Assembly (NCBI RefSeq): GCF_000381925.1
Contig: NZ_KB907308.1
Span: 1,612,001 to 1,676,000 of the forward strand
DNA from: Nocardia sp. BMG111209
GTDB lineage: Bacteria; Actinomycetota; Actinomycetes; Mycobacteriales; Mycobacteriaceae
Reading direction: 5' to 3'
Length of the DNA stretch: 64,000 bases
The notes below the pieces were generated by a model that worked only from the letters and a program-made list of their open reading frames with translations, had not been told where the DNA came from and did no database searches. Positions within the stretch are counted from its first letter, which is position 1; the number at the start of each line of letters is the position of its first letter. Shown here piece by piece: positions 1 to 64,000 of the stretch. Both the position numbers and the translations under genes were made by a program.

Positions 1-1
1 C

Positions 2-454
2 GACTGCGACAACGAGTCCCGCGGCGAGTGGTATCTGCGGCAGATGCTGGGCAGCGCCAACATCTCCGGCGGCTGGCTCATGCATTTCATGACCGGCAAT
101 CTGTCCCATCAGATCGAGCACCACATCTTCCCGGATCTGCCGAGCAACCGGTACCGCGATATCGCGGTGCGGGTGCGGGCACTGTGCGAGAAGTACGACC
201 TGCCGTACACCACCGGCTCGCTGCCGGTGCAGTACGCCAAGGCGTGGCGGACCATCATGAAGCTGTCGCTGCCGAACAAGTACCTGCGCCGCGGCACCGA
301 CGACGCCCCGGAGACCAAGTCGGAGCGCGCCTTCGGCGGCCTGTCGATCGTCGACCCGGCCACCGGACGCCGGCGTGGGCTGCGCACCGCATTGCGGGAG
401 CGTCGCCGGCGCAGCAGCGACGCCCGGGTCCCGGTCGCCGCGAGCGTGGGCTGA
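2..454 (+). CDS. desA3: Fatty acid desaturase, C-terminal part (DesA3-like), cut by window edge
   Basis: This is the last ~150 residues of a membrane acyl-CoA/acyl-lipid desaturase; the start lies outside the window. The third histidine box (GNLSHQIEHH, followed by FPDLPSNRY) is intact and would help bind the di-iron centre. The tail KYDLPYTTGSLPVQYAKAWRT and DDAPETKSERAF closely follows the C-terminus of mycobacterial DesA3, the stearoyl-CoA delta-9 desaturase that makes oleic acid, as I recall it. The reading frame is open from base 2. A GC-rich hairpin sits 10 bases after the stop. The family is certain; DesA3 orthology is likely but rests on a partial sequence. Confidence 0.85.
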   Translation, partial: DCDNESRGEWYLRQMLGSANISGGWLMHFMTGNLSHQIEHHIFPDLPSNRYRDIAVRVRALCEKYDLPYTTGSLPVQYAKAWRTIMKLSLPNKYLRRGTDDAPETKSERAFGGLSIVDPATGRRRGLRTALRERRRRSSDARVPVAASVG

Positions 455-463
455 CCGGTGGTT

Positions 464-479
464 CCGCCGTGATCGGCGG
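464..479 (+). terminator. Short hairpin after the desaturase gene
   Basis: CCGCCG and CGGCGG pair around a four-base loop, ten bases after the desaturase stop. There is no T tract, as is common in high-GC actinobacteria. It could also be chance in GC-rich DNA. Confidence 0.35.
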
Positions 480-532
480 CGGATTCTCACCTATCCGACA
501 AGCGGGAACGTCATTCTGCTTCACTGGTAGCC

Positions 533-1168
533 GTGTCTGCTGAAGGTTCGGAATTCTACGAGGTGATTCGCCGTCGGCGCGATGTGCGCGCCGAGTACAC
601 CGGCGAGGTCGTGGACGATGTCACACTGCTGCGAATCCTCGACGCCGCGCATCGCGCACCCAGCGTCGGTAATTCGCAGCCCTGGGACTTCGTCGTCGTG
701 CGCAAGCCGGACACGTTGCGGCAGTTCGCAACTCACGTCGCGGCCAAACGCCTCGAATTCCGGGACTCGCTGCCGCCGGAGCGGGCGAGCACCTTCGAGC
801 CGATCAAGATCGAGGGCATCACCGAGAGCGGCACCGGCATCGTGGTCACCCACGACGACGGGCGCGGCGGACAGCACATCCTGGGCCGGGCCACCGTGCC
901 CGAAACCGGCCTGTACTCGACCATTCTCGCGATTCAGAACCTCTGGCTCGCCGCCACCGCCGAGGGCGTGGGCGTGGGCTGGGTCAGCTTCTACGACACC
1001 CCCTTCCTCACCGAGCTGATCGCGCTGCCGCCGGGTGTGCGCCCGGTCGCGTGGTTGTGTGTGGGCCCGGTGGACGAATTCCAGCAGGTGCCGGATCTGG
1101 AACGATTCGGCTGGCGCGATCGGCGCGACCTGGCGGATGCGGTGCACTGGGAGAACTACCGGCACTGA
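533..1168 (+). CDS. bluB: 5,6-dimethylbenzimidazole synthase (BluB-type nitroreductase fold)
   Basis: BluB cleaves reduced FMN with oxygen to give 5,6-dimethylbenzimidazole, the lower ligand of vitamin B12. The 211-residue protein begins FYEVIRRRRDVRAEY and continues with the flavin-fold motif ILDAAHRAPSVGNSQPWDF. The C-terminal half has the BluB-like VGVGWVSFYDT and the ending WENYR. The GTG start is the first in frame after the desaturase hairpin. No clear Shine-Dalgarno precedes it, so it may be leaderless. No other cobalamin genes are nearby. A general nitroreductase is the alternative, but length and ending favour BluB. Confidence 0.85.
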   Translation: MSAEGSEFYEVIRRRRDVRAEYTGEVVDDVTLLRILDAAHRAPSVGNSQPWDFVVVRKPDTLRQFATHVAAKRLEFRDSLPPERASTFEPIKIEGITESGTGIVVTHDDGRGGQHILGRATVPETGLYSTILAIQNLWLAATAEGVGVGWVSFYDTPFLTELIALPPGVRPVAWLCVGPVDEFQQVPDLERFGWRDRRDLADAVHWENYRH

Positions 1169-1176
1169 CGAAGTGC

Positions 1177-1202
1177 GGGGCCCGGTTCGACCACCGGGCC
1201 CC
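1177..1202. terminator. Bidirectional hairpin between bluB and hpf
   Basis: A perfect 10-bp inverted repeat (GGGGCCCGGT / ACCGGGCCCC, six-base loop) fills the gap between two convergent genes, 9 bases after the bluB stop and 11 bases from the hpf stop. It can serve both directions. Confidence 0.7.
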
Positions 1203-1212
1203 GGCCGGCCTT

Positions 1213-1953
1213 CTACGCGAGCCGGATCAATCCGTAGTCGAACGCGTGACGACGATAGACCACCGACGGTCGGTCGGTTTCCTTGTCCTGGAAGAGGAAG
1301 AAGTCGTGCCCGACGAGCTCCATCTGATAGAGGGCGTCGTCGACGGACATCGGACTCGCCGGATGCACCTTGGTCCGGACGATATGCCCGGGCCCGGCGC
1401 TGTCCTCCGCGAGCGAGTCGATCGACCCGGGCTCAGCGGAATATGACGATCCCTGGGGGTGGACGGCGATCGTGTCGTCGATCAGATCGGCCGTGGCCTC
1501 GGCGACCGAGACGGGCGTCTTCTCCCCGTAGTGCACTCGCCTGCGGTCCTTGGTGCGGCGCAATCGGCTCTCCAGCTTCTGGGCGGCCAGTTCGAGGGCC
1601 GCGTAGAAACTGTCGGCGCAGGCCTCGGCCCGGGCGACCGGGCCCCGGCCACGCGCGGTGATCTCCACCCGCTGGCAGCTCTTGCGCTGGCGGCGATTGC
1701 GTTCATGGAAGAGTTCGACGTCGAACAGATAGATCGACGAGTCGAAGCGTTCGAGTCGCGCGAGCTTGTCCGCGACATGGACTCGATAATGGTCCGGAAC
1801 CTCGACGTTGCGGCCCTTCACCACGACGTCCGCGCGTGGTGTGCGAGGCGGTTCGGCTGTCGGATGCCCCGCGCCGTCGAACGCGGTGGAATCCATCGCG
1901 TCGATACGAACCGAAGGGTCTGCTTCTTTCAATGAAGGACGTGAAGTCGTCAC
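1213..1953 (-). CDS. hpf: Long-form ribosome hibernation promoting factor
   Basis: HPF binds the small subunit and pairs 70S ribosomes into inactive 100S dimers in stationary phase or stress. An ~40-residue leader precedes the S30AE ribosome-binding domain (about residues 42-140: VVVKGRNVEVPDHYR, KLARLERF, then the basic stretch NRRQRKSCQRVEI). A linker leads to the C-terminal dimerisation domain (about 185-246: VRTKVHPASPMSVDDALYQMELVGHDFFLFQDKE, VVYRRHAFDYGLI). The 246-residue length fits the long form. The GTG start has a strong GGGAGGT Shine-Dalgarno. In M. tuberculosis the counterpart (Rv3241c) is also downstream of the comF-like gene. Confidence 0.9.
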   Translation of the reverse strand: MTTSRPSLKEADPSVRIDAMDSTAFDGAGHPTAEPPRTPRADVVVKGRNVEVPDHYRVHVADKLARLERFDSSIYLFDVELFHERNRRQRKSCQRVEITARGRGPVARAEACADSFYAALELAAQKLESRLRRTKDRRRVHYGEKTPVSVAEATADLIDDTIAVHPQGSSYSAEPGSIDSLAEDSAGPGHIVRTKVHPASPMSVDDALYQMELVGHDFFLFQDKETDRPSVVYRRHAFDYGLIRLA

Positions 1954-2228
1954 GCGTACCTCCCGGATCTGGCCGCACTGTCTGATCTCGTGCGGCGGGA
2001 ATCATCCGTGCCGGATCGGCCGATTGCGATGATTGCGAGGGAGATCCATCGTGATGACGCCGGCTGCCGCCCGGTATCGCAGATCCGGTCCCACTCGTCT
2101 CGCTCGGGGAACTCGGCACGAAGGTCGTACGAGGCGCCACCTCCAAACTCTGGGTTCGGGTTCGCTCTAGGACCCCACGCTAGGCCCCCAGCGACCGATC
2201 CGCCAGTGTTCACGCAAATTTCTCCCGA

Positions 2229-2873
2229 TCACGCGGCGGAGGTCACCAGGACGGCACGGACGTGCACTGCGACACGTTCCAGGGCGCGTATGGACTCGGA
2301 TGCGGTGGCCCCGGTGGTGAGGACATCGTCCACCAGCACCACCTCGGCATCCGGGTGCCGCAGGGCCTCCGGCAGCGAACCGGCCGGCGTGGTGATCCGG
2401 CCTGCTAGATTGCGCCGGCGCTGCATCGGGCCGAGGCCCACCGAATCCCGCACACCCCGATCGGCCCGCAGTACGGAGGCCACCTCGCAATCCGTGAGCA
2501 AACTCGCCGCGACCCGCGCCACCCGGCCGACCGGATCACCACCGCGCCGCCGTACCGCGGCCCGCCGGACGGGCGCCGGCACCAGCACCAACGGCCGCCG
2601 CGGGGTCCGCAGCCCGGCCAGACCCCGGGCCAGTTCCCGGCCCAGCGGCGCGACCAGATCCCGCCGATGGTGCTCCTTCACCGCGACCACCGCGCGCCGC
2701 CGCGGACCCGCGTACCGGCCCAGCGCCCAGCACGGCACCCCCGGATCCGTCCGCGGCCACACCCGGACCGGCTGCCCCCCAAGACTTTCCGCACACTCCG
2801 CACACCAGCCCACCCCGAGCCGCCCGCAACCGGCACAATCCTGCGGGAGGATCAGATCCAACAATGTCCGCAT
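2229..2873 (-). CDS. ComF family phosphoribosyltransferase-like protein
   Basis: A 214-residue member of the ComF family, linked to DNA uptake in competent bacteria; its role in actinobacteria is unknown. The N-terminus has the zinc-binding cysteine pairs of the family (CAGC and CAEC within the first ~30 residues). The C-terminus has the PRPP loop VVLVDDVLTTGATASES. The frame stays open another 110 codons upstream, but that extension is only the translation of a heptamer repeat array, so the ATG giving MRTLLDLILPQDCAGC is the start. Same order as in M. tuberculosis (comF-like between lpqB and hpf). Confidence 0.85.
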   Translation of the reverse strand: MRTLLDLILPQDCAGCGRLGVGWCAECAESLGGQPVRVWPRTDPGVPCWALGRYAGPRRRAVVAVKEHHRRDLVAPLGRELARGLAGLRTPRRPLVLVPAPVRRAAVRRRGGDPVGRVARVAASLLTDCEVASVLRADRGVRDSVGLGPMQRRRNLAGRITTPAGSLPEALRHPDAEVVLVDDVLTTGATASESIRALERVAVHVRAVLVTSAA

Positions 2874-2971
2874 CCGCCGATTATCGGGACCACCCCCGAC
2901 AGAACGGCCCCCCACAACCACTCCCGCACCCCTTGCCCCGAAAATGCCCCTACCGCAACCATTTCCGCACC

Positions 2972-3117
2972 CCACACCCGGCAGTCGACACCGACAGCTG
3001 ACACCCCGCAGGCGGCAACTGGCAGCTGGCGCACAACACCCGACACTCAGCAGTCCGCACCCGGCACCCGGCACCCGGCACCCGGCGGTCGGCAGTCGGC
3101 AGTCGGCAGTCGGCGAC
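2972..3117. repeat. Degenerate heptamer tandem array (consensus CGGCASY)
   Basis: From 3062 to 3117 there are eight head-to-tail heptamers: three CGGCACC, one CGGCGGT, three CGGCAGT and one CGGCGAC. The same seven-base period, more diverged (CGACACC, TGACACC, CCGCAGG, CGGCAAC, TGGCAGC, CGACACT, CAGCAGT, CCGCACC), can be followed back to about 2972 with one 6-base slip near 2993. It fills much of the 343-base gap between lpqB and comF, which otherwise holds no supportable gene. Confidence 0.8.
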
Positions 3118-3216
3118 ATGGTTGCCCGGACCGGCCCGTGCCCACCGCGGTGATTCGCCGGTCGGACCGTTGCTGCCGTGCTCGGAGCCTCGGCAGCGGC
3201 CACCGATCGAGCGCGC

Positions 3217-5034
3217 TCAGCCGGGCAGTACCGGGGTGGCGGTGGGGCCCAGACCCGGGACCTCGCGCCAGAAGCGTTCGCTGTTCGGTTCCGCGGCCTG
3301 CAACTGCATGACCGCGCGCGCGTCGGCGATGTACTGACCGTCCGGCGAGGCGCTGACCACTCGCAGCGGGGAGGTGAGGTTCTGGCTGGTCTCCGGATTG
3401 GGCTGGAAGCCGTCGATGTCGACGCGCTCGACCGGGTCCACGTTGCCCTCGCGGACCACCACGATGCTGTCCTCGGTGATCCAGTCCAGCGAGACCGCCG
3501 AGGTGCTCAGGGTCGCCGCCACGGGCAGTGGGGAGGTCAGCGCGTACTGCCCGTCGCCCTGCTGCGCCACCGTCGCCACGAACACCTTGCCGCCGGCGAT
3601 CAGCGCGACCCGGGCGCCGGAGCGGGAGATCCGCAGTTCGGTGATCGGCAGCCGCGGCGCCGGATCGGAGACCGACACCGGCACCGACAGCAGCGCGGAG
3701 ATGTCCACCTCCTGTGGCGACACGTTGCCGGTGGCGTGGTCGTGCACGGCCCGGATCACCCGGTCGCCGTCCACGACGGTCCAGGCGGCACTGCCGTCGG
3801 CGGTCCAGGACGGCCGGGTGAAACTGGTGCCCTGCGCCAGCGAGAAGATGGCGTTGCCGTCGTAGGAGCCGATGATCAGCGTGCGCGAGGGTTCGGGCGC
3901 CGGATGGCCGTTGTCGGCGATCGCCGCGACCAGCTGCCCGTCCTGCGACAGCGCCACCGACTGGAGATTGTGCGCCGAGCCGAAATATCCGGGGGTCGGG
4001 ACCACCTCGGGCTTACCCGTTTCCACCCGGACCAGCGACCCGTCGCGCACCGCGTGCAGCCCGATCTTGTTGTGCACCACCGACGGGTTCAGATAGCTCA
4101 CGTCGTTCTGGGTCCAGCCGCTCGCGGCGAACCGGTCGTCGAGCGGCTTGCCGTCGCCGGTCAGGTAGTAGGGGCCGAAGATCTCGGCGCCGTAGAGGGT
4201 GAGCACGACCTGACCGGCCAGCAGTTCCCGGCTGTGCTGATCCAGCGCGGAGGCGCCGGTGAAGTCGATCTGCACGCCGCCGGGACTCACACCCGCACCC
4301 TCCGGATCGCCGTTGGGTTTGGTGATCGGGCCGTGCACGGTGACCGCGGCGGAGAGCATGTCGCGCACGGCCGGGGCGAGCGTCTGCTCCGGGCCGTCCT
4401 GCAGCATCGACAGCAGCCGGGGCGCGAGTTGATCCTTGCGCAACGCGATCCAGCGCAGATCCGGCACCACCGCGGTCCCGGCGGTGTTCGGGAAGAACAG
4501 CGGATAGCGCCGATAGGATTTGGTGAAGGCGGCGTCCTCGATGACCACGCCCGCGGGCAGTTCGTCGATGCGCCACTCGCCGCCGACCTTGGTCATGTCG
4601 AAGCGGTATTCGACGGAGGTGGTGGCCGCGCGGAACGAGCCGTCCGCGTCGAGATCGCCCAGTTTGTGGGCGCGCACGTGATAGGTGGTGGTATCCATCG
4701 TGCCGGATTCGCGCAGGGTGTCCGGCTGCTTCTCGATGATCACCGTGCCGGCGGTGTCGTCCCAGGACGCGGCGGCTTCGGGAGTCAGATATTGGCGAGC
4801 GGTCTGGTGATGATTCGTGGGATCCGCGGTGGCCTGCAGGAAATCTCGTAACAGCGAGTCCGGCTCGCGGCCGGCCACCGGCGTCGGTGGCCCGGCGGAG
4901 GTCGGTTCCTTGTCGAGCGTGCCGAGGGCTTGCGGGGCCGACGAATCCGGTAGGTTGGCGCACCCCGCGAACACCAGCAGGGCGGACAGGATCACCCCGA
5001 TTCTCAGGCGGATATCGCGTGACCGCACTCTCAT
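3217..5034 (-). CDS. lpqB: LpqB lipoprotein, partner of the MtrAB system
   Basis: LpqB is an outer-leaflet membrane lipoprotein that modulates MtrB signalling in mycobacteria. The 605-residue protein starts with basic residues and a hydrophobic segment ending in the lipobox VFAGC (Cys25). It has the N-terminal sporulation/GerMN-like region (about 50-300, with the [23 protein letters not shown] start typical of the family) and a C-terminal beta-propeller-like half. Its ATG overlaps the mtrB stop by four bases (ATGA), so it is translated with mtrB. Confidence 0.95.
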
Positions 5035-6956
5035 GAGGCGTCCCCGGTGTCGGTGCGCTCCGAGGTACCTGTTCGGTCACCCCCGGCCGTGCGGTTGCTC
5101 GTGCCCGATGCCGGCCCCCGATCCGGGGACGAGCCGTTGGAGTTCGAGCTCTCGGCGGCCTCGTCGGCGGCGATCTCGCCGAGCAGGCCGTCGTCGATCA
5201 TGTCGGGGTGGCCGTGGGACGGATCGATATCGGCCGGCAGTCGGTGCACCGGCGGCGCCGCGCCCGGATCTCCGATGGCGGTCGAATCCTCTTGTGCGGC
5301 AGGGTTTTCGGTCGACGCGGGGCTCTCCGGGAGCGGCGCTTCCAGCTGCTGCCGGCGACGCGGCGGTTCCAGCGGCAGCGGACTGCTGCCCAGTTTGCGG
5401 CCCCGCACCATCGGCAGGGTCAGCCGGAAGCTGGCGCCGACGCCGGGTTCACCCCACGCCTCCAGTTTGCCCTCGTGCAGATGCGCGTCCTCGACACTGA
5501 TCGACAGGCCCAGGCCGGTACCGCCGGACCGCCGCATTCGCGACGGATCCGACCGCCAGAACCGGTTGAACACCAACTTCTCCTCACCGGGCCGCAACCC
5601 GATACCCTGATCCCGCACCACGATCCCCACCGCGTTGGCGTCGGCGTCCCCGCGCATGCGGATCAGCACCGGTTTGCCCTCGCTGTGGTCGATCGCATTG
5701 GCCAGCAGGTTGCGCAGCACGCGTTCCACGCGGCGCGGATCCACCTCGGCGACCACCGGTTCCTCCGGCAGGTCGACCACGAGTTCCACGCCGGACTCCT
5801 TGGCCAGATGCCGCACCATCGACAGCGCCGCCCGGCCGCACATGCGCACGTCCAGCGATTCGACCTGGAGTTCGGCGACACCGGCGTCGTGGCGGCTGAT
5901 CTCCAGCAGATCGTTGAGCAGGCCCTCGAACCGGTCCAGCTCGGTGACGAGCAACTCGGCGCTGCGCGCCAGGGCCGGGTCCAGGTCGTCGCTGGAGCCG
6001 TGGATCAGATCGGCGGCCATCCGGACCGTGGTCAGCGGGGTGCGCAGTTCGTGGCTGACGTCGGAGGTGAAGCGGCGCTGCAGATTGCCGAACTCCTCCA
6101 GCTGGGTGATCTGCGTCGACAGGCTTTCGGCCATCTCGTTGAACGACATCGCCAATCTGGCCATGTCGTCCTCGCCGCGGACCACCATGCGTTCCTTGAG
6201 GCGGCCGTCGGCGAAGCGGGTCGCGATCCGGGCCGCGGACCGGATCGGCAGCACCACCTGCCGGGTGACCAGCGCGGTGATCGCGGCGAGCAGCACCAGC
6301 AGCACGACACCGCCGACCAGCATGGTGCCGTGCATCAGCGAGAGGCTGCGTTCCTCGTTGGTCAGCGGGAAGATCAGGTAGACCTCGAGCGTGGAGACCT
6401 GCGAGCTCGGACTGCCGATGAGCAGCACCGGCCCGTGATAGCCCTCCGCGTCGGATACCGTCGCGAACTGGTAGCTGACCTGGTTCTGCTGGACGAACCG
6501 GCGTAACTCCGCCGGGATCTCCTGGGTCGGGCCGGCGGTGATCTCCTGCCCGTTGTCGTTGGTCATGAGCAGCGCGGCATCGAAACTGCCGGCCGCGGCG
6601 CTACCGGCCTGCGGGCTGGAGCCCGAGGACAGCGCGCGCAGGGCATCGTCCAGCCGCGACTGCTGGGTGCTCGAATCGTGCACGCCGTTGAGCTGGGTCT
6701 CCACCGTGCTGCGGGCACGGCCCATCTCCTCGACGGCCGCGTTGATCTTCGCGTCCAGCAGCCGATCGGTGATCTGGCTGGTCAGAACCACGCCCAGAAT
6801 CACGATGACGATCAGTGACAGGGTGAGCGTGGAGACGACGACGCGCAATTGCAGCGAACGTCGCCAAACGTGGCCCAGGGACTCGCCCACGGACTTGAAC
6901 CAGGCCACCGCTGCCGCCAGTAACCGCTCGAGGCGGTTTCTGGGTGCAGCGATCAC
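5031..6956 (-). CDS. mtrB: MtrB sensor histidine kinase
   Basis: MtrB phosphorylates MtrA and controls cell-wall turnover, division and osmotic response in Actinobacteria. Two membrane segments (about 38-60 and 212-232) enclose an extracytoplasmic sensor region. Then come HAMP, the dimerisation helix with [12 protein letters not shown] (phospho-acceptor His302) and the ATPase domain ([26 protein letters not shown]). At 641 residues it is ~70 longer than I recall for M. tuberculosis MtrB. The excess is a Pro/Ser/Asp-rich tail after about residue 525. The GTG start overlaps the mtrA stop by four bases. Confidence 0.95.
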
Positions 6957-7630
6957 GGCGGTCCGGCCTTGTAACCGACACCTCGGACCGTCAGCACGAT
7001 CTCGGGGTTCTCCGGATCCTTCTCGACCTTGGCGCGCAGCCGCTGAACATGGACATTGACCAGTCGGGTGTCGGCGGCGTGCCGGTAACCCCAGACCTGC
7101 TCCAGCAACACCTCACGGGTGAAGACCTGACGCGGCTTACGGGCCAGCGCCACCAGCAGATCGAACTCCAGCGGGGTCAGCGAGATCTGCTGACCGGCGC
7201 GAGTGACCTTGTGTGCGGGCACATCGATGACGATGTCCGCGATGGACAACAGCTCCGCCGGCTCCTCCTCGGTCCGGCGCAACCGCGCGCGGACCCGGGC
7301 CACCAGCTCCTTGGGCTTGAACGGCTTGACGATGTAGTCGTCGGCCCCGGACTCCAGGCCGAGCACGACATCCACCGTGTCCGTCTTGGCCGTGAGCATC
7401 ACGATCGGCACGCCCGAATCGGCGCGCAACACCCGGCATACATCGATACCGTTCATGCCCGGCAGCATGAGGTCCAGCAACACCAGATCCGGGCGAATCT
7501 CCCGGACCGCGCTGAGTGCCTGCGTGCCGTCGCCGACCACGTGCGGGTCGAAACCCTCGCCGCGCAAGACGATCGTGAGCATCTCCGCGAGCGCCATATC
7601 GTCGTCGACGACCAGAATCTTCGGCTTCAT
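6953..7630 (-). CDS. mtrA: MtrA response regulator
   Basis: OmpR/PhoB-type regulator. The receiver domain carries Asp53 ([10 protein letters not shown]) as phosphorylation site and the conserved Lys102 (VKPF). The winged-helix DNA-binding domain covers about 130-225 ([32 protein letters not shown], ending VRGVGYKAG). The ATG giving [11 protein letters not shown] is chosen over an in-frame start 24 codons upstream because it matches the family start. In M. tuberculosis MtrA is essential and acts on dnaA, ripA and other envelope genes. First gene of the mtrA-mtrB-lpqB operon. Confidence 0.97.
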
Positions 7631-7708
7631 AACTACTATGTTGTCATCTCTCCGGCTCGGAACGGGCAATCCCGCCAACACTGGTACGGTACCGACGCAC
7701 ATCCAACC
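7631..7708 (-). promoter_or_regulatory. mtrA upstream region with GGTACGGTACC inverted repeat
   Basis: The 78 bases between the tmk stop and mtrA start hold an 11-bp inverted repeat (GGTAC-G-GTACC, 7683-7693). The region is a plausible mtrA promoter/operator, but no clear -35/-10 pair was assigned. Confidence 0.3.
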
Positions 7709-8356
7709 CTATCGGGCAACTATTTCCGAGAGGCGCGCGGTCAATGTTGCCGGATCGTCATGGGCTCCGTGCACCAGCCACGGACCGTGCCAGTTCGATT
7801 CGGCCAGCACACGATAAACCGCGGCGGTGCGTTGCTGCAGGGCTTCGTCGCGTTCGTAGGCGTCGAGCGCTCGCTCGCGGTCGAGTTCGCCGCGGCGGCG
7901 GGCCCGCTCGGCGGCCAGTTCGACCGGAACGTCCAGCAGCACTTGCAGATCCGGCACCGGCAGCTCGAACCGGCCGAATTCCAATTCCGCGACCCAGGAA
8001 GCGATTTCACCGTCGGCGGATTGACCGGTCCGGGCCGCGTTGTAGGCCGCGTTCGAGGCCACGTAGCGGTCCAGTAGCACGATGTCGTTGTCCGCCAGCA
8101 GTTTCGACAATTCGTCCCGTGCCTCGGCCCGGTCGAGGGCGAACAGCAACGCCATGGCATTCACCGAGGCCGCCACATCGCCGTGCTGCCCGCGCAACGC
8201 CTCGGCCGCCAGATCGGCGTGCACCGACCGCCCGTAGCGCGGGAAGGCCAGTGTGGCCACCCGCCGCCCCCGGGACCGGAGCTCACCGAGCACGGATTCG
8301 ATCAGCGTGCGCTTACCCGCGCCGTCGAGCCCTTCCACCGCCACCAACGCACCCAT
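7709..8356 (-). CDS. tmk: Thymidylate kinase
   Basis: dTMP kinase, making dTDP for DNA synthesis. The 215-residue protein has the P-loop GLDGAGKRTL (residues 8-17), where an Arg replaces the usual Ser/Thr, as I recall for M. tuberculosis Tmk. It also has the DRX-type motif FPRYG and the substrate-site segment LLDRYVASNAAY. The ATG giving MGALVAVEGLDG is used, not the 35-codon upstream extension. The position between sahH and mtrA matches M. tuberculosis. Confidence 0.93.
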   Translation of the reverse strand: MGALVAVEGLDGAGKRTLIESVLGELRSRGRRVATLAFPRYGRSVHADLAAEALRGQHGDVAASVNAMALLFALDRAEARDELSKLLADNDIVLLDRYVASNAAYNAARTGQSADGEIASWVAELEFGRFELPVPDLQVLLDVPVELAAERARRRGELDRERALDAYERDEALQQRTAAVYRVLAESNWHGPWLVHGAHDDPATLTARLSEIVAR

Positions 8357-8421
8357 GTCGAGCAGGCTACCGCTCACCCCCGACAGGTTTTCGAGGCACC
8401 GCCGGAACCCGCCGAGCGCCG

Positions 8422-8447
8422 CCCGCCGGGCCGGAAGACCCGGCGGG
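8422..8447 (-). terminator. Hairpin after sahH
   Basis: A perfect 9-bp stem (CCCGCCGGG / CCCGGCGGG, eight-base loop) lies 17 bases beyond the sahH stop in the sahH-tmk gap. It has no T tract. Confidence 0.55.
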
Positions 8448-8464
8448 ACAACGATCCGCACGTC

Positions 8465-9940
<1,476 letters not shown>

Positions 9941-10031
9941 CTGCCTCTCCTGGTCGGCGTGTATACCGGAGAGACTAGTCGCCCCGATGCGTACACGGTA
10001 CGCATGGGGGCCCATCGGATTTCGGCCGGGT

Positions 10032-11207
10032 TCAGGCTGCCGCGGTGAGACCGTCCTCGCCGCCGTGTGCCGCGATGATGCGGGTCCGCTTGCGGGGCGC
10101 GATATTCGCACGGGAGATGTCGCCGTCGTAATGCGCCAGTACTCGGGGATCCATGACCCGGCGCCAGATCGCCGGCACGATGGCCAGCAGGATCATGGTC
10201 GCATACCCGGCCGGCAGCTGCGGTGACTCCGCCGTGCTGCGCAGTGTCTGGTAGCGGCGGCCCGGATTCGCGTGATGGTCGCTGTGCCGTTGCAGATGGA
10301 ACAGGAAGATGTTGGTGACCAGCCGGTCACTGTTCCAGCTGTCGGTCGGCGCGCAGCGCGCCCAGGTTCCGTTGGGCCGCTTACCGCGCAACAGGCCGTA
10401 GTGCTCGATGTAGTTCACCGTCTCCAGCAGCCACGCGCCGATCACCGCCTGCAGCAACAGATACGGCAGGATCTCGAGCCCGAAGAGACCGAGCAGCGCG
10501 CCGAACAACACCAGCGTCATCGCCCAGGCCTGGAACAGGTTGTTCTGCACGCTCCAGAAGCGACGGCCCTTGCGCTGCAAGCGTTCCCGCTCCAGATGCA
10601 CCGCCGATCGATAGCCGCCCGCGACGGTACGCGGCAGGAACTCCCACAACGATTCGCCCAGCCGCGCGCTGGCCGGATCCTCGGGAGTGGCGACGCGGGC
10701 GTGATGCCCGCGGTTGTGCTCGACGTAGAAATGGCCGTACGCCGACTGCGCCAGCACGATCTTCGACAGCCACCGCTCCGCCGACTCCACCCGGTGGCCG
10801 AGTTCGTGCGCGGCGTTGATGGCGATGCCGCCGACCAGCCCGATCGTGGTCGCCAGGCCCAGCTTGTCCAGCACGCTCAGATCGTCACCGGCCCACATAT
10901 CCGCCGCGATGAGCAGGCCGATCAGCTGCATCGGCAGGAACATGTAGGTACACCAGCGGTAGTACCGGTCGCCGGACAGTCGCGCGTAGTCCTCGTCGCG
11001 CGGATTGCTGCCGTCCTCACCGGCGACCCAGTCCAGCAACGGGATGGCGACGAGGATGATGATCGGGCCGATCCACCAGAAGACCTTGCACTGCGTCCAA
11101 TAGACCAGCTGCGAGGGCAGCAGCGCGCAAGCGGGCACCAGCAGTCCGAGCAGCCAGAGGTACCGCTTGGGATCCACCGAGCCCGACTGTTTGCCTACCG
11201 TTTGCAC
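10032..11207 (-). CDS. alkB: Alkane 1-monooxygenase (membrane di-iron)
   Basis: Hydroxylates medium/long-chain n-alkanes at the terminal carbon using electrons from rubredoxin. The 391-residue protein has about six membrane segments and all histidine motifs: HELGH (134-138), HNRGHH (164-169), LQRHSDHH (305-312) and the signature NYIEHYG (265-271). The GTG start has a GGAG site 7-8 bases upstream. In M. tuberculosis and most related genomes rubredoxins and a TetR gene lie between alkB and sahH. Here only 91 bases separate them and no rubredoxin domain is fused to the C-terminus. Confidence 0.93.
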
Positions 11208-11527
11208 GCTAACTCCACATTAAGAAATCTCTGAATCGTCGCCAGTAGATATGTACAGACCCAGCGCCCGGGACGCCAGTCGGATCCGTCCGAAAGTTGT
11301 ATCTGGTACACACCGGTTGGTCTTTTTCGACGCCGAAAAACAGACGTTTGCTACAGCGCCGCACAGTCAGCGCACAGTAGGCAAACGCCCGGAAGCACCG
11401 CCTTCGCACCGTGGTACCGCGAGTCGCGCTATACCTGCCGGTTGGTGACATCGCACAGCCGACGCCCGGCATCCCTCGCGGGCTTGGCCGAATTGTTATA
11501 GACGGTCGACCGGATTTCGCGCGCCTC
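11208..11527 (-). promoter_or_regulatory. alkB upstream region with several inverted repeats
   Basis: This 320-base gap holds no supportable gene. It contains an 18-bp inverted repeat (TTTTTCG-ACGC-CGAAAAA, 11323-11340). A CGTTTGC/GCAAACG pair lies at 11345-11351 and 11381-11387. The 10-mer GTTTGCCTAC occurs at 11189-11198, over the alkB start, and again inverted at 11377-11386. These are candidate operator elements for alkane-responsive control; the regulator is not encoded beside them. Confidence 0.45.
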
Positions 11528-12268
11528 TCACCGCCGGTGGACATACCGGACCTGCGGTCGCCCGGTTCGCCCGTAGTCGGTGCGCCGCTGCACCGCACCG
11601 TCCGCGGCCAGCCGCTCCAGATACCGCCACGCCGTGACCCGTGAGACGCCTACGGCCGCACCCGCTTCGCCGGCCGACAGGCCCGCCGCGCTGTCGCGGA
11701 CCGCCCGGGCGATCTCGTCGAGCGTCTGCGGCGCGATACCCTTCGGCGCCCCGGCCCGCAGGTCCGTGGTGCGCAGCGCGCTCAACGCGCGGTCGATGTC
11801 CTGCTGGGTGGCCGCCGTCTCGCCGACCGGCAGCGCCGCGCGGAACTCCAGATAGCGATCCAGCTTCTCCCGGAACGCCGCGAACGTGAACGGTTTCAGC
11901 AGATACAGCGCCACGCCGTGCGCGACGGCCGCCCGCACCATCTCGAGGTCGCGCGCGGAGGTGATCGCGATGACGTCCGGCCGCGGCCGCAGCCGCGCGA
12001 GGGCCGCGGTGACCTCCAGGCCCGGGATGTCCGGCAGGCCCAGATCCATCAGCACCAGATCGATCGGGGCACCCTCGGCGGCGGCCGCCGCGGCGGCGCG
12101 CAACGCGTCGCGGCCGGTGTGCGCGACCGCCACCGGCCGGAATCCGGCCACCCGGTCCACGTACGAGGCGTGCGCGGCGGCGATGCGGGTCTCGTCCTCG
12201 ACGATCAGCACCCGCAATTCGGTAGCACCGGATCCGGCGGCCGGCGTGCCGGTTCGCGACCCGCTCAT
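11528..12268 (-). CDS. CitB/DctR-type response regulator
   Basis: Two-component regulator of the di/tricarboxylate-sensing class. The receiver domain has acidic pocket LIVEDE, phospho-Asp75 (LVLMDLGLPD) and Lys125 (LLKPF). A linker is followed by a C-terminal helix-turn-helix (about 188-235, LSAGEAGAAVGVSRVTAWRYLERLAADGAVQRR), as in CitB/DctR. The ATG is preferred because it overlaps the histidine kinase stop by four bases. The divergent dctA-like gene is the obvious target. Confidence 0.9.
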   Translation of the reverse strand: MSGSRTGTPAAGSGATELRVLIVEDETRIAAAHASYVDRVAGFRPVAVAHTGRDALRAAAAAAAEGAPIDLVLMDLGLPDIPGLEVTAALARLRPRPDVIAITSARDLEMVRAAVAHGVALYLLKPFTFAAFREKLDRYLEFRAALPVGETAATQQDIDRALSALRTTDLRAGAPKGIAPQTLDEIARAVRDSAAGLSAGEAGAAVGVSRVTAWRYLERLAADGAVQRRTDYGRTGRPQVRYVHRR

Positions 12269-13851
12269 GCCGAATCCTCCGATGTGCGCGGAATCCGAAC
12301 CACCACAGCCGATTCCGGCGCCCGCTCGGCGCGCAGCACGCCGTCGTACCGGGCCACCAGGCGGCGGACCAGCGCGAGCCCGAGCCCCTGATGATCGGTC
12401 TTGGTCGAATATCCCCGCTCCATCGCGCGGGCGAACGCCTCCTCCGACATGCCCGCCCCGCTGTCGGCCACCCGGATCAGCAGATCGCCGGCCTCGTGCC
12501 GGACGGTCACCTCCACCCAGCCGTCCGCGGTGCGGTCCACCGCGTCCAGCGCGTTGTCGACGAGATTGCCGACGAGCGTGACGATTTCGGGCGCGGTGAG
12601 CGGCGCCGCCGAGTTCAGCGCGGTATCCGTGCCGACGGTCAGTTCCACGCCGCGCTCCAGCGCCTGGTCCACCTTGCCGAGCAGCAACGCCACCAGGGCG
12701 GGTTCCCGCACGGCACCGGTGAGCCGGTCGATCAGCGCCTGTGACAGCCGCAGTTCGGCGGTCGCGAATTCGACTGCCTCCCGGTAACTTCCGAGCTCGA
12801 CGAGGGTGATCACGGTGTGCAGCCGGTTGGCCGACTCGTGGGCCTGCGCGCGCAGCGAGTCGGCCAGGCCGCGCATCGAGTCCAATTCGCCCATCATGTC
12901 CCGTAATTCGGTGTGATCGCGGACGGTGAGCACCGTACCGAGCGGACGTCCGGACCACTGCACCACGTCCTGGTTCACCACCAGCACTCGTTCGGTGGTG
13001 ACGTGCATCTCGTCGCGCACCACCGCGCGATCCGAGCGTCGCAACGAGATCGGCAGATCGACCCGGCGCACCGGTCCCTCGGGCAGTTCGAGCAGGCGTC
13101 GCGCCTCGTCGTTGACCACGGCCGCCTCGTCGTGACCGGCGTCGAAGACCACCAGGCCCTCGTGCACCGAGTGCAGGACCGCGTCGTGATGTTCGTACAG
13201 GGTGCGCAACTGGGCGGGGGCCAGCCCCTGGGTCTGCCGCAGCAACCGGCGCCGCAGCAACGCCGCGCTCAGCAGGGCCAGCAGCAGTCCGGCGCCGGCC
13301 ACCACCAGGAACAGCGGCACCTGGCGCCACACCTGATCACCGATGCGGGCCCGGGTCAGCCCCGCGGACACCAGGGCCACGATGCGATCCCCGTCGTACA
13401 CCGGGGTCACCGCGCGGATCGACGGGCCGAGGGTGCCGGAATAGGTCTCGGTGAAGGTCTCCCCGGCCAGCGCGCGATCGATGGTGCCGGTGAACGGTTT
13501 TCCGATGCGGTCGACCTCGGTGTGCGTGTAGCGGGTGCGATCCGGCGCCATCACGACGATGAAATCGACGCCGGTGCGCAACCGGATCCGCTCGGTCTCC
13601 GGCTGCAGCAGGGCCGTCGGATCCGGACTGCCGACCGCGGCGACCGTCGAGGGCGCCTGGGCCACCGCGACCGCGATACCGGTCACCCGGTCCCGGGTCG
13701 CGGCGTCCTGTTCGTGGCGCACCTCCAGCACGGCCAGCGCCAGTCCCACCACGATCAGCACGACCAGCAGCACCGCCTGGACCGCGAAGACTTGCCCCGC
13801 CAGCGTCATGGGCCGATCGGGCCGGCGTCCCGGCCGAATTCGCCACGCCAT
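12265..13851 (-). CDS. DcuS/CitA-type sensor histidine kinase
   Basis: A 528-residue membrane kinase. The first membrane segment (about 20-42) is followed by a periplasmic PASTA/Cache-like sensor (about 45-180, with MAPDRTRYTHTEVDRIGKPFTG as in DcuS/CitA), a second segment (about 185-208), a PAS domain, the CitA-type acceptor region QAHESANRLHTV and the ATPase domain (GNLVDNALDAV, DSGAGMSEE, GLGLALVRRL). Such kinases sense external C4-dicarboxylates or citrate. The ATG has a strong GGGGAGGT site. Operon with the regulator, divergent from the carrier. Confidence 0.9.
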   Translation of the reverse strand: MAWRIRPGRRPDRPMTLAGQVFAVQAVLLVVLIVVGLALAVLEVRHEQDAATRDRVTGIAVAVAQAPSTVAAVGSPDPTALLQPETERIRLRTGVDFIVVMAPDRTRYTHTEVDRIGKPFTGTIDRALAGETFTETYSGTLGPSIRAVTPVYDGDRIVALVSAGLTRARIGDQVWRQVPLFLVVAGAGLLLALLSAALLRRRLLRQTQGLAPAQLRTLYEHHDAVLHSVHEGLVVFDAGHDEAAVVNDEARRLLELPEGPVRRVDLPISLRRSDRAVVRDEMHVTTERVLVVNQDVVQWSGRPLGTVLTVRDHTELRDMMGELDSMRGLADSLRAQAHESANRLHTVITLVELGSYREAVEFATAELRLSQALIDRLTGAVREPALVALLLGKVDQALERGVELTVGTDTALNSAAPLTAPEIVTLVGNLVDNALDAVDRTADGWVEVTVRHEAGDLLIRVADSGAGMSEEAFARAMERGYSTKTDHQGLGLALVRRLVARYDGVLRAERAPESAVVVRIPRTSEDSA

Positions 13852-13884
13852 CCGACCTCCCCGGTGAACGAAATGTACGAAACA

Positions 13885-13898
13885 GTGACCCGGGTCAC
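13885..13898. promoter_or_regulatory. Perfect 14-bp palindrome in the kinase/dctA divergent promoter
   Basis: GTGACCCGGGTCAC lies in the 104-base gap between the divergent kinase and carrier genes. The GTGA-N6-TCAC layout is that of CRP-family sites. It could equally be the operator of the adjacent response regulator. Confidence 0.5.
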
Positions 13899-13955
13899 CG
13901 TAGCGATGAGGATCACAACCTGCAGACATCGCAGTACCGAAGGCAGTGACCCGAT

Positions 13956-15314
13956 ATGAGCATGACAGCGCCCCGGCCGCAACGCCGTGACCGCACCCAT
14001 TGGCTGTACCTGGCCGTCATCGTGGCCGTGGTGGCCGGCATCCTGACCGGCTGGCTGGCGCCCGGTTTCGGGAAATCGGTCGCCGACCTCGGCACCATCT
14101 TCGTCAATCTGATCAAGATGATGATCTCGCCGGTCATCTTCTGCACGATCATCCTGGGTATCGGCTCGGTCCGGGCGGCGTCCCGGGTCGGCAAGGTCGG
14201 CGGCCTGGCGATCGGCTACTTCCTGATCATGTCGACGGTGGCGCTGGCGATCGGCCTGGGCGTGGGCAATCTGCTGCACCCCGGCAGCGGCCTGAACATC
14301 GCCGCGCACGCGAAGGATGCCGCCAAATATGCCAAGCAGGCCGAGGGCGCCGGCGGGACCTGGCAGTTCGTCGAGAGCATCATCCCGACCTCGCTGTTCT
14401 CCTCGCTCACCGCGGGCAGCGTGCTGCAGACCCTGTTCGTGGCGCTGCTGTTCGGTTTCGCCATCCAGGCACTGGGCCGGGCCGGCGAGCCGGCGCTGCG
14501 GGCGATCGGCCTGTTGCAGCGGCTGGTGTTCCGGATCCTGACCATGATCCTGTGGCTGGCCCCGATCGGCGCCTTCGGCGCGATGGCGAACGTGGTCGCC
14601 ACGACCGGGCTCGACGCGGTGAAACAGTTGGCGCTGTTGATGGTCGCGTTCTATCTCACCTGCGTCCTCTTCGTCTTCGGCGTGCTGGGTGTGCTGGCCC
14701 GGGTGGTCGCGCGGGTGTCGATCTTCCGGCTGGTCCGCTATCTGGCCCGGGAGTTCCTGCTGATCTTCTCCACGTCGTCGTCGGAATCGGCCCTGCCGCG
14801 GCTGATCGCGAAGATGGAGCACCTCGGCGTCGAACGCACCACCGTCGGCATCGTCGTACCGACCGGCTATTCGTTCAACCTCGACGGCACCGCGATCTAC
14901 CTGACCATGGCGTCACTGTTCATCGCCGACGCGATGGGTAAGCCGATGGCGATCGGCGAACAGGTCGGCCTGCTGGCGTTCATGGTGATCGCGTCGAAGG
15001 GCGCCGCGGGTGTCACCGGTGCAGGCCTCGCCACCCTGGCCGGCGGCCTGCAGAGCCATCGGCCGGATCTGCTCGGCGGGGTCGGCGTGATCGTCGGTAT
15101 CGACCGGTTCATGTCCGAGGCGCGCGCGCTCACCAATTTCGCGGGCAATGCCGTCGCCACCGTCCTGGTCGGCACCTGGACCCGGACCATCGATGCCGAA
15201 CGGGTGCGGGCGGTGCTGGCCCGCGAGATCCCGTTCGACGAGGCCACGATGGTCGATACCCACACCGAACCGGCCGAACCGGAACCGGCCGCCGAGGATC
15301 TGGTCCCGGCCTGA
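13956..15314 (+). CDS. dctA: DctA-type cation:dicarboxylate symporter
   Basis: Imports C4-dicarboxylates (succinate, fumarate, malate) or glutamate with Na+/H+. The 452-residue protein has the DAACS-family features: about eight membrane segments, the serine-rich hairpin STSSSESALPRLI (272-284), and GTAIYLTMASLFIADAMG and GVTGAGLATLAGGL further on. The ATG follows GGCAGTGACCCGAT with weak ribosome-site character. Expression is very likely set by the divergent two-component system. A glutamate carrier is the main alternative. Confidence 0.9.
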   Translation: MSMTAPRPQRRDRTHWLYLAVIVAVVAGILTGWLAPGFGKSVADLGTIFVNLIKMMISPVIFCTIILGIGSVRAASRVGKVGGLAIGYFLIMSTVALAIGLGVGNLLHPGSGLNIAAHAKDAAKYAKQAEGAGGTWQFVESIIPTSLFSSLTAGSVLQTLFVALLFGFAIQALGRAGEPALRAIGLLQRLVFRILTMILWLAPIGAFGAMANVVATTGLDAVKQLALLMVAFYLTCVLFVFGVLGVLARVVARVSIFRLVRYLAREFLLIFSTSSSESALPRLIAKMEHLGVERTTVGIVVPTGYSFNLDGTAIYLTMASLFIADAMGKPMAIGEQVGLLAFMVIASKGAAGVTGAGLATLAGGLQSHRPDLLGGVGVIVGIDRFMSEARALTNFAGNAVATVLVGTWTRTIDAERVRAVLAREIPFDEATMVDTHTEPAEPEPAAEDLVPA

Positions 15315-15321
15315 TCCGTCC

Positions 15322-15338
15322 GTTCCCGGGCCGGGAAC
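15322..15338 (+). terminator. First hairpin after dctA
   Basis: GTTCCCG-GGC-CGGGAAC, a perfect 7-bp stem with a three-base loop, starts 8 bases after the dctA stop. It forms a tandem pair with the longer hairpin just downstream. Confidence 0.6.
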
Positions 15339-15341
15339 AGC

Positions 15342-15384
15342 GCGCCGGCGGGCTCGGAGTCCCCTCACAGGAGCCCGCCGGCGC
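15342..15384. terminator. Bidirectional 14-bp-stem hairpin between dctA and the NUDIX gene
   Basis: GCGCCGGCGGGCTC and its exact complement GAGCCCGCCGGCGC flank a 15-base loop between the two convergent genes, 10 bases from the NUDIX stop. This is the strongest terminator-like structure in the window. Confidence 0.75.
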
Positions 15385-15394
15385 ATCCCACTGT

Positions 15395-15913
15395 TCAGCG
15401 CAACAACACGTCGGCACCGTCGGGCAGCGCGCCGACGGGCCACCAGCGCAGATCGAGGGATTCCGAACTGCGCACGGGGACAGCGCCTTCGGGGGCCACC
15501 ACCTTGAACAACAGATCCAGATGCCGGGTCGGCACGCCCAGCGAACAGGTGATCGGGTGCGCCTGGGCCCCGTACAACCCGGACCCGAGCGACAGACCGT
15601 CGATACCGGACTCCTCGGTGGCCTCCCGCAGCGCGGCGGCCGCGACGGAATCATCGGATTCCTCACAGTGCCCGCCCAATTGGATCCAGCGGCCGACCCG
15701 GGGATGCAGGGTCAGCAGCACCTCGCGCTCGTCGTGCGAGAAGACCACCGCCGAGGCGGTGATATGCCCGGGAGCGTGCTCGCGCAGACAGCCGCGCGGT
15801 GCGGAACCCAGGAAGGCGAGCAGCGCCTCCCGCAGTGAACGCTCCGGACCGGCTGCGGGACACCAGCTTTCGATCAGATCACGGGCCGAGGCGTGCAGCG
15901 ATTCGGCGGTCAC
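15395..15913 (-). CDS. NUDIX hydrolase
   Basis: A 172-residue hydrolase of a nucleoside diphosphate linked to some moiety; the substrate is unknown. The NUDIX box is complete (about 80-104: GGHCEESDDSVAAAALREATEESGI), with REATEESG giving the metal-binding glutamates. The GTG start gives MTAESLHASARDLIES, with a GGGACGGAG site before it, 31 bases after the fbiB stop. The frame is open far upstream into fbiB, but that is a shadow. Position suggests co-transcription with fbiA-fbiB. Confidence 0.85.
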   Translation of the reverse strand: MTAESLHASARDLIESWCPAAGPERSLREALLAFLGSAPRGCLREHAPGHITASAVVFSHDEREVLLTLHPRVGRWIQLGGHCEESDDSVAAAALREATEESGIDGLSLGSGLYGAQAHPITCSLGVPTRHLDLLFKVVAPEGAVPVRSSESLDLRWWPVGALPDGADVLLR

Positions 15914-15944
15914 CGTGCTCCGTCCCGGAAGATGTTGCCGCGCT

Positions 15945-17309
15945 TCACAGTTCGACCAGTCCCGGACCCGGCTCACGCGGCGCGCGGGGCACAAGCTCCT
16001 CGGCCGGGTAGCCGATCGCGATGGCGCCCAGCGGATTCCACTCCGGCTCCAGGCCCAGGACCGCACGGGTGGTGTCCGCGGCGAAGATGGTCGAGCCGAT
16101 CCAGCAACTGCCGACGCCCCGGGTGGCGAGCGCGACCAGCAGGCCCTGTACGGCCGCGCCGACCGCGACGGTGAACATCGTCGATTCCGCGGCCCGGCGG
16201 CGCTCGTCCGGATAGTCGTGAGCGCCGTCGGGAACGCAGAACGGGATGACCACCTCGGGCGCGTCGAACAGGATGCGGCCCCGGGCGACCCGGCGTTCCA
16301 CACTGTCCGGGGTGCGGCCGTCGCCGGTCAGATCGGTCCGCCAGGCGTCGGCCATGGACTCCAGCAGCCGGGTGCGCAGCGCCGGGTCACGGACCCAGAC
16401 GAACCGGACCGGCCGGGTGTGGTGCGGGGCCGGGGCGGTGAGCGCGTCCGCGACGGCGGCGCGGATCAGTTCGGGTTCGACCGGGGTGTCGGCGAACTGC
16501 CGCACCGAGCGGCGCAGCAGCAGCGCCTCGCGCCGGCCGCGATCGAGCGCCTCGGCGGTGCCGAGCCAGAACAGATCGTCGTCGCCGCCGCGCAGCAGAT
16601 CCGCCGCGCGGGAACCGTCGTCGTACGGGGTGAGGCCGCGGACCACCGCCACCGGCACACCGCCCAGCTTGCCCTTCGCCAGATCGGCCGCGGCGGCGAG
16701 TTCGTCGGCGACGGCGACCTGGGTGACGTGCAATTCGTTGCCCTGGCCGTCGACCGCGCCGGCGTAGTCGTGCAGGACCCGCAGGCCGGCGGCGCCGATG
16801 GCGGCATCGGTCTGCCCGTTGCGCCAGGCCCGGCCCATGGTGTCGGTGACCACGACCGCGACGTCGACGCCGAGCAGTTCGGCCAGCGCGGACCGCAGCG
16901 CCACGGCACTGGCGTCGGGATCGGTGGGCAGCAGAACCAGTTCGCCCCGTTCGACATTGGAGCCGTCGACCCCGGAGGCGGCCTGCACGATGCCGATCTT
17001 GTTCTCGGTGATCAGGGTCCGGCCCTTCTGGGCCAGCACCCGCACCGCCTCGGTGCGGACCAGTTCGCGGCGCAGCGCGTCGCGCTCGTCCGGATCGTCC
17101 GGCGCCGCGACGATGCGGCCCTCGACCTTGGCGACGATCTTGCTGGTCACCACGAGGATGTCGCCGTCGGCCAGCCAGGGCGCCTTCGCCGCGAGTTGTG
17201 CGGCGAGGTCGTCGCCGGGCCGGAACTCCGGCAATCCGGTCACCGGGAGGATGCGCAACTCCCCACCGGGCGCGTGATCACCGCTCTCGGGCAGAACCAG
17301 TTCGCTCAC
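15945..17309 (-). CDS. fbiB: Coenzyme F420-0:L-glutamate ligase FbiB
   Basis: Adds the gamma-linked glutamate tail to F420-0. The C-terminal flavin domain reduces dehydro-F420-0 in mycobacteria. The 454-residue protein has the CofE-type ligase domain (about 15-250: [44 protein letters not shown]) fused to a nitroreductase-fold domain (about 260-450: [38 protein letters not shown]), the standard actinobacterial fusion. GTG start with GGAAAGG site. It lies 64 bases downstream of fbiA. Confidence 0.95.
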
Positions 17310-17373
17310 GCTGCACCTTTCCGGCGTGCCCGGGAGCCCGTGTGGCGACGCTCCGCCACCGGCCCCTGACCGT

Positions 17374-18387
17374 TCACGCCTTCACTCCCGCGATATCCAG
17401 TGCCTCCCGCGCCATCTCGGCGGTGGCGTCGGGGTCGGTCATCAACAGCGGTACGCTACGCACCTCCACGCCGGGAACCTCGGCGGCATCGGTGGAATGC
17501 ACCAGCCAGCCGTCGAGAATACCGGTGTCCGATCGGGCGCCGTAGTGCCGCCCGATGGCCTCCGCGGAGGTCTCCACCCCGATGACCGACAGGCATTCGT
17601 CGGCCATGCCGCGCAGCGGCTTGCCACCGATCACCGGCGACAGCCCGACCACCTTGGCCCGGGTGGTGCGCAGCGCGCCCCGGATACCCGGCACCGCGAG
17701 GATCGCGCCGATGCTCACGACCGGGTTCGACGGAGCCAGCAGGATCGCGTCCGCCTGATCTATGATTTCCGTCACACCTGGGGCAGGCTTTGCCTGATCC
17801 GCCCCGATTGTGACGAATCCATGGGTCTCGACGTTGGCGCGATAGCGTACCCACCACTCCTGGAAATGAATCGCGCTACGTTCGCCAGGGTTGCCGGGGT
17901 CACTGATGACAACATGCGTTTCGCATCTGTCGTCGGTTGCCGGAAGCAGTTTCACACCGGGCTGCCAGCGGTTGCACAGCGCCTCCGTGACCGCCGAGAG
18001 CGGGTAGCCCGCACGCAACATTTCACTGCGCACGAGATGGGTCGCGATATCGCGATCACCGAGACCGAACCAATCCGGCTGGGCCCGGTAATTCGCCAGT
18101 TCCTCCTTGGCGTGCCAGGTCTCCCCCACCCGGCCCCAGCCGCGTTCCGTATCGATGCCGCCACCGAGGGTGTACATGCAGGTGTCCAGGTCGGGGCAGA
18201 TGCGCAGCCCGTGCATCCAGACGTCGTCGCCGACGTTCACGACGGCGGTGACGTCCGCGTCCGGCAGCAGGGCTCGCACACCCTGCAGGAACCGCGCGCC
18301 ACCCACTCCGCCGACCAGCACGGCAATCCGGGCTTTACCGTCGGCGAGCCGGTCTCCGGGCCTCGGGTCCGCTTGTTCTCGTGTCAC
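17374..18387 (-). CDS. fbiA: 2-phospho-L-lactate/phosphoenolpyruvate transferase FbiA (CofD)
   Basis: Joins Fo to the activated phospholactate/phosphoenolpyruvyl moiety in F420 synthesis. The 337-residue protein begins with [17 protein letters not shown], then [26 protein letters not shown], and has the nucleotide-site segments [18 protein letters not shown] and [18 protein letters not shown] start. First gene of fbiA-fbiB, divergent from whiB2 as in M. tuberculosis. Confidence 0.95.
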
Positions 18388-18731
18388 AGCCGCACAGCCT
18401 ATGCGGTGACACGCGGGTCACGCTTCCGAGCATATTTGCCGGTCATTTGCTGATTCCTGTTACCGTACCGAGGCGAAGGCGACGGCGGATAGTAACGGAA
18501 TTGTGTCGGCAGCTTGACCATCGCCGCGTCCGGCGTGTCTAATCACAGTCATGTCATTCCGGGGCTGCGCGAGACGGCTAGGCGCAGACCAGCTTTCGAA
18601 CCTGCGTTCGAATCGGAGTGGCCGGCTCGGGGAAGCCCGCGGGACAACATCGCGGGGTTGGGCCGTCGGTGGGCAGATGAGGTCCGACGGATAAATCATT
18701 CTGCGCTAACGAACAGTGAGGAGGCGGAGCG
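18388..18731. promoter_or_regulatory. fbiA/whiB2 divergent control region
   Basis: No gene is seen in these 344 bases. An inverted repeat GTGAC-N6-GTCAC (18406-18421) lies 19 bases before fbiA. A possible whiB2 promoter is TTGACC (18514-18519), then 18 bases, then TCTAAT (18538-18543), which would give a ~180-base leader. A GAGGAGG ribosome site directly precedes whiB2. Confidence 0.4.
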
Positions 18732-19265
18732 ATGGCCGAGGAGCTGGCCCCGTCGGGGTATCCGGGCGGTATATCGCGAACCGATTCCACAACAGGCGCA
18801 GCACCTGTCTGCGCCGACAGCCGGAATTACGAGCGGGAGGACGACCTCGCGGTGACCGCGGGGGCGGGTTCGGAGAACGACGACGCCCCGGAGCATCTCG
18901 CGGAGCGGCCGGAACATCTCGACCGCGATTCGATACAGCCCGGCATGTGGGTACAGGGCGGGCAGTGGGCGCGCACTCAGCGCAAGCCCGAGCCCCCCAA
19001 GCTGAGCCTGGTCGTCACCAACTTCGATGCCATGTTCGACACCATCGAGGAGCAGTGGCAGGAGCGCGCACTGTGCGCCCAGACCGATCCCGAGGCGTTC
19101 TTCCCGGAGAAGGGCGGCTCGACCCGCGAGGCGAAGCGGATCTGCATGGGTTGCGAGGTACGCGACGAGTGCCTCGAATACGCGCTCGCGCACGACGAGC
19201 GGTTCGGCATCTGGGGTGGATTGTCGGAGCGGGAACGCCGCCGCCTGAAGCGCGGCATCATCTGA
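18732..19265 (+). CDS. whiB2: WhiB-family iron-sulfur transcription factor (WhiB2/WhmD type)
   Basis: WhiB2/WhmD controls septation and cell division in mycobacteria (WhiB in Streptomyces). The four cluster-binding cysteines are Cys115, Cys138, Cys141 and Cys147 (C-X22-C-X2-C-X5-C). They are followed by the GIWGG turn (159-163) and the basic tail RERRRLKRG. At 177 residues it has a long, poorly ordered N-terminal extension. The ATG with GAGGAGG site is well supported, but a later start cannot be excluded. Divergent from fbiA as in M. tuberculosis. Confidence 0.9.
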   Translation: MAEELAPSGYPGGISRTDSTTGAAPVCADSRNYEREDDLAVTAGAGSENDDAPEHLAERPEHLDRDSIQPGMWVQGGQWARTQRKPEPPKLSLVVTNFDAMFDTIEEQWQERALCAQTDPEAFFPEKGGSTREAKRICMGCEVRDECLEYALAHDERFGIWGGLSERERRRLKRGII

Positions 19266-19280
19266 GCAGCGCGTAACTCC

Positions 19281-19312
19281 CGCCCCGCCGTGGCACTGGG
19301 CACGGCGGGGCG
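19281..19312 (+). terminator. Hairpin after whiB2
   Basis: CGCCCCGCCGTG pairs exactly with CACGGCGGGGCG across an eight-base loop, 15 bases after the whiB2 stop. Confidence 0.7.
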
Positions 19313-19333
19313 CTCGTTGACTAGATTCGAGTC

Positions 19334-19810
19334 ATGACTCGTTCACGGAAGCGGCGGCCGCCGACGGCGCGATCGGTGATCCGCCGCGGGCGTGGGGTCC
19401 GGGGACCCATGCTGCCGCCGACCGTACCGGCGTGGCGTACCCGCGGGCAACAGTTCGATCGGTTGGTGCTGGAGGCGTTCGCCCCCCTGGACGGGCGCTG
19501 GCACGACCGTCTCACCAAGCTGGACATCGCCGTGGACGACGTTCCGAAAATCCGTCCGCTGCAACCCGATTCGGTCACCTGGCCGGAGGAGGTGGTGGCC
19601 GACGGACCGGTGCCGCTGTCGCGGCTGGTACCTGCCGGGGTCGATCGGCACGGCGTCGCCACCCGGGCCCGGGTCGTCCTGTTCCGCAAGCCGCTGGAGC
19701 TGCGGGCCAGCGATCCCGACGATCTCGTCGATCTGCTGCGCGAGGTACTCGTCCAGCAGATCGCCACCTACCTCGGCGTCGATCCGGACGTCATCGACGG
19801 CGGCGAGTGA
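19334..19810 (+). CDS. Zincin-like family protein that has lost its metal site (Rv3259-type)
   Basis: A 158-residue protein of the metallopeptidase-like family (PF06262 type), conserved beside whiB2 in mycolic-acid actinobacteria. The core RLVLEAFAPLDGRWHDRLTKLDIAVDDVP and RARVVLFRKPLE is clear. Where active family members have VHEVAHHFGID, this one has VQQIATYLGVD (140-150), so every metal ligand of HExxH is replaced. It should be catalytically dead. Function unknown. An arginine-rich N-terminus (about 1-25) may bind nucleic acid or membrane. Confidence 0.8.
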   Translation: MTRSRKRRPPTARSVIRRGRGVRGPMLPPTVPAWRTRGQQFDRLVLEAFAPLDGRWHDRLTKLDIAVDDVPKIRPLQPDSVTWPEEVVADGPVPLSRLVPAGVDRHGVATRARVVLFRKPLELRASDPDDLVDLLREVLVQQIATYLGVDPDVIDGGE

Positions 19811-19880
19811 CCCGAGGAAACCGGGCACTGTTCGCGTGTCTGCCACGCGCGCAGCCGTGGGCGGGGTTAGTCTCCTTGGC

Positions 19881-20279
19881 GTGATCCCCATGCGTCGTTG
19901 CTGCCGTCCAGGCTGCAAGAACCCGGCCGTCGCGACGCTCACCTATGTGTACTCCGATTCGACGGCAGTCGTCGGACCACTGGCCACCGTCGCCGAACCA
20001 CATTCCTGGGATCTGTGTGAGACCCACGCCTCCCGGATCACGGCCCCGAAGGGATGGGAGCTGGTCCGGCACGAGGGCGGATTCTCCTCGAGTTCCCCGG
20101 ACGACGACGATCTGACCGCGCTGGCCGAGGCGGTCCGCGAGGCCGGGATGCGCAGGCGCACAGCCGAACCCGATCCGCGCCGCTACGCCGAGGGCCCCCC
20201 GCCCGCGCAGCGCGCCTCCCGCACGGGCCGCACCGGCAGACGCGGCCACCTACGCGTGCTGCCCGATCCGCCGAACTGA
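19881..20279 (+). CDS. DUF3499 family protein (Rv3258c type)
   Basis: A small (132-residue) conserved actinobacterial protein. It opens RRCCRPGCKNPAVATLTYVYSDSTAVVGPLA and continues HSWDLCETHASRITAPKGWELVRHE. The spaced cysteines and histidines (CC-x3-C, C-x2-H) look like a small zinc-binding domain. The acidic middle and basic C-terminus are likely disordered. The GTG at 19881 or the ATG three codons later may be the start; neither has a clear ribosome site. Function unknown. Same strand and order as manB in M. tuberculosis. Confidence 0.8.
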   Translation: MIPMRRCCRPGCKNPAVATLTYVYSDSTAVVGPLATVAEPHSWDLCETHASRITAPKGWELVRHEGGFSSSSPDDDDLTALAEAVREAGMRRRTAEPDPRRYAEGPPPAQRASRTGRTGRRGHLRVLPDPPN

Positions 20280-20347
20280 GCGATCACATTCCTCGCCGGC
20301 GCTGTCCCGCGCTCGGGCATTCGTCGCGCGATTCGACCTGGTATTCG

Positions 20348-20378
20348 CTGTGGCAACGGCCAGGGATTGCTGTGCCAC
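20348..20378 (+). promoter_or_regulatory. Inverted repeat upstream of manB
   Basis: TGTGGCA (20348-20354) and TGCCACA (20372-20378) form a dyad with a 17-base spacer in the 185-base gap before manB. It is a candidate operator; no regulator is implied. Confidence 0.3.
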
Positions 20379-20464
20379 AACGCAGCACGTTGTTCGCTGG
20401 TGGCGTAGCCCGAGGTCGTCAGCTCGGTTGGGCCGGGCGCGGGGACGCCTACTAGGGTGGGGGC

Positions 20465-21841
20465 ATGACAGTCGCCCGATCTGCCGATTCCGTGAAAGCA
20501 GTTGTCAAGGCATACGACGTCCGGGGTGTGGTCGGAGCGCAGATCGATGCGGAATTCGTTCGGGACGTGGGGGCTTCGTTCGCGCGGTTGATGCGCGGCG
20601 AGGGCGCGACCCGGGTCGTGATCGGGCACGACATGCGGGAATCGTCACCGGTGCTGGCGGCGGCCTTCGCCGCGGGCGTGCGCGCGCAGGGGCTCGACGT
20701 CGTGCACATCGGGCTGGCGTCCACCGACGAGTTGTACTTCGCCTCCGGCCATCTCGGCTGTCCGGGCGCGATGTTCACCGCCAGTCACAATCCCGCCCGG
20801 TACAACGGCATCAAGCTGTGCCGGGCCAATGCGCTGCCGGTCGGTCAGGACACCGGGCTGGCCACCATCACGCAGGAACTGATCGACGGGGTGCCCGCGT
20901 TCGACGGCGCGGCGGGCAGCGCGACCGAGGAGCATCTGCTCGACGCGTACGCGAACTTCCTGCGCAAACTGGTCGACCTGAGCGGCATCCGCCCGCTGCG
21001 CGTCGCGGTCGACGCGGGTAACGGAATGGGCGGCTACACGGTCCCGGCGGTGCTCGGGGCGGTACCGCAGCTGACCATCGACCCGCTGTACTTCGAGCTG
21101 GACGGGACGTTCCCGAACCACGAGGCCAATCCGCTGGATCCGAAGAATCTGGTGGACCTGCAGAAATTCGTCCGCGAGACCGGCGCCGACCTGGGCGTGG
21201 CCTTCGACGGCGACGCGGACCGCTGTTTCGTGGTCGACGAGCGCGGCGAGCCGGTCTCGCCGTCGGCGGTCACGGCCCTGGTGGCCGAGCGCGAGCTGGC
21301 CAAGGAGCCGGGCGCCACCGTCATCCACAATCTGATCACGTCCAAGGCCGTGCCGGAGCTGGTGACCGAACTGGGCGGCAATCCGGTGCGCACCCGGGTC
21401 GGGCACTCCTTCATCAAGCAGCAGATGGCCGCCACCGGCGCCATCTTCGGCGGCGAGCACTCCGCCCACTACTACTTCCGCGATTTCTGGGGAGCCGATT
21501 CCGGCATGCTCGCGGCCCTGCACGTGCTGGCCGCGCTCGGCGGCGGCAACGGGCCGATGTCCGAACTGGCCTCGGCCTACTCCCGGTACGCCGCGTCGGG
21601 TGAGATCAACTCCACGGTCGACGACGCCGCCGATCGCACCCGGGCGGTACTGGCCGCGTTCGAGGGCCGCGCGACCTCGGTGGACCGGTTGGACGGGGTC
21701 ACCGTGCAACTGCCCGACGACGCCTGGTTCAATCTGCGAGCCTCCAATACCGAACCGTTGCTGCGTCTCAACGTCGAAGCCCGATCTCCGGAGGAAGTAG
21801 ACGCACTCGTAACCGAGATCCTGAGCATCGTCCGCGGCTGA
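20465..21841 (+). CDS. manB: Phosphomannomutase/phosphoglucomutase
   Basis: Interconverts mannose-6-phosphate and mannose-1-phosphate, feeding GDP-mannose for mannolipids and glycans. The 458-residue alpha-D-phosphohexomutase has catalytic Ser107 in TASHNP, the metal loop DGDADR (248-253), the sugar loop GGEHSAHYYF and the C-terminal phosphate-binding RASNTEPLLRLNVEA. Equivalent to M. tuberculosis ManB (Rv3257c). It heads the manB-(SIS-like)-manA operon. Confidence 0.95.
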   Translation: MTVARSADSVKAVVKAYDVRGVVGAQIDAEFVRDVGASFARLMRGEGATRVVIGHDMRESSPVLAAAFAAGVRAQGLDVVHIGLASTDELYFASGHLGCPGAMFTASHNPARYNGIKLCRANALPVGQDTGLATITQELIDGVPAFDGAAGSATEEHLLDAYANFLRKLVDLSGIRPLRVAVDAGNGMGGYTVPAVLGAVPQLTIDPLYFELDGTFPNHEANPLDPKNLVDLQKFVRETGADLGVAFDGDADRCFVVDERGEPVSPSAVTALVAERELAKEPGATVIHNLITSKAVPELVTELGGNPVRTRVGHSFIKQQMAATGAIFGGEHSAHYYFRDFWGADSGMLAALHVLAALGGGNGPMSELASAYSRYAASGEINSTVDDAADRTRAVLAAFEGRATSVDRLDGVTVQLPDDAWFNLRASNTEPLLRLNVEARSPEEVDALVTEILSIVRG

Positions 21842-21932
21842 CTGGAATAGTGGAATCACAGAGCCCGAATTCACCCGGGAGAGCGAGTTCCCCCGGCCTG
21901 GTGACCCGATTGAGGGGAGGTGGCAACGCCCG

Positions 21933-23105
21933 ATGATCGCAGGGACACCGGTACTCGACCTCGATGACGTCGCCTCACTGGAGGCCGCCGACTCCGGGGG
22001 GATGTTGCGTTCCGCGGCCTCCGCCGGCGCGCAGGTGCGCGCCACGGCGGCGGCGGTCGGCGAGCACGCGCTCGCCCGGCTGCAGGATCTGCGCCCGCGC
22101 AGCCTCGTGATCGTCTCCGGGTCCGGGCGCGCCGCCCGGGCCGCCGCGCTGCTGGTCGCCTGCCTGGGCGACCGCGCCGGACTGCCGATCCTGCCCGTCA
22201 CCTCGATTCCGCCGTGGATCGGACCGCTGGACGCGGTGCTGGTCGCGGGCGACGACGCCGGTGACCCCCGGCTCGTCGAGGCGGTCGATCGCGCACTGCG
22301 GCGGGGCGCCGAGGTGGTCGTCGCGGCGCCCGACGAGGGGCCGATGCGGGCCGCCGCGGCCGGCCGGGCCGCGATGCTGCCGCCGCGGGTGCCCGTCCTC
22401 GACCAGAACCGGCTGCTGCGCTACCTCGCGGTCGGGATCGCGGTGCTGGCCGCCGTCGACCCGCTGCGCAGCGCGCCGCTGCTGCCCGATCTGGAGGCGC
22501 TGTCGGACGCACTCGACGCCGAGGCGCTGCGCGACGGGCCGCAGCACGAGGTCTTCCACAATCCGTCGAAGACACTGGCCGCGCGCATGCAGGAGCATCG
22601 CCTCGTACTCGCCGGTGACACCCCGGCCGCCACCGCGGTCGCGGAACACGGCGCCGAGGTGCTGTTGCAGGCGGCCGGGCAGATCGTCGCGGCCGCCGAT
22701 CTGGCCACCGTGGTGGCCGGGCACGCCCGGCTCGCCGAGGCGGCCGGTGGGGCCGCCGCCCCCGGCTTCGATCCCCTGTTCCACGACGAGCAGCTGGACG
22801 GCCCGGCGCCGGTGCAGCAGGTGCGGGTGTTCGCCGTGAGCGCCGAGACGGACGAGATCGCGGTGCGCCGGCGGCTGGCGGTCTTCGATTCCGGCGGCGG
22901 CCTGGTCGACGCCGATCTGGTGTACGTCGAGCCCGAGGCGCCCCGGTCCGGACCGGCCGCGGTCCCGCCCGGACCCGGTCACGAGCTGGAACATCTGGCA
23001 CTGCTGGTGCTGCGGCTGGAAATGGCAGCGGTCTACCTGCATCTGCTCGGCCGGCCGGCGGTCTCGACCGAGCGCCCGGCCCACTACGACGGGGGCCATT
23101 ACTAG
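21933..23105 (+). CDS. SIS-like sugar isomerase family protein (Rv3256c/TobH type)
   Basis: A 390-residue protein conserved between manB and manA in mycolic-acid actinobacteria. It resembles the bifunctional phosphoglucose/phosphomannose isomerase superfamily: an N-terminal SIS-like fold with SLVIVSGSGRAARAAALLVA (about 56-75), and a conserved HEVFHNPSKTLAARM segment. I cannot see a complete isomerase active site, so enzyme activity is not asserted. Its stop overlaps the manA GTG by one base, so it is translationally linked. A role in mannose metabolism is inferred from position. Confidence 0.75.
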   Translation: MIAGTPVLDLDDVASLEAADSGGMLRSAASAGAQVRATAAAVGEHALARLQDLRPRSLVIVSGSGRAARAAALLVACLGDRAGLPILPVTSIPPWIGPLDAVLVAGDDAGDPRLVEAVDRALRRGAEVVVAAPDEGPMRAAAAGRAAMLPPRVPVLDQNRLLRYLAVGIAVLAAVDPLRSAPLLPDLEALSDALDAEALRDGPQHEVFHNPSKTLAARMQEHRLVLAGDTPAATAVAEHGAEVLLQAAGQIVAAADLATVVAGHARLAEAAGGAAAPGFDPLFHDEQLDGPAPVQQVRVFAVSAETDEIAVRRRLAVFDSGGGLVDADLVYVEPEAPRSGPAAVPPGPGHELEHLALLVLRLEMAAVYLHLLGRPAVSTERPAHYDGGHY

Positions 23106-24352
23106 TGCACGAACTCGCCGGTGCGCTGCGTACCTACGCCTGGGGTTCACGCACCGCACTCGCTCAGCTGTGCGGTCGGCCCGTTCCCTCGGCGCATCCC
23201 GAGGCCGAACTCTGGTTCGGCGCTCACCCGGCCGATCCCGCGCACATCTGTGTCGACGGGCACCGGCAGTCGCTGCTGGAGTTCGTGCGCGCCGATCCCG
23301 AGCACGAATTGGGTTCGGTGGCACCGACTTTCGGCGGGCGGCTACCGTTCCTGCTGAAGATCCTGGCGGCCGAGGAGCCGCTGTCGCTGCAGGCGCATCC
23401 CAGTGCGAAGCAGGCGAAGGCCGGTTTCGAGCGCGAGAATCTGGCCCGGGTGTCGCTGGAATCGCCGATGCGCAACTACCGCGACGAGAACCACAAACCG
23501 GAACTCGTGGTGGCGCTGGAGCGTTTCGAGGCCCTGGCGGGCTTCCGGCCGCCGGAGCGGACCGTCGAGCTGCTGCGCGCACTGGGAGTCCGCGAGCTCG
23601 AACCGTATGCGAATCTGCTTGCCGCCCAACCGGATTCGGCCGGCCTGCGGACGCTGTTCACGACCTGGATCGCGCTGCCGCAGGCGGCGCTGGCCGCGCT
23701 GCTGCCGAAGGTCCTCGACGGGTGCGTGCACTATCTGTCGGAGAAGACCGATCCGCGCTCCGGCGCCAAGCAATTCGGCGCCGAGGCCCGCACCACGCTG
23801 GAACTGGCCGAGGCCTATCCCGGCGACGCCGGGGTGCTGGCCTCGGTGCTGCTGAATCGGATCACCCTGCAGCCCGGCCAGGGCCTGTTCCTGTCGGCCG
23901 GCAATCTGCACGCCTACCTGCGCGGCATCGGGGTCGAGATCATGGCCAACTCCGACAACGTGCTGCGCGGCGGGCTGACGCCGAAGCACGTGGACGTGCC
24001 GGAACTGCTCCGGGTGCTGGACTTCGAGCCGAACGAACTGCCGATCGTGGAGCCGGAATCGGTCGACCACACGCCGGACGGCTCGTGCTCGTTCCGCTAT
24101 CGCACGCCCGCGCCCGAATTCGCGCTGCGCCGTTTCGAATTGGCGGCCGGCGCCGCTCCCGTGCCGATCCCCCGCAGCGGTCCCGGCATTCTGCTGTGCA
24201 CCTCGGGCGACGTGCGGCTGCTGCAGGGGGCGGACGAACTGCGCATCGGCGCCGGCACCGCCGCCTGGATCTCCGCGAGCGACACCGTCGTGCGCGCCGC
24301 CGCGGCCACCGGCCCGGCCCAATTGTTCTGCGCCTGCGTGGGCGAGCTCTGA
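23105..24352 (+). CDS. manA: Mannose-6-phosphate isomerase, class I
   Basis: Converts fructose-6-phosphate to mannose-6-phosphate. The 415-residue zinc enzyme has the type I cupin motifs: ELWFGAHPADP, LKILAAEEPLSLQAHPS (Gln and His ligands), YRDENHKPELVVALERFEALAGFRP (Glu, His ligands) and LSAGNLHAYLRGIGVEIMANSDNVLRGGLTPKHVD. The GTG start overlaps the preceding stop by one base. Confidence 0.95.
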   Translation: MHELAGALRTYAWGSRTALAQLCGRPVPSAHPEAELWFGAHPADPAHICVDGHRQSLLEFVRADPEHELGSVAPTFGGRLPFLLKILAAEEPLSLQAHPSAKQAKAGFERENLARVSLESPMRNYRDENHKPELVVALERFEALAGFRPPERTVELLRALGVRELEPYANLLAAQPDSAGLRTLFTTWIALPQAALAALLPKVLDGCVHYLSEKTDPRSGAKQFGAEARTTLELAEAYPGDAGVLASVLLNRITLQPGQGLFLSAGNLHAYLRGIGVEIMANSDNVLRGGLTPKHVDVPELLRVLDFEPNELPIVEPESVDHTPDGSCSFRYRTPAPEFALRRFELAAGAAPVPIPRSGPGILLCTSGDVRLLQGADELRIGAGTAAWISASDTVVRAAAATGPAQLFCACVGEL

Positions 24353-24469
24353 GGTAGCGGGCCGCGATGTACTCGACGCCCCGCGCACGGCCGGGCGGGA
24401 TATCGTTCCCGGCGGCCGGGCCGAAGATCGATCAGGATGAGCGGTGGAACCGCTCGAGGAAGGACCCGC

Positions 24470-25405
24470 ATGTCGGCGGACGGTAGTAAGACCGCGATCC
24501 TGGCCGCGCTCGGCGCGAACGCCGGGATCGCGGTGGCGAAGTTCGCCGGTGCGCTCATCACCGGCTCGGGGTCGATGCTCGCGGAATCGGTGCATTCGCT
24601 GGCCGATACCGGCAACGAGGCGCTGCTGCTGGTCGGGCAGAACCGCGCCGAGCAGGAGCCGACGAAGCTGCACCAGTTCGGGCACGGGCGCAACCGGTAT
24701 TTCTATTCCTTCGTGGTCGCGCTGGTGCTGTTCAGCCTGGGTTCGATGTACGCCATCTACGAGGGCATCCACAAGGTCACGCATCCGGAGGACCTCTCCT
24801 CGCCGATCGTCGCGATCGTGATCCTGGCGGTGGCCGTGGTGCTGGAGGGCTTCAGTTTCGCGACCGCGATCCGCGAATCGATACCGTTGCGCGGCAACCG
24901 CAGCTGGTGGCGCTTCATCCGTACCACGCGCAATCCGGAACTGCCGGTGGTCCTGCTGGAGGACGCCGGCGCGCTGATCGGCCTGGTGATCGCGCTGATC
25001 GCCATCGGCCTGACCATGGCCACCGACAACGCGGTCTGGGACGGTATCGGCACCCTCGGCATCGGGCTGCTGCTGGGGGCCATCGCGGTCCTGCTGATCA
25101 TCGAGATGAAGAGTCTGCTCATCGGTGAGGGCGCCACCGGCGAGGACTATCGCCGCATCGTCGACAACCTCGTGGACGGCACCCGGATCGACCGCGTGAT
25201 CCACGTGCGCACCGAATATCTGGGCCCGAACGAACTCATGGTCGCCGCCAAGGTGGCGATCGTGCCGGGGCTCGAGATCACCGACATCGCCGCCGCGATC
25301 GACGACGCCGAAGCCCGCGTCCGCGCCGCCGTCCCCAGCGTCGACCTCATGTACCTCGAACCCGACCTCTACCGCACCCAGCCCGGCGCCCGCACCGCCG
25401 GCTGA
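24470..25405 (+). CDS. Cation diffusion facilitator (CDF) metal transporter
   Basis: Proton-coupled divalent metal exporter family (Zn, Co, Fe or Mn). The 311-residue protein has about six membrane segments and the CDF core: SGSMLAESVHSLADTGNEALLL and HQFGHGRNRYFYSF, with metal-site Asp/His. A cytosolic C-terminal dimer domain follows (about 220-300). It resembles the SLC30A9-like branch, whose substrate is less clear. The ATG after GAGGAAGG is chosen over one eleven codons earlier. Separated from manA by 117 bases. Confidence 0.88.
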   Translation: MSADGSKTAILAALGANAGIAVAKFAGALITGSGSMLAESVHSLADTGNEALLLVGQNRAEQEPTKLHQFGHGRNRYFYSFVVALVLFSLGSMYAIYEGIHKVTHPEDLSSPIVAIVILAVAVVLEGFSFATAIRESIPLRGNRSWWRFIRTTRNPELPVVLLEDAGALIGLVIALIAIGLTMATDNAVWDGIGTLGIGLLLGAIAVLLIIEMKSLLIGEGATGEDYRRIVDNLVDGTRIDRVIHVRTEYLGPNELMVAAKVAIVPGLEITDIAAAIDDAEARVRAAVPSVDLMYLEPDLYRTQPGARTAG

Positions 25406-25466
25406 CGGGTCCACAGCGCGGGCGGTGGGATCATCGCTCGGCGGCAGGGGATCCGTGATCGGCTGT

Positions 25467-25483
25467 CCGGCACCGTGTGCCGG
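25467..25483. terminator. Hairpin between CDF gene and oxidoreductase gene
   Basis: CCGGCAC-CGT-GTGCCGG, a perfect 7-bp stem, lies between two convergent genes and touches the oxidoreductase stop. Confidence 0.45.
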
Positions 25484-26944
25484 TCAGTGGGGGACGACCT
25501 CCTCGGCGGTCGGGAATTCGGGTCGGGTGCCGAAACGCTCACGGAGGGCGGCGGTGGCGGCGTGCAGGCCGCACATGCCGTGCACTCCCGGGCCGGGTGG
25601 GGTGGCCGAGGAGCAGAGATAGGTGCCGGGTAGGCCGGTCGCGTACGGGTTCCAGCGTGCCGCGGGGCGAAATACGGTCTGGCGGAAGGTCATCGCGCCG
25701 GCCGAGATGTCGCCGCCGACGTAGTTGGCGTTGTAGGCCGGCATCGCGGCGGCGGTGCGGGCATGCGAGGCGACGATCAGATCCCGGAAACCGGGAGCGA
25801 ATCGTTCGACCTGTGCGATCACCTCCGAGGTGACGTCGCGGTCCGAACCGTTGGGCACATGGGCGTAGGTGTACAGCGTGTGGCCGCCGGCGGGCGCGCG
25901 GGTCGGATCCACCACACCGGGCTGGATCGCGAGCACATACGGGCGTTCGGCGTGTTCGCCTGCCGCGACGGTCTTTTCGACGGCGACCGCCTCGGCGCGG
26001 GTCCCGACGAGGTGCAGTGTCCCGGCTCGGTCGCAGCCCTCGGCCCGCCACGGGACGGGGCCCGAGAGCGCGAAGTCGACCTTGCAGGCGGCGCTGCCGT
26101 AGCGGAACCGTCGTAGCGCGGCGGCATATCGCGCGGGCAGCCGGTCACCGGCGATCCGCAGGAGTTCCGCCGGGGCGATATCGAGCAGAACCGTTCGCAC
26201 GGAACGGAATTCGTCGAGCGAGTCCACCCGGTGGCCGGTGTGCACAACACCGCCGAGCCGGACCACCTCGGCCGCCAGCGCGTCGACGATCGCCTGACTG
26301 CCGCCGCGCGGCACCGGCCAGCCCCCGGCATGGGCGAGCGATCCGAGCAGCAGCGCCACGCCGGCCGCCGCGAACGCCCGCGGCGGGATGATCGCGTGCG
26401 CCGAAACCCCGGTGAACAGCGCGGGCGCGATGTCCTCGCGAAAACGCAGATCCCACAACGGTGAGGACTGTTCCAGCAGCCGGCGGCCGAACCGCACCCC
26501 GATGATCGGATCCAGTGGCGGATGCCGCAGATCCGACATCGCCAGATCCACCAGCTCCGGCCAATGCGATGCCAGCGGCCCGAACAGCCGCCGCCACGCC
26601 GCACCGTCACGGCCGAGCCCGGCCGCGGTGCGAGCCAGATCGCGCCACGCCACCCCGGCCACTCCCCCGTCCAGCGGATGCGCGTAGGACGCCTCGGGGA
26701 CCAGCAGATCCACCCCGTGCGCGGGCAGATCGAACATCCGGAAGAACGGCGAGGCCACCGCCATCGGATGCGCGCCCGCGCAGACATCGTGGCGGTAACC
26801 GGGCAGGGTCAGCTCGGCCGTGCGGCACCCGCCACCGACACTGTCACCGGCCTCGTAGACCTCCACCGCGAGGCCCGCACGGGCCAGAACCACCGCTGCG
26901 GCAAGCCCGTTCGGCCCGGCTCCCACCACCACCGCGTCCACCAT
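25484..26944 (-). CDS. FAD-dependent oxidoreductase, phytoene-desaturase-like
   Basis: A 486-residue flavoprotein. The N-terminus has the dinucleotide fold VDAVVVGAGPNGLAAAVVLARAGLAVEVYEAGDSVGGGCRT, followed by the CrtI/amine-oxidase-like body. The C-terminal flavin motif is GLYLCSSATPPGPGVHGMCG-like (residues ~450-470). This branch is common in actinobacteria with unknown substrate (carotenoid-like or lipid). The ATG is chosen because family members start just before the Rossmann motif; the 32-codon extension is unsupported. Likely co-transcribed with the TetR gene 88 bases upstream. Confidence 0.82.
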   Translation of the reverse strand: MVDAVVVGAGPNGLAAAVVLARAGLAVEVYEAGDSVGGGCRTAELTLPGYRHDVCAGAHPMAVASPFFRMFDLPAHGVDLLVPEASYAHPLDGGVAGVAWRDLARTAAGLGRDGAAWRRLFGPLASHWPELVDLAMSDLRHPPLDPIIGVRFGRRLLEQSSPLWDLRFREDIAPALFTGVSAHAIIPPRAFAAAGVALLLGSLAHAGGWPVPRGGSQAIVDALAAEVVRLGGVVHTGHRVDSLDEFRSVRTVLLDIAPAELLRIAGDRLPARYAAALRRFRYGSAACKVDFALSGPVPWRAEGCDRAGTLHLVGTRAEAVAVEKTVAAGEHAERPYVLAIQPGVVDPTRAPAGGHTLYTYAHVPNGSDRDVTSEVIAQVERFAPGFRDLIVASHARTAAAMPAYNANYVGGDISAGAMTFRQTVFRPAARWNPYATGLPGTYLCSSATPPGPGVHGMCGLHAATAALRERFGTRPEFPTAEEVVPH

Positions 26945-27032
26945 GACGACCACCGTACGCCCGGGTCGCGGGCGTCTCGCGTGTCGCAATGGTGACGCGC
27001 TCAGCGGGCGGAATCGCGCACACCGTGCCCGC

Positions 27033-27620
27033 TCACGCACCTTCTTCCGGCGCGCGGCCGCCCCAGCGCATCAGGATCGCCAGGCGTTGTTCCTTCAGTT
27101 CCGGGCGCAGCCGGCCGCCGCGGTCCAGCGCCGCCAGACCGTGCAACGCGCTCCAGTAGACCTCCGCGTACGCGCCCAGTTCGGATTCCGCCACCAACGG
27201 CCGGAACAACGCCTCCAGCTCGGCGAACGCGTCCCGCAATGCTTTCGGCGCATCGAGGCCGAAGGTCAGATCGGTGTCCATGAGGAACATCGCGTCGTAC
27301 AGGGCCGGATTCGCGGTCGCGAAATCGAGATAGGCCCGCGCGACCAGCTCCATGGCGGCCCCGGGGGTCGGCGCCGCCGTCCGGGCCGCGCGCATCGCCT
27401 CGGACAGGGCGGCGATGCCCTGCTCCGCGACCGCCGACACGATCGCGCGCTTACCCGCGAAGTGGCTGTACAGCACGGGCTGGCTGTACTCGATCCGATC
27501 GGCCAGGCGACGGACGGTAACCGTCTCCCAGCCGTCGGATTCGGCCAGCTCGCGAGCGGTGTCGATGATGCGCTGACGCCGATCGGCGCGTTCGCGCTCC
27601 TTGCGTGTCTGCGGGGTCAC
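27033..27620 (-). CDS. TetR family regulator
   Basis: A 195-residue repressor with an N-terminal helix-turn-helix (about 15-60: RRQRIIDTARELAESDGWETVTVRRLADRIEYSQPVLYSHFAGKRAIVSAV) and a WHG-type C-terminal ligand domain. GTG start after TATGGAGGC. A dyad lies directly upstream, so autoregulation and control of the downstream oxidoreductase are likely. Ligand unknown. Confidence 0.9.
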   Translation of the reverse strand: MTPQTRKERERADRRQRIIDTARELAESDGWETVTVRRLADRIEYSQPVLYSHFAGKRAIVSAVAEQGIAALSEAMRAARTAAPTPGAAMELVARAYLDFATANPALYDAMFLMDTDLTFGLDAPKALRDAFAELEALFRPLVAESELGAYAEVYWSALHGLAALDRGGRLRPELKEQRLAILMRWGGRAPEEGA

Positions 27621-27629
27621 GCCTCCATA

Positions 27630-27642
27630 CTAGCGGTGCTAG
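27630..27642 (-). promoter_or_regulatory. CTAGC-GGT-GCTAG operator-like dyad before the TetR gene
   Basis: A perfect 5+5 inverted repeat, ten bases upstream of the tetR start and overlapping a TATCTA box on the same strand, where repressor binding would block transcription. Confidence 0.5.
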
Positions 27643-27672
27643 ATATGCAAGCGAGCGTAGCCGCCCGCAGGG

Positions 27673-28767
27673 CTACACGTCGGTCGAGAAACGCAACCCG
27701 CCGTCGGGGAGGTCGACACCGGGCCACAGCCGAGCGCCGTTGAGCAGTTCGCAGCGCGCGCCGACGTTGGCGCCGTCGCCGATGACCGCATCCCGGATCA
27801 GCGCCCGGGGCCCGATCCGGGCGCCGAAGCCGATGATCGACCGTTCCACGGTCGCCCCGGCCTCGACCCGCGCGCCGTCGAACAGCACCGCACCGTCGAG
27901 CCGAGCGCCCGCGCCGACCTCGGCACCGCGGCCGACGACCGTGCCGCCGATCAGCAAGGCGCCCGGCGCCACCCCGGCGCCGGAATGCACCAGCGATTCA
28001 CCGCGCTGGCCCGGCAGCGCCGGCGACGGGGCGATCCCGCGCACCACATCCGCGGAACCGCGGATGAAGTCCTCCGGAGTGCCCATGTCCCGCCAATAGG
28101 AGTTGTCGACATGGCCCTGGACGTGCGCGCCCTCGGCCAGCAGGACCGGAAACACCTCGCGCTCGACCGATACCGCCCGGCCGCTGGGGATCTTCTCGAT
28201 GTATTCGCGCCGGAAGACGTAGCAGCCGGCGTTGATCTGATCGGTCGGCGGATCCTCGGTCTTCTCCAGGAATTCGGTGACCCGGCCGGATTCGTCGGTC
28301 GGCACGCAACCGAACGCCCGCGGATCACTGACCCGCACCAGATGCAGTGTCACGTCGGCGCGGCTGGAGGCATGGGTGTCGAGCACCGCGCCCAGATCGG
28401 TCCCGCCGAGCACGTCGCCGTTGAACACCATGATCGTGTCGCCACGCAGTTTCGGCAGAACGTTGCGGATACCGCCGCCGGTGCCCAGCGGTTCGTTCTC
28501 CGTGACGTACTCGAGTTCCAGGCCCAGCTCGGCGCCGTCGCCGAAATACTGCTCGAACACCTCGGCCTTGAACGAGGTCGCGAGCACCACGTGGGTGATG
28601 CCCGCCTCCGCGATCCGGGTCAGCAGGTGCTGCAGGAAGGGCAGGCCGGCCACCGGCAACATCGGCTTCGGCGCCGACATCGTCAGCGGGCGCAGCCGGG
28701 TGCCCTGGCCGCCCACCAGAATGACCGCGTCGGTGGAATTGCCCACCACCAGCGGGTCGTCAGCCAT
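27673..28767 (-). CDS. manC: Mannose-1-phosphate guanylyltransferase (GDP-mannose pyrophosphorylase)
   Basis: Makes GDP-mannose from mannose-1-phosphate and GTP. The 364-residue protein has the nucleotidyltransferase signature AVILVGGQGTRLRPLTMSAPKPMLPV (14-39), FNGDVLGG for metal and sugar binding, the DQINAGCYVF segment, and a C-terminal left-handed beta-helix of hexapeptide repeats (about 265-350). Corresponds to M. tuberculosis Rv3264c (called manB or manC). ATG after GGGGAGAG. Last gene of the rmlD-wbbL-manC set. Confidence 0.9.
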   Translation of the reverse strand: MADDPLVVGNSTDAVILVGGQGTRLRPLTMSAPKPMLPVAGLPFLQHLLTRIAEAGITHVVLATSFKAEVFEQYFGDGAELGLELEYVTENEPLGTGGGIRNVLPKLRGDTIMVFNGDVLGGTDLGAVLDTHASSRADVTLHLVRVSDPRAFGCVPTDESGRVTEFLEKTEDPPTDQINAGCYVFRREYIEKIPSGRAVSVEREVFPVLLAEGAHVQGHVDNSYWRDMGTPEDFIRGSADVVRGIAPSPALPGQRGESLVHSGAGVAPGALLIGGTVVGRGAEVGAGARLDGAVLFDGARVEAGATVERSIIGFGARIGPRALIRDAVIGDGANVGARCELLNGARLWPGVDLPDGGLRFSTDV

Positions 28768-28830
28768 TACTCTCCCCTGTTCAGGTTCGGTCCCGCCGGC
28801 GGCGGGACCGAAGATGTCGTCGCGCTGTCG

Positions 28831-29718
28831 CTACGCCGCGCGGTCGCGCTCGCGCAGCGCCGATCGAACCGCAAGCCTGCAGCGAATGGCAAGTCCGAGC
28901 CGCAGGGCCAGCCGTAGCGGCGCCTGCCACCAGTGCGGATGCCGATCGGCCTGGAAACGGTACGCCGACGCGTGGTGCGCGGGGAGCATGATTTCCGGGT
29001 GACGCCCCGCGGCATGTCCCTTGGCGTGCGTGACCTCGGCCGACGGCACATACACATTGTGCCAGCCCGCCTTGCCCATCCGATCGCCGAAATCGACATC
29101 CTCCATGTACATGAAGTACCGGGAGTCGAAGCCGTCGATGGCGTCGAACGCGGCGCGGCGCACCAGCAGGCACGACCCGGACAGCCAGCCGACCGAGCGC
29201 TCGGAGATCTCCTCGTTCTCCTGGCGGTACCGACGGGTCCAGGGGTTCGACGGCCACACCGTGCCGAGGATGGCGTGCCCGGCGCCGTCGAGCAGATTCG
29301 GGACCGAGCGGGCGGACGGGTAGACACTGCCGTCGGGCTCGCGGACCAGCGGTCCCAGCGCACCGGCCCGCGGCCAGCGCTCCGCGGCGGCCAGCAGTTC
29401 ATCGATGGCGTCGGCGCCCCAGCGGATGTCCGGGTTGGCGAGGACGACGAATTCGACCTCGGGATCGATCTCGGCCACCGCGCGATTGATCGCGCCGCCG
29501 TATCCGATGTTGCCACCGGTGCGTAACAGCCGGACATGCTCGTTGGATTCGGCGGCCAGCTCCGGAGTCCCGTCGGTGGATCCGTTGTCCGCCAGGATCA
29601 CCTGCGGCTTCTCGCTCGCGGCCGTGGCCAGCGTGCTGATGAAATGCTCGAGGTGCTCACCGGGGGAATAGGTCACGGTGACCACGACCACGGCGGGCCG
29701 TCCGACAGTTTCGCTCAC
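28831..29718 (-). CDS. wbbL: Rhamnosyltransferase WbbL (decaprenyl-PP-GlcNAc)
   Basis: Transfers rhamnose to decaprenyl-diphosphate-GlcNAc, making the linker between peptidoglycan and arabinogalactan. The 295-residue GT2 enzyme has VVVTVTYSPGEHLEHFI, LADNGSTDGTPE, the DXD-like ANPDIRW and SCLLVRRAAFDAIDGFDSRYFMYMEDVDFGDR. Equivalent to M. tuberculosis WbbL1 (Rv3265c). GTG start. It sits between rmlD and manC, as in mycobacteria. Confidence 0.92.
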   Translation of the reverse strand: MSETVGRPAVVVVTVTYSPGEHLEHFISTLATAASEKPQVILADNGSTDGTPELAAESNEHVRLLRTGGNIGYGGAINRAVAEIDPEVEFVVLANPDIRWGADAIDELLAAAERWPRAGALGPLVREPDGSVYPSARSVPNLLDGAGHAILGTVWPSNPWTRRYRQENEEISERSVGWLSGSCLLVRRAAFDAIDGFDSRYFMYMEDVDFGDRMGKAGWHNVYVPSAEVTHAKGHAAGRHPEIMLPAHHASAYRFQADRHPHWWQAPLRLALRLGLAIRCRLAVRSALRERDRAA

Positions 29719-29791
29719 GCCGATGGAGCCTACCGGCTGTCACCGAATTGTGATGGTGGTAGCCGCCACCTGCCCGAATCGACGGGCCGGA

Positions 29792-30703
29792 TCACCGGAT
29801 CCCGGCAAGTGCGGCGGTCAGCGCGGTCCGCCAATGCCGCAGGGGTGTCAGACCCGCCTCGATCCATACCCGATCGGACAACACCGAATAGGCCGGACGC
29901 CGGGCCGGACGGGGGAAGGCCGCCGTACTGCACGGACGCACCCGGTCCACATCCGCGCCGACCGCGGCGAAGACGGCCCGCGCCAGCTCGAACCAGCTCG
30001 CCCGGCCGGCGTTGGTGAGGTGCAGTACCGGCGGCAGCGTGCCATCGCCGCGGCCGATCCGCCCGGCCAGTTCCAGCAGCCCCGCGGCCAGGTCGACCGC
30101 GTAGGTGGGCGAGCCGATCTGATCGTCGACCACGTCGACGGTGTCGCGCTCACGCTCCAGCCGCCGCATCGTCGCGACGAAATCGCCGCGGTCGCCGGTG
30201 TACACCCATGCCGTCCGGACGATGTGCGCATCCGGCGCCAGCTTCCGCACGGCCCGTTCACCGGCCAGCTTCGAGCGGCCGTACACCGACTCCGGCCCGG
30301 TCGGATCGCCGGGTTCGAACGGCCGCGGCTGTGCGGGCGCGGCGAAGACGTAATCGGTGGAGAGGTGGATCAGCCGGGCGCCGGTGCCGGCGCAGACCGC
30401 CGCCAGCACCGCCGGCCCGGTCTCGTTGCCCGCGAAGGCCGCGGCGACATCCGATTCGGCCGCGTCGACGGCGGTGTACGCGGCGGCATTGAGCACGATG
30501 TCACCGGGCCGCACCACCGAACTCACCGCCGCCTCGTCGGTGATGTCGAGATCCGCGTGGCCCAGCGACACCACCGCGGTCGCCGGCGCCGCACCGGCCA
30601 CGGCCCGGATCGCCCGGCCCAGTTGACCGTTGCCGCCGGTCACGAGCAGGCGCGGGAGCCCGGAGCCGTCGAGGTCACCGGCGGGCACGGGTGCGGAGGT
30701 CAC
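29792..30703 (-). CDS. rmlD: dTDP-4-dehydrorhamnose reductase
   Basis: Last step of dTDP-L-rhamnose synthesis, supplying WbbL. The 303-residue SDR enzyme has the nucleotide-binding VTGGNGQLGRAI near residue 19, VLNAAAYTAVDAAE, STDYVFA, and catalytic YGRSK (Tyr-x3-Lys). The GTG start gives a protein of usual length; the frame is open 215 codons further upstream but antisense to the LCP gene. No strong ribosome site, possibly leaderless. Divergent from the LCP gene. Confidence 0.92.
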   Translation of the reverse strand: MTSAPVPAGDLDGSGLPRLLVTGGNGQLGRAIRAVAGAAPATAVVSLGHADLDITDEAAVSSVVRPGDIVLNAAAYTAVDAAESDVAAAFAGNETGPAVLAAVCAGTGARLIHLSTDYVFAAPAQPRPFEPGDPTGPESVYGRSKLAGERAVRKLAPDAHIVRTAWVYTGDRGDFVATMRRLERERDTVDVVDDQIGSPTYAVDLAAGLLELAGRIGRGDGTLPPVLHLTNAGRASWFELARAVFAAVGADVDRVRPCSTAAFPRPARRPAYSVLSDRVWIEAGLTPLRHWRTALTAALAGIR

Positions 30704-30911
30704 GCGCGCAAGTCTGGCACGGCGCGGTGGAAGGCCACGCGCGGCCGCGTTGGTTAGCCTCGTCCGGGCGCGGGTAGCCCTACCCCACGCGCGGTTCGCC
30801 GGAAGACCGGAATTCCATGAGTTCGCCAGTTTTCGAGGGTCGAGGTTGGGGCCGAGCCCGGCACCCACGGCCGGAAAGGGGACACCAGACGGTGCCGCAC
30901 AGCGAGAACCG

Positions 30912-32471
30912 ATGCCGCGGAACGGAAGCGCACCGGTGCTGACGCCGAGCGGCGACACCGCGTCGACCCCGGGTGAACTGCCGGTGCCGCCACGGCCCGG
31001 CCTGCGCGGTCCCGGTCCGCGCCCGCCGCGCCCGCATTCGCCCTCCCGGTCCGGCCGGATCGTGGCCACCGCGGTGGCCGTCCTGGTTTTCGCGATCACC
31101 GGTCTGGCCTGGCACGACACCGGCAATCTGATCGCCGGCATCACCCGGATCGGCAATCTCGGGCTCGGTGGCGGCGCCGACGGCGCGATCGACATCCTCA
31201 TGGTCGGTATCGACAGCCGCACCGACGCCCGCGGCACCCCGCTCACGGCCGACGAGCGGGCGATGCTGCACGCCGGCGACGAGGACGGAGCCACCAACAC
31301 CGATACCATCGTGCTGATCCGCGTACCCAACGACGGTCGTTCGGCCACCGCGATCTCGATCCCCCGCGATTCCTACGTCGACATCCCCGGCATGGGGATG
31401 GGCAAGATCAATTCGGCGTACGGCGTCTCCAAGGCGGCCGCCATGGACAAGCTGATCGGGCAGGGCGTACCGGAGGCCGAGGCGGAGCGGCAGGCCAATC
31501 AGGCCGGGCGGCGGGCGCTGATCCGCGCGGTCGCCGACCTCACCGGGATCACCGTCGACCACTACGCGGAGGTCGGGCTGCTGGGCTTCGTGCTGCTCAC
31601 CGACGCGGTCGGCGGGGTCGACGTCTGCCTGAACAACGCGGTGTACGAACCGATGTCCGGGGCGGACTTCGCCGCCGGCGTCCAGCGGCTCGACGGCGCT
31701 GACGCGCTCGGTTTCGTGCGGCAACGGCACCGGCTGCCGCGCGGCGATCTGGACCGGATCGTGCGCCAGCAGGTGTTCATGGCCTCACTGGTCCATCAGG
31801 TGCTCAGCGCGCGCATCCTCGCCAATCCGAAACGGCTGCAGGAACTCGGCGACGCGGTCGGCCGCACCGTCGTCCTCGACGACAACTGGGACGCGCTGCA
31901 ATTCCTGAACCAGCTCGAGGATCTGTCGGCCGGGCAGGTGAAGTTCGAGACGATTCCGGTGCGGGACATCAACGGCACCACGCTCGACGGCGAATCGGTG
32001 GTGCGAGTGGATCCGGCCACCGTGCGGTCGTACGTGGCGGCGACGGTGAACCCCCGGACCGCCGATCCGGCTGCGGTGGACCCGTCCACGGTCACCGTCG
32101 ACGTGTACAACGCCGGCGGGGTCGGCGGCCTGGCCAATCAGGTGGCACAGGCACTGGCCACCAAGGGGTATCGCACCGGAACCGTGGACAACTGGATCGC
32201 CGGCGGCGTCCCGGGCAGCCGGGTGCTGGCCGGTAACACCGGCGACCGCCGGGCCGCGGCGGTGGCCAAGGCGCTCGGAAATCTGCCGGTGGTGGCGGAC
32301 GCGGGGCTGCCCGAGGGCACGGTCACCGTGGTGCTGACGGCCGACTACTCTGGTCCGGGCTCGCCCGCGGGTAGCCTGTTCGACCTGTCCGGGGCAGTGG
32401 GCACGGCGGTCCCGGTGCCGCCCGCACCACCCATCGATGCCGGCCAGAACGGACCCAAATGCGTGAACTGA
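30912..32471 (+). CDS. LCP (LytR-CpsA-Psr) family cell-wall ligase
   Basis: LCP enzymes move lipid-linked glycans, here probably arabinogalactan, onto peptidoglycan. The 519-residue protein has a Pro-rich cytoplasmic N-terminus, one membrane segment (about 50-66), the LCP domain (about 92-260: IDILMVGIDSRTD, TDTIVLIRV, ISIPRDSYVDIPGMG, INSAYG, FVRQRHRLPRGDLDRIVRQQ) and a C-terminal LytR_C domain (about 390-490, VDVYNAGGVGGLA). Corresponds to M. tuberculosis CpsA-type Rv3267. The ATG is the best start; the frame is open further upstream without family similarity. Confidence 0.92.
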   Translation: MPRNGSAPVLTPSGDTASTPGELPVPPRPGLRGPGPRPPRPHSPSRSGRIVATAVAVLVFAITGLAWHDTGNLIAGITRIGNLGLGGGADGAIDILMVGIDSRTDARGTPLTADERAMLHAGDEDGATNTDTIVLIRVPNDGRSATAISIPRDSYVDIPGMGMGKINSAYGVSKAAAMDKLIGQGVPEAEAERQANQAGRRALIRAVADLTGITVDHYAEVGLLGFVLLTDAVGGVDVCLNNAVYEPMSGADFAAGVQRLDGADALGFVRQRHRLPRGDLDRIVRQQVFMASLVHQVLSARILANPKRLQELGDAVGRTVVLDDNWDALQFLNQLEDLSAGQVKFETIPVRDINGTTLDGESVVRVDPATVRSYVAATVNPRTADPAAVDPSTVTVDVYNAGGVGGLANQVAQALATKGYRTGTVDNWIAGGVPGSRVLAGNTGDRRAAAVAKALGNLPVVADAGLPEGTVTVVLTADYSGPGSPAGSLFDLSGAVGTAVPVPPAPPIDAGQNGPKCVN

Positions 32472-33184
32472 CCCAGACCGTCACCGAGGCGCTGCTGGAC
32501 CCGATCCTGGCCCGCGACCCGTCCGGGCCGCGCATCACCTATTACGACGACGCCACCGGCGCCCGCATCGAACTGTCCGCGCTGACCCTGGCGAACTGGG
32601 CGGCCAAGACCGCCAACCTGATCCGGGACGAGTTCGGGCTCACGGCCGGGTCCCGGGTCGCGGTGCTGTTGCCGGCGCACTGGCAGACCGCGGCGGCGCT
32701 GCTGGGTTGCTGGTGGGCCGGCGTGGAAGTGGTGCTGGCGCCGGACGAGGACGCCGAACTGGCCCTGGTGCCCCGGGATCGGGTCGCGGAGGTGGCCGAG
32801 GTCGCGGAGGTGGCGGTGCTGTCGCTGGATCCGATGGGCGCGCCCGTGCACGATCTGCCCGTGGGACTGACCGATTTCGCGACCGCGGTCCGCACCCACG
32901 GCGACCGCTTCCATCCCGGCGGCGCCGGGGTGGCCCTGGCCGGGCTCCCGGTCACCGAGGTGCTGGACCGGGCTCGCGCCTCGGCGGCCCGCCAGGGGTT
33001 CACCGCCGACGACCGGGTGTTGTCCGAGGGGTCGTGGGGGACGCCGGGGGAGTTGATCGACGGCCTGCTCGCGGTGTGGTCCGCGGGATCGTCGCTGGTC
33101 CAGGTCGTGAACGCCGATCCGGATCAGCGCGAGCGGCGGCGGGCCGCCGAGCGCGTCACGATGACGCGCGTCCTACCCGGGTAG
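32459..33184 (+). CDS. TIGR03089 family protein (Rv3268 type)
   Basis: A 241-residue protein of a mycolic-acid-actinobacterial family that resembles the N-terminal part of AMP-binding (acyl-CoA synthetase-like) enzymes, with LTLANWAAKTANLIRDEFGLTAGSRVAVLLPAHWQTAAALLGCWWAGVEVV. The ATP-binding and C-terminal lid motifs are absent, so no ligase activity is inferred. The ATG overlaps the LCP stop by 13 bases, giving tight coupling. Function unknown. Confidence 0.82.
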   Translation: MRELTQTVTEALLDPILARDPSGPRITYYDDATGARIELSALTLANWAAKTANLIRDEFGLTAGSRVAVLLPAHWQTAAALLGCWWAGVEVVLAPDEDAELALVPRDRVAEVAEVAEVAVLSLDPMGAPVHDLPVGLTDFATAVRTHGDRFHPGGAGVALAGLPVTEVLDRARASAARQGFTADDRVLSEGSWGTPGELIDGLLAVWSAGSSLVQVVNADPDQRERRRAAERVTMTRVLPG

Positions 33185-33270
33185 GGGTCGCGGTCCTTCC
33201 CGGGACTGTTTTGCGGGGTCGTCCGGATGCCTAGGGTGGGAGTCGAAATCGACGAGGAACGGGGGCGGCG

Positions 33271-34575
33271 ATGGGGCCGTATTACTGGATGCGGTGGTTC
33301 GCCGCGCAAGGTCTGCCTCGATTCGCATTGCGCGTGTCCGCGCGCCGAGGCGACACTCTCGCCCAGCTGACGACGGATGCGTCGGCACTGGAGGATCCCT
33401 ATCCCAGGATCGAATCACTGCGGGCGCAGGGCCGCATGGCGCGGTCCGCACTGGCCTGGGTGACCGCCGATCACGAGTTGTGCCGAACGATCCTGCGCGA
33501 CAACAGGTTCGGCACGCGGGCCGCCGAGGGTTTCGACATCCCGCGACCATTGGTGCGCATCGCCCGGCGGGCCCCGCTGCCGCCGAATCCGATGGAGCCG
33601 CCCTCCATGCTGGTGATCGATCCGCCGGAACACAGCCGGATGCGACGGCCGGTGGCCTCGGCCTTCACCCCGCGGGCGATCGCGCGGCTCCAGGATCGGG
33701 TCGAGTCGATCACCGAGGAATTGCTGGCGGCCCTCCCGGCCGGACGCGACACGGATCTGGTGGCCGGCTTCGCCGCTCAGGTGCCGATCGCGATCATCTC
33801 CCGGATGCTCGGTTTCCCCGAGGAAGCGCGCGAGCAGTTCCTCGGCTGGGGCGACCGGATGACACCGCTGCTGGACATCGGCCTCTCGTGGCCGGTGTGG
33901 CGCGATGCGATCGGGGCCATCGGCGAGATGGACCGCTATGCCGACGAACATCTGGCCCGGTTGCGCCGCGAGCCGGGCGAGGACATGCTGTCCAGCCTGG
34001 TCGCCGCCGGTGAACTGGACGATCGGGAGTTGAAGGCGACCGCGAGCCTGCTCATGGGCGCCGGCTTCGAGACCACGGTCAATCTGATCGGCAACGGAAT
34101 CGTCCAATTGCTCTCGCACCCGGATCAATTGGCGCGGCTGCGCGCGGAACCCGAGCTGTGGCCGAATGCCGTCGAGGAGGTGCTGCGCATCGACGCGCCG
34201 GTACAGTCGACGGCCCGGGTGGTCGTCGCCGACGGCGTGGAGATCGACGGGGTGCGGCTGCGGCGCGGGGCCACCGTCGTGATCTCCCTGGCCGGCGCGA
34301 ACCGGGATCCGGCAGTGTTCCCCGATCCGGAGCGTTTCGATGTCGGCCGCGCGAATGCCAAGGAGCATCTGACCTTCTCCACCGGCATCCACGCCTGCGT
34401 CGGCGCGAGCCTGGCCCGGATGGAGGCCACCCATGCGCTGCGGGCCCTGTTCGAGCGCTTCCCGGATCTGCGCTTGTCCGGTCCGCCGGAGCGCCGGCCG
34501 CTGTTCACCCTGCACGGGTACAGCCGGCTACCGGTGGCACTGGGCCGCCGCGCCGAACAGGGCGCGACCGCCTAG
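33271..34575 (+). CDS. Cytochrome P450, CYP140-like
   Basis: A 434-residue soluble P450 with the I-helix AGFETT (264-269), ExxR (303-306, EVLR) and the haem loop FSTGIHACVG (369-378) with ligand Cys376. The N-terminus and the segments RLRAEPELWPNAVEEVLRIDAPVQ and ANRDPAVFPDPERFDV strongly recall M. tuberculosis CYP140A1 from memory. Substrate unknown. No ferredoxin or reductase gene is adjacent, so redox partners come from elsewhere. ATG after a G-rich ribosome site. Its TAG stop overlaps the stop of the convergent esterase gene. Confidence 0.92.
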   Translation: MGPYYWMRWFAAQGLPRFALRVSARRGDTLAQLTTDASALEDPYPRIESLRAQGRMARSALAWVTADHELCRTILRDNRFGTRAAEGFDIPRPLVRIARRAPLPPNPMEPPSMLVIDPPEHSRMRRPVASAFTPRAIARLQDRVESITEELLAALPAGRDTDLVAGFAAQVPIAIISRMLGFPEEAREQFLGWGDRMTPLLDIGLSWPVWRDAIGAIGEMDRYADEHLARLRREPGEDMLSSLVAAGELDDRELKATASLLMGAGFETTVNLIGNGIVQLLSHPDQLARLRAEPELWPNAVEEVLRIDAPVQSTARVVVADGVEIDGVRLRRGATVVISLAGANRDPAVFPDPERFDVGRANAKEHLTFSTGIHACVGASLARMEATHALRALFERFPDLRLSGPPERRPLFTLHGYSRLPVALGRRAEQGATA

Positions 34576-36155
34576 CTGAATCCGACGACCTGATCGCCCC
34601 AGGCCGTGTGCAGGTCGTGGTCGGGGTCGTCGACGATGCGATCGATACCGTCGATCAGCAGGGTGGTCCGGGTGGATTCGCGGTACGGCGGCCAATGTTT
34701 CGAGCCGTCCAGGGCCGCGGGCACACCGTGTTCGGCGAAGGCCACCCAGCGGCGCATCAGCCGTCCCGATACCTCCATCGCGGCCTTGCGGCCGCCGAGC
34801 CAGAAGGTCGGATCATGGTTGAACGAACCGAAATTACCGAAGACATAAGGCAATTCGGTGGCATGTCCGGCACCGACCCGGGCCGCCTTCAGCATCGGCG
34901 TCGCCTGGTCGAAGCGGTACATCCAGGTGCGGCTGTGCCGCGAGTGTGCGTCGGCGACCCAGTGGGCGGGCATCCGGAACGCGGCATCGGTCGACATCGC
35001 CAGTGCGCCACGCGATTTCGCCAGATCCGGATAGGCGGAGGTGATCTCGGCGATGCGATGCGCGGACAGGGTCGGGTGGTCCTTCGCGATGGCGGCCAGC
35101 ATCGCGTTCACCGCATCGGGGGTGACCGGCATGATGGGCGACCGGAACAACCGGAACAGCGAGGCCTCGTCGCGGTTGGTGCCGATGATCAACGGCACCC
35201 GGTGCGACCGGCCCAGCTGGAAGACGTCGGTGGGATAGGTGGGCAGCAGATCGCCGTCGACGACGGGTGCGGCGGCCAATCGTCCCGGCGATTGCATCGG
35301 CACCTCGTCGAGCAGGATCCCGGCCGCCGCCACGATCCGTTCGATCGGACATTCCCACAGTTCCGCGGCGCGGGCGGCGGGCAGTTCCATGAGGTCCAGG
35401 AACCGCTGCGCCACCACGGCGCCGTGCGCCGGGCCGAAGACGGTCGTCGCCGGCGGGCTCTGCGCGATGGCCCGGTGGAACAGCCCCGCGGCCGGCGGCG
35501 AGGTCAGCAGTGCGGTGACACATCCGGCCCCGGAGGATTCGCCGAAGATGGTCACGTTGTCCGGATCGCCGCCGAACGCGGCGATGTTCTCCTGCACCCA
35601 GTGCAGCGCCGCGATCTGATCGTGCAGGCCGAGGTTGGGCACGAAATCCGGGCCGAGCGAGGTGAGGTCGAGGAAGCCCAGCGCGCCGATGCGGTAGTTC
35701 ACGCCGACCACGATCACGTCGCCGGTCTCGACCAGTTTGTGACCGTCGTAGATGGCCTGCGCCGCGGTACCGAGGCAGTAGGCGCCGCCGTGCAGCCACA
35801 CCATCACCGGGCGAGGGCCCAGCTGTTGCCGCCGGTCGGCGGCGGGCGCCCAGACGTTCACCCAGAGACAGTCCTCGCCCATGTGCAGCGCGGGGTCGAT
35901 GGGGACGGTGTTGCCCATGGTCTGGGGGGCGATCGCACCGAATTCCGTGCAATCGCGCACGTCGTCCCACCGTTGTGGTGGTCGCGGCGGGCGGAAACGC
36001 AGCTCACCGGTGGGTGCGGCAGCGTAGGGGATGCTGCGCCAGATGTCGACGGCACCGTCCCGCAAACCCCGCACCGCTCCCGCGGTGGTTCGTACGATCG
36101 GATCCGAACCGTCCCGGTCCGCCTCCGGCGCCGCCTCGAAGAACTGCGTGCTCAC
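34572..36155 (-). CDS. Type B carboxylesterase
   Basis: A 527-residue alpha/beta-hydrolase of the carboxylesterase/lipase family. The oxyanion region is VMVWLHGGAYCLGT, the nucleophile elbow GESSGAG, the acid probably Glu in GTNRDEAS and the base His in GAGHATELPYVFG. No signal peptide is seen, so it should be cytoplasmic. GTG start after a very strong GAGGAGGTG. A perfect CRP-like site lies ~200 bases upstream. Substrate unknown. Confidence 0.9.
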   Translation of the reverse strand: MSTQFFEAAPEADRDGSDPIVRTTAGAVRGLRDGAVDIWRSIPYAAAPTGELRFRPPRPPQRWDDVRDCTEFGAIAPQTMGNTVPIDPALHMGEDCLWVNVWAPAADRRQQLGPRPVMVWLHGGAYCLGTAAQAIYDGHKLVETGDVIVVGVNYRIGALGFLDLTSLGPDFVPNLGLHDQIAALHWVQENIAAFGGDPDNVTIFGESSGAGCVTALLTSPPAAGLFHRAIAQSPPATTVFGPAHGAVVAQRFLDLMELPAARAAELWECPIERIVAAAGILLDEVPMQSPGRLAAAPVVDGDLLPTYPTDVFQLGRSHRVPLIIGTNRDEASLFRLFRSPIMPVTPDAVNAMLAAIAKDHPTLSAHRIAEITSAYPDLAKSRGALAMSTDAAFRMPAHWVADAHSRHSRTWMYRFDQATPMLKAARVGAGHATELPYVFGNFGSFNHDPTFWLGGRKAAMEVSGRLMRRWVAFAEHGVPAALDGSKHWPPYRESTRTTLLIDGIDRIVDDPDHDLHTAWGDQVVGFS

Positions 36156-36356
36156 CGCGCACCTCCTCACCCGATGCGACGCCCGGTCAGATCCGTACCG
36201 GCAGCACCACCGCCGGTCACGGATCCGTCGACCGCCGTAAAACTTCTGTCTATCGAGAGTACGTCGGTGATCAAGTCCCCCGGCCCGATCGGCGGTCACA
36301 ACCGTCGCTCGAGCCGATCACGAACCCCGTGCCGAGGTGCGGACCCCGGTCCTATA

Positions 36357-36372
36357 TGTGACACGAATCACA
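36357..36372. promoter_or_regulatory. Perfect CRP-type site upstream of the esterase gene
   Basis: TGTGACACGAATCACA matches the CRP consensus TGTGA-N6-TCACA exactly. It lies in the 287-base region between the SelW-like stop and the esterase start (minus strand), where nothing else was recognised. The esterase is the only gene it could drive at short range. Confidence 0.6.
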
Positions 36373-36442
36373 TTTTCTCCCGACTCCGCAACGTACCGGC
36401 ACATCGGCCCGCCGCGGGTGAGCGTAGCGGCGCTCCGGCCGA

Positions 36443-36715
36443 TCAGGGCCGGTCGATGTGGCCCAGATCGCGATCCGGGGCGACCCTGTCCCGGACTCGC
36501 TGCTTCAAAACCGCGATATCCGGAAAGCCACCGTCGGACTTGCGCTCCCAGATCTGTTCGTCGTCCACGGTGATTCGGAACACACCGCCGCTGCCGGGCA
36601 CCAGCGCGACCTCGGTCAGGTCGGTACCGAAGGTGTTGAGCAGTTCCTGCGCCATCCAGCCGGCCCGCAACAGCCAGCGGCACTGGGTGCAGTATTCGAT
36701 CGCCACTCGCGCCAT
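36443..36715 (-). CDS. SelT/SelW/SelH-family (Rdx) thioredoxin-like protein
   Basis: A 90-residue Rdx-family protein. The redox motif CTQC (9-12) follows the typical VAIEYCTQCRWLLRAGWMAQELL; the C-terminal FRITVDDEQIWERKSDGGFPD is also characteristic. Cysteine stands where eukaryotic members use selenocysteine. Probably a small oxidoreductase; partner unknown. ATG start, upstream neighbour is the YchJ-like gene. Confidence 0.88.
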   Translation of the reverse strand: MARVAIEYCTQCRWLLRAGWMAQELLNTFGTDLTEVALVPGSGGVFRITVDDEQIWERKSDGGFPDIAVLKQRVRDRVAPDRDLGHIDRP

Positions 36716-36770
36716 ACCGGAACCCTACGGCCGGGCCGCGGGTCCGTGCTCTCCCGATCGGAGATCCGGA

Positions 36771-37196
36771 TCAGCGCCGATCGTCGGCGATGTCGCCGTC
36801 CACGTACACCCAGCGTCCGCCGACCCGGGTGAACCGGCTGGATTCGTGCAGCGATCCCCTGGTCCCGGCCGCCCGGAAGTGCGCACGGAACTCCACCACG
36901 CCGGAGTCGTCGAACGGACCGCCGCGCTCGGTGCGCAGCACCTCCAGCAGCAGCCAGCGCTGCTCCGGATCCAGATCCAGCGTGCGGGGACGAGTGCGCG
37001 GATGCCACGAGCGCAGCAGGTAACCGGTATCGCCGACCGCGAACGCGGTGTACCGCGACCGCATCAGGGTCTCGGCCGTGGGCGCGGGGGTGTCGCCGGA
37101 CAGGCGCGGCCCGCAGCACGCACCGAATCCGTCGCCGCTGCGGCACGGACAGGGGTCGGTGTCGAGCGGGGGCGAACCGTTCGCGGCGCGGGTCAT
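36771..37196 (-). CDS. YchJ/UPF0225 family protein with SEC-C zinc motif
   Basis: A 141-residue protein with the N-terminal SEC-C-like cysteine cluster CPCRSGDGFGACCGP (about 16-30) and the conserved YchJ core TAETLMRSRYTAFAVGDTGYLLRSWHP, ending GRWVYVDGD. Function unknown; SEC-C motifs bind zinc and often mediate interactions. Start chosen at the ATG just before the cysteine motif. It lies 55 bases upstream of the SelW-like gene, likely one transcript. Confidence 0.85.
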   Translation of the reverse strand: MTRAANGSPPLDTDPCPCRSGDGFGACCGPRLSGDTPAPTAETLMRSRYTAFAVGDTGYLLRSWHPRTRPRTLDLDPEQRWLLLEVLRTERGGPFDDSGVVEFRAHFRAAGTRGSLHESSRFTRVGGRWVYVDGDIADDRR

Positions 37197-37270
37197 GGCT
37201 CGATTATCCGGAGCCGGGCGGCAGCGGCGCCATGCGGATGCCACCCGGCCACGCGGGTACCACCGGAAGG

Positions 37271-37384
37271 TCAGGCCCCGCTGAACATCCGCAGGAGCGT
37301 CATGACATTCACCATGGCGGTGGTGCCGTTGGCCGCCATGGCGGACCCGGTGTTGAGCAGGTCGAGCGTGCTGAGGAAATCCAC
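37271..37384 (-). CDS. Candidate 37-residue hydrophobic peptide
   Basis: A GTG start lies six bases after a near-perfect AAGGAGG ribosome site. The peptide begins MDFLSTLDLLNTGSAMAANG and continues TTAMVNVMTLLRMFSGA: Met/Ala/Leu-rich, no signal peptidase site. It could also start five codons earlier, at the ATG inside the ribosome site. It shares the pattern L-D-L-x3-G with the 28-residue peptide at 48728. Its shape recalls the short signal-less channel peptides (PorA/PorH) of corynebacteria, but this is only a resemblance. Function unknown. Confidence 0.5.
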   Translation of the reverse strand: MDFLSTLDLLNTGSAMAANGTTAMVNVMTLLRMFSGA

Positions 37385-37509
37385 GATGCCCTCCTTCATC
37401 CAGGCGCGATGCCCGATCGAGTTCGACGCACAGATGCCGCAACTTCGCAGCATGTCGGACGGTACCGGCCGCACAGGACCGACATCATCGAATTCGCAGT
37501 CTTGACATC

Positions 37510-37537
37510 ATATTTCGAGGTCGAAGAGCCGAAATAT
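37510..37537 (-). promoter_or_regulatory. AT-rich 8-bp inverted repeat after the HEPN-like gene
   Basis: ATATTTCG (37510-37517) and CGAAATAT (37530-37537) flank a 12-base spacer, 43 bases beyond the HEPN-like stop. It could be the end of that transcript or an operator for the 37-residue peptide gene; a TATGAT box overlaps it on the minus strand. The rest of 37385-37579 shows nothing else. Confidence 0.4.
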
Positions 37538-37579
37538 CGGACATTACAGTCGATTTGCGCACGGATTGCGGGAGGGCTG

Positions 37580-37969
37580 TCAGCCGACCGCGGATCGGAC
37601 GGTCTCGAGCAGATCGACCAGGCGGACCGTGTCCTCGTACCAGCCACGCAATTCGTCGACCGTGGGCGCGAGTTCGTAGTCGTGGTGATGGCCGGCCCGC
37701 GACAACACCGCCCACAGCGCCGAGATGCGGGCCGCGACCTCCGCACCGGTGTAGACGTCCAGGGCCAGCAGCTGCGCGCGCATACTGCAGCGCGCGAGCG
37801 GCGGCGCCACCCGCAGCCACAACTGGTCGATGGCCTGTTCCAGGGTGATGCGCAGAATCCACACCGTGGCCCGCGACCACAGCCCACCGGCATCGGTCAC
37901 CGCGCCGCGCAGCAGGTCGTCGGCAGCGGCGAGCCGTTCCGGCACGGTCGGGGTCACCTGCTCAGCCAT
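37580..37969 (-). CDS. Small helical, HEPN-like protein paired with an SMC-like ATPase
   Basis: A 129-residue, mostly helical protein. Near the C-terminus, SRAGHHHDYELAPT gives an R-x4-H arrangement (Arg91, His96), which is the catalytic pattern of HEPN RNases. The first half has LEQAIDQLWLRV and MRAQLLAL helices. ATG start; it overlaps the end of the ATPase gene by 16 bases, so expression is coupled. The HEPN assignment is an inference from motif and helical content, not from a search. A role as toxin/effector or as a structural partner of the ATPase are both possible. Confidence 0.65.
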   Translation of the reverse strand: MAEQVTPTVPERLAAADDLLRGAVTDAGGLWSRATVWILRITLEQAIDQLWLRVAPPLARCSMRAQLLALDVYTGAEVAARISALWAVLSRAGHHHDYELAPTVDELRGWYEDTVRLVDLLETVRSAVG

Positions 37970-40458
37970 GCGATCAATTTCCTGGTGCCGGAGAGCAATT
38001 CGTTACCGCTGCGGCCGATGCGGATGTGCGCGCCGGCCGCGACGTCTCCGAGCACCGATTTCGCCCAGGGCGCGTCGTGGTCCAGCAGATCGTTGAGATC
38101 GTCGACCAGATTCGGTTCGCCGAACACCGCCAGCGACACCTTCTCCCGGGTGGTGCGGGCCGCGTCGACGCGGCGCTGTACCTCCCGATGGTCGACACCG
38201 TCGGCCAGCAGCTGCGCTCGCGCGCGGGCCAGCGCGGCCGCCTCGACGGCCGAGCGGCAGCAGGTGACGACCAGTTCCGTGGCGATCGCCTTCGGCAGTT
38301 GGCGGGTTCGCAGCAGCGCGTTCGCGTCGTCGAGATATCGGCGCACCGGATCCTGGCCCACCCGCACCTCGACCACCGACCGTTCGCGCCGCTGCACGTC
38401 GAGAACCGTTGCCCCCAAACGTAATCGGCGCACCGCCTCGGCCAGCCGCTCGTCGTGGGTGAACACCACCACCTGCCGGCCGCTGCGGGCGACCGCGGCC
38501 AGCACCTGGGCCAGGCCGTCCACCTTCGCCGGATCCATCGCCTGCACGGGATCATCGATGACCACGAAACCGAACGGGCTCTCCGGCACCGTGGCCCGCG
38601 GCAGGAACAGCGCCAGCCCCAGGGCGTGCAGTTCGCCCTGGCTCATCACGCCGAGCGCGCTGGCGCCGGTGTCGTCCACGGTGACGTCCAGCAGCACCTT
38701 GCGGGTCGCCCCCGCGGTGCCCTGCAGCCGGACCACCCCGAGGTCGACGTTGCTCTGCTGGCGCAGGCCGCGCCAGATCCGCCGGGCGTGGTCGGCCAGC
38801 GGCGCCATCCGCTCGTCACGCAGGCCCGCCGCGGCGGATTTCAGCCACTCCTCCGCGCGCTTGACCGTCCGCAGTTCCGGCTCCGCGGCCGCGGCGCCCG
38901 CCGCATCCTGCGCCCAGGCCGCGATCCGCGGCACCAGCGGGGTCCAGGCCGCGTCCAGGCGGTCGAGTTCCTTGCGGGCCGAACGTTGCAGCGCGGCCAG
39001 GCAGCGCGCCGCGTCGGCGTGCGCACCGCGCAGGCGGTCGCCGCGTGGGGTGCCGGCGCACGGCGTATCCGCCGGGCAGGCCTCGCCGACCGCGGCGGCC
39101 CAGACCGACCAGGTCCAGCGGGCCGGGCCGGTGTCCACCCCACTGCCGTCCAGCGTCGAGGGGTCCAGCTCGGCCGGAACCGGTTGGACCAGGGCCCGCA
39201 CCCGGCGAAGAGCCGCGTCCAATGCGTCGTGCGCGGCGGTGAGCGCGGCCGCCCGCTCGGTGAGGCGAGCGATCTGCGCGTCGGCCTCGTGCTGCCACCG
39301 CTGATCGAGCGTGCCCTGTCCGCACAGCGGGCACGAGACCTCACCGCCGGCGTGGGCATGTACCCGGGCGCGTCGCAGGAGGTCCAGTACGCGCAGTTCG
39401 GCCTCGGTATCGCCGGTGCTGTGCGTGGCCAGCGCCGCGAGACCGTCGTCCAGGACAGTGGCGGCCGCGTCGACCTCGGCCGCCTCGGGCAGCCGCAGCC
39501 GCAGGATCGCCTGCAGCGCGGCCGCACCCGCCGGATCGTGCCGGGCGCCGGCCAGCTCGCGGCCGAGCTCCGACAGGTCCGGCTGGGCGTCGCGCAATAA
39601 TCCGGCAACCCGCACGGCGCGCTCGTCCGCCACGGCCTCCAGGTCCGCCAGCAGGACCTGACGCTGGTCCTTGCACTGCCGCGCGGCCCGTTCCAGCTCC
39701 AGCCGCCGCGTCCGGGTCCGTTCCTGCGCGGCGGTCAGATCGTCGAGTCCGAGCAGCCGGTGCAGCGCGTCGAACAGGTCACTGGGACGGCCGTCGACCA
39801 GGGCGCCGAGTTCGCTGTAGGACAGGAACGGACGGTACAGCTCGAGGGCCCGCGCCCAGTCCCCGGCGGCGAACTCGGCGGGCGCGGATCCGTTGCGCTG
39901 CACGGTCCATCGGCCCTCGGCCAGATCGACGCCGCCGGGCCACGCCCGGGTGACGGTGAACATGCCGGTCGGGCTCGAGGCGGTCAGCTCCAGATCGATG
40001 CGGGACTCGTCCCCGTCGTGCAGATTCCGCCAGCCCTCCCGCCACACCGACGACCGGCCCGACCAGCGCCGATTGTGGCCGGTCAGTACGAGTTCGGCGG
40101 CCTCGGCGAAACTGGACTTACCGGATCCGTTGCGCCCCACCACAAGTGTGAGTCCCGGTCCGGGCGGTAATCGCAGCACCGCCTCCGGCCCGATTCCGCG
40201 GAAACCGCGAACCCGGATGGCGCGCAGAAAGATTCCCGTGCACTCCTGGACCGAACCCGTTCGATCCGGCGAGACGCCGAGTGCGTCGAGCACCGTACCG
40301 GCGACATCGTCGGTGACCGACGCGTCCGCCGCCAAGCGGCGCGAAACCAGATCGAACAGGCGCGGCGCAGCCCGCCCGGGATCGTCGGGGGCATCCCCCA
40401 CCTGGCCACTCCCTCTGCCGTGCATGCCCTCTGCCGCGCATGTGAGCACGCCCGGCAT
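37954..40458 (-). CDS. SMC/Rad50-like ABC-fold ATPase with CPxCG motif
   Basis: An 834-residue ATPase. An ~85-residue leader precedes the head domain with Walker A GRNGSGKSS (108-116). A long helical central region contains CPLCG (376-380), as at a zinc hook. The second head part has ABC signature MSQGE (605-609), Walker B VVIDDP (632-637) and the H-loop VVFTHDE (664-670). About 150 further residues follow. The start is the ATG after GGAGG; a GTG ten codons earlier lacks a ribosome site. RecF/RecN-type repair and defence ATPases share this plan. Pairing with the HEPN-like gene favours a conflict role, which is inference. Confidence 0.8.
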   Translation of the reverse strand: MPGVLTCAAEGMHGRGSGQVGDAPDDPGRAAPRLFDLVSRRLAADASVTDDVAGTVLDALGVSPDRTGSVQECTGIFLRAIRVRGFRGIGPEAVLRLPPGPGLTLVVGRNGSGKSSFAEAAELVLTGHNRRWSGRSSVWREGWRNLHDGDESRIDLELTASSPTGMFTVTRAWPGGVDLAEGRWTVQRNGSAPAEFAAGDWARALELYRPFLSYSELGALVDGRPSDLFDALHRLLGLDDLTAAQERTRTRRLELERAARQCKDQRQVLLADLEAVADERAVRVAGLLRDAQPDLSELGRELAGARHDPAGAAALQAILRLRLPEAAEVDAAATVLDDGLAALATHSTGDTEAELRVLDLLRRARVHAHAGGEVSCPLCGQGTLDQRWQHEADAQIARLTERAAALTAAHDALDAALRRVRALVQPVPAELDPSTLDGSGVDTGPARWTWSVWAAAVGEACPADTPCAGTPRGDRLRGAHADAARCLAALQRSARKELDRLDAAWTPLVPRIAAWAQDAAGAAAAEPELRTVKRAEEWLKSAAAGLRDERMAPLADHARRIWRGLRQQSNVDLGVVRLQGTAGATRKVLLDVTVDDTGASALGVMSQGELHALGLALFLPRATVPESPFGFVVIDDPVQAMDPAKVDGLAQVLAAVARSGRQVVVFTHDERLAEAVRRLRLGATVLDVQRRERSVVEVRVGQDPVRRYLDDANALLRTRQLPKAIATELVVTCCRSAVEAAALARARAQLLADGVDHREVQRRVDAARTTREKVSLAVFGEPNLVDDLNDLLDHDAPWAKSVLGDVAAGAHIRIGRSGNELLSGTRKLIAWLSR

Positions 40459-40889
40459 GTCGTCACGCCTCCGAGCCGATTTCCCCACCGGCCGTCCGCG
40501 AACTCCTTCGTTCGCCGAAGGAGGCTGTGCGGGAACGGTACCCGATCGGCGCCGGTTCCGCGTCGTCCGAAGAACCGGCCCGGCGGGACGCTATGGCCAT
40601 CGAGAACGTCCGTTCCGACCCGATGTCCACCCCTCGGTCGTCCCGGCCGGGGCAGTTCCAACGAATGCACCCGAAGTGGGTGGCCCGGGTTGAACCGAAC
40701 AGAACAGAATGCCAGATGCCTTCTCATGCGGCAAGGGTTCTTGACGCCACCAAACCCGCACCGCGCCATGGCAATTGATCAGCAATCGATATCGCGCGCA
40801 CCCTGCGGAGTCACCGGATCGGGCGGTGCCGGATTCTTGTCGGTGGCTTCCGATACAAATCCGGGCAAGCGAGCGGAGGGGGAGCGACG
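40459..40889. promoter_or_regulatory. Divergent control region between ATPase and SWIM operons
   Basis: This 431-base gap has no supportable gene. A perfect dyad CTCCTTCG-N5-CGAAGGAG (40503-40523) lies 45 bases upstream of the ATPase start. On the other side, a GATACAAAT box (40852-40860) and a GGAGGGGGAG ribosome site precede the SWIM gene. The region between (about 40600-40800) is somewhat less GC-rich than its flanks. Confidence 0.4.
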
Positions 40890-43748
40890 ATGACCACAAC
40901 TGCCACCGGAGTGGACACCATGAGCTGGACCGCGGATCGGATCGCCGCCCTGGCGCCGGACGCCGCCTCCCTCACCGCCGCCCGCAAGCTCCGCGGCCGA
41001 TGGAGCGGCACCGGTCGGCACGGGGCGGCGCTGTGGGGCCTGTGCGGAGGTAGCGGATCGACGCCGTATCGCACGATCGTGGATCTGGACGGACCGGCCT
41101 ACCGCTGCTCCTGCCCGAGCCGGAAATTCCCCTGCAAGCATGCCCTCGCCTTGCTGCTGGCCTGGTCCGACGGCATCGTGCCCGAGGCCGGCGCGCCCGC
41201 CGACTTCGCCGCCGAGTGGCTGGCCGCGCGGGCCACGCGCGCCGCGAAACCCGTTGCGGCCGTGGATCGGACACCCAAGCAGGCCACGGTCGAACAGCGC
41301 CGGGCCCGGGTCGCCGCGGGGCTCGCGGATCTGGACGTGTGGCTGTGCGATCAGATCCGCACCGGGCTGGCCCAGTCCGACCGTTCGTTCCGGGCCTTCG
41401 AGACCATGGCCGCGCGGATGGTCGACGCGCAGGCGCCCGGGGTCGCGGCGGCGCTGCGGCAACTACCGCACATCGTCGTCGTCCGGCCCGACTGGCCGGT
41501 GGTGCTGTTGCGCGAATTCGGCCGCCTGCATCTGCTGGCCACCGCGCACCGGCGGCTGGACGAACTGACGCCCGCACTCGCCGCGAGCGTGCGCACCCAT
41601 GTCGGCTATCCGGCCGTCGCCGAGACCGTGCGGGCGCAGCCGCCGGTGCGCGATCGCTGGATGGTGCTGGGACAACGGCAATCCGAGGAGGATCGCCTGT
41701 ACACGCGGCGAGTCTGGTTGCGCGGCCGGGAATCCGGCCGCTGGGCGACGATCGTCGACCACAGCTTCGGCAGTCCTGCCTTTCCGCCCGATATGCCGCT
41801 GCCCGGCACGATGCTCGACGCCGACCTGCACTTCCATCCGGCCGCCGCACCCCTGCGTGCCGTCTGGGGCGCCCGGCACGAGGTCGCCGAGCCGTTCACC
41901 ACCGTGCCGGCGGCCCGTGCGGCCGGGATCGCCACGGCGCTACGCGAGCACGCCGCCGCGCTCGGCGCCGATCCGTGGCTGCGCGGATGGCCGGTGCTGC
42001 TGCCGGAGGTGGTGCCGGTGGTGACCGAAAACGACTGGTACGTCCGCGAATCCGACGGCCACGCGCTGCGGCTCGCGCGGTTCGCCGAGGCGCCCTGGTC
42101 GCTGCTGGGGGTGTCCGGCGGTCATCCGGTGGCGGTGATCGGTGAGTGGACCGCCGACGGGCTGGTGCCGATCTCGGTGTTCACCGCCGGCGACATCGTC
42201 GGCATCACCGCCGATCCGGTGTCCGGGGCGCCGGGCGACACCTCGGCCGATCCGATGTCGACGGCACTGCTGGGCACCGCCCGCCGCGGGGTCCGGACGG
42301 CGGAACTGCCGGCGCCTGTCGCGGCGGCGGCAGCGCGTTTCTCCGGCGATCCGGCCGCGGTCCTGCTCGACATCGCGGTCGTGCACGATCTCTTCGCCCG
42401 GGGCGCGATCCTGCCGGAATCCGTCCCCGCGCCCGAACCGGCCACCGACGACGAGCGCCTGGTGCTACCGCAGGCGGCCGCCGCCCGGCTGGCCGAACTG
42501 CTCACGAGCAACTCCCCGTTCCTGCCCGAATGGTTCGAGGCGGCCGAGCGCCCGGCGTTCCGGGCCCCGGACGCACTGGCCGGCCTGGTTCTGGACCAGG
42601 CACGCACCCGGACGGAGTTACGGGAGACGCTGTTACGGCTCGCGGGCACCCGCGGCACGTGGCTGGCCCGGCAGAATCCGGCCTGGCGCACCCTCGTCCG
42701 GACCACACCGGAGGGCGCCGACGTCTGGTCGCACGGCCGGGCCGCCGAGCGGCGCGTCTGGCTGAGCACGCTGCGCGCCCGCGATCCGGAACGTGCCCGG
42801 GAGACGCTGGCCGATTCGTGGCGGCGCGAACCGGGTCCGGTGCGTGCGGAGTTGCTCGCCGTACTGTCCGACGGGCTCACCCTCGCCGACGAACCACTGC
42901 TCGAGTCCGCCCTGGACGATACGCGCGCGGAGGTGCGGCTCGTGGCGGCGGAACTGCTTGCCCGCCTGCCCGATTCGGCCTTCGGCCGGCGCATGGAGTT
43001 ACGGGCGGCGCAGTGGCTGCCGTTATCCTACGGGCAACTCTCGGTGCGCATACCGCCGGAACCGGATGCCGGCGCGCGGCGCGACGGGCTCGCGGCCCGG
43101 CCGAGCGGCGCCGGCTACCGTCTCGGCGGCCTGCCCGACGCCCGCGCCGAACGCTTGCACCGCCTCGTCGCCGCGACCCCGTTGCGGTATTGGCGGTCAC
43201 TGTCGGTGACCCCGGCCACCGCGGGTGAGGTCGAACTCGACGACGGCATGCTCGCGCCTTGGTTCGCCGGACTGGCCGAGGCGGCCCTGGCCCAGCAGGA
43301 CACGGCCTGGGCCACCGCCCTGTTCGACCTGTTCGGCAAGGCGCCGACGCTCGGTCCCACCGTGGAGGTGCGCCGGGAGTTGTTCGCGCTCCTGCCCGCC
43401 GACGATCGGCTGCGACGCCTGCGCGCACTGGACAGCAGCTGGCTGGCCGAACTGGAACTCCTGGTTCCCGCGATGCCGCGACCGTGGCCGGTGCCGCTCG
43501 CCGACCATGTGATCCGGCTGCTGCTGGATCGCGCCCACCTGGCCACGGCGCGGCCCGGCGCACCCGGCCTGTCCCCCGTCTCCTACCGCAGCCTGTTCCA
43601 CGCGGCCGCGGTGAATTTCCCGACCGATACGGCCGACACCGTACTGGTCGCGGCTCGCCGCTGCGGAGATCCGCAGTGGGAGCGCGCCTTCGAACACCTC
43701 GCCGGCGACCTGACCCTACGCAAGACCATGCTCGAGGAGCTGCGATGA
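40890..43748 (+). CDS. SWIM zinc-finger protein fused to a DUF5691-like region
   Basis: A 952-residue protein. The SWIM motif C-x-C-x6-C-x-H is Cys73, Cys75, Cys82, His84, in a context typical of the YehQ-like family (GPAYRCSCPSRKFPCKHALALLLAW). From about residue 457 (STALLGTARRGVRTAELP) it resembles DUF5691 proteins, which I recall as separate neighbouring genes in Streptomyces; the rest looks HEAT-like helical. SWIM fingers bind nucleic acid or protein. It heads a four-gene operon and its stop overlaps the MoxR ATG by four bases. Biochemical role unknown. Confidence 0.85.
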   Translation: MTTTATGVDTMSWTADRIAALAPDAASLTAARKLRGRWSGTGRHGAALWGLCGGSGSTPYRTIVDLDGPAYRCSCPSRKFPCKHALALLLAWSDGIVPEAGAPADFAAEWLAARATRAAKPVAAVDRTPKQATVEQRRARVAAGLADLDVWLCDQIRTGLAQSDRSFRAFETMAARMVDAQAPGVAAALRQLPHIVVVRPDWPVVLLREFGRLHLLATAHRRLDELTPALAASVRTHVGYPAVAETVRAQPPVRDRWMVLGQRQSEEDRLYTRRVWLRGRESGRWATIVDHSFGSPAFPPDMPLPGTMLDADLHFHPAAAPLRAVWGARHEVAEPFTTVPAARAAGIATALREHAAALGADPWLRGWPVLLPEVVPVVTENDWYVRESDGHALRLARFAEAPWSLLGVSGGHPVAVIGEWTADGLVPISVFTAGDIVGITADPVSGAPGDTSADPMSTALLGTARRGVRTAELPAPVAAAAARFSGDPAAVLLDIAVVHDLFARGAILPESVPAPEPATDDERLVLPQAAAARLAELLTSNSPFLPEWFEAAERPAFRAPDALAGLVLDQARTRTELRETLLRLAGTRGTWLARQNPAWRTLVRTTPEGADVWSHGRAAERRVWLSTLRARDPERARETLADSWRREPGPVRAELLAVLSDGLTLADEPLLESALDDTRAEVRLVAAELLARLPDSAFGRRMELRAAQWLPLSYGQLSVRIPPEPDAGARRDGLAARPSGAGYRLGGLPDARAERLHRLVAATPLRYWRSLSVTPATAGEVELDDGMLAPWFAGLAEAALAQQDTAWATALFDLFGKAPTLGPTVEVRRELFALLPADDRLRRLRALDSSWLAELELLVPAMPRPWPVPLADHVIRLLLDRAHLATARPGAPGLSPVSYRSLFHAAAVNFPTDTADTVLVAARRCGDPQWERAFEHLAGDLTLRKTMLEELR

Positions 43749-44848
43749 CGACGACCGAAACCACTTCCGGCGACCTGCTGCGCCCGCACGCCGAACAGGC
43801 CTTCGCCGAGGAACTGCGCGCACTGGCCGCGGTCGACGACCGGCCCCGCCCGCCGTCGTGGCGGCTGTCGCCCTGGGCGGTGGTGACCTATCTCCTCGGC
43901 GGGGTGCTGTCCGACGGCACGACCGTCAGCCCCAAGTACGTGGGCCCGCGCCGATTGCTGGAGGTGGCGGTGGCCACCCTCGCCACCGACCGCGCCCTGT
44001 TGTTGCTCGGTGTGCCGGGTACGGCGAAAACCTGGGTCTCGGAACATCTTTCGGCCGCCGTCTGCGGCGCCTCGACGCTGCTGGTGCAGGGCACCTCCGG
44101 CACCGCCGAGGAGGCGATCCGTTACGGCTGGAACTATGCGCGGCTGCTGGCCGAGGGGCCCAGTACCGGCGCGCTGGTCCCGTCGCCGGTCATGACGGCG
44201 ATGCGCCTGGGTTCCATCGCGCGGATCGAGGAGCTCACCCGCATCCCCTCCGATGTGCAGGACGCGCTGATCACGGTGCTGTCCGAGAAGACCCTCCCGG
44301 TACCCGAACTCGGCACCGAGGTGCAGGCGGCCAAGGGGTTCAACGTGATCGCCACCGCCAACGACCGCGACCGCGGGGTGAACGAACTGTCGTCGGCGCT
44401 GCGGCGGCGGTTCAACACGGTCGTGCTGCCGCTGCCCGCCACCGAGGACGAGGAGGTGGCGATCGTGACCCGGCGCGTCGAACAGCTCGGCGCCGCACTG
44501 GAACTGCCCGCGGTACCGGCGGCCGCCGAGGAGGTCCGGCGCGTGGTGCGGGTGTTCCGGGAACTGCGCTCCGGCATCACCGCCGACGGCCGCACCAAAC
44601 TCAAATCGCCGTCGGCCACGCTGTCGACCGCGGAGGCGATCTCGGTGCTCACCAGCGGCCTCGCTCTCTCCGCGCATTTCGGCGACGGCGTGCTGCGGGC
44701 CGCCGATGTGGCGGGCGCGGTCCTGGGCGCGGTGATCAAGGATCCGGTCGCGGACGCGGTCGTGTGGACCGAATATCTGGAGGCCGTCGTCCGCGAGCGC
44801 GAGGGCTGGTCCGATTTCTACCGCGCCTGCCGCGAGGTACACGAATGA
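43745..44848 (+). CDS. MoxR-type AAA+ ATPase (YehL-like)
   Basis: A 367-residue AAA+ ATPase with Walker A GVPGTAKT (89-96), a Walker B-like IARIEEL, sensor 1 FNVIATANDRD and arginine finger region LSSALRRRF. MoxR ATPases act as chaperones that remodel protein complexes, usually with a VWA partner, which is encoded three genes on. ATGA overlaps on both sides show tight co-translation with the SWIM and DUF5682-like genes. Confidence 0.92.
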   Translation: MTTTETTSGDLLRPHAEQAFAEELRALAAVDDRPRPPSWRLSPWAVVTYLLGGVLSDGTTVSPKYVGPRRLLEVAVATLATDRALLLLGVPGTAKTWVSEHLSAAVCGASTLLVQGTSGTAEEAIRYGWNYARLLAEGPSTGALVPSPVMTAMRLGSIARIEELTRIPSDVQDALITVLSEKTLPVPELGTEVQAAKGFNVIATANDRDRGVNELSSALRRRFNTVVLPLPATEDEEVAIVTRRVEQLGAALELPAVPAAAEEVRRVVRVFRELRSGITADGRTKLKSPSATLSTAEAISVLTSGLALSAHFGDGVLRAADVAGAVLGAVIKDPVADAVVWTEYLEAVVREREGWSDFYRACREVHE

Positions 44849-47208
44849 ATGACGCCGACCCCTGCCCACCGGCCGAGGACCCACCCGAGACGAGGGTTTT
44901 CGGCATCCGGCACCACGGCCCCGGTTCGGCGCGTTCCGTGCGCTTGGCGCTGGAACGCTTCCGGCCCGACGCCATCCTCATCGAGGGTCCGGCGGACGCC
45001 GACCCGCTCATCGGCTATGTGGCCGCCGACGGGATGGCACCGCCGGTCGCACTGCTGGCCTATGCGCCCGACACCCCGGCCCACGCCGCCTTCTGGCCGT
45101 TCGCCGTCTTCTCCCCCGAATGGCAGGCGCTGCGCTACGCCGTCGACAACGGTGTCGCCGTGGGCTTCTGCGATCTGCCCGCCACCATGGTCCTCGCCGC
45201 CGACGCCGGGCCCGGCGACCGCACGGACCCGCTCGCCGAACTGGCGGCCGCCGCCGGCTACGACGATCCGGAACGCTGGTGGGACGCCGTCATCGAATCC
45301 ACCGCGGACGCGGACATCTTCGACGCCCTCACCGAAGCGATGACGGCCCTGCGTGAACCCGTCCCCGAGGCCATGCTCGGCCCGACCGCGATCCCGGCCG
45401 ATCCACTGCCACCACACGCCCCGGCGGACACGCCCCTCGATCCGAATCCGGGCGATCAGCGGTCCGAGGCGGCGGACGCTGCGCGGGAGCCGGTGCACGA
45501 CAACGGTTCCCGGATCGACCTGCACACCCTGCGGCGTGAGGCGTACATGCGTCAGGTGATGCGGCAGGCGCTCAAGGGCGGGGCCCGGCGGCTGGCGGTG
45601 GTGTGCGGAGCGTGGCACGCCCCGGCACTGGCCGGGAAACTCGGCCCGGCGGTCGCGGATGCCCGGCTGCTGAAGGGACTGCCGAAGACGAAGGCCACGC
45701 TGACCTGGGTGCCCTGGTCGCATTCGCGGCTGGCCGACGCCTCCGGCTACGGGGCCGGCATCACCTCGCCGGGCTGGTATCACCACCTGTTCACCGAGAC
45801 GGATCGACCGATCGCACGCTGGCTGACGAAGGTCGCCGGACGACTGCGGGCCCAGGACCTACCCGTGTCCAGCGCGCACATCATCGAATCCGTCCGGCTG
45901 GCGGACACTCTGGCGGTCCTGCGCGAACGTCCCCTGCCCGGCCTGTCGGAGGTGACCGACGCGACCCGCGCGGTGCTGTGCGACGGCGACGAGTCGCTGC
46001 TGCGCCTGATCGGCGCCGATCTGGTCGTCGGCGAGGCGCTCGGATCGGTCCCCGACGACGCGCCGACCGTACCCCTCGACGCGGACCTGCGGGCCCAGGC
46101 CCGGACGCTACGGCTGAAACAGCAGGCCCACGAACAACTTCTGGACCTGGATCTGCGCAAGGATCGCGAGGTCGCGCGATCACATCTGCTGCATCGCCTG
46201 CGGCTGCTCGGAATCGACTGGGGTACACCCACTTCCAGTGAGGTGCGCAGCACCGGCACCTTCCGGGAGACCTGGGCCCTGCGCTGGGAACCGCAACTGT
46301 CGATTGCCGTCGTCGAGGCCTCGCGCTGGGGTACCACCATCGCGGCGGCCGCCCGGGCCAAACTTCTCGACGTCGTCGCCGACGAGGGCGCGACGGTCGA
46401 AACGGTCGGCCGCGCGCTGGAATCGGCACTGCTGGCAGCCCTCGACGACGCGATCGAAGGTCTGGTCGCACGCCTGGAATCCGTTGCGGCACTGGATCAC
46501 GACGTCACCCATCTGCTGGCGGCACTGCCCGGGGTGATCCGCACGCTGCGCTACGGCGATGTGCGGGGCACCGATGTCGGGGCGCTGGCGCGGGTCGCCG
46601 ACGGTTTGTTGATCCGCATCTGCGCCGGCCTGGCCGGGGCGGTCACCGGCCTGGACACCGACGCCGCGATCGCCGTCCGCACCCTGCTCGACGCGGCCCA
46701 CCTGGCCATCGCCACCCGCGACGACGCCCACGCCACCGGCACCTGGCTCGCGGCGCTGCGCGCCTCGGCCGATCGCACCGACGTGCACGGCGCACTCGTG
46801 GGCCGTATGGTCCGGTTGCTGTGCGACGCAGGCATTTTCGACGACGCCGAGGCGGCCCGCCGAGTGTCGGCCGCCCTCTCGATCGGCCACTCCCCCGCCG
46901 AGAAGGCCGCGTGGATCGACGGCTTCCTCGGCGGCCGCGGCCTGCTCCTGGTCCACGACGCCGAACTGCTCGGGCTGGTCGACACCTGGCTGCGCAGCCT
47001 CGACGACGATCAGTTCACCGCCACCCTGCCCCTGCTGCGCCGCACCTTCGGCAGCTTCGAAGCCGGTGAGCGCCGCGCGATCGCCCAGGCCCTTCGCGGC
47101 GGCGCACGGACGGCCGCCCACACCGCCACGGCATCGGCCGAGCACGATGCCGAACGGGGCGCCCTGGCCCTCACCGCCGCCTTGGACATCCTGGTGGTCG
47201 CCCGATGA
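44845..47208 (+). CDS. DUF5682-like protein (YehM-like)
   Basis: A 787-residue protein. The N-terminal half carries VFGIRHHGPGSARSVRLALERFRPDAILIEGPADADPLI and, later, RRLAVVCGAWHAPAL; these GxRHHGPGS and GxWHxP motifs recall the TraB/EreA-like hydrolase superfamily. An acidic, Pro-rich insert lies about 175-225. The C-terminal half is helical. Always associated with MoxR and VWA genes in the clusters I know. Catalytic role unproven. Confidence 0.82.
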   Translation: MNDADPCPPAEDPPETRVFGIRHHGPGSARSVRLALERFRPDAILIEGPADADPLIGYVAADGMAPPVALLAYAPDTPAHAAFWPFAVFSPEWQALRYAVDNGVAVGFCDLPATMVLAADAGPGDRTDPLAELAAAAGYDDPERWWDAVIESTADADIFDALTEAMTALREPVPEAMLGPTAIPADPLPPHAPADTPLDPNPGDQRSEAADAAREPVHDNGSRIDLHTLRREAYMRQVMRQALKGGARRLAVVCGAWHAPALAGKLGPAVADARLLKGLPKTKATLTWVPWSHSRLADASGYGAGITSPGWYHHLFTETDRPIARWLTKVAGRLRAQDLPVSSAHIIESVRLADTLAVLRERPLPGLSEVTDATRAVLCDGDESLLRLIGADLVVGEALGSVPDDAPTVPLDADLRAQARTLRLKQQAHEQLLDLDLRKDREVARSHLLHRLRLLGIDWGTPTSSEVRSTGTFRETWALRWEPQLSIAVVEASRWGTTIAAAARAKLLDVVADEGATVETVGRALESALLAALDDAIEGLVARLESVAALDHDVTHLLAALPGVIRTLRYGDVRGTDVGALARVADGLLIRICAGLAGAVTGLDTDAAIAVRTLLDAAHLAIATRDDAHATGTWLAALRASADRTDVHGALVGRMVRLLCDAGIFDDAEAARRVSAALSIGHSPAEKAAWIDGFLGGRGLLLVHDAELLGLVDTWLRSLDDDQFTATLPLLRRTFGSFEAGERRAIAQALRGGARTAAHTATASAEHDAERGALALTAALDILVVAR

Positions 47209-47402
47209 ACGAACCGGCCTTGCTCCTCCGCTCCGATCAGGCGGCCGACGGTGTCGCGAAGCCGTTGGGCCGCAAGGGAAAACACGCGGTTCCGGCGATC
47301 GGACCACGGTACTCGCCGACGCGACCCGCACGGACCGGCGCGACCGAACACCGAACTCGGCCACGGCATCACCGGCATCGGAGAAAGGAAGTCCAGCGAT
47401 GA
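47205..47402 (+). CDS. Possible 65-codon bridging ORF
   Basis: An ATG overlaps the DUF5682-like stop by four bases, and the TGA overlaps the VWA ATG by four bases, exactly filling the 190-base gap. The product has a neutral start and a very basic Arg/His-rich end. Codon third positions are GC-rich in the first half, less so in the second. No family recognised. It may be a small operon member, a translational coupler or coincidence. Confidence 0.35.
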   Translation: MNEPALLLRSDQAADGVAKPLGRKGKHAVPAIGPRYSPTRPARTGATEHRTRPRHHRHRRKEVQR

Positions 47403-48613
47403 GCGACACCTCGGACAACCCCGTCGCAGCAGCTCCGCACCCGGATCCCGACGACGAAACACGTTCGCGCCGTTGGCGACTGGTACTCGGCGCCCCGGCC
47501 GAAGCCGGTCTGGGCGGCCTGGATTCGGCCGACGATGTGGCGATGGATCGAGCGCTGTCGGCCCTGTACAACTCCGACGAGCAGACGCCCGGCGAGAAAC
47601 GCTCGGCGGGACTGGGCGGTTCGGCGCCCAAGGTGGCGCGCTGGCTCGGCGACATCCGCAACTATTTCCCGTCCACGGTGGTGGAGGTGATGCAGCGCGA
47701 CGCGGTGGAACGCCTGCACCTGACCCAGTTGCTGCTGGAACCCGAACTGCTCGAGGCGGTCGAGCCGGACGTGCATCTGGTCGGCACGCTGCTGAGCCTG
47801 AACCGGGTGATGCCCGAGACCACCCGCGCCACCGCCCGCGTGGTGGTCGAGAAGGTGGTGCGGGAGATCGAGCGCCGGATCGCGGATCGCACCGTCGCGG
47901 CCGTGTCCGGCGCGCTGGATCGCGCCGCGCGGACCACCCGTCCCCGGTTACGAGATATCGACTGGGACCGCACCATTCGCCGCAACCTCGCGCACTACCT
48001 GCCCGAGCAGCGCACGGTGGTGCCGGAGCGCCTGGTCGGCCACGGCCGCAAGTCGAATGCGGTGCGCCGGGACGTGGTACTGGCGATCGACCAGTCGGGG
48101 TCGATGGCGTCGAGCGTCGTCTATGCCTCGGTGTTCGGGGCGGTACTGGCGTCGATGCGATCGTTGCGGACCTCGCTGGTGGTGTTCGACACGGCGGTCG
48201 TCGATCTCACCGAGGACCTGCACGATCCGGTGGACGTGCTGTTCGGCACCCAACTCGGCGGCGGCACCGATATCAATCGCGCGATCGCCTACTGCGGGCA
48301 ACTGATCACCCGGCCGGCCGACACGCTGTTCGTCCTGATCTCCGACCTGTACGAGGGCGGCATCCGCGACGAGATGCTGCGCCGGGTGGCCGCCATGAAG
48401 GAGGCCGGTGTGCAGGTGCTGGTACTCCTGGCCCTGTCCGACGACGGCGCGCCCGCCTACGACCACGACAACGCCGCGGCGTTGGCGGCATTGGGGGTGC
48501 CGGCCTTCGCCTGTACCCCGGACGCCTTCCCGGAACTGCTCGCCGTCGCACTGGATCGCGGTGATGTGGCCGGCTGGGCCCGGACCGCGGCCCTGCGGCA
48601 CGGGACGCACTGA
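47399..48613 (+). CDS. VWA-domain protein (YehP/CoxE-like)
   Basis: A 404-residue protein. The MIDAS metal site is DQSGS (231-235) with GGGTD (287-291) and LISDLYEGG. The N-terminal ~220 residues are helical with an arginine-rich stretch (RDIDWDRTIRRNLAHY). It should be the partner or substrate adaptor of the MoxR ATPase. ATG after GGAAG. Last gene of the operon. Confidence 0.92.
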   Translation: MSDTSDNPVAAAPHPDPDDETRSRRWRLVLGAPAEAGLGGLDSADDVAMDRALSALYNSDEQTPGEKRSAGLGGSAPKVARWLGDIRNYFPSTVVEVMQRDAVERLHLTQLLLEPELLEAVEPDVHLVGTLLSLNRVMPETTRATARVVVEKVVREIERRIADRTVAAVSGALDRAARTTRPRLRDIDWDRTIRRNLAHYLPEQRTVVPERLVGHGRKSNAVRRDVVLAIDQSGSMASSVVYASVFGAVLASMRSLRTSLVVFDTAVVDLTEDLHDPVDVLFGTQLGGGTDINRAIAYCGQLITRPADTLFVLISDLYEGGIRDEMLRRVAAMKEAGVQVLVLLALSDDGAPAYDHDNAAALAALGVPAFACTPDAFPELLAVALDRGDVAGWARTAALRHGTH

Positions 48614-48693
48614 ACGAGTTCACAACGACACGAGGCGCCGTCCGCGCGGTTGCGTACCGCACCGACGACGCCTCGCACCGGGGTCAGCGGAGA

Positions 48694-48711
48694 CCCGGCC
48701 TGCGGGCCGGG
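48694..48711. terminator. Hairpin between VWA gene and the 28-residue peptide gene
   Basis: CCCGGCC-TGCG-GGCCGGG, a perfect 7-bp stem, 17 bases beyond the peptide stop on the minus strand and 81 bases after the VWA stop on the plus strand. Confidence 0.5.
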
Positions 48712-48727
48712 AATCCGTGGCCGGCAA

Positions 48728-48814
48728 TCAGCCGCCGACCATCAGCGTCAGCAGCTGCCCGGCCGCACCCATACCCTTGGTCGCCAGGTCGAGAACTACG
48801 GTGAGAACCTCCAT
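48728..48814 (-). CDS. Candidate 28-residue hydrophobic peptide
   Basis: ATG start eight bases after a strong AGGAGAT ribosome site. The peptide begins MEVLTVVLDLATKGMGAAGQ and ends LLTLMVGG: amphipathic/hydrophobic, no cysteine, no cleavage site. Stop codon followed by a hairpin, and preceded upstream by the probable terminator of the ABC exporter operon, so it looks like its own transcription unit. Shares L-D-L-x3-G with the peptide at 37271. Function unknown; membrane or envelope peptide is the guess. Confidence 0.55.
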   Translation of the reverse strand: MEVLTVVLDLATKGMGAAGQLLTLMVGG

Positions 48815-48843
48815 GACCGATCTCCTGTCCGAGCATCGTTGGA

Positions 48844-48880
48844 ACAGACAAAAGAGACAGCAGGCGGAATGCTACCGCTG
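48844..48880 (-). terminator. Probable terminator of the ABC exporter operon
   Basis: On the minus strand, CAGCGG-TAGCATT-CCGCCTG forms an imperfect hairpin (48861-48880) followed by a T-rich run, 43 bases beyond the permease stop. Unusual for having a T tract in this GC-rich window. The remainder of 48614-48923 holds only the peptide gene and its hairpin. Confidence 0.45.
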
Positions 48881-48923
48881 TGAACCGGTCGTTCTACCAG
48901 AACTGGGTCACCGGCGCGCCGCC

Positions 48924-51440
48924 CTACAGATCGGCGATCGCGGCCAGGGGTGGCGTGCGAGCGGCCCGGATCGCCGGCCACAACGCGGCCAGCACCCCGA
49001 CCACGCCGGCGCCGACGAGCATCAGCACGACCTGACTCCACGGCACCGCGATCGTGCCCAGCCCCAGATCCCGCAGTGTGCGCAGGAATCCGACCCCGAG
49101 CCCCAGCCCGAGCACCACACCGACCACGGCGCCGAACACCGCGATCAGCATCGATTCCAGATAGATGGCCCGCCGCACCTGCCGTCGCATCGTGCCGACC
49201 GCGCGCAACATGCCGATCTCCCGGCGCCGCTCCACCACCGACAGCGCGAGGGTGTTGACGATGCCGAGGATCGCGATCACCACCGCCAGCGCGAGCAATC
49301 CGTAGAGGATCGCCAGCATGGTGTCGACCTGTTTACCCTGCGCGCCCTTGAACTCGTCGCGGTTCTCCACCTGCACGACCACATAGGGTGCAGTCGCCTT
49401 CTCCAGTCCGGTCCGCAGCGTGCCGAGGTCGGTGCCGGGCGCGGCGGTGATCAGCACCACCACATCGGTGCGGAACGCCACCGGCATCACCTGGTCGTAC
49501 AGCGCGGGCGCGATCACCAGCGGACCGAGCAGCTGGGTGTCCTTGTAGATGCCGGACACGTTCAGCGTGAACTTCTTGTTGTCCACACTGGTCAGCACGA
49601 CACTGTCGCCGGCATGCCAATTGCGGTCCGCGGCTTCGGTTTCCGAGACCAGGATATCGGTGTCGCCGAGAGTGCCGGTGCCGCGGCGGATGTCGTAGTT
49701 CAGCACCCGATTCATCGAGCCGTCGGGCGAGATACCGGTGATCTGATCGTCGCCGGCCTTCATCGCCACGCCCCGGAACGACACGACATCCTGTACGCCC
49801 GCAACGGATTTCGACGCCTGCGCGGCGCCGGGCGGCACGCCGATCAGCTGTGGCCCGGCCAGCAGGTAATCGGCCTTCACCCCCTTGTCGACCAGTTCGC
49901 CGACGCTGGCCTTGGCGGAGGATCCGAGCATCGCGATCGCGGTGACCAGCATCAGCCCGAGGGTGAGGGCGAATGCGGTGGCGGCGGTGCGGCGCGGATT
50001 GCGCACGGCGTTGTTGTGCGCCATCCGCCCGATCGCGCCGAACGGCCGCACCAGCACCCCGAGCGCGCCGATCATCGGCCGCGACAGCGCGGGCGAGGCC
50101 AGCAGCACCGCGAAGATCAGCGCCACCGCACCGATACCGACCACGATCGCGGCATTGCCGCCGGTGCCGCGCGAGGCCGGGATCACCAGCGCCACACCGA
50201 GTATCGCGAGTATCGCACCCGCGATCGTCCGCATCCGCAGCGAGTCGCCGACCGAGGCGAACTCCTCCCGCATCGCCTCGACCGGTGGGATCCGCGCCGC
50301 CCGGCGGGCCGGCGCGTAGGCACTGACCACCGTCACCACCAGGCCGACGCCCAGCGATACCAGCACGGTCCGCGGCAGCACCTGCATGGTGCCGGTCGGC
50401 AATCCCAGATGGAACGCGTTGAGCAGCGCGGACAACCCGAATGCGAGTCCGACGCCGCAGCCCAGGCCGATCGCGCTGCCCAGCAGTCCGATCACCGACG
50501 CCTCGGCCACCACCGATCCGCCGACCTGACCGCTGCTCGCGCCGATCGCCCGCAACAGCGCCAACTCCCGCAGCCGCTGCGCGACGATCATCGAGAAGGT
50601 GTTGTAGATGATGAACGTGCCGACCAGCAGCGCGATCGCGCCGAAGGCGAGCAGGAAGTAGTTCACGAACTTCAGCGCCTGCCCGACCTGTGCCTTCAGA
50701 TCGGCCCGGACCTGCGCACCGTCGAGCACCTTGTAGTCGGGCAGCGTCTTCGCGATCCGGTCGCGCAGCGCGTCGGCGTTCACCCCGGGCGCCGCGGCCA
50801 GATCGACGAAGGCGACGTGCTGCCCGTCGGTGAACAGCTGCCGCGCCTGCGCGTCCTGGAACAGCAGTCCGATGTAACCCCCGGAGTCGGAGGGCAGTTC
50901 GTAGATCCCGCTGACGGTGACATCGACGATCCCGTGCGAGGGCACCAGCACCTTGGCCTTGTCACCGACCGCCAGCCCGGCCCGATTCGCACCCCCGACA
51001 TTGATGGCGATCTGCCCCGCGGCGGGCGCGGCCCCGTCGACGAATTTCTGCGACGGCGAAACCGACTGCTCCGGCGGCAGATACGACTGCCCGAAGGTCG
51101 GCGCGCCGCCGGTCTGCACCGCGTGCCCGTCCTTCAGCAGCACGGTCGGGCCCTGCACCGCCGGCGCCACGGCCCGCACGCCGTCGGTCGCGGTGAGCTG
51201 GGTCACCACCTGTTGCGGAACGCCGAGCGACTGCCGCTCCTTCGGCGACACCCGCACATCCACACCCTTGGCCTGATCGCCGAAGATGCCGTCGAAAGTG
51301 TTCTGCAGGGTGTCGGTGAACACGAACGACCCGGCGATGAAGGCGGTGCCCAGCACCACCGACAACAGGGTCAGCGCCAGCCGCACCTTGTGCGCGGCGA
51401 GGTTGCGCAGGGTGACCCTGCGCATCGGGGAGGCGGCCAT
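48924..51440 (-). CDS. FtsX-like ABC transporter permease
   Basis: An 838-residue MacB/FtsX-type permease, usually for lipids, lipoproteins or peptides in the envelope. It has two repeats, each a large extracytoplasmic domain plus three membrane segments, with the family motifs NTFSMIVAQRLRELALLRAIGAS (about 285-310) and NTLALSVVERRREIGMLRAVGTMRRQVRR (about 725-755). Only 3 bases separate it from the ATPase gene. Substrate unknown. Confidence 0.92.
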   Translation of the reverse strand: MAASPMRRVTLRNLAAHKVRLALTLLSVVLGTAFIAGSFVFTDTLQNTFDGIFGDQAKGVDVRVSPKERQSLGVPQQVVTQLTATDGVRAVAPAVQGPTVLLKDGHAVQTGGAPTFGQSYLPPEQSVSPSQKFVDGAAPAAGQIAINVGGANRAGLAVGDKAKVLVPSHGIVDVTVSGIYELPSDSGGYIGLLFQDAQARQLFTDGQHVAFVDLAAAPGVNADALRDRIAKTLPDYKVLDGAQVRADLKAQVGQALKFVNYFLLAFGAIALLVGTFIIYNTFSMIVAQRLRELALLRAIGASSGQVGGSVVAEASVIGLLGSAIGLGCGVGLAFGLSALLNAFHLGLPTGTMQVLPRTVLVSLGVGLVVTVVSAYAPARRAARIPPVEAMREEFASVGDSLRMRTIAGAILAILGVALVIPASRGTGGNAAIVVGIGAVALIFAVLLASPALSRPMIGALGVLVRPFGAIGRMAHNNAVRNPRRTAATAFALTLGLMLVTAIAMLGSSAKASVGELVDKGVKADYLLAGPQLIGVPPGAAQASKSVAGVQDVVSFRGVAMKAGDDQITGISPDGSMNRVLNYDIRRGTGTLGDTDILVSETEAADRNWHAGDSVVLTSVDNKKFTLNVSGIYKDTQLLGPLVIAPALYDQVMPVAFRTDVVVLITAAPGTDLGTLRTGLEKATAPYVVVQVENRDEFKGAQGKQVDTMLAILYGLLALAVVIAILGIVNTLALSVVERRREIGMLRAVGTMRRQVRRAIYLESMLIAVFGAVVGVVLGLGLGVGFLRTLRDLGLGTIAVPWSQVVLMLVGAGVVGVLAALWPAIRAARTPPLAAIADL

Positions 51441-51443
51441 CGC

Positions 51444-52214
51444 TTACTTCTTCTCCATCGACTTCATCCGCTCCAGCACCGAATCGGCGGTCGGATCCCG
51501 CAGTTCGTCCACGAGGCGGCCGTCGGCGAGGAACACCACCCGGTCGGCGTAGGAGGCGGCGTGCGGCTCATGTGTGACGATCATCACGGTCTGACCGAAT
51601 TCGTCCACCGCCGCGCGCAGGATCGACAGCACCTCGTTGGAGGAGCGCGAATCCAGATTGCCGGTGGGCTCGTCGCCGAAGATGATGTCGGGCCGGCCGG
51701 CGAGCGCCCGCGCGCAGGCCACCCGCTGCTGCTGTCCGCCCGACAGCTCACTGGGCCGATGGCTCAGGCGATCCCGCAGGCCCAGCCGCTCGATGACGGT
51801 GTCGAGCCACTGCGCATCGGGTTTGCGGCCCGCGATATCCAGCGGCAGGGTGATGTTCTCCAGCGCCGTCAGGGTCGGTACCAGGTTGAACGCCTGGAAG
51901 ACGAAACCGATGCGGTCGCGCCGCATCCTGGTCATCTGCTTGTCCGAGAGGCCGGTGAGTTCGGTGTCACCGATGTGGACCGTGCCGGAGGTGGCGCTGT
52001 CCAGCCCGGCCAGGCAGTGCATGAGCGTCGACTTGCCGGAACCCGAGGGGCCCATGATCGCGGTGAACTCCCGCTGTGCGAATTCGGCTGATACTCCGTC
52101 CAATGCCCGGACCTGGGTGTCTCCCGATCCGTACAGCTTCACCAGGTCTGTCGCGCGTGCCGCGGCGGTGATTGCGCCAACGGCAGTTTCGGTGCCAAGA
52201 GCTTCGGCAGTCAT
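51444..52214 (-). CDS. ABC transporter ATPase, MacB/LolD type
   Basis: A 256-residue ATPase with Walker A GPSGSGKST, Q-loop FVFQAFNLVPTLTALENI, signature LSGGQQQRV, Walker B IIFGDEPTGNLDS and H-loop VTHE. The GDEPTGNLDS form is typical of the MacB/LolD/FtsE branch, matching the FtsX-like partner. The ATG giving MTAEALGTE is chosen; the 41-codon upstream extension is Arg-rich and unsupported. Confidence 0.93.
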   Translation of the reverse strand: MTAEALGTETAVGAITAAARATDLVKLYGSGDTQVRALDGVSAEFAQREFTAIMGPSGSGKSTLMHCLAGLDSATSGTVHIGDTELTGLSDKQMTRMRRDRIGFVFQAFNLVPTLTALENITLPLDIAGRKPDAQWLDTVIERLGLRDRLSHRPSELSGGQQQRVACARALAGRPDIIFGDEPTGNLDSRSSNEVLSILRAAVDEFGQTVMIVTHEPHAASYADRVVFLADGRLVDELRDPTADSVLERMKSMEKK

Positions 52215-52303
52215 GCCCACCAGTGTTGCGGCCCGTCGGCGTACGCGCCATCGGGGTTGTCCCCCAATCATGAGCGGGACCGGCCGCCGGCATCGTCGTT
52301 TGT

Positions 52304-53038
52304 ATGCTGGCCGGCATGGTTCTGCTCGTCTTGGCACTGGGTATCGCCGTCGTGACCGTGGTGCTCGTCCGCCGCGGCGTGCTGCGCTGGGCGGGCGGCC
52401 TGGCGCTGGCCGTGATCGCGTTGCTGACCGCCGGCGTGGCGGAACTCACCGACAATGTGGTCGACCGCGACGGTGCCACCGGTATCGACGCGACCACCCT
52501 CGACTGGGTGATCCCGCACCGCACCGGATGGCTGACCGCGATCGCGAAGACGATCAGCGATCTGGGTGACACCACCACGATGGCCGCGGTGGCGATCGCC
52601 GCCTGCGCGTGGTTCGCCTATCGGCGGCGGTGGCCGCAGTTCCTGCTGACCGGCGTCGCGGCGGCCGGTGCGGGCATCATCGTCCTCGCGCTGAAGACGA
52701 TCGTCGGCCGGCAGCGACCGCCGATGGTGGACCGCCTGGTCCTCGAGACCAATCAGTCCTACCCGTCCGGGCACACCCTCGGCTCGACCGTCGTGATCGG
52801 CGTGCTCACCGCGCTGGTGGTGCTGGCGATGCGGCGACGGTCCGCCGCGGTCGCGGCCGTGGCGGCGGCGACCGTATTCGTCCTGCTGGTCGGGGTGTCG
52901 CGGCTGTACCTGGGCGTGCACTGGCCGACCGATGTGCTGGCGGGCTGGGCGATCGGCGCGCTGTGGACGACGGTGTGCGTGGCCGGCTATCTGCGCCTGC
53001 GGCGGCCCGCCCCGGCCGCCACCGCACAACCGGCCTAG
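52304..53038 (+). CDS. PAP2-family membrane phosphatase
   Basis: A 244-residue membrane protein with about six segments and the full acid-phosphatase signature: KTIVGRQRP, PSGH and SRLYLGVHWPTD. Such enzymes dephosphorylate phosphatidic acid or undecaprenyl/decaprenyl diphosphate. The first ATG is used; another lies four codons later. Its TAG stop overlaps the stop of the convergent kinase gene. Confidence 0.9.
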   Translation: MLAGMVLLVLALGIAVVTVVLVRRGVLRWAGGLALAVIALLTAGVAELTDNVVDRDGATGIDATTLDWVIPHRTGWLTAIAKTISDLGDTTTMAAVAIAACAWFAYRRRWPQFLLTGVAAAGAGIIVLALKTIVGRQRPPMVDRLVLETNQSYPSGHTLGSTVVIGVLTALVVLAMRRRSAAVAAVAAATVFVLLVGVSRLYLGVHWPTDVLAGWAIGALWTTVCVAGYLRLRRPAPAATAQPA

Positions 53039-54402
53039 CTGCGGGGGCCCGGCTGCGGCTGGTGGGTCAGCGTCGGAGCCGGCCCGGCCGGGTGATGCAG
53101 CGACGAGGACGTGTTGTTGTTGTTCGACATCGCGCCGATGATCGCCAGCACGATCAACAGCAGCACCACGACCACCGCGATGATCCCGATGATCAGCCCG
53201 CCATTCGACTTCCGCCGCTGCGGCATCGGCCGCGGCGGCTGATAGTACGAACCGCCGGACTGGGGCTGCGGATAGCGCGGCGCCGACTGGTACACGGGCT
53301 GCGGCGCCGGAGTGGGCTGCCGCATCGGCTGCGGAATCGGATTGCCCGGCCCGGTCATCGGCCGCGGCGCGATCGGATTGGCGGGCCCGGTCGAGGGCCG
53401 CGGCGCCACCGGATGTCCGGGTCCGGTCGACGGCATACCGTGCGCGGGACCGGTCGACGGCATGCCGTGGCCGGGTCCGGTGGTGGGCATCCCGTGCGCG
53501 GGCATACCGATGGTCGGCATCGACGGGCCGGTGGACGGCCGCGGCGCCACCTGCTGATGCGGTGCGCTGGACTGCGCGAGCGCCCGGCGCGCGGCGGCGG
53601 CGAATTCCGCACAGGTGCCGAATCGCTCGTCGGGTCGCTTCGACATTGCCTTGACCAATATGCCGTCCAGCGCCAACGGCAGCCCGGACCGCACACTGCT
53701 CAAGGTCGGTGGCGGCGACTGGAGATGGCCGCGGATGACCGCGGCCGGATTCGGCGCGGAGAACGGACCGCTGCCGGTGAGCAGCCAGAACAGGCTGCAC
53801 GCCAGCGAATACTGGTCGGCGCGGCCGTCCAGCGAGGCGCCGGTGAGCTGTTCCGGCGAGGCGTACGCCAGCGTCGCGGTGAAGGTTCCGGTCTGGGTGA
53901 GATGGCCGCCGTCGTCACGCAGTCGCGCGATACCGAAGTCGGTGAGGTAGACCCGCTCGCCCTTACCGCCGGTGGACCGCGCGAGCAGCATGTTGGCCGG
54001 TTTCACGTCACGGTGCAGCACCCCGTTGCGATGCGCGTAGTCCAGCGCCTCGGCGACCTCGGCGATGATCTGCACCGCGCGCTCCGGCGGCAACCGCTTC
54101 GGATCCACGCTGGCGGCATCGATACCGTCGATGAACTGCATGGAGATCCACAGCTGACCGTCCTCGAGCCCCCGGTCGTACACGGTGACGATATTCGGAT
54201 GATCCAGCTGCGCGACCAGATCCGCCTCACGCTCGAAGCGCGCGCGAATCTCGTGGTCGGACACCATCTCCCGATTCAGCAGCTTCAGCGCCGTCATCCG
54301 GGGCAGGCGAGGGTGCTTGGCCAGATACACCTGACCCATACCGCCACGGCCGAGCAGCCGCTCGATGACATACCCAGCGAAAACGTCACCGTTGGTCTGC
54401 AT
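53035..54402 (-). CDS. PknB-like transmembrane Ser/Thr protein kinase
   Basis: A 455-residue kinase. Kinase domain about 8-270: Gly-rich loop GRGGMGQVYLA, Lys40, catalytic HRDVKPAN (130-137), DFG (155-157), ASPEQL. Then a Pro/Gly/Met-rich linker built of 9-12-residue repeats (PxHGMPSTG; about 285-350), a single membrane segment (about 408-428) and a short 25-residue outside tail. No PASTA sensor domain. The ATG after GGGAG is chosen; the 88-codon upstream extension is not kinase-like. Substrate unknown. Confidence 0.93.
   Translation of the reverse strand: MQTNGDVFAGYVIERLLGRGGMGQVYLAKHPRLPRMTALKLLNREMVSDHEIRARFEREADLVAQLDHPNIVTVYDRGLEDGQLWISMQFIDGIDAASVDPKRLPPERAVQIIAEVAEALDYAHRNGVLHRDVKPANMLLARSTGGKGERVYLTDFGIARLRDDGGHLTQTGTFTATLAYASPEQLTGASLDGRADQYSLACSLFWLLTGSGPFSAPNPAAVIRGHLQSPPPTLSSVRSGLPLALDGILVKAMSKRPDERFGTCAEFAAAARRALAQSSAPHQQVAPRPSTGPSMPTIGMPAHGMPTTGPGHGMPSTGPAHGMPSTGPGHPVAPRPSTGPANPIAPRPMTGPGNPIPQPMRQPTPAPQPVYQSAPRYPQPQSGGSYYQPPRPMPQRRKSNGGLIIGIIAVVVVLLLIVLAIIGAMSNNNNTSSSLHHPAGPAPTLTHQPQPGPRS
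53330..53555 (-). repeat. In-frame repeats in the kinase linker
   Basis: Three near-identical 27-base units encode PAHGMPTTG, PGHGMPSTG and PAHGMPSTG. Longer variants with PRPSTGP/PRPMTGP follow. Together they form the juxtamembrane linker. Confidence 0.7.
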
Positions 54403-54774
54403 CCCCGCTCCCAATTCCGGTGCCGCACATCCGCCGCCGATGCGCGGCAAGTACCGCATGAACAACCGGCCGTCGTCACTGCCGACCGCCGAACACGGCC
54501 CACCATACAACGCATCCGGTGTCGAGCGGGCGGTGGTCACCGTCGGCCGAGGCCGGAACCATCCGCCGCCGCCCGGAACGGGACTCCGACGAACCTTGGT
54601 ACAAGCTGAAGACCGGCTGAGAACCGAGCGCACCGCAGCACTCTGGAATTCGCGCCGTTTTCGCATGTAGGACAGGGTTTTCCGGTGAACGGACCGGACC
54701 CGGCCGCCGATTACGCTCGGATCCGGTCGTATTCACGACCGACGTCCCCACCCCGCACAGGAAGTGTGAACATC
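54403..54774. promoter_or_regulatory. Divergent region between kinase and small secreted protein
   Basis: No gene is seen in these 372 bases. A perfect dyad CGGTCGT-ATTC-ACGACCG (54724-54741) lies 33 bases before the secreted-protein start and is a candidate operator. The kinase side has a GGGAG ribosome site. Confidence 0.4.
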
Positions 54775-55020
54775 ATGCGGATCTCCAAGCTCCGGCTGGC
54801 CGTCGCCGGCGTCTGCGGTGCCCTGCTCTTCACCGGTATCGGCGCCGGTACCGCGGTCGCCCTGCAGCCGCACATGACCGCCGCCCGGGACGACCTGCAG
54901 GCGGCGCACGGCGAACTCGACGCGGCGATCCCCGACAAGGGCGGCCATCGCGTCAACGCCATGAACCTGATCGACCAGGCCATCGCCGAGGTGAACCTCG
55001 GTATCCAGGCCGGTTCCTGA
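54775..55020 (+). CDS. Small secreted helical protein
   Basis: An 81-residue precursor: basic start, hydrophobic core and a probable cleavage after TAVA (about residue 29), leaving a ~52-residue mature helical domain. The segment QPHMTAARDDLQAAHGELDAAIPDKGGHR followed by AMNLIDQAIAEVNLGI recurs, as I recall, in short secreted proteins of many bacteria (DKGGHR motif). Function unknown. The ATG with an AGGAAG site is preferred over a GTG three codons earlier, which is too close to that site. Confidence 0.8.
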   Translation: MRISKLRLAVAGVCGALLFTGIGAGTAVALQPHMTAARDDLQAAHGELDAAIPDKGGHRVNAMNLIDQAIAEVNLGIQAGS

Positions 55021-55026
55021 TTCCGG

Positions 55027-55056
55027 CCCCCGCTCCGGCCACCACCGGAGCGGGGG
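55027..55056 (+). terminator. Hairpin after the secreted-protein gene
   Basis: CCCCCGCTCCGG pairs exactly with CCGGAGCGGGGG around a six-base loop, beginning six bases after the stop. Confidence 0.75.
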
Positions 55057-55094
55057 TGCCCCGGTTGTCGGTGGCACCCGTTACGCTCCACGGC

Positions 55095-55862
55095 ATGATT
55101 GGTGCCCACGTACGGGAAGACAGTGATCCGATAGGTCTCGCTGAACAGCTCGGAGCCGAGGTCATCCAGCTTTTCGTGGTCGATCCGCAGAGCTGGGACA
55201 AACCCCGGCCGCACCCACGCGCCGAGGAGATCAAGGCCAGCCCCATCGAGGTGGTGGTCCACTCCTCGTATCAGATCAATGTGGCGAGTACGAACAACCG
55301 GCTGCGCATGCCCTCGCGCAGCGCGGTGGCGCAGCAGGCGCAGGCCGCAGCCGAACTCGGCGCCTTCGGCCTGGTCGTGCACGGCGGCCACGTCCGTTCC
55401 GATGCCGAGATCGAGGCCGGAATCGTCAACTGGCGCAAGCTGTTCGAACGCCAGGCGGAGAAGGGCGGGTTCGCCGTCCCGATCATCGTCGAGAACACCG
55501 CCGGCGGAAATCACGCCATGGCACGGCATTTCGACTCCATCGCGCGGCTGTGGGAGGCCATCGGCGAGTTCGGCGCCGGCTTCTGCCTGGACACCTGCCA
55601 CGCGTGGGCCGGCGGCGAGGAGCTGGTCGGCGTGGTCGACCGGATCAAGGGCATCACCGGCCGCATCGACCTGGTGCACCTGAACTCCTCCCGCGACGAG
55701 TTCAATTCCGGCGCGGACCGGCACGCCAACTTCTCCGAGGGCACCATCGATCCGCAGCTGCTGGCGGAGGTGTGCCGCACCGCCGGCGCACCCGTCGTCC
55801 TGGAGACGCCGAGCGAGGGGATGGCCGAGGATCTCGCCTACCTGCGCGAGCATCTCGGCTGA
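55095..55862 (+). CDS. nfo: Endonuclease IV (AP endonuclease, Nfo/End)
   Basis: Cuts DNA at abasic sites in base-excision repair, using three zinc ions. The 255-residue TIM-barrel shows the metal ligands in order: HSSYQINVAS, HGGHV, IVENTAGG, CLDTCHAW, VHLNSSRDEFNSGADRHANFSEG and LETPSEG. It closely follows my recollection of M. tuberculosis End (Rv0670). The ATG giving MIGAHVRED matches the family; an upstream in-frame ATG does not. Confidence 0.93.
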   Translation: MIGAHVREDSDPIGLAEQLGAEVIQLFVVDPQSWDKPRPHPRAEEIKASPIEVVVHSSYQINVASTNNRLRMPSRSAVAQQAQAAAELGAFGLVVHGGHVRSDAEIEAGIVNWRKLFERQAEKGGFAVPIIVENTAGGNHAMARHFDSIARLWEAIGEFGAGFCLDTCHAWAGGEELVGVVDRIKGITGRIDLVHLNSSRDEFNSGADRHANFSEGTIDPQLLAEVCRTAGAPVVLETPSEGMAEDLAYLREHLG

Positions 55863-55914
55863 GGCAGGCGCCGCATCGGTGCGGACAGGCTCCGCGCGCA
55901 CCGCGGCCGGTCCG

Positions 55915-57864
55915 TCAGGCCACGACCGCGCCGATCGCGGCGCGTAACACCTCCCGGGCCCGAGCGAGTTCCGGCTCGCCGGCCGGGCTGCGCGGAAAGC
56001 CTTGCGGCAGTTCGGTCAGCACCGCGCCGACGATCTCGGCGCGCCGGCGATACCGCTCCCGGGCCGGCAGGGTGAACAACGCGCTCACCAATGCGTCGGC
56101 ACTGTCGAGATCGAATACCGATTCCCAGGCCACCCGCTCCGGCCCGAACCCGAATCCGGTACGCGCCGAACCTGTTCGAGCACGAGCGGTGGCCTCGGCA
56201 TTTACCCGGTCACCGTCGAGCACCACGCCGTACGCGGCACTCGCGGCCGCGGCCGAGACCACCCCGCGCCGCACATCGCGCAGCACCGCCGCCGGGTCGC
56301 GGTCGAACGGATCGCCGTAACCACCGGCCCCCGAGGTGCACAGCGTGACGACGTCGCCGCGACGCAGCGGCAGCACATCCACCTTGGCCACCGCGACACC
56401 GTTGACCAGCAGCCGCGCCGGAGCCCCGGGACCGCCGCCGTGCACACCCCAGGGCCGGAAGCACTGCCGCTCCAGACCCCGCGCCAGCAGCCGCGCGCCG
56501 TCGTCGAGCACCCGGAAGCTCAGTTCCAGCCCGCAACCGCCGCGCCAGCGCCCGGCGCCGCCGGAATCCGGGATGAGGCCGTACCGCAGGATCTCCACGC
56601 CGATCTCGGTCTCGACGGTTTCCACCGGATTGTTGGACAGATTGGAGATGCCGCTGTCCCGGCCGTCCACCCCGTCGGCGCCGAATCGGGCGCCGGTGCC
56701 GCCGACCATCGGTTCCAGCACCTGCACGTTGTCCTGTTCGGCGACCACCACCGGCACCACCAGGCCGCTGGACGCCGCCGGCAGCACATCCGGCGCCGCG
56801 AGCCCGAGCGCCCCGCCGAGGGCGTCGTTGACCCGCGAGGCCGTGGCATGCCGCACCCCGACCGCGGCGGGCCGCACGGCGTTGACCACGCTGCCCTCCG
56901 GCGCGTGCACGCTGATCGGCCGCACCAGGCCCGCGTTCAGGTCGATGGCCGGATCGAGGGTGCAGATCAGGGCGAGTACCCGGGTGGTGATCCACGCGTG
57001 CGGGCGACCGAGACTGGCGATATTGAACGCCGCCGCGACCTGCGGATCGGTACCGGTGAAGTCCAGGTGCAGACGTCCCGCGGTGAGGGTCGCGGTGACC
57101 GAGATCCGGACCGGGATCGGCGACACCGCGTCGTCGTCGAGATAGTCGACGAACCGGAACTGCCCGTCGGCCAGCGTCGCCAGCGCGGCACGGGCCTTCG
57201 CCGCCGTGTACTCGACCACATCGACCTGCGCGGCGAGCACATCGCCGACGCCGTGCCGCGCGACGATCGCGCCCAGTCCGGCCCGCCCGGTGCGCAACGC
57301 CGCGAGCATGGCCTGCAGATCGCCCCGATTGGCCTCGGGCGTACGGGTATTCGCCGCCAGCAGTCGCTCCACGCTGACGTCCGGCACCCCCGCTCGCACG
57401 AGCTTCACCGGCGGGATCTGCAGTCCCTCCTGGAAGATCTCGTCGTTGGTCGGTGAGAGGCTGCTCGGCACCCGCCCGCCGATATCGGAGCAGTGGATGA
57501 ACGCCCAGCCGTATCCGATCAGCGCACCGTCGTGGAAATACGGCTCGATGAGCTGGATGTCGGTGAGGTGCGTGGCCAGCCCGCCGGAGGTGAACGGATC
57601 GTTGGTGATGATCACGTCCCCCGGTTCCAGCGGCCCGACGGCCGCGGCGGCCGTGGCGACGTCGAGCCCGACGAACCCGGACACCCCGATCCCGCGCGGA
57701 TAGGCGAAGAATCCGCCGTCGGGAGCGGCCAGCGCACAACAGAAGTCGGCGGTCTCCTTGACGTAGAGCGAGCGGCTGGTGCGCTGCAGGGTCAGGCACA
57801 TCTCCTCGGCCAGCGCCGAGAACTTGTTGCCCACGATCTCCAGGGTGACCGGATCGAGTTTCAT
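55915..57864 (-). CDS. hyuB: Hydantoinase B / 5-oxoprolinase B-type subunit
   Basis: Second subunit of an ATP-dependent cyclic-amide hydrolase or carboxylase (N-methylhydantoinase, 5-oxoprolinase, acetone/acetophenone carboxylase family). The 649-residue protein starts KLDPVTLEIVGNKFSALAEEMCLTLQRTSRSLYVKE, with NDPFTSGGLATHLTDIQLIEP, VRHATASRVNDALGGALGLAAPDVLPA and the C-terminal CTSGAGGYGDPFDRDP, all typical. ATG overlaps the hyuA stop by four bases. Last gene of the operon. Substrate cannot be told from sequence. Confidence 0.92.
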   Translation of the reverse strand: MKLDPVTLEIVGNKFSALAEEMCLTLQRTSRSLYVKETADFCCALAAPDGGFFAYPRGIGVSGFVGLDVATAAAAVGPLEPGDVIITNDPFTSGGLATHLTDIQLIEPYFHDGALIGYGWAFIHCSDIGGRVPSSLSPTNDEIFQEGLQIPPVKLVRAGVPDVSVERLLAANTRTPEANRGDLQAMLAALRTGRAGLGAIVARHGVGDVLAAQVDVVEYTAAKARAALATLADGQFRFVDYLDDDAVSPIPVRISVTATLTAGRLHLDFTGTDPQVAAAFNIASLGRPHAWITTRVLALICTLDPAIDLNAGLVRPISVHAPEGSVVNAVRPAAVGVRHATASRVNDALGGALGLAAPDVLPAASSGLVVPVVVAEQDNVQVLEPMVGGTGARFGADGVDGRDSGISNLSNNPVETVETEIGVEILRYGLIPDSGGAGRWRGGCGLELSFRVLDDGARLLARGLERQCFRPWGVHGGGPGAPARLLVNGVAVAKVDVLPLRRGDVVTLCTSGAGGYGDPFDRDPAAVLRDVRRGVVSAAAASAAYGVVLDGDRVNAEATARARTGSARTGFGFGPERVAWESVFDLDSADALVSALFTLPARERYRRRAEIVGAVLTELPQGFPRSPAGEPELARAREVLRAAIGAVVA

Positions 57865-60053
57865 CGCCGCACCCGCAGATTGCCGAATGCGTCCACGGTC
57901 ACCGTCCAGCCTCCCGGCACGACCACGGTGGTGTCCTCCTGTTCCACGATGGCGGGCCCGTCGAACCGATCCCCGGTTCCCAGACCCGCTCGCTGCACGA
58001 CCCGCGCCGTCACCCATTCGCCGCCGAGGAACACCGGCCGCGTCGCGGTTCCCCACGGCACCTCCGAGCCGGAACGCCCATCCCCCAGCCGGGATGTCTC
58101 CACCGTCCGGTCCGCGCGCTGCCCGCTCACCCGATCGACCTCCGGCGCGATATCCGTCGTCTCCGCCGACCCGATCGCGGCCGTCTCGGCCGGGAGGGTT
58201 CCGACGGCCTCCGCCGCCTCGGCTGCCACATCATCACGCGGCGACCGCCCCGCCAGCGGTCCCACCACGGTCAACCGCGCCGTCCCCAGGCGGATCGCCG
58301 CGTCCGGATCCCGGAACCCGTACAGCCGTTCATGTTCCGTGTGCAGCGCCTCGGCGACGGCCGCCACGGTCAATTCGCCCAGTGGCACCCGCAATTCGAA
58401 GGCCTGCCCGTGATAGCTCAGATCCGCCGCGGCCGTCAGCCGCGGCTCGCCGGTCGAAACTCCTTGTTCCGTAAGCCAATTCCGGGCCTGCTGCGCCAGA
58501 TCGGCGACGATCTCCCGCAACCGGGCGAGGCCGTCCTCGTCCAGCGGCCGCCGCAGGCTGCGCGCGAAGTCGCGGCGCAGATCGGCCGTCGCCGCACCCA
58601 GTGCGCAGAAGGTCGCGGCGGCCGGCGGCACCACGATCTCGGTGATCCCGACCTCCTCGGCCAGGGCCGCGGCATGCGTCGGCCCGGCCCCGCCGAACGG
58701 CACCAGCGTGAATTCGGCCGGATCGAAACCGCGCTGTACCAAGACTTTCTGGAGTTCCACGGCCATCCCCGCGGTGGCGATCCGCAAGGCGGCAGCGGCG
58801 GTCGCGAGTCCGTCGAGCCCGAGACCGGCACCCACCGCACCCAGGGCCCGATCGGCGGCCGCGGCGTCCAGCGTCATGCGACCACCGAGAAAGCCGGTGG
58901 GAGAGAGCATTCCGGTGCGCAGGTAGCAGTCGGTGACGGTCGGCCGGGTGCCGCCGCGCCCGTACGCGGCCGGTCCCGGATCCGCACCCGCGCTCTCCGG
59001 CCCGACCTTCAGCAATCCCTGATCATCGACGCGCACAACCGATCCGCCGCCCGCGCCGATGGCGTCCACCGCCACCACCGGCAGCACCAGCGGCAATCCG
59101 CCGATCGTGGTGCCGGTGGTGATCTCCGGGACACCGGCCACCGCGACGGAGATATCGCTACTGGTACCGCCCATATCGAAGGTGACCAGCCGATCGATTC
59201 CGGCCTCGGCGGCGAGCGCGGCGGCGGCGGTCACCCCGGACGCGGGCCCGGACAGCACCGTCTCCAGGGGCCGATCACCGGCGGCCCGCAGGCTCAGCGC
59301 ACCCCCGTTGGATCCGGTGATCGTCACCGGCGCCGTGATCCCGAGTTCGGCCAGCCGCTGCTCGAGCCGCGCGAAATAGTCGTGCATCAACGGCTGGATG
59401 TAGGCGTTGAGGCAGGTGACCAGCGTGCGTTCGTATTCGCGCACCTCCGGCCACACCGTCGCCGAGGCCGCGACCTCGATACCGGGCAGCAAGGCCGCCA
59501 GCCGCGCCGCGACCCCGGCCTCGAACGCCGGATCGGTATGCGCGTGCAGCACCACGACGGCCACCGCGTCGGCGTCGATACCGGCTGCGGCCGTGGCCAA
59601 TTCGGCGTCCGTGGGAATCCGGGACGGGCTGCCGTCGGGCCGCAGCCGAGCCGGCAGTTCCACCACCGATTCCCGCGGCACCAACGGCTCCTCCTTGGCC
59701 GCGTGCAGGTCGAACGACGACGGCATCCGGCTGCGCCCGATCTCCAGGATGTCCCGGTACCCCTCGGTCACCACCAGGGCCAGCCGCGCCCCGCGACGCT
59801 GGATGATCGTGTTGAGCCCGATCGTCGTCCCGTGCGCCACGGCCGCGAATTCGCTCGGCGCGATCCCGGCCTGTGCGGCGATCGCGGCCAGCCCGCGCGC
59901 CACGGCGACGGTCGGATCCGCCGGGGTACTGGGCTCCTTGTGGTGCAGCACCCGGCTCTCCCCGGGCAGCACCAGCACGAAATCGGTGAACGTCCCCCCG
60001 ACATCGATACCCGCACGCGCGCCGTTCGAGACGATCGGTGATCGAGAGGTCAC
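57861..60053 (-). CDS. hyuA: Hydantoinase A / 5-oxoprolinase A-type subunit
   Basis: ATP-binding subunit of the same enzyme. The 730-residue protein opens with the actin-like phosphate loop AGIDVGGTFTDFVLVLPG. It continues with AHGTTIGLNTIIQRRGARLALVVTEGYRDILEIGR, TFDMGGTSSDISV, GAGGGSVV and GPTHAAALAEEVGI. GTG start overlaps the permease stop by four bases. Coupling to an importer suggests the substrate is taken up from outside. 5-oxoproline, hydantoins and creatinine-like compounds are candidates. Confidence 0.92.
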   Translation of the reverse strand: MTSRSPIVSNGARAGIDVGGTFTDFVLVLPGESRVLHHKEPSTPADPTVAVARGLAAIAAQAGIAPSEFAAVAHGTTIGLNTIIQRRGARLALVVTEGYRDILEIGRSRMPSSFDLHAAKEEPLVPRESVVELPARLRPDGSPSRIPTDAELATAAAGIDADAVAVVVLHAHTDPAFEAGVAARLAALLPGIEVAASATVWPEVREYERTLVTCLNAYIQPLMHDYFARLEQRLAELGITAPVTITGSNGGALSLRAAGDRPLETVLSGPASGVTAAAALAAEAGIDRLVTFDMGGTSSDISVAVAGVPEITTGTTIGGLPLVLPVVAVDAIGAGGGSVVRVDDQGLLKVGPESAGADPGPAAYGRGGTRPTVTDCYLRTGMLSPTGFLGGRMTLDAAAADRALGAVGAGLGLDGLATAAAALRIATAGMAVELQKVLVQRGFDPAEFTLVPFGGAGPTHAAALAEEVGITEIVVPPAAATFCALGAATADLRRDFARSLRRPLDEDGLARLREIVADLAQQARNWLTEQGVSTGEPRLTAAADLSYHGQAFELRVPLGELTVAAVAEALHTEHERLYGFRDPDAAIRLGTARLTVVGPLAGRSPRDDVAAEAAEAVGTLPAETAAIGSAETTDIAPEVDRVSGQRADRTVETSRLGDGRSGSEVPWGTATRPVFLGGEWVTARVVQRAGLGTGDRFDGPAIVEQEDTTVVVPGGWTVTVDAFGNLRVRR

Positions 60054-60865
60054 AACAACTCCGACAGACGTACGAACCGTTCCAGCACCAGCATCACGAC
60101 GACGCTGACGAGCAACAGCAGGGTGGACACCGCCGCGACCGACGGATCCAGTTCGAACTGGACCGCGGAGTAGATCCGCAACGGCACGGTGGTGGTATTG
60201 GCGCCCGCGACCAGGGCGGTGATCGCCACCTCCCCCAGCGAGGTCACCGCGGCGAAGACGGCCCCGGCGATGATGCCCGGCCGCAGCAGCGGCAGCGTCA
60301 CGGTCCGGAACACCCGGGCCCGCCCCGCACCCAGGCTCGCCGCGGCCCGCTCCAGCGTCGGATCCAGCCCGGCCGCGCTGACCAGCGTCGCCCGCACCAC
60401 ATACGGCAGCGCGATCAGCGAATGCGCCAGCCACAGACCGGTGATCGTATTGGTCAGGTGCAGGCCCTGCAGGTAGTACAGCAGCCCGAGCGCGACGATG
60501 ATCTCCGGAACCAGCAACGGGCTCAACGCGATACCGGACAGCACCCCGCGCCCGGGAAATGTGCCGCGCGCCAGCCCGTAGGCGGCGGCGGTCCCCAGCA
60601 CCACGGTGGTCAGCACCACCGATACCAGCAGCAATCCGGACAGCTGGAACGACACCAGCCAATCCCGCGACGACAGCACCGACGAGTACCACCGCAGCGA
60701 GAAGCCCGACGGCGGGAACGCCACCGAATCCGCGGCGTTGAACGAGGCCACCACCAGCACCACCAACGGCGCCAGCAGGAAGACGAACACCAGCGCGACC
60801 GCGATCCGGCCGCACCACACCCCGATCCGGCCCACGACGGACGCGGCCGGCCACCGGCTAGCCAT
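60050..60865 (-). CDS. ABC importer permease, PotC type
   Basis: A 271-residue permease of the spermidine/putrescine-type family, with about six membrane segments and the coupling-loop motif ERAAASLGAGRARVFRTVTLPLLRPGI (EAA). The ATG overlaps the end of the first permease gene by eight bases. The substrate is probably not a polyamine given the downstream hydrolase; see the operon finding. Confidence 0.9.
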   Translation of the reverse strand: MASRWPAASVVGRIGVWCGRIAVALVFVFLLAPLVVLVVASFNAADSVAFPPSGFSLRWYSSVLSSRDWLVSFQLSGLLLVSVVLTTVVLGTAAAYGLARGTFPGRGVLSGIALSPLLVPEIIVALGLLYYLQGLHLTNTITGLWLAHSLIALPYVVRATLVSAAGLDPTLERAAASLGAGRARVFRTVTLPLLRPGIIAGAVFAAVTSLGEVAITALVAGANTTTVPLRIYSAVQFELDPSVAAVSTLLLLVSVVVMLVLERFVRLSELL

Positions 60866-61763
60866 GCAACCTCCGCGCCCACAGCCGCAACCCGCCACCG
60901 AACAGCGCGGTGCAGATCCCGGTCAGGACCAGCAGCACGAAACTCAGCGCCGCCGCCATCGGATAGTCGTACACACTCGACACCTGGTCGTAGATCCGGA
61001 TCCCGGCCAGCGCCTGATTGGTCCCGCCGATCAGCCGCGGCGTGATGTAGATGCCCATCGACAGCGCGAACACGATCAGCACCCCGGCCGCGATACCCGG
61101 CAGGCTCAACGGCACGGTGACCCGCCAGAACGTGCGGACCGGACCGGCGCCGAGCGACAGCGACGCCCGGGTCAGATTCGGTTCGATACCGCGCAGCGCG
61201 GTGGTGAGCGGGATGATCGCGAACGGCAACAGCACATGGGTCACCGAGATCACCACCGCGAGCGTGCTGCCGAGCAGATGCGCCGGCTGCGACCGCAGCC
61301 CCGACCCGACCAGGATCCGATTCACCAGCCCGTTGCCGGACAACAGGATCGACCAGCCGTAGCTGCGCACCACCACACTGGTCAGCAACGGTGACACCAC
61401 CACCAGCAACAGCAGCGTCCGCAGCACACCCGGCCGCCGATGCGCCAGCACGTAGGCGGCGGGATAGCCGAGCACCAGGCACAACGCCGTCACCACCAGC
61501 GCGACCAGCACGCTGTGCACCAGCGCCTGCGAGAAGAAGGACTCGGCGAACACCCGCCGGTACTGCCCGGCGGTGAAACCCGGTTCGGCCTGCCCGTATT
61601 CGTCCACGGGCCGGAAGCTCATGATCAGCATCCGGATCATCGGCAGCACGAGCATGAGCAGCAGGAAGATCAGCAGCGGCAGTACCAGCCCGGCGCCGCG
61701 CCACCGGCTCGGGGCCCAGGCCGGGCGCGCGTCCGTCACCGCATCACCCGAGGACGATGACAT
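60858..61763 (-). CDS. ABC importer permease, PotB type
   Basis: A 301-residue permease with about six membrane segments and EAA loop TRASLSLGAGPVRTFWRVTVPLSLPGI; LVLPMIRMLIMSFRPVDEYG near the N-terminus is typical of PotB-like proteins. The ATG overlaps the ATPase gene by 20 bases; a GTG eight codons later would avoid the overlap and is a possible alternative. Confidence 0.9.
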   Translation of the reverse strand: MSSSSGDAVTDARPAWAPSRWRGAGLVLPLLIFLLLMLVLPMIRMLIMSFRPVDEYGQAEPGFTAGQYRRVFAESFFSQALVHSVLVALVVTALCLVLGYPAAYVLAHRRPGVLRTLLLLVVVSPLLTSVVVRSYGWSILLSGNGLVNRILVGSGLRSQPAHLLGSTLAVVISVTHVLLPFAIIPLTTALRGIEPNLTRASLSLGAGPVRTFWRVTVPLSLPGIAAGVLIVFALSMGIYITPRLIGGTNQALAGIRIYDQVSSVYDYPMAAALSFVLLVLTGICTALFGGGLRLWARRLHG

Positions 61764-62790
61764 CGTCGTCCTCCCAGCTCACCGTCACCGAACTGCCCAC
61801 TGCCGGAGCATGTTCCGCGCGTACCGACAGCGACAGCCCACCGGCCAGTTCGAGTTCGAGTTGCCAGCCGTCGCCGAGAAAGGATCGCAGCCGCACGATC
61901 GCGGCCGGCCACGGCCCGGTCGCCGCGCCGAGCCGCACTCGTTCGGGCCGCACGGCGACGGTCACCGGACCGATCCGATCCCGCTGCCAGGGAATACGTA
62001 CCGCGCCGACGGTCAGCACCCCGTCGGCGGCGTGGCCGTCGAGCACATTCGCCGCACCCAGGAATTCGGCCACGAACCGGGTCGCCGGCCGCCGGTACAC
62101 CGTCTCCGGGGTGCCGACCTGTTCCACCCGGCCCGCGTTCATCACCGCGATCCGGTCGGACAGCGACAGCGCCTCCTCCTGGTCGTGGGTCACGAACACC
62201 ATCGTGATGCCCAGCCGCTGCTGCAATGCCCGCAGTTCGACCCGCATCTCCCGGCGCAGTTTCGCGTCCAGATTGGACAGCGGCTCGTCGAGCAGGACCA
62301 GTTCCGGCCGGATCGCCAGCGCCCGCGCGACCGCCACCCGCTGCTGCTGCCCGCCGGACAGCTGCCGCGGCCGGCGATTCGCGTACCCGGCGAGGTCGAC
62401 CAGCTTCAGGGCCTCCTCGACCCGTTGCGCGCGTTCGGCTTTCGCAATCCGGCGGGCCTTCAGCCCGTAGGCGATGTTGTCGGCGACGCTGAGATGCGGG
62501 AACAGCGCGTAGTTCTGGAACACCAGCCCGAGCCCGCGCCGATGCGGCGGCACCTCGGTCAGATCCGCACCCGCCAGCCGGATCGTGCCGGAATCCGGCC
62601 GGACGAAGCCGGCCAGGGTGTTGAGCAGTGTGGTCTTACCGCAACCGCTGGGCCCGAGGACGGACAGGAACTCACCGCGGGCCACGGTCAGCCGGTCCAC
62701 ATCCAGCACGCCGTGCCCGTCGTATCCGGCCGTCAGGCCGGCGATCTCGAGATGATCGCCGGCCTGCGGTGCTTCGTGGTGCTCGCTCAC
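61744..62790 (-). CDS. ABC importer ATPase, PotA type
   Basis: A 348-residue ATPase with Walker A GPSGCGKTT, Q-loop VFQNYALFPHLSVADNIAYGL, signature LSGGQQQRV, Walker B LVLLDEPLSNLDAKLR, H-loop VTHDQEEAL and a C-terminal TOBE-type domain (about 270-348). The GTG giving MSEHHEAPQ is chosen because it overlaps the binding-protein stop by four bases, like other junctions here; an ATG six codons earlier is possible. Confidence 0.9.
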   Translation of the reverse strand: MSEHHEAPQAGDHLEIAGLTAGYDGHGVLDVDRLTVARGEFLSVLGPSGCGKTTLLNTLAGFVRPDSGTIRLAGADLTEVPPHRRGLGLVFQNYALFPHLSVADNIAYGLKARRIAKAERAQRVEEALKLVDLAGYANRRPRQLSGGQQQRVAVARALAIRPELVLLDEPLSNLDAKLRREMRVELRALQQRLGITMVFVTHDQEEALSLSDRIAVMNAGRVEQVGTPETVYRRPATRFVAEFLGAANVLDGHAADGVLTVGAVRIPWQRDRIGPVTVAVRPERVRLGAATGPWPAAIVRLRSFLGDGWQLELELAGGLSLSVRAEHAPAVGSSVTVSWEDDDVIVLG

Positions 62791-63872
62791 CCGAAGATCT
62801 GGTTCCATCGCTGCTGCCAGCGGTTCAGGTTCGGCGTCGCGGTGTTGTAGTCGACCCAGGTGAAGGTCTTGTACACGTCTTCGCCGTGCTTGATCTTGGC
62901 CTCGAAGTCGGGGCTGTAGGCGATCGTGTTGTTGCCCGCGCCGTAGAAGGTGGCCTCCGCGAACGGCTTCTGATGCGCCGCGGCGGTCAGGTAGTTCAGG
63001 AACTTGTACACCTGATCGCTGTGCGTGGTCCCGGCCGGGACGTAGTACGAGGTCAGCGCGCCGACGGCGCCCGAGGTCGGATAGGTGAACCCGATCGGCT
63101 GCCCGGCCTTCGACATGGCCAGCGCGCGGCCGTCCCAGTACGGCACCAGCCAGGCGTCGCCGTTCTGTACGGCGGTGGCGACGCTGCCGGCGTCGGCCGG
63201 GAAGGAGGACACGCAGCCCTTCAGCTTCGCCAGCTCGGTGAATGCCCGGTCGACGGCGGCCGGATCGGCCAGCGTCCCGCCCTCGCTGTGCACCAGCGCG
63301 GAGAAGAACTGCATCCCGGCGTTGTAGGTGAGCGGCGCCAGCGCGATATGCCCGCAGTAGGCCGGATCGAAGACGGCCTTCCAGTCCGCGGGCGCGGTGG
63401 TGATCTTGTCGGTGCGGTACAGCCAGCCCAGGGATCCGGTGGTCAGCGGGGCGCCGTACACCTTACCGTCGACCACGGACTGCTGAACCAGTGTGTCGGA
63501 CAACTGATTCCACGTCTGGATCTTGCCGGTGTCCAGCGGCTGCAGCAGATTGCCGCCGACGGCCGCGCGGACCGATTCCGAGGTGAAGGCGACGAGGTCG
63601 AACGGCGGATTCTTCCCGCCCGCGGCCCGCAGCTTGGTCAGCCAGTCCGCGTCCGCGCCGAGCACCAGGTTGACCTTGATGCCGGTGTCCTTCTCGAACG
63701 GTTCGACGAAGGCGGACTTGAAGGCCTCGCTCCAGGCGCCGGCGAACGCGGTCACCGTGATGGACCCACCGGAATCGCCACTACCGCCGGTACTGCCGGT
63801 ATTCACCGAGCAGGCCGCGGCGAACAGAGCTGTCGTCGCGGCCAGAATCGCGCCTACGCGCTTGAACATCAT
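62787..63872 (-). CDS. Extracellular solute-binding lipoprotein, PotD type
   Basis: A 361-residue binding protein with signal sequence and lipobox FAAAC (Cys21). The two-lobe fold is recognisable from SITVTAFAGAWSEAFKSAFVEPFEKDTGIKV, LDTGKIQTWNQL, YGAPLTTGSLGWLYRTDKI and the C-terminal YKFLNYLTAAAHQKPFAEATFYGAGN. First gene of the importer-hydrolase operon. Two adjacent ATGs are possible starts, with a GAGGA site upstream. Confidence 0.92.
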   Translation of the reverse strand: MMFKRVGAILAATTALFAAACSVNTGSTGGSGDSGGSITVTAFAGAWSEAFKSAFVEPFEKDTGIKVNLVLGADADWLTKLRAAGGKNPPFDLVAFTSESVRAAVGGNLLQPLDTGKIQTWNQLSDTLVQQSVVDGKVYGAPLTTGSLGWLYRTDKITTAPADWKAVFDPAYCGHIALAPLTYNAGMQFFSALVHSEGGTLADPAAVDRAFTELAKLKGCVSSFPADAGSVATAVQNGDAWLVPYWDGRALAMSKAGQPIGFTYPTSGAVGALTSYYVPAGTTHSDQVYKFLNYLTAAAHQKPFAEATFYGAGNNTIAYSPDFEAKIKHGEDVYKTFTWVDYNTATPNLNRWQQRWNQIFG

Positions 63873-64000
63873 GCGTCGTCCTCAGGCCGAAAGAGATCCG
63901 GGCGGGCCGGACCCGTGGTTGCCGCTGACGAAAATAACACCGATCGGTCTGATCGAAATTCGCCGCGTCACCCCTTGGACTATCAGACGGCCACCGGGCC
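63873..64000 (-). promoter_or_regulatory. Upstream region of the importer operon with ACCGATCGGT palindrome
   Basis: The last 128 bases contain a perfect 10-bp palindrome (63938-63947) next to an AT-richer GTTATTTTCG stretch on the minus strand, 66 bases before the first gene. It may be the operator of a regulator beyond the window edge. Confidence 0.35.

Follow-up and report, generated by a model that had tools for sequence, protein, structure and literature searches.

A Rad50-like ATPase and a small HEPN protein as a candidate two-HEPN, RloC-like module in Nocardia

On the minus strand of a 64,000-nt stretch of the Nocardia sp. BMG111209 genome (hereafter, the window), a Rad50/SMC-like ABC ATPase and a small free HEPN protein are encoded by two open reading frames that, in the ORF listing, overlap by 16 nt at positions 37954-37969, as a sequence-only reading of this DNA had seen. 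The pair probably serves in defence by sensing DNA and cutting RNA, in a design resembling that of RloC. More specifically, we give somewhat better than even chances to a two-protein RloC-like effector module, in which a DNA-sensing ATPase would control paired HEPNs that cleave host RNA and stop growth. The closest named relatives of the source genome are, by protein matches, Nocardia, where the two products usually carry the database names 'AAA family ATPase' and 'hypothetical protein'. The features are:

37954..40488, minus strand: Rad50/SMC-like ABC ATPase gene, 844 aa as listed, probable start 40401 (815 aa)
37580..37969, minus strand: gene of the small free HEPN protein, 129 aa, overlapping the ATPase gene by 16 nt
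40114..40137, minus strand: Walker A GRNGSGKS, residues 118-125, from the sequence and conserved in the ATPase alignment
39322..39333, minus strand: zinc-hook-like motif CPLC, residues 386-389, with C386, P387 and C389 invariant in 34 sequences
38632..38649, minus strand: ABC signature VMSQGE, residues 614-619, from the alignment
38533..38562, minus strand: Walker B/D-loop VIDDPVQAMD, residues 643-652, from the alignment
37957..38367, minus strand: C-terminal HEPN-like domain of the ATPase, residues 708-844, holding R745, E749 and H821
37850..37852, minus strand: codon of R40 (of R-x3-E) in the small protein, R in 32 of 32 sequences
37838..37840, minus strand: codon of E44 in the small protein, E in 31 of 32 and D in one
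37688..37690, minus strand: codon of H94 in the small protein, H in 32 of 32

The ATPase matches the Pfam models SMC_N, AAA_21 and AAA_23 above cut-off, and all motifs that the earlier reading had named in it are present: Walker A (GRNGSGKS), CPxCG (CPLCG, 386-390), MSQGE (615-619), Walker B (VIDDPVQAMD) and the H-loop (THD, 677-679). Its translation probably starts at the GTG at 40401, giving 815 aa, because the protein aligns to an 815-aa relative (P0078) and a GAGGGAG lies upstream of that codon. For the small protein, a search of Pfam, PADLOC and NCBIfam found nothing up to E 1, and none of the three libraries names the pair; the sequence of this protein likewise had no meaningful match in the PDB. 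Modelling predicted the HEPN helical fold for the small protein, in agreement with the sequence-only reading, and likewise for residues 708-844 of the ATPase, a second HEPN at the C-terminus that this reading, which assumed a single one, had overlooked.

Across 32 diverse sequences of the small protein, R33, R40 and H94 are invariant and E44 is kept in 31, instead of the arginine and histidine first proposed as the active site: R91 occurs in 15, H96 in 28 and both together in 12. The underlying SRAGHHH motif (R-x4-H) does exist in the Nocardia protein, but R91/H96 was rejected as a catalytic pair because of this poor joint conservation. In the HEPN domain of the ATPase (n = 32), R745 and E749 are each kept in 30 sequences and H821 in all. 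The resulting spacings are R-x3-E-x48-52-H in the small protein and R-x3-E-x66-77-H in the ATPase. The canonical HEPN RNase motif Rx4-6H is conserved in neither; an arginine five to seven positions ahead of H94 was found in 6 of 32 small proteins, and ahead of H821 in 13 of 32 ATPases, the window copy not among them. RloC and PrrC use Arg-Glu-His, with the spacing Arg-X3-Glu-X36-52-His in RloC, where alanine at any of the three residues abolished activity (passages covered of PMC2610378). Since R-x3-E...H is kept in both HEPNs and RloC and PrrC rely on these residues, an RloC-type site in both is plausible, and the RloC/PrrC-like logic suggested earlier agrees with this pattern.

The profile of RloC-type C-termini reached a local score of 18.1 against the small protein, above all 60 shuffles (maximum 13.4), with the His motif aligned, and the two HEPN profiles scored 20.5 against each other, again above 60 shuffles (maximum 16.9), with the R-x3-E columns aligned. 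The ATPase HEPN did not score above shuffles against the RloC C-terminus, and we dropped the claim of homology between these two. One HEPN might be the nuclease and the other a regulator, for example an ATPase HEPN that docks the small RNase in an inactive state, as in toxin-antitoxin pairs; the small protein, with its RloC-compatible spacing, alone of the two scored above shuffles against RloC, whereas the 66-77 spacing of the ATPase domain does not fit. Nevertheless, R745, E749 and H821 are more nearly invariant than expected for a docking surface, and we judge this division of labour unlikely. If RloC-type sites in both HEPNs, as we prefer, are right, the exact candidate residues are R40, E44 and H94 in the small protein and R745, E749 and H821 in the ATPase.

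The coupling of the two genes was followed in 169 fetched ATPase loci. In 168 of them, representing 145 distinct sequences, the match exceeded 650 residues; L151 was set aside as partial. In 154 of the 168, the HEPN gene lies on the same strand just downstream of the ATPase gene, bearing out the tight coupling claimed earlier, and the conservation of both proteins as neighbours in other actinobacteria shows that the pair is not due to chance. The remaining 14 loci comprise two contig ends and 12 ATPases of family f19 (L052-L063, taken from 12 of the 22 matching f19 genomes), which end short of the C-terminal HEPN domain and are also without the HEPN gene. A complete pair (L044) is additionally present in one f19 genome (G546), and the HEPN-less ATPases probably go back to one event, not twelve. 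Among the 301 genomes of a family survey, the ATPase was found in 66, the HEPN in 65 and both in 64, the three singletons being partial genes. The identity matrices of ATPase and HEPN correlate with r = 0.92 over 66 dereplicated pairs, a value uncorrected for shared ancestry. That the fused and the free HEPN are gained and lost together is the main reason for which we think that they touch.

Within the genus, the pair occurs in 26 of the 29 same-genus genomes among those listed in the family survey. Of 52 core loci, 49 have the same neighbours to the left and right of it, and contig ends cut two of the three exceptions (one synteny query, YchJ, contains one stop, taken as terminal); 15 core sequences form one clade with a support of 0.999. 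Outside the genus it is patchy: 40 of the remaining 272 family genomes carry it, provided that all unlisted genomes without a match lie there. An otherwise patchy module thus appears fixed at one chromosomal site in Nocardia. The defence query set found no match in the core Nocardia loci (0 of 17 core lineages), which, together with the fixed core site, speaks against placing the window copy in a defence island. Genus-wide presence, two-sided synteny, a single clade and the existence of 12 ATPases without an HEPN gene would all suit a DNA repair or chromosome-maintenance complex, in which an SbcC/Rad50-like ATPase had been fixed for housekeeping together with a non-catalytic HEPN subunit of structural or nucleic-acid-binding role.

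In most of the core Nocardia loci, the pair is adjoined by a divergent operon (40890-48613 in the window) encoding SWIM/DUF5691, AAA_5, DUF5682 and VWA_CoxE proteins; we take its AAA_5 protein to be MoxR-like. MoxR-vWA pairs have been described in conflict systems (PMC7159879, passages covered), a paper whose main text names neither DUF5682 nor DUF5691.

Non-core copies comprise a divergent second copy in some Nocardia, those of other genera and those of two Streptomyces plasmids; the core neighbours are common to none of the 58 non-core loci. Here the pair was found near BREX PglZ/BrxD/BrxH (L126), Shango SngABC (L127), HsdM/HsdR (L123), a type I methyltransferase with a GmrSD-type gene (L128), a type IV restriction endonuclease (L144) and HmaC (L149 and L066). 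Type I restriction-modification (R-M) genes are near it in L123, L124, L128, L164, L165, L166, L068, L155 and L156, and type IV restriction in L144, L145 and L167 and, at 38 % identity, in L173, L177 and L178. One of the Streptomyces plasmids carries hsdRSM beside the pair (L156), the other its methyltransferase (L155). With lineages dereplicated at 80 % ATPase identity, a defence gene was present in the fetched stretch in 16 of 39 non-core lineages as compared to 2 of 40 control stretches (Fisher p 0.00013), both control matches being helicase matches of about 27 %. This count leaves out matches under 250 aligned residues and the DUF6119, 739-aa hypothetical and plasmid helicase queries; it includes loci that match themselves, since the queries were drawn from L123, L126, L127, L128, L144, L147, L149, L155 and L156. 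Among 20 loci hand-picked from the 66 genomes of the family survey (L163-L182), which were the source of no queries, 7 had a defence gene (p 0.0044). The other 23 non-core lineages, Lentzea included, had no match with this small query set.

Around 28 non-core loci there are 226 neighbour genes, 101 of which (17 loci) were scanned with PADLOC and Pfam, and 20 picked ones singly. As a control for the PADLOC scan, 77 neighbouring proteins from the window and five core loci (one of the 77 read in the wrong frame) matched 35 families; among the 25 of these that were listed, 22 were PD-T4-6, presumably kinase-type, and none bore an R-M or BREX name. No copy matched by tblastn in 50,697 phage records. 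Among 72,556 plasmid records 6 matched, and in three of these the match spanned over half of the query: a 2.7-Mb Nocardia farcinica record and the two Streptomyces plasmids. L155 and L156 have a cluster in common that runs from a methyltransferase, a 739-aa hypothetical protein, DUF6119 and a TPR protein through the ATPase and HEPN to a UvrD-like helicase of ~1185 aa immediately downstream of the pair. In a Pseudonocardia MAG (L127, 340-17186), the pair directly follows Shango SngABC, and an SbcC-like ATPase is encoded further downstream; in Lentzea flava (L129, 11447-15069), two genes lie 3′ of the pair, the second for an AAA_27/SMC-like ATPase.

The defence association claimed earlier thus stands for relatives outside the core Nocardia clade, and homologues are not always core genes devoid of such company. 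The R-M, BREX, Shango or Hma genes close to part of the relatives (two of these relatives being plasmid-borne) speak against a housekeeping repair complex, as do the patchiness outside the genus and the R-x3-E...H kept in both HEPNs; we regard that explanation as improbable.

For the RloC-like effector module that we favour, the mechanism is modelled on RloC and PrrC: in RloC, the Rad50-like part restrains the nuclease, and activation comes with linear DNA and ATP hydrolysis and through DNA-break inducers (PMC3874168, passages covered). By this analogy, we infer that the ATPase senses the state of the DNA and releases an HEPN RNase composed of a fused and a free HEPN. The ATPase would sense DNA that is broken, replicating or foreign, and its ATP cycle would move its C-terminal HEPN domain; this domain would pair with the free HEPN protein into a heterodimer, HEPN RNases being typically dimers (passages covered of PMC13092281). 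The pair would then cleave host RNA, probably tRNA, and so halt the growth of a cell that is infected or damaged, an abortive outcome. A further-reaching version, which we put forward tentatively and with more doubt than belief, is that of a split active site: ATPase HEPN and free HEPN would form an obligate heterodimeric RNase that cuts only when the DNA-engaged ATPase delivers its half, type I R-M, BREX or Shango systems beside it would serve as first line of defence with the pair as a suicide back-up, and one copy would have been domesticated in Nocardia as a chromosomal switch for DNA damage or infection.

Among known systems, Lamassu likewise combines a small Rad50-like ATPase bearing a zinc hook with an effector gene, and the pair might be read as a Lamassu-type system with HEPN as effector. 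PADLOC LmuB models do match the ATPase, with at best 51.7 bits, below its best match, mad3, at 68, and a CPxCG-like zinc hook is frequent among LmuB homologues (passages covered of PMC10586767). Lamassu, however, varies its effector (same review), whereas the same HEPN family lies downstream in 154 of 168 loci and the Nocardia ATPase itself ends in an HEPN-like domain; the main text of the review has 0 occurrences of HEPN. We consider membership in Lamassu highly improbable. As to Lamassu partners such as LmuA and LmuC, the PADLOC scan covered the 101 neighbours, with 25 of 168 families listed, and the partner checked for across loci was the HEPN. Like the small protein here, HEPN_SAV_6107 (PF18726) is a small HEPN of actinobacteria; it is listed as lacking the Rx4-6H motif (PMC3710099, passages covered), and UniRef gives one relative, P0020, this name. 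Membership was rejected, as neither the small protein nor its 36 relatives (37 proteins) match the model; the PF18726 member of the same genome is another gene (G000:C1:3684155-3684442, 112 bits) on a contig different from that of the pair.

The ABC-HEPN fusions of Anantharaman et al. 2013 (PMC3710099) resemble the Nocardia ATPase in joining an ABC ATPase to a C-terminal HEPN in defence contexts, but no two-gene, two-HEPN module is described in the passages covered. Nor did we find a published description of this pair in the open literature, in the passages covered of PMC3710099, PMC2610378, PMC3874168, PMC7159879, PMC12839542, PMC13092281 and PMC10586767; as mainly open papers were covered, an earlier description is possible. 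If our reading is right, an actinobacterial two-HEPN system of RloC-like design joins the DNA-sensing, RNA-cutting defences, a pair annotated in Nocardia as ATPase and hypothetical protein acquires a meaning, and a patchy, partly plasmid-borne module has turned into a genus-core locus.

Features shared with RloC itself are a Rad50-like ABC ATPase bearing a CxxC zinc-hook motif (CPxC being invariant), a C-terminal HEPN-type domain with R-x3-E...H and the Walker-B variant IDDP, also seen in the RloC-like protein of L152; nine RloC-type proteins (three retrieved with AAA_13 and six plasmid relatives of one of these) all have the CxxC and R-x3-E columns. Some copies of the pair lie near type I R-M genes, as PrrC always does with type Ic R-M (PMC3874168, passages covered). 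Unlike RloC, the ATPase stays below the Pfam AAA_13 cut-off (14 bits versus 36; 34.1 for a Streptomyces plasmid relative), and its E-to-H spacing of 66-77 falls outside Arg-X3-Glu-X36-52-His, while the 48-52 spacing that fits belongs to a separate chain. We therefore set the pair apart from RloC and canonical HEPNs, given the missed AAA_13 cut-off, the ATPase triad spacing, the lack of a conserved Rx4-6H and a further HEPN as a free-standing protein, and view it as a variant of the ABC ATPase-HEPN kind that may work like RloC.
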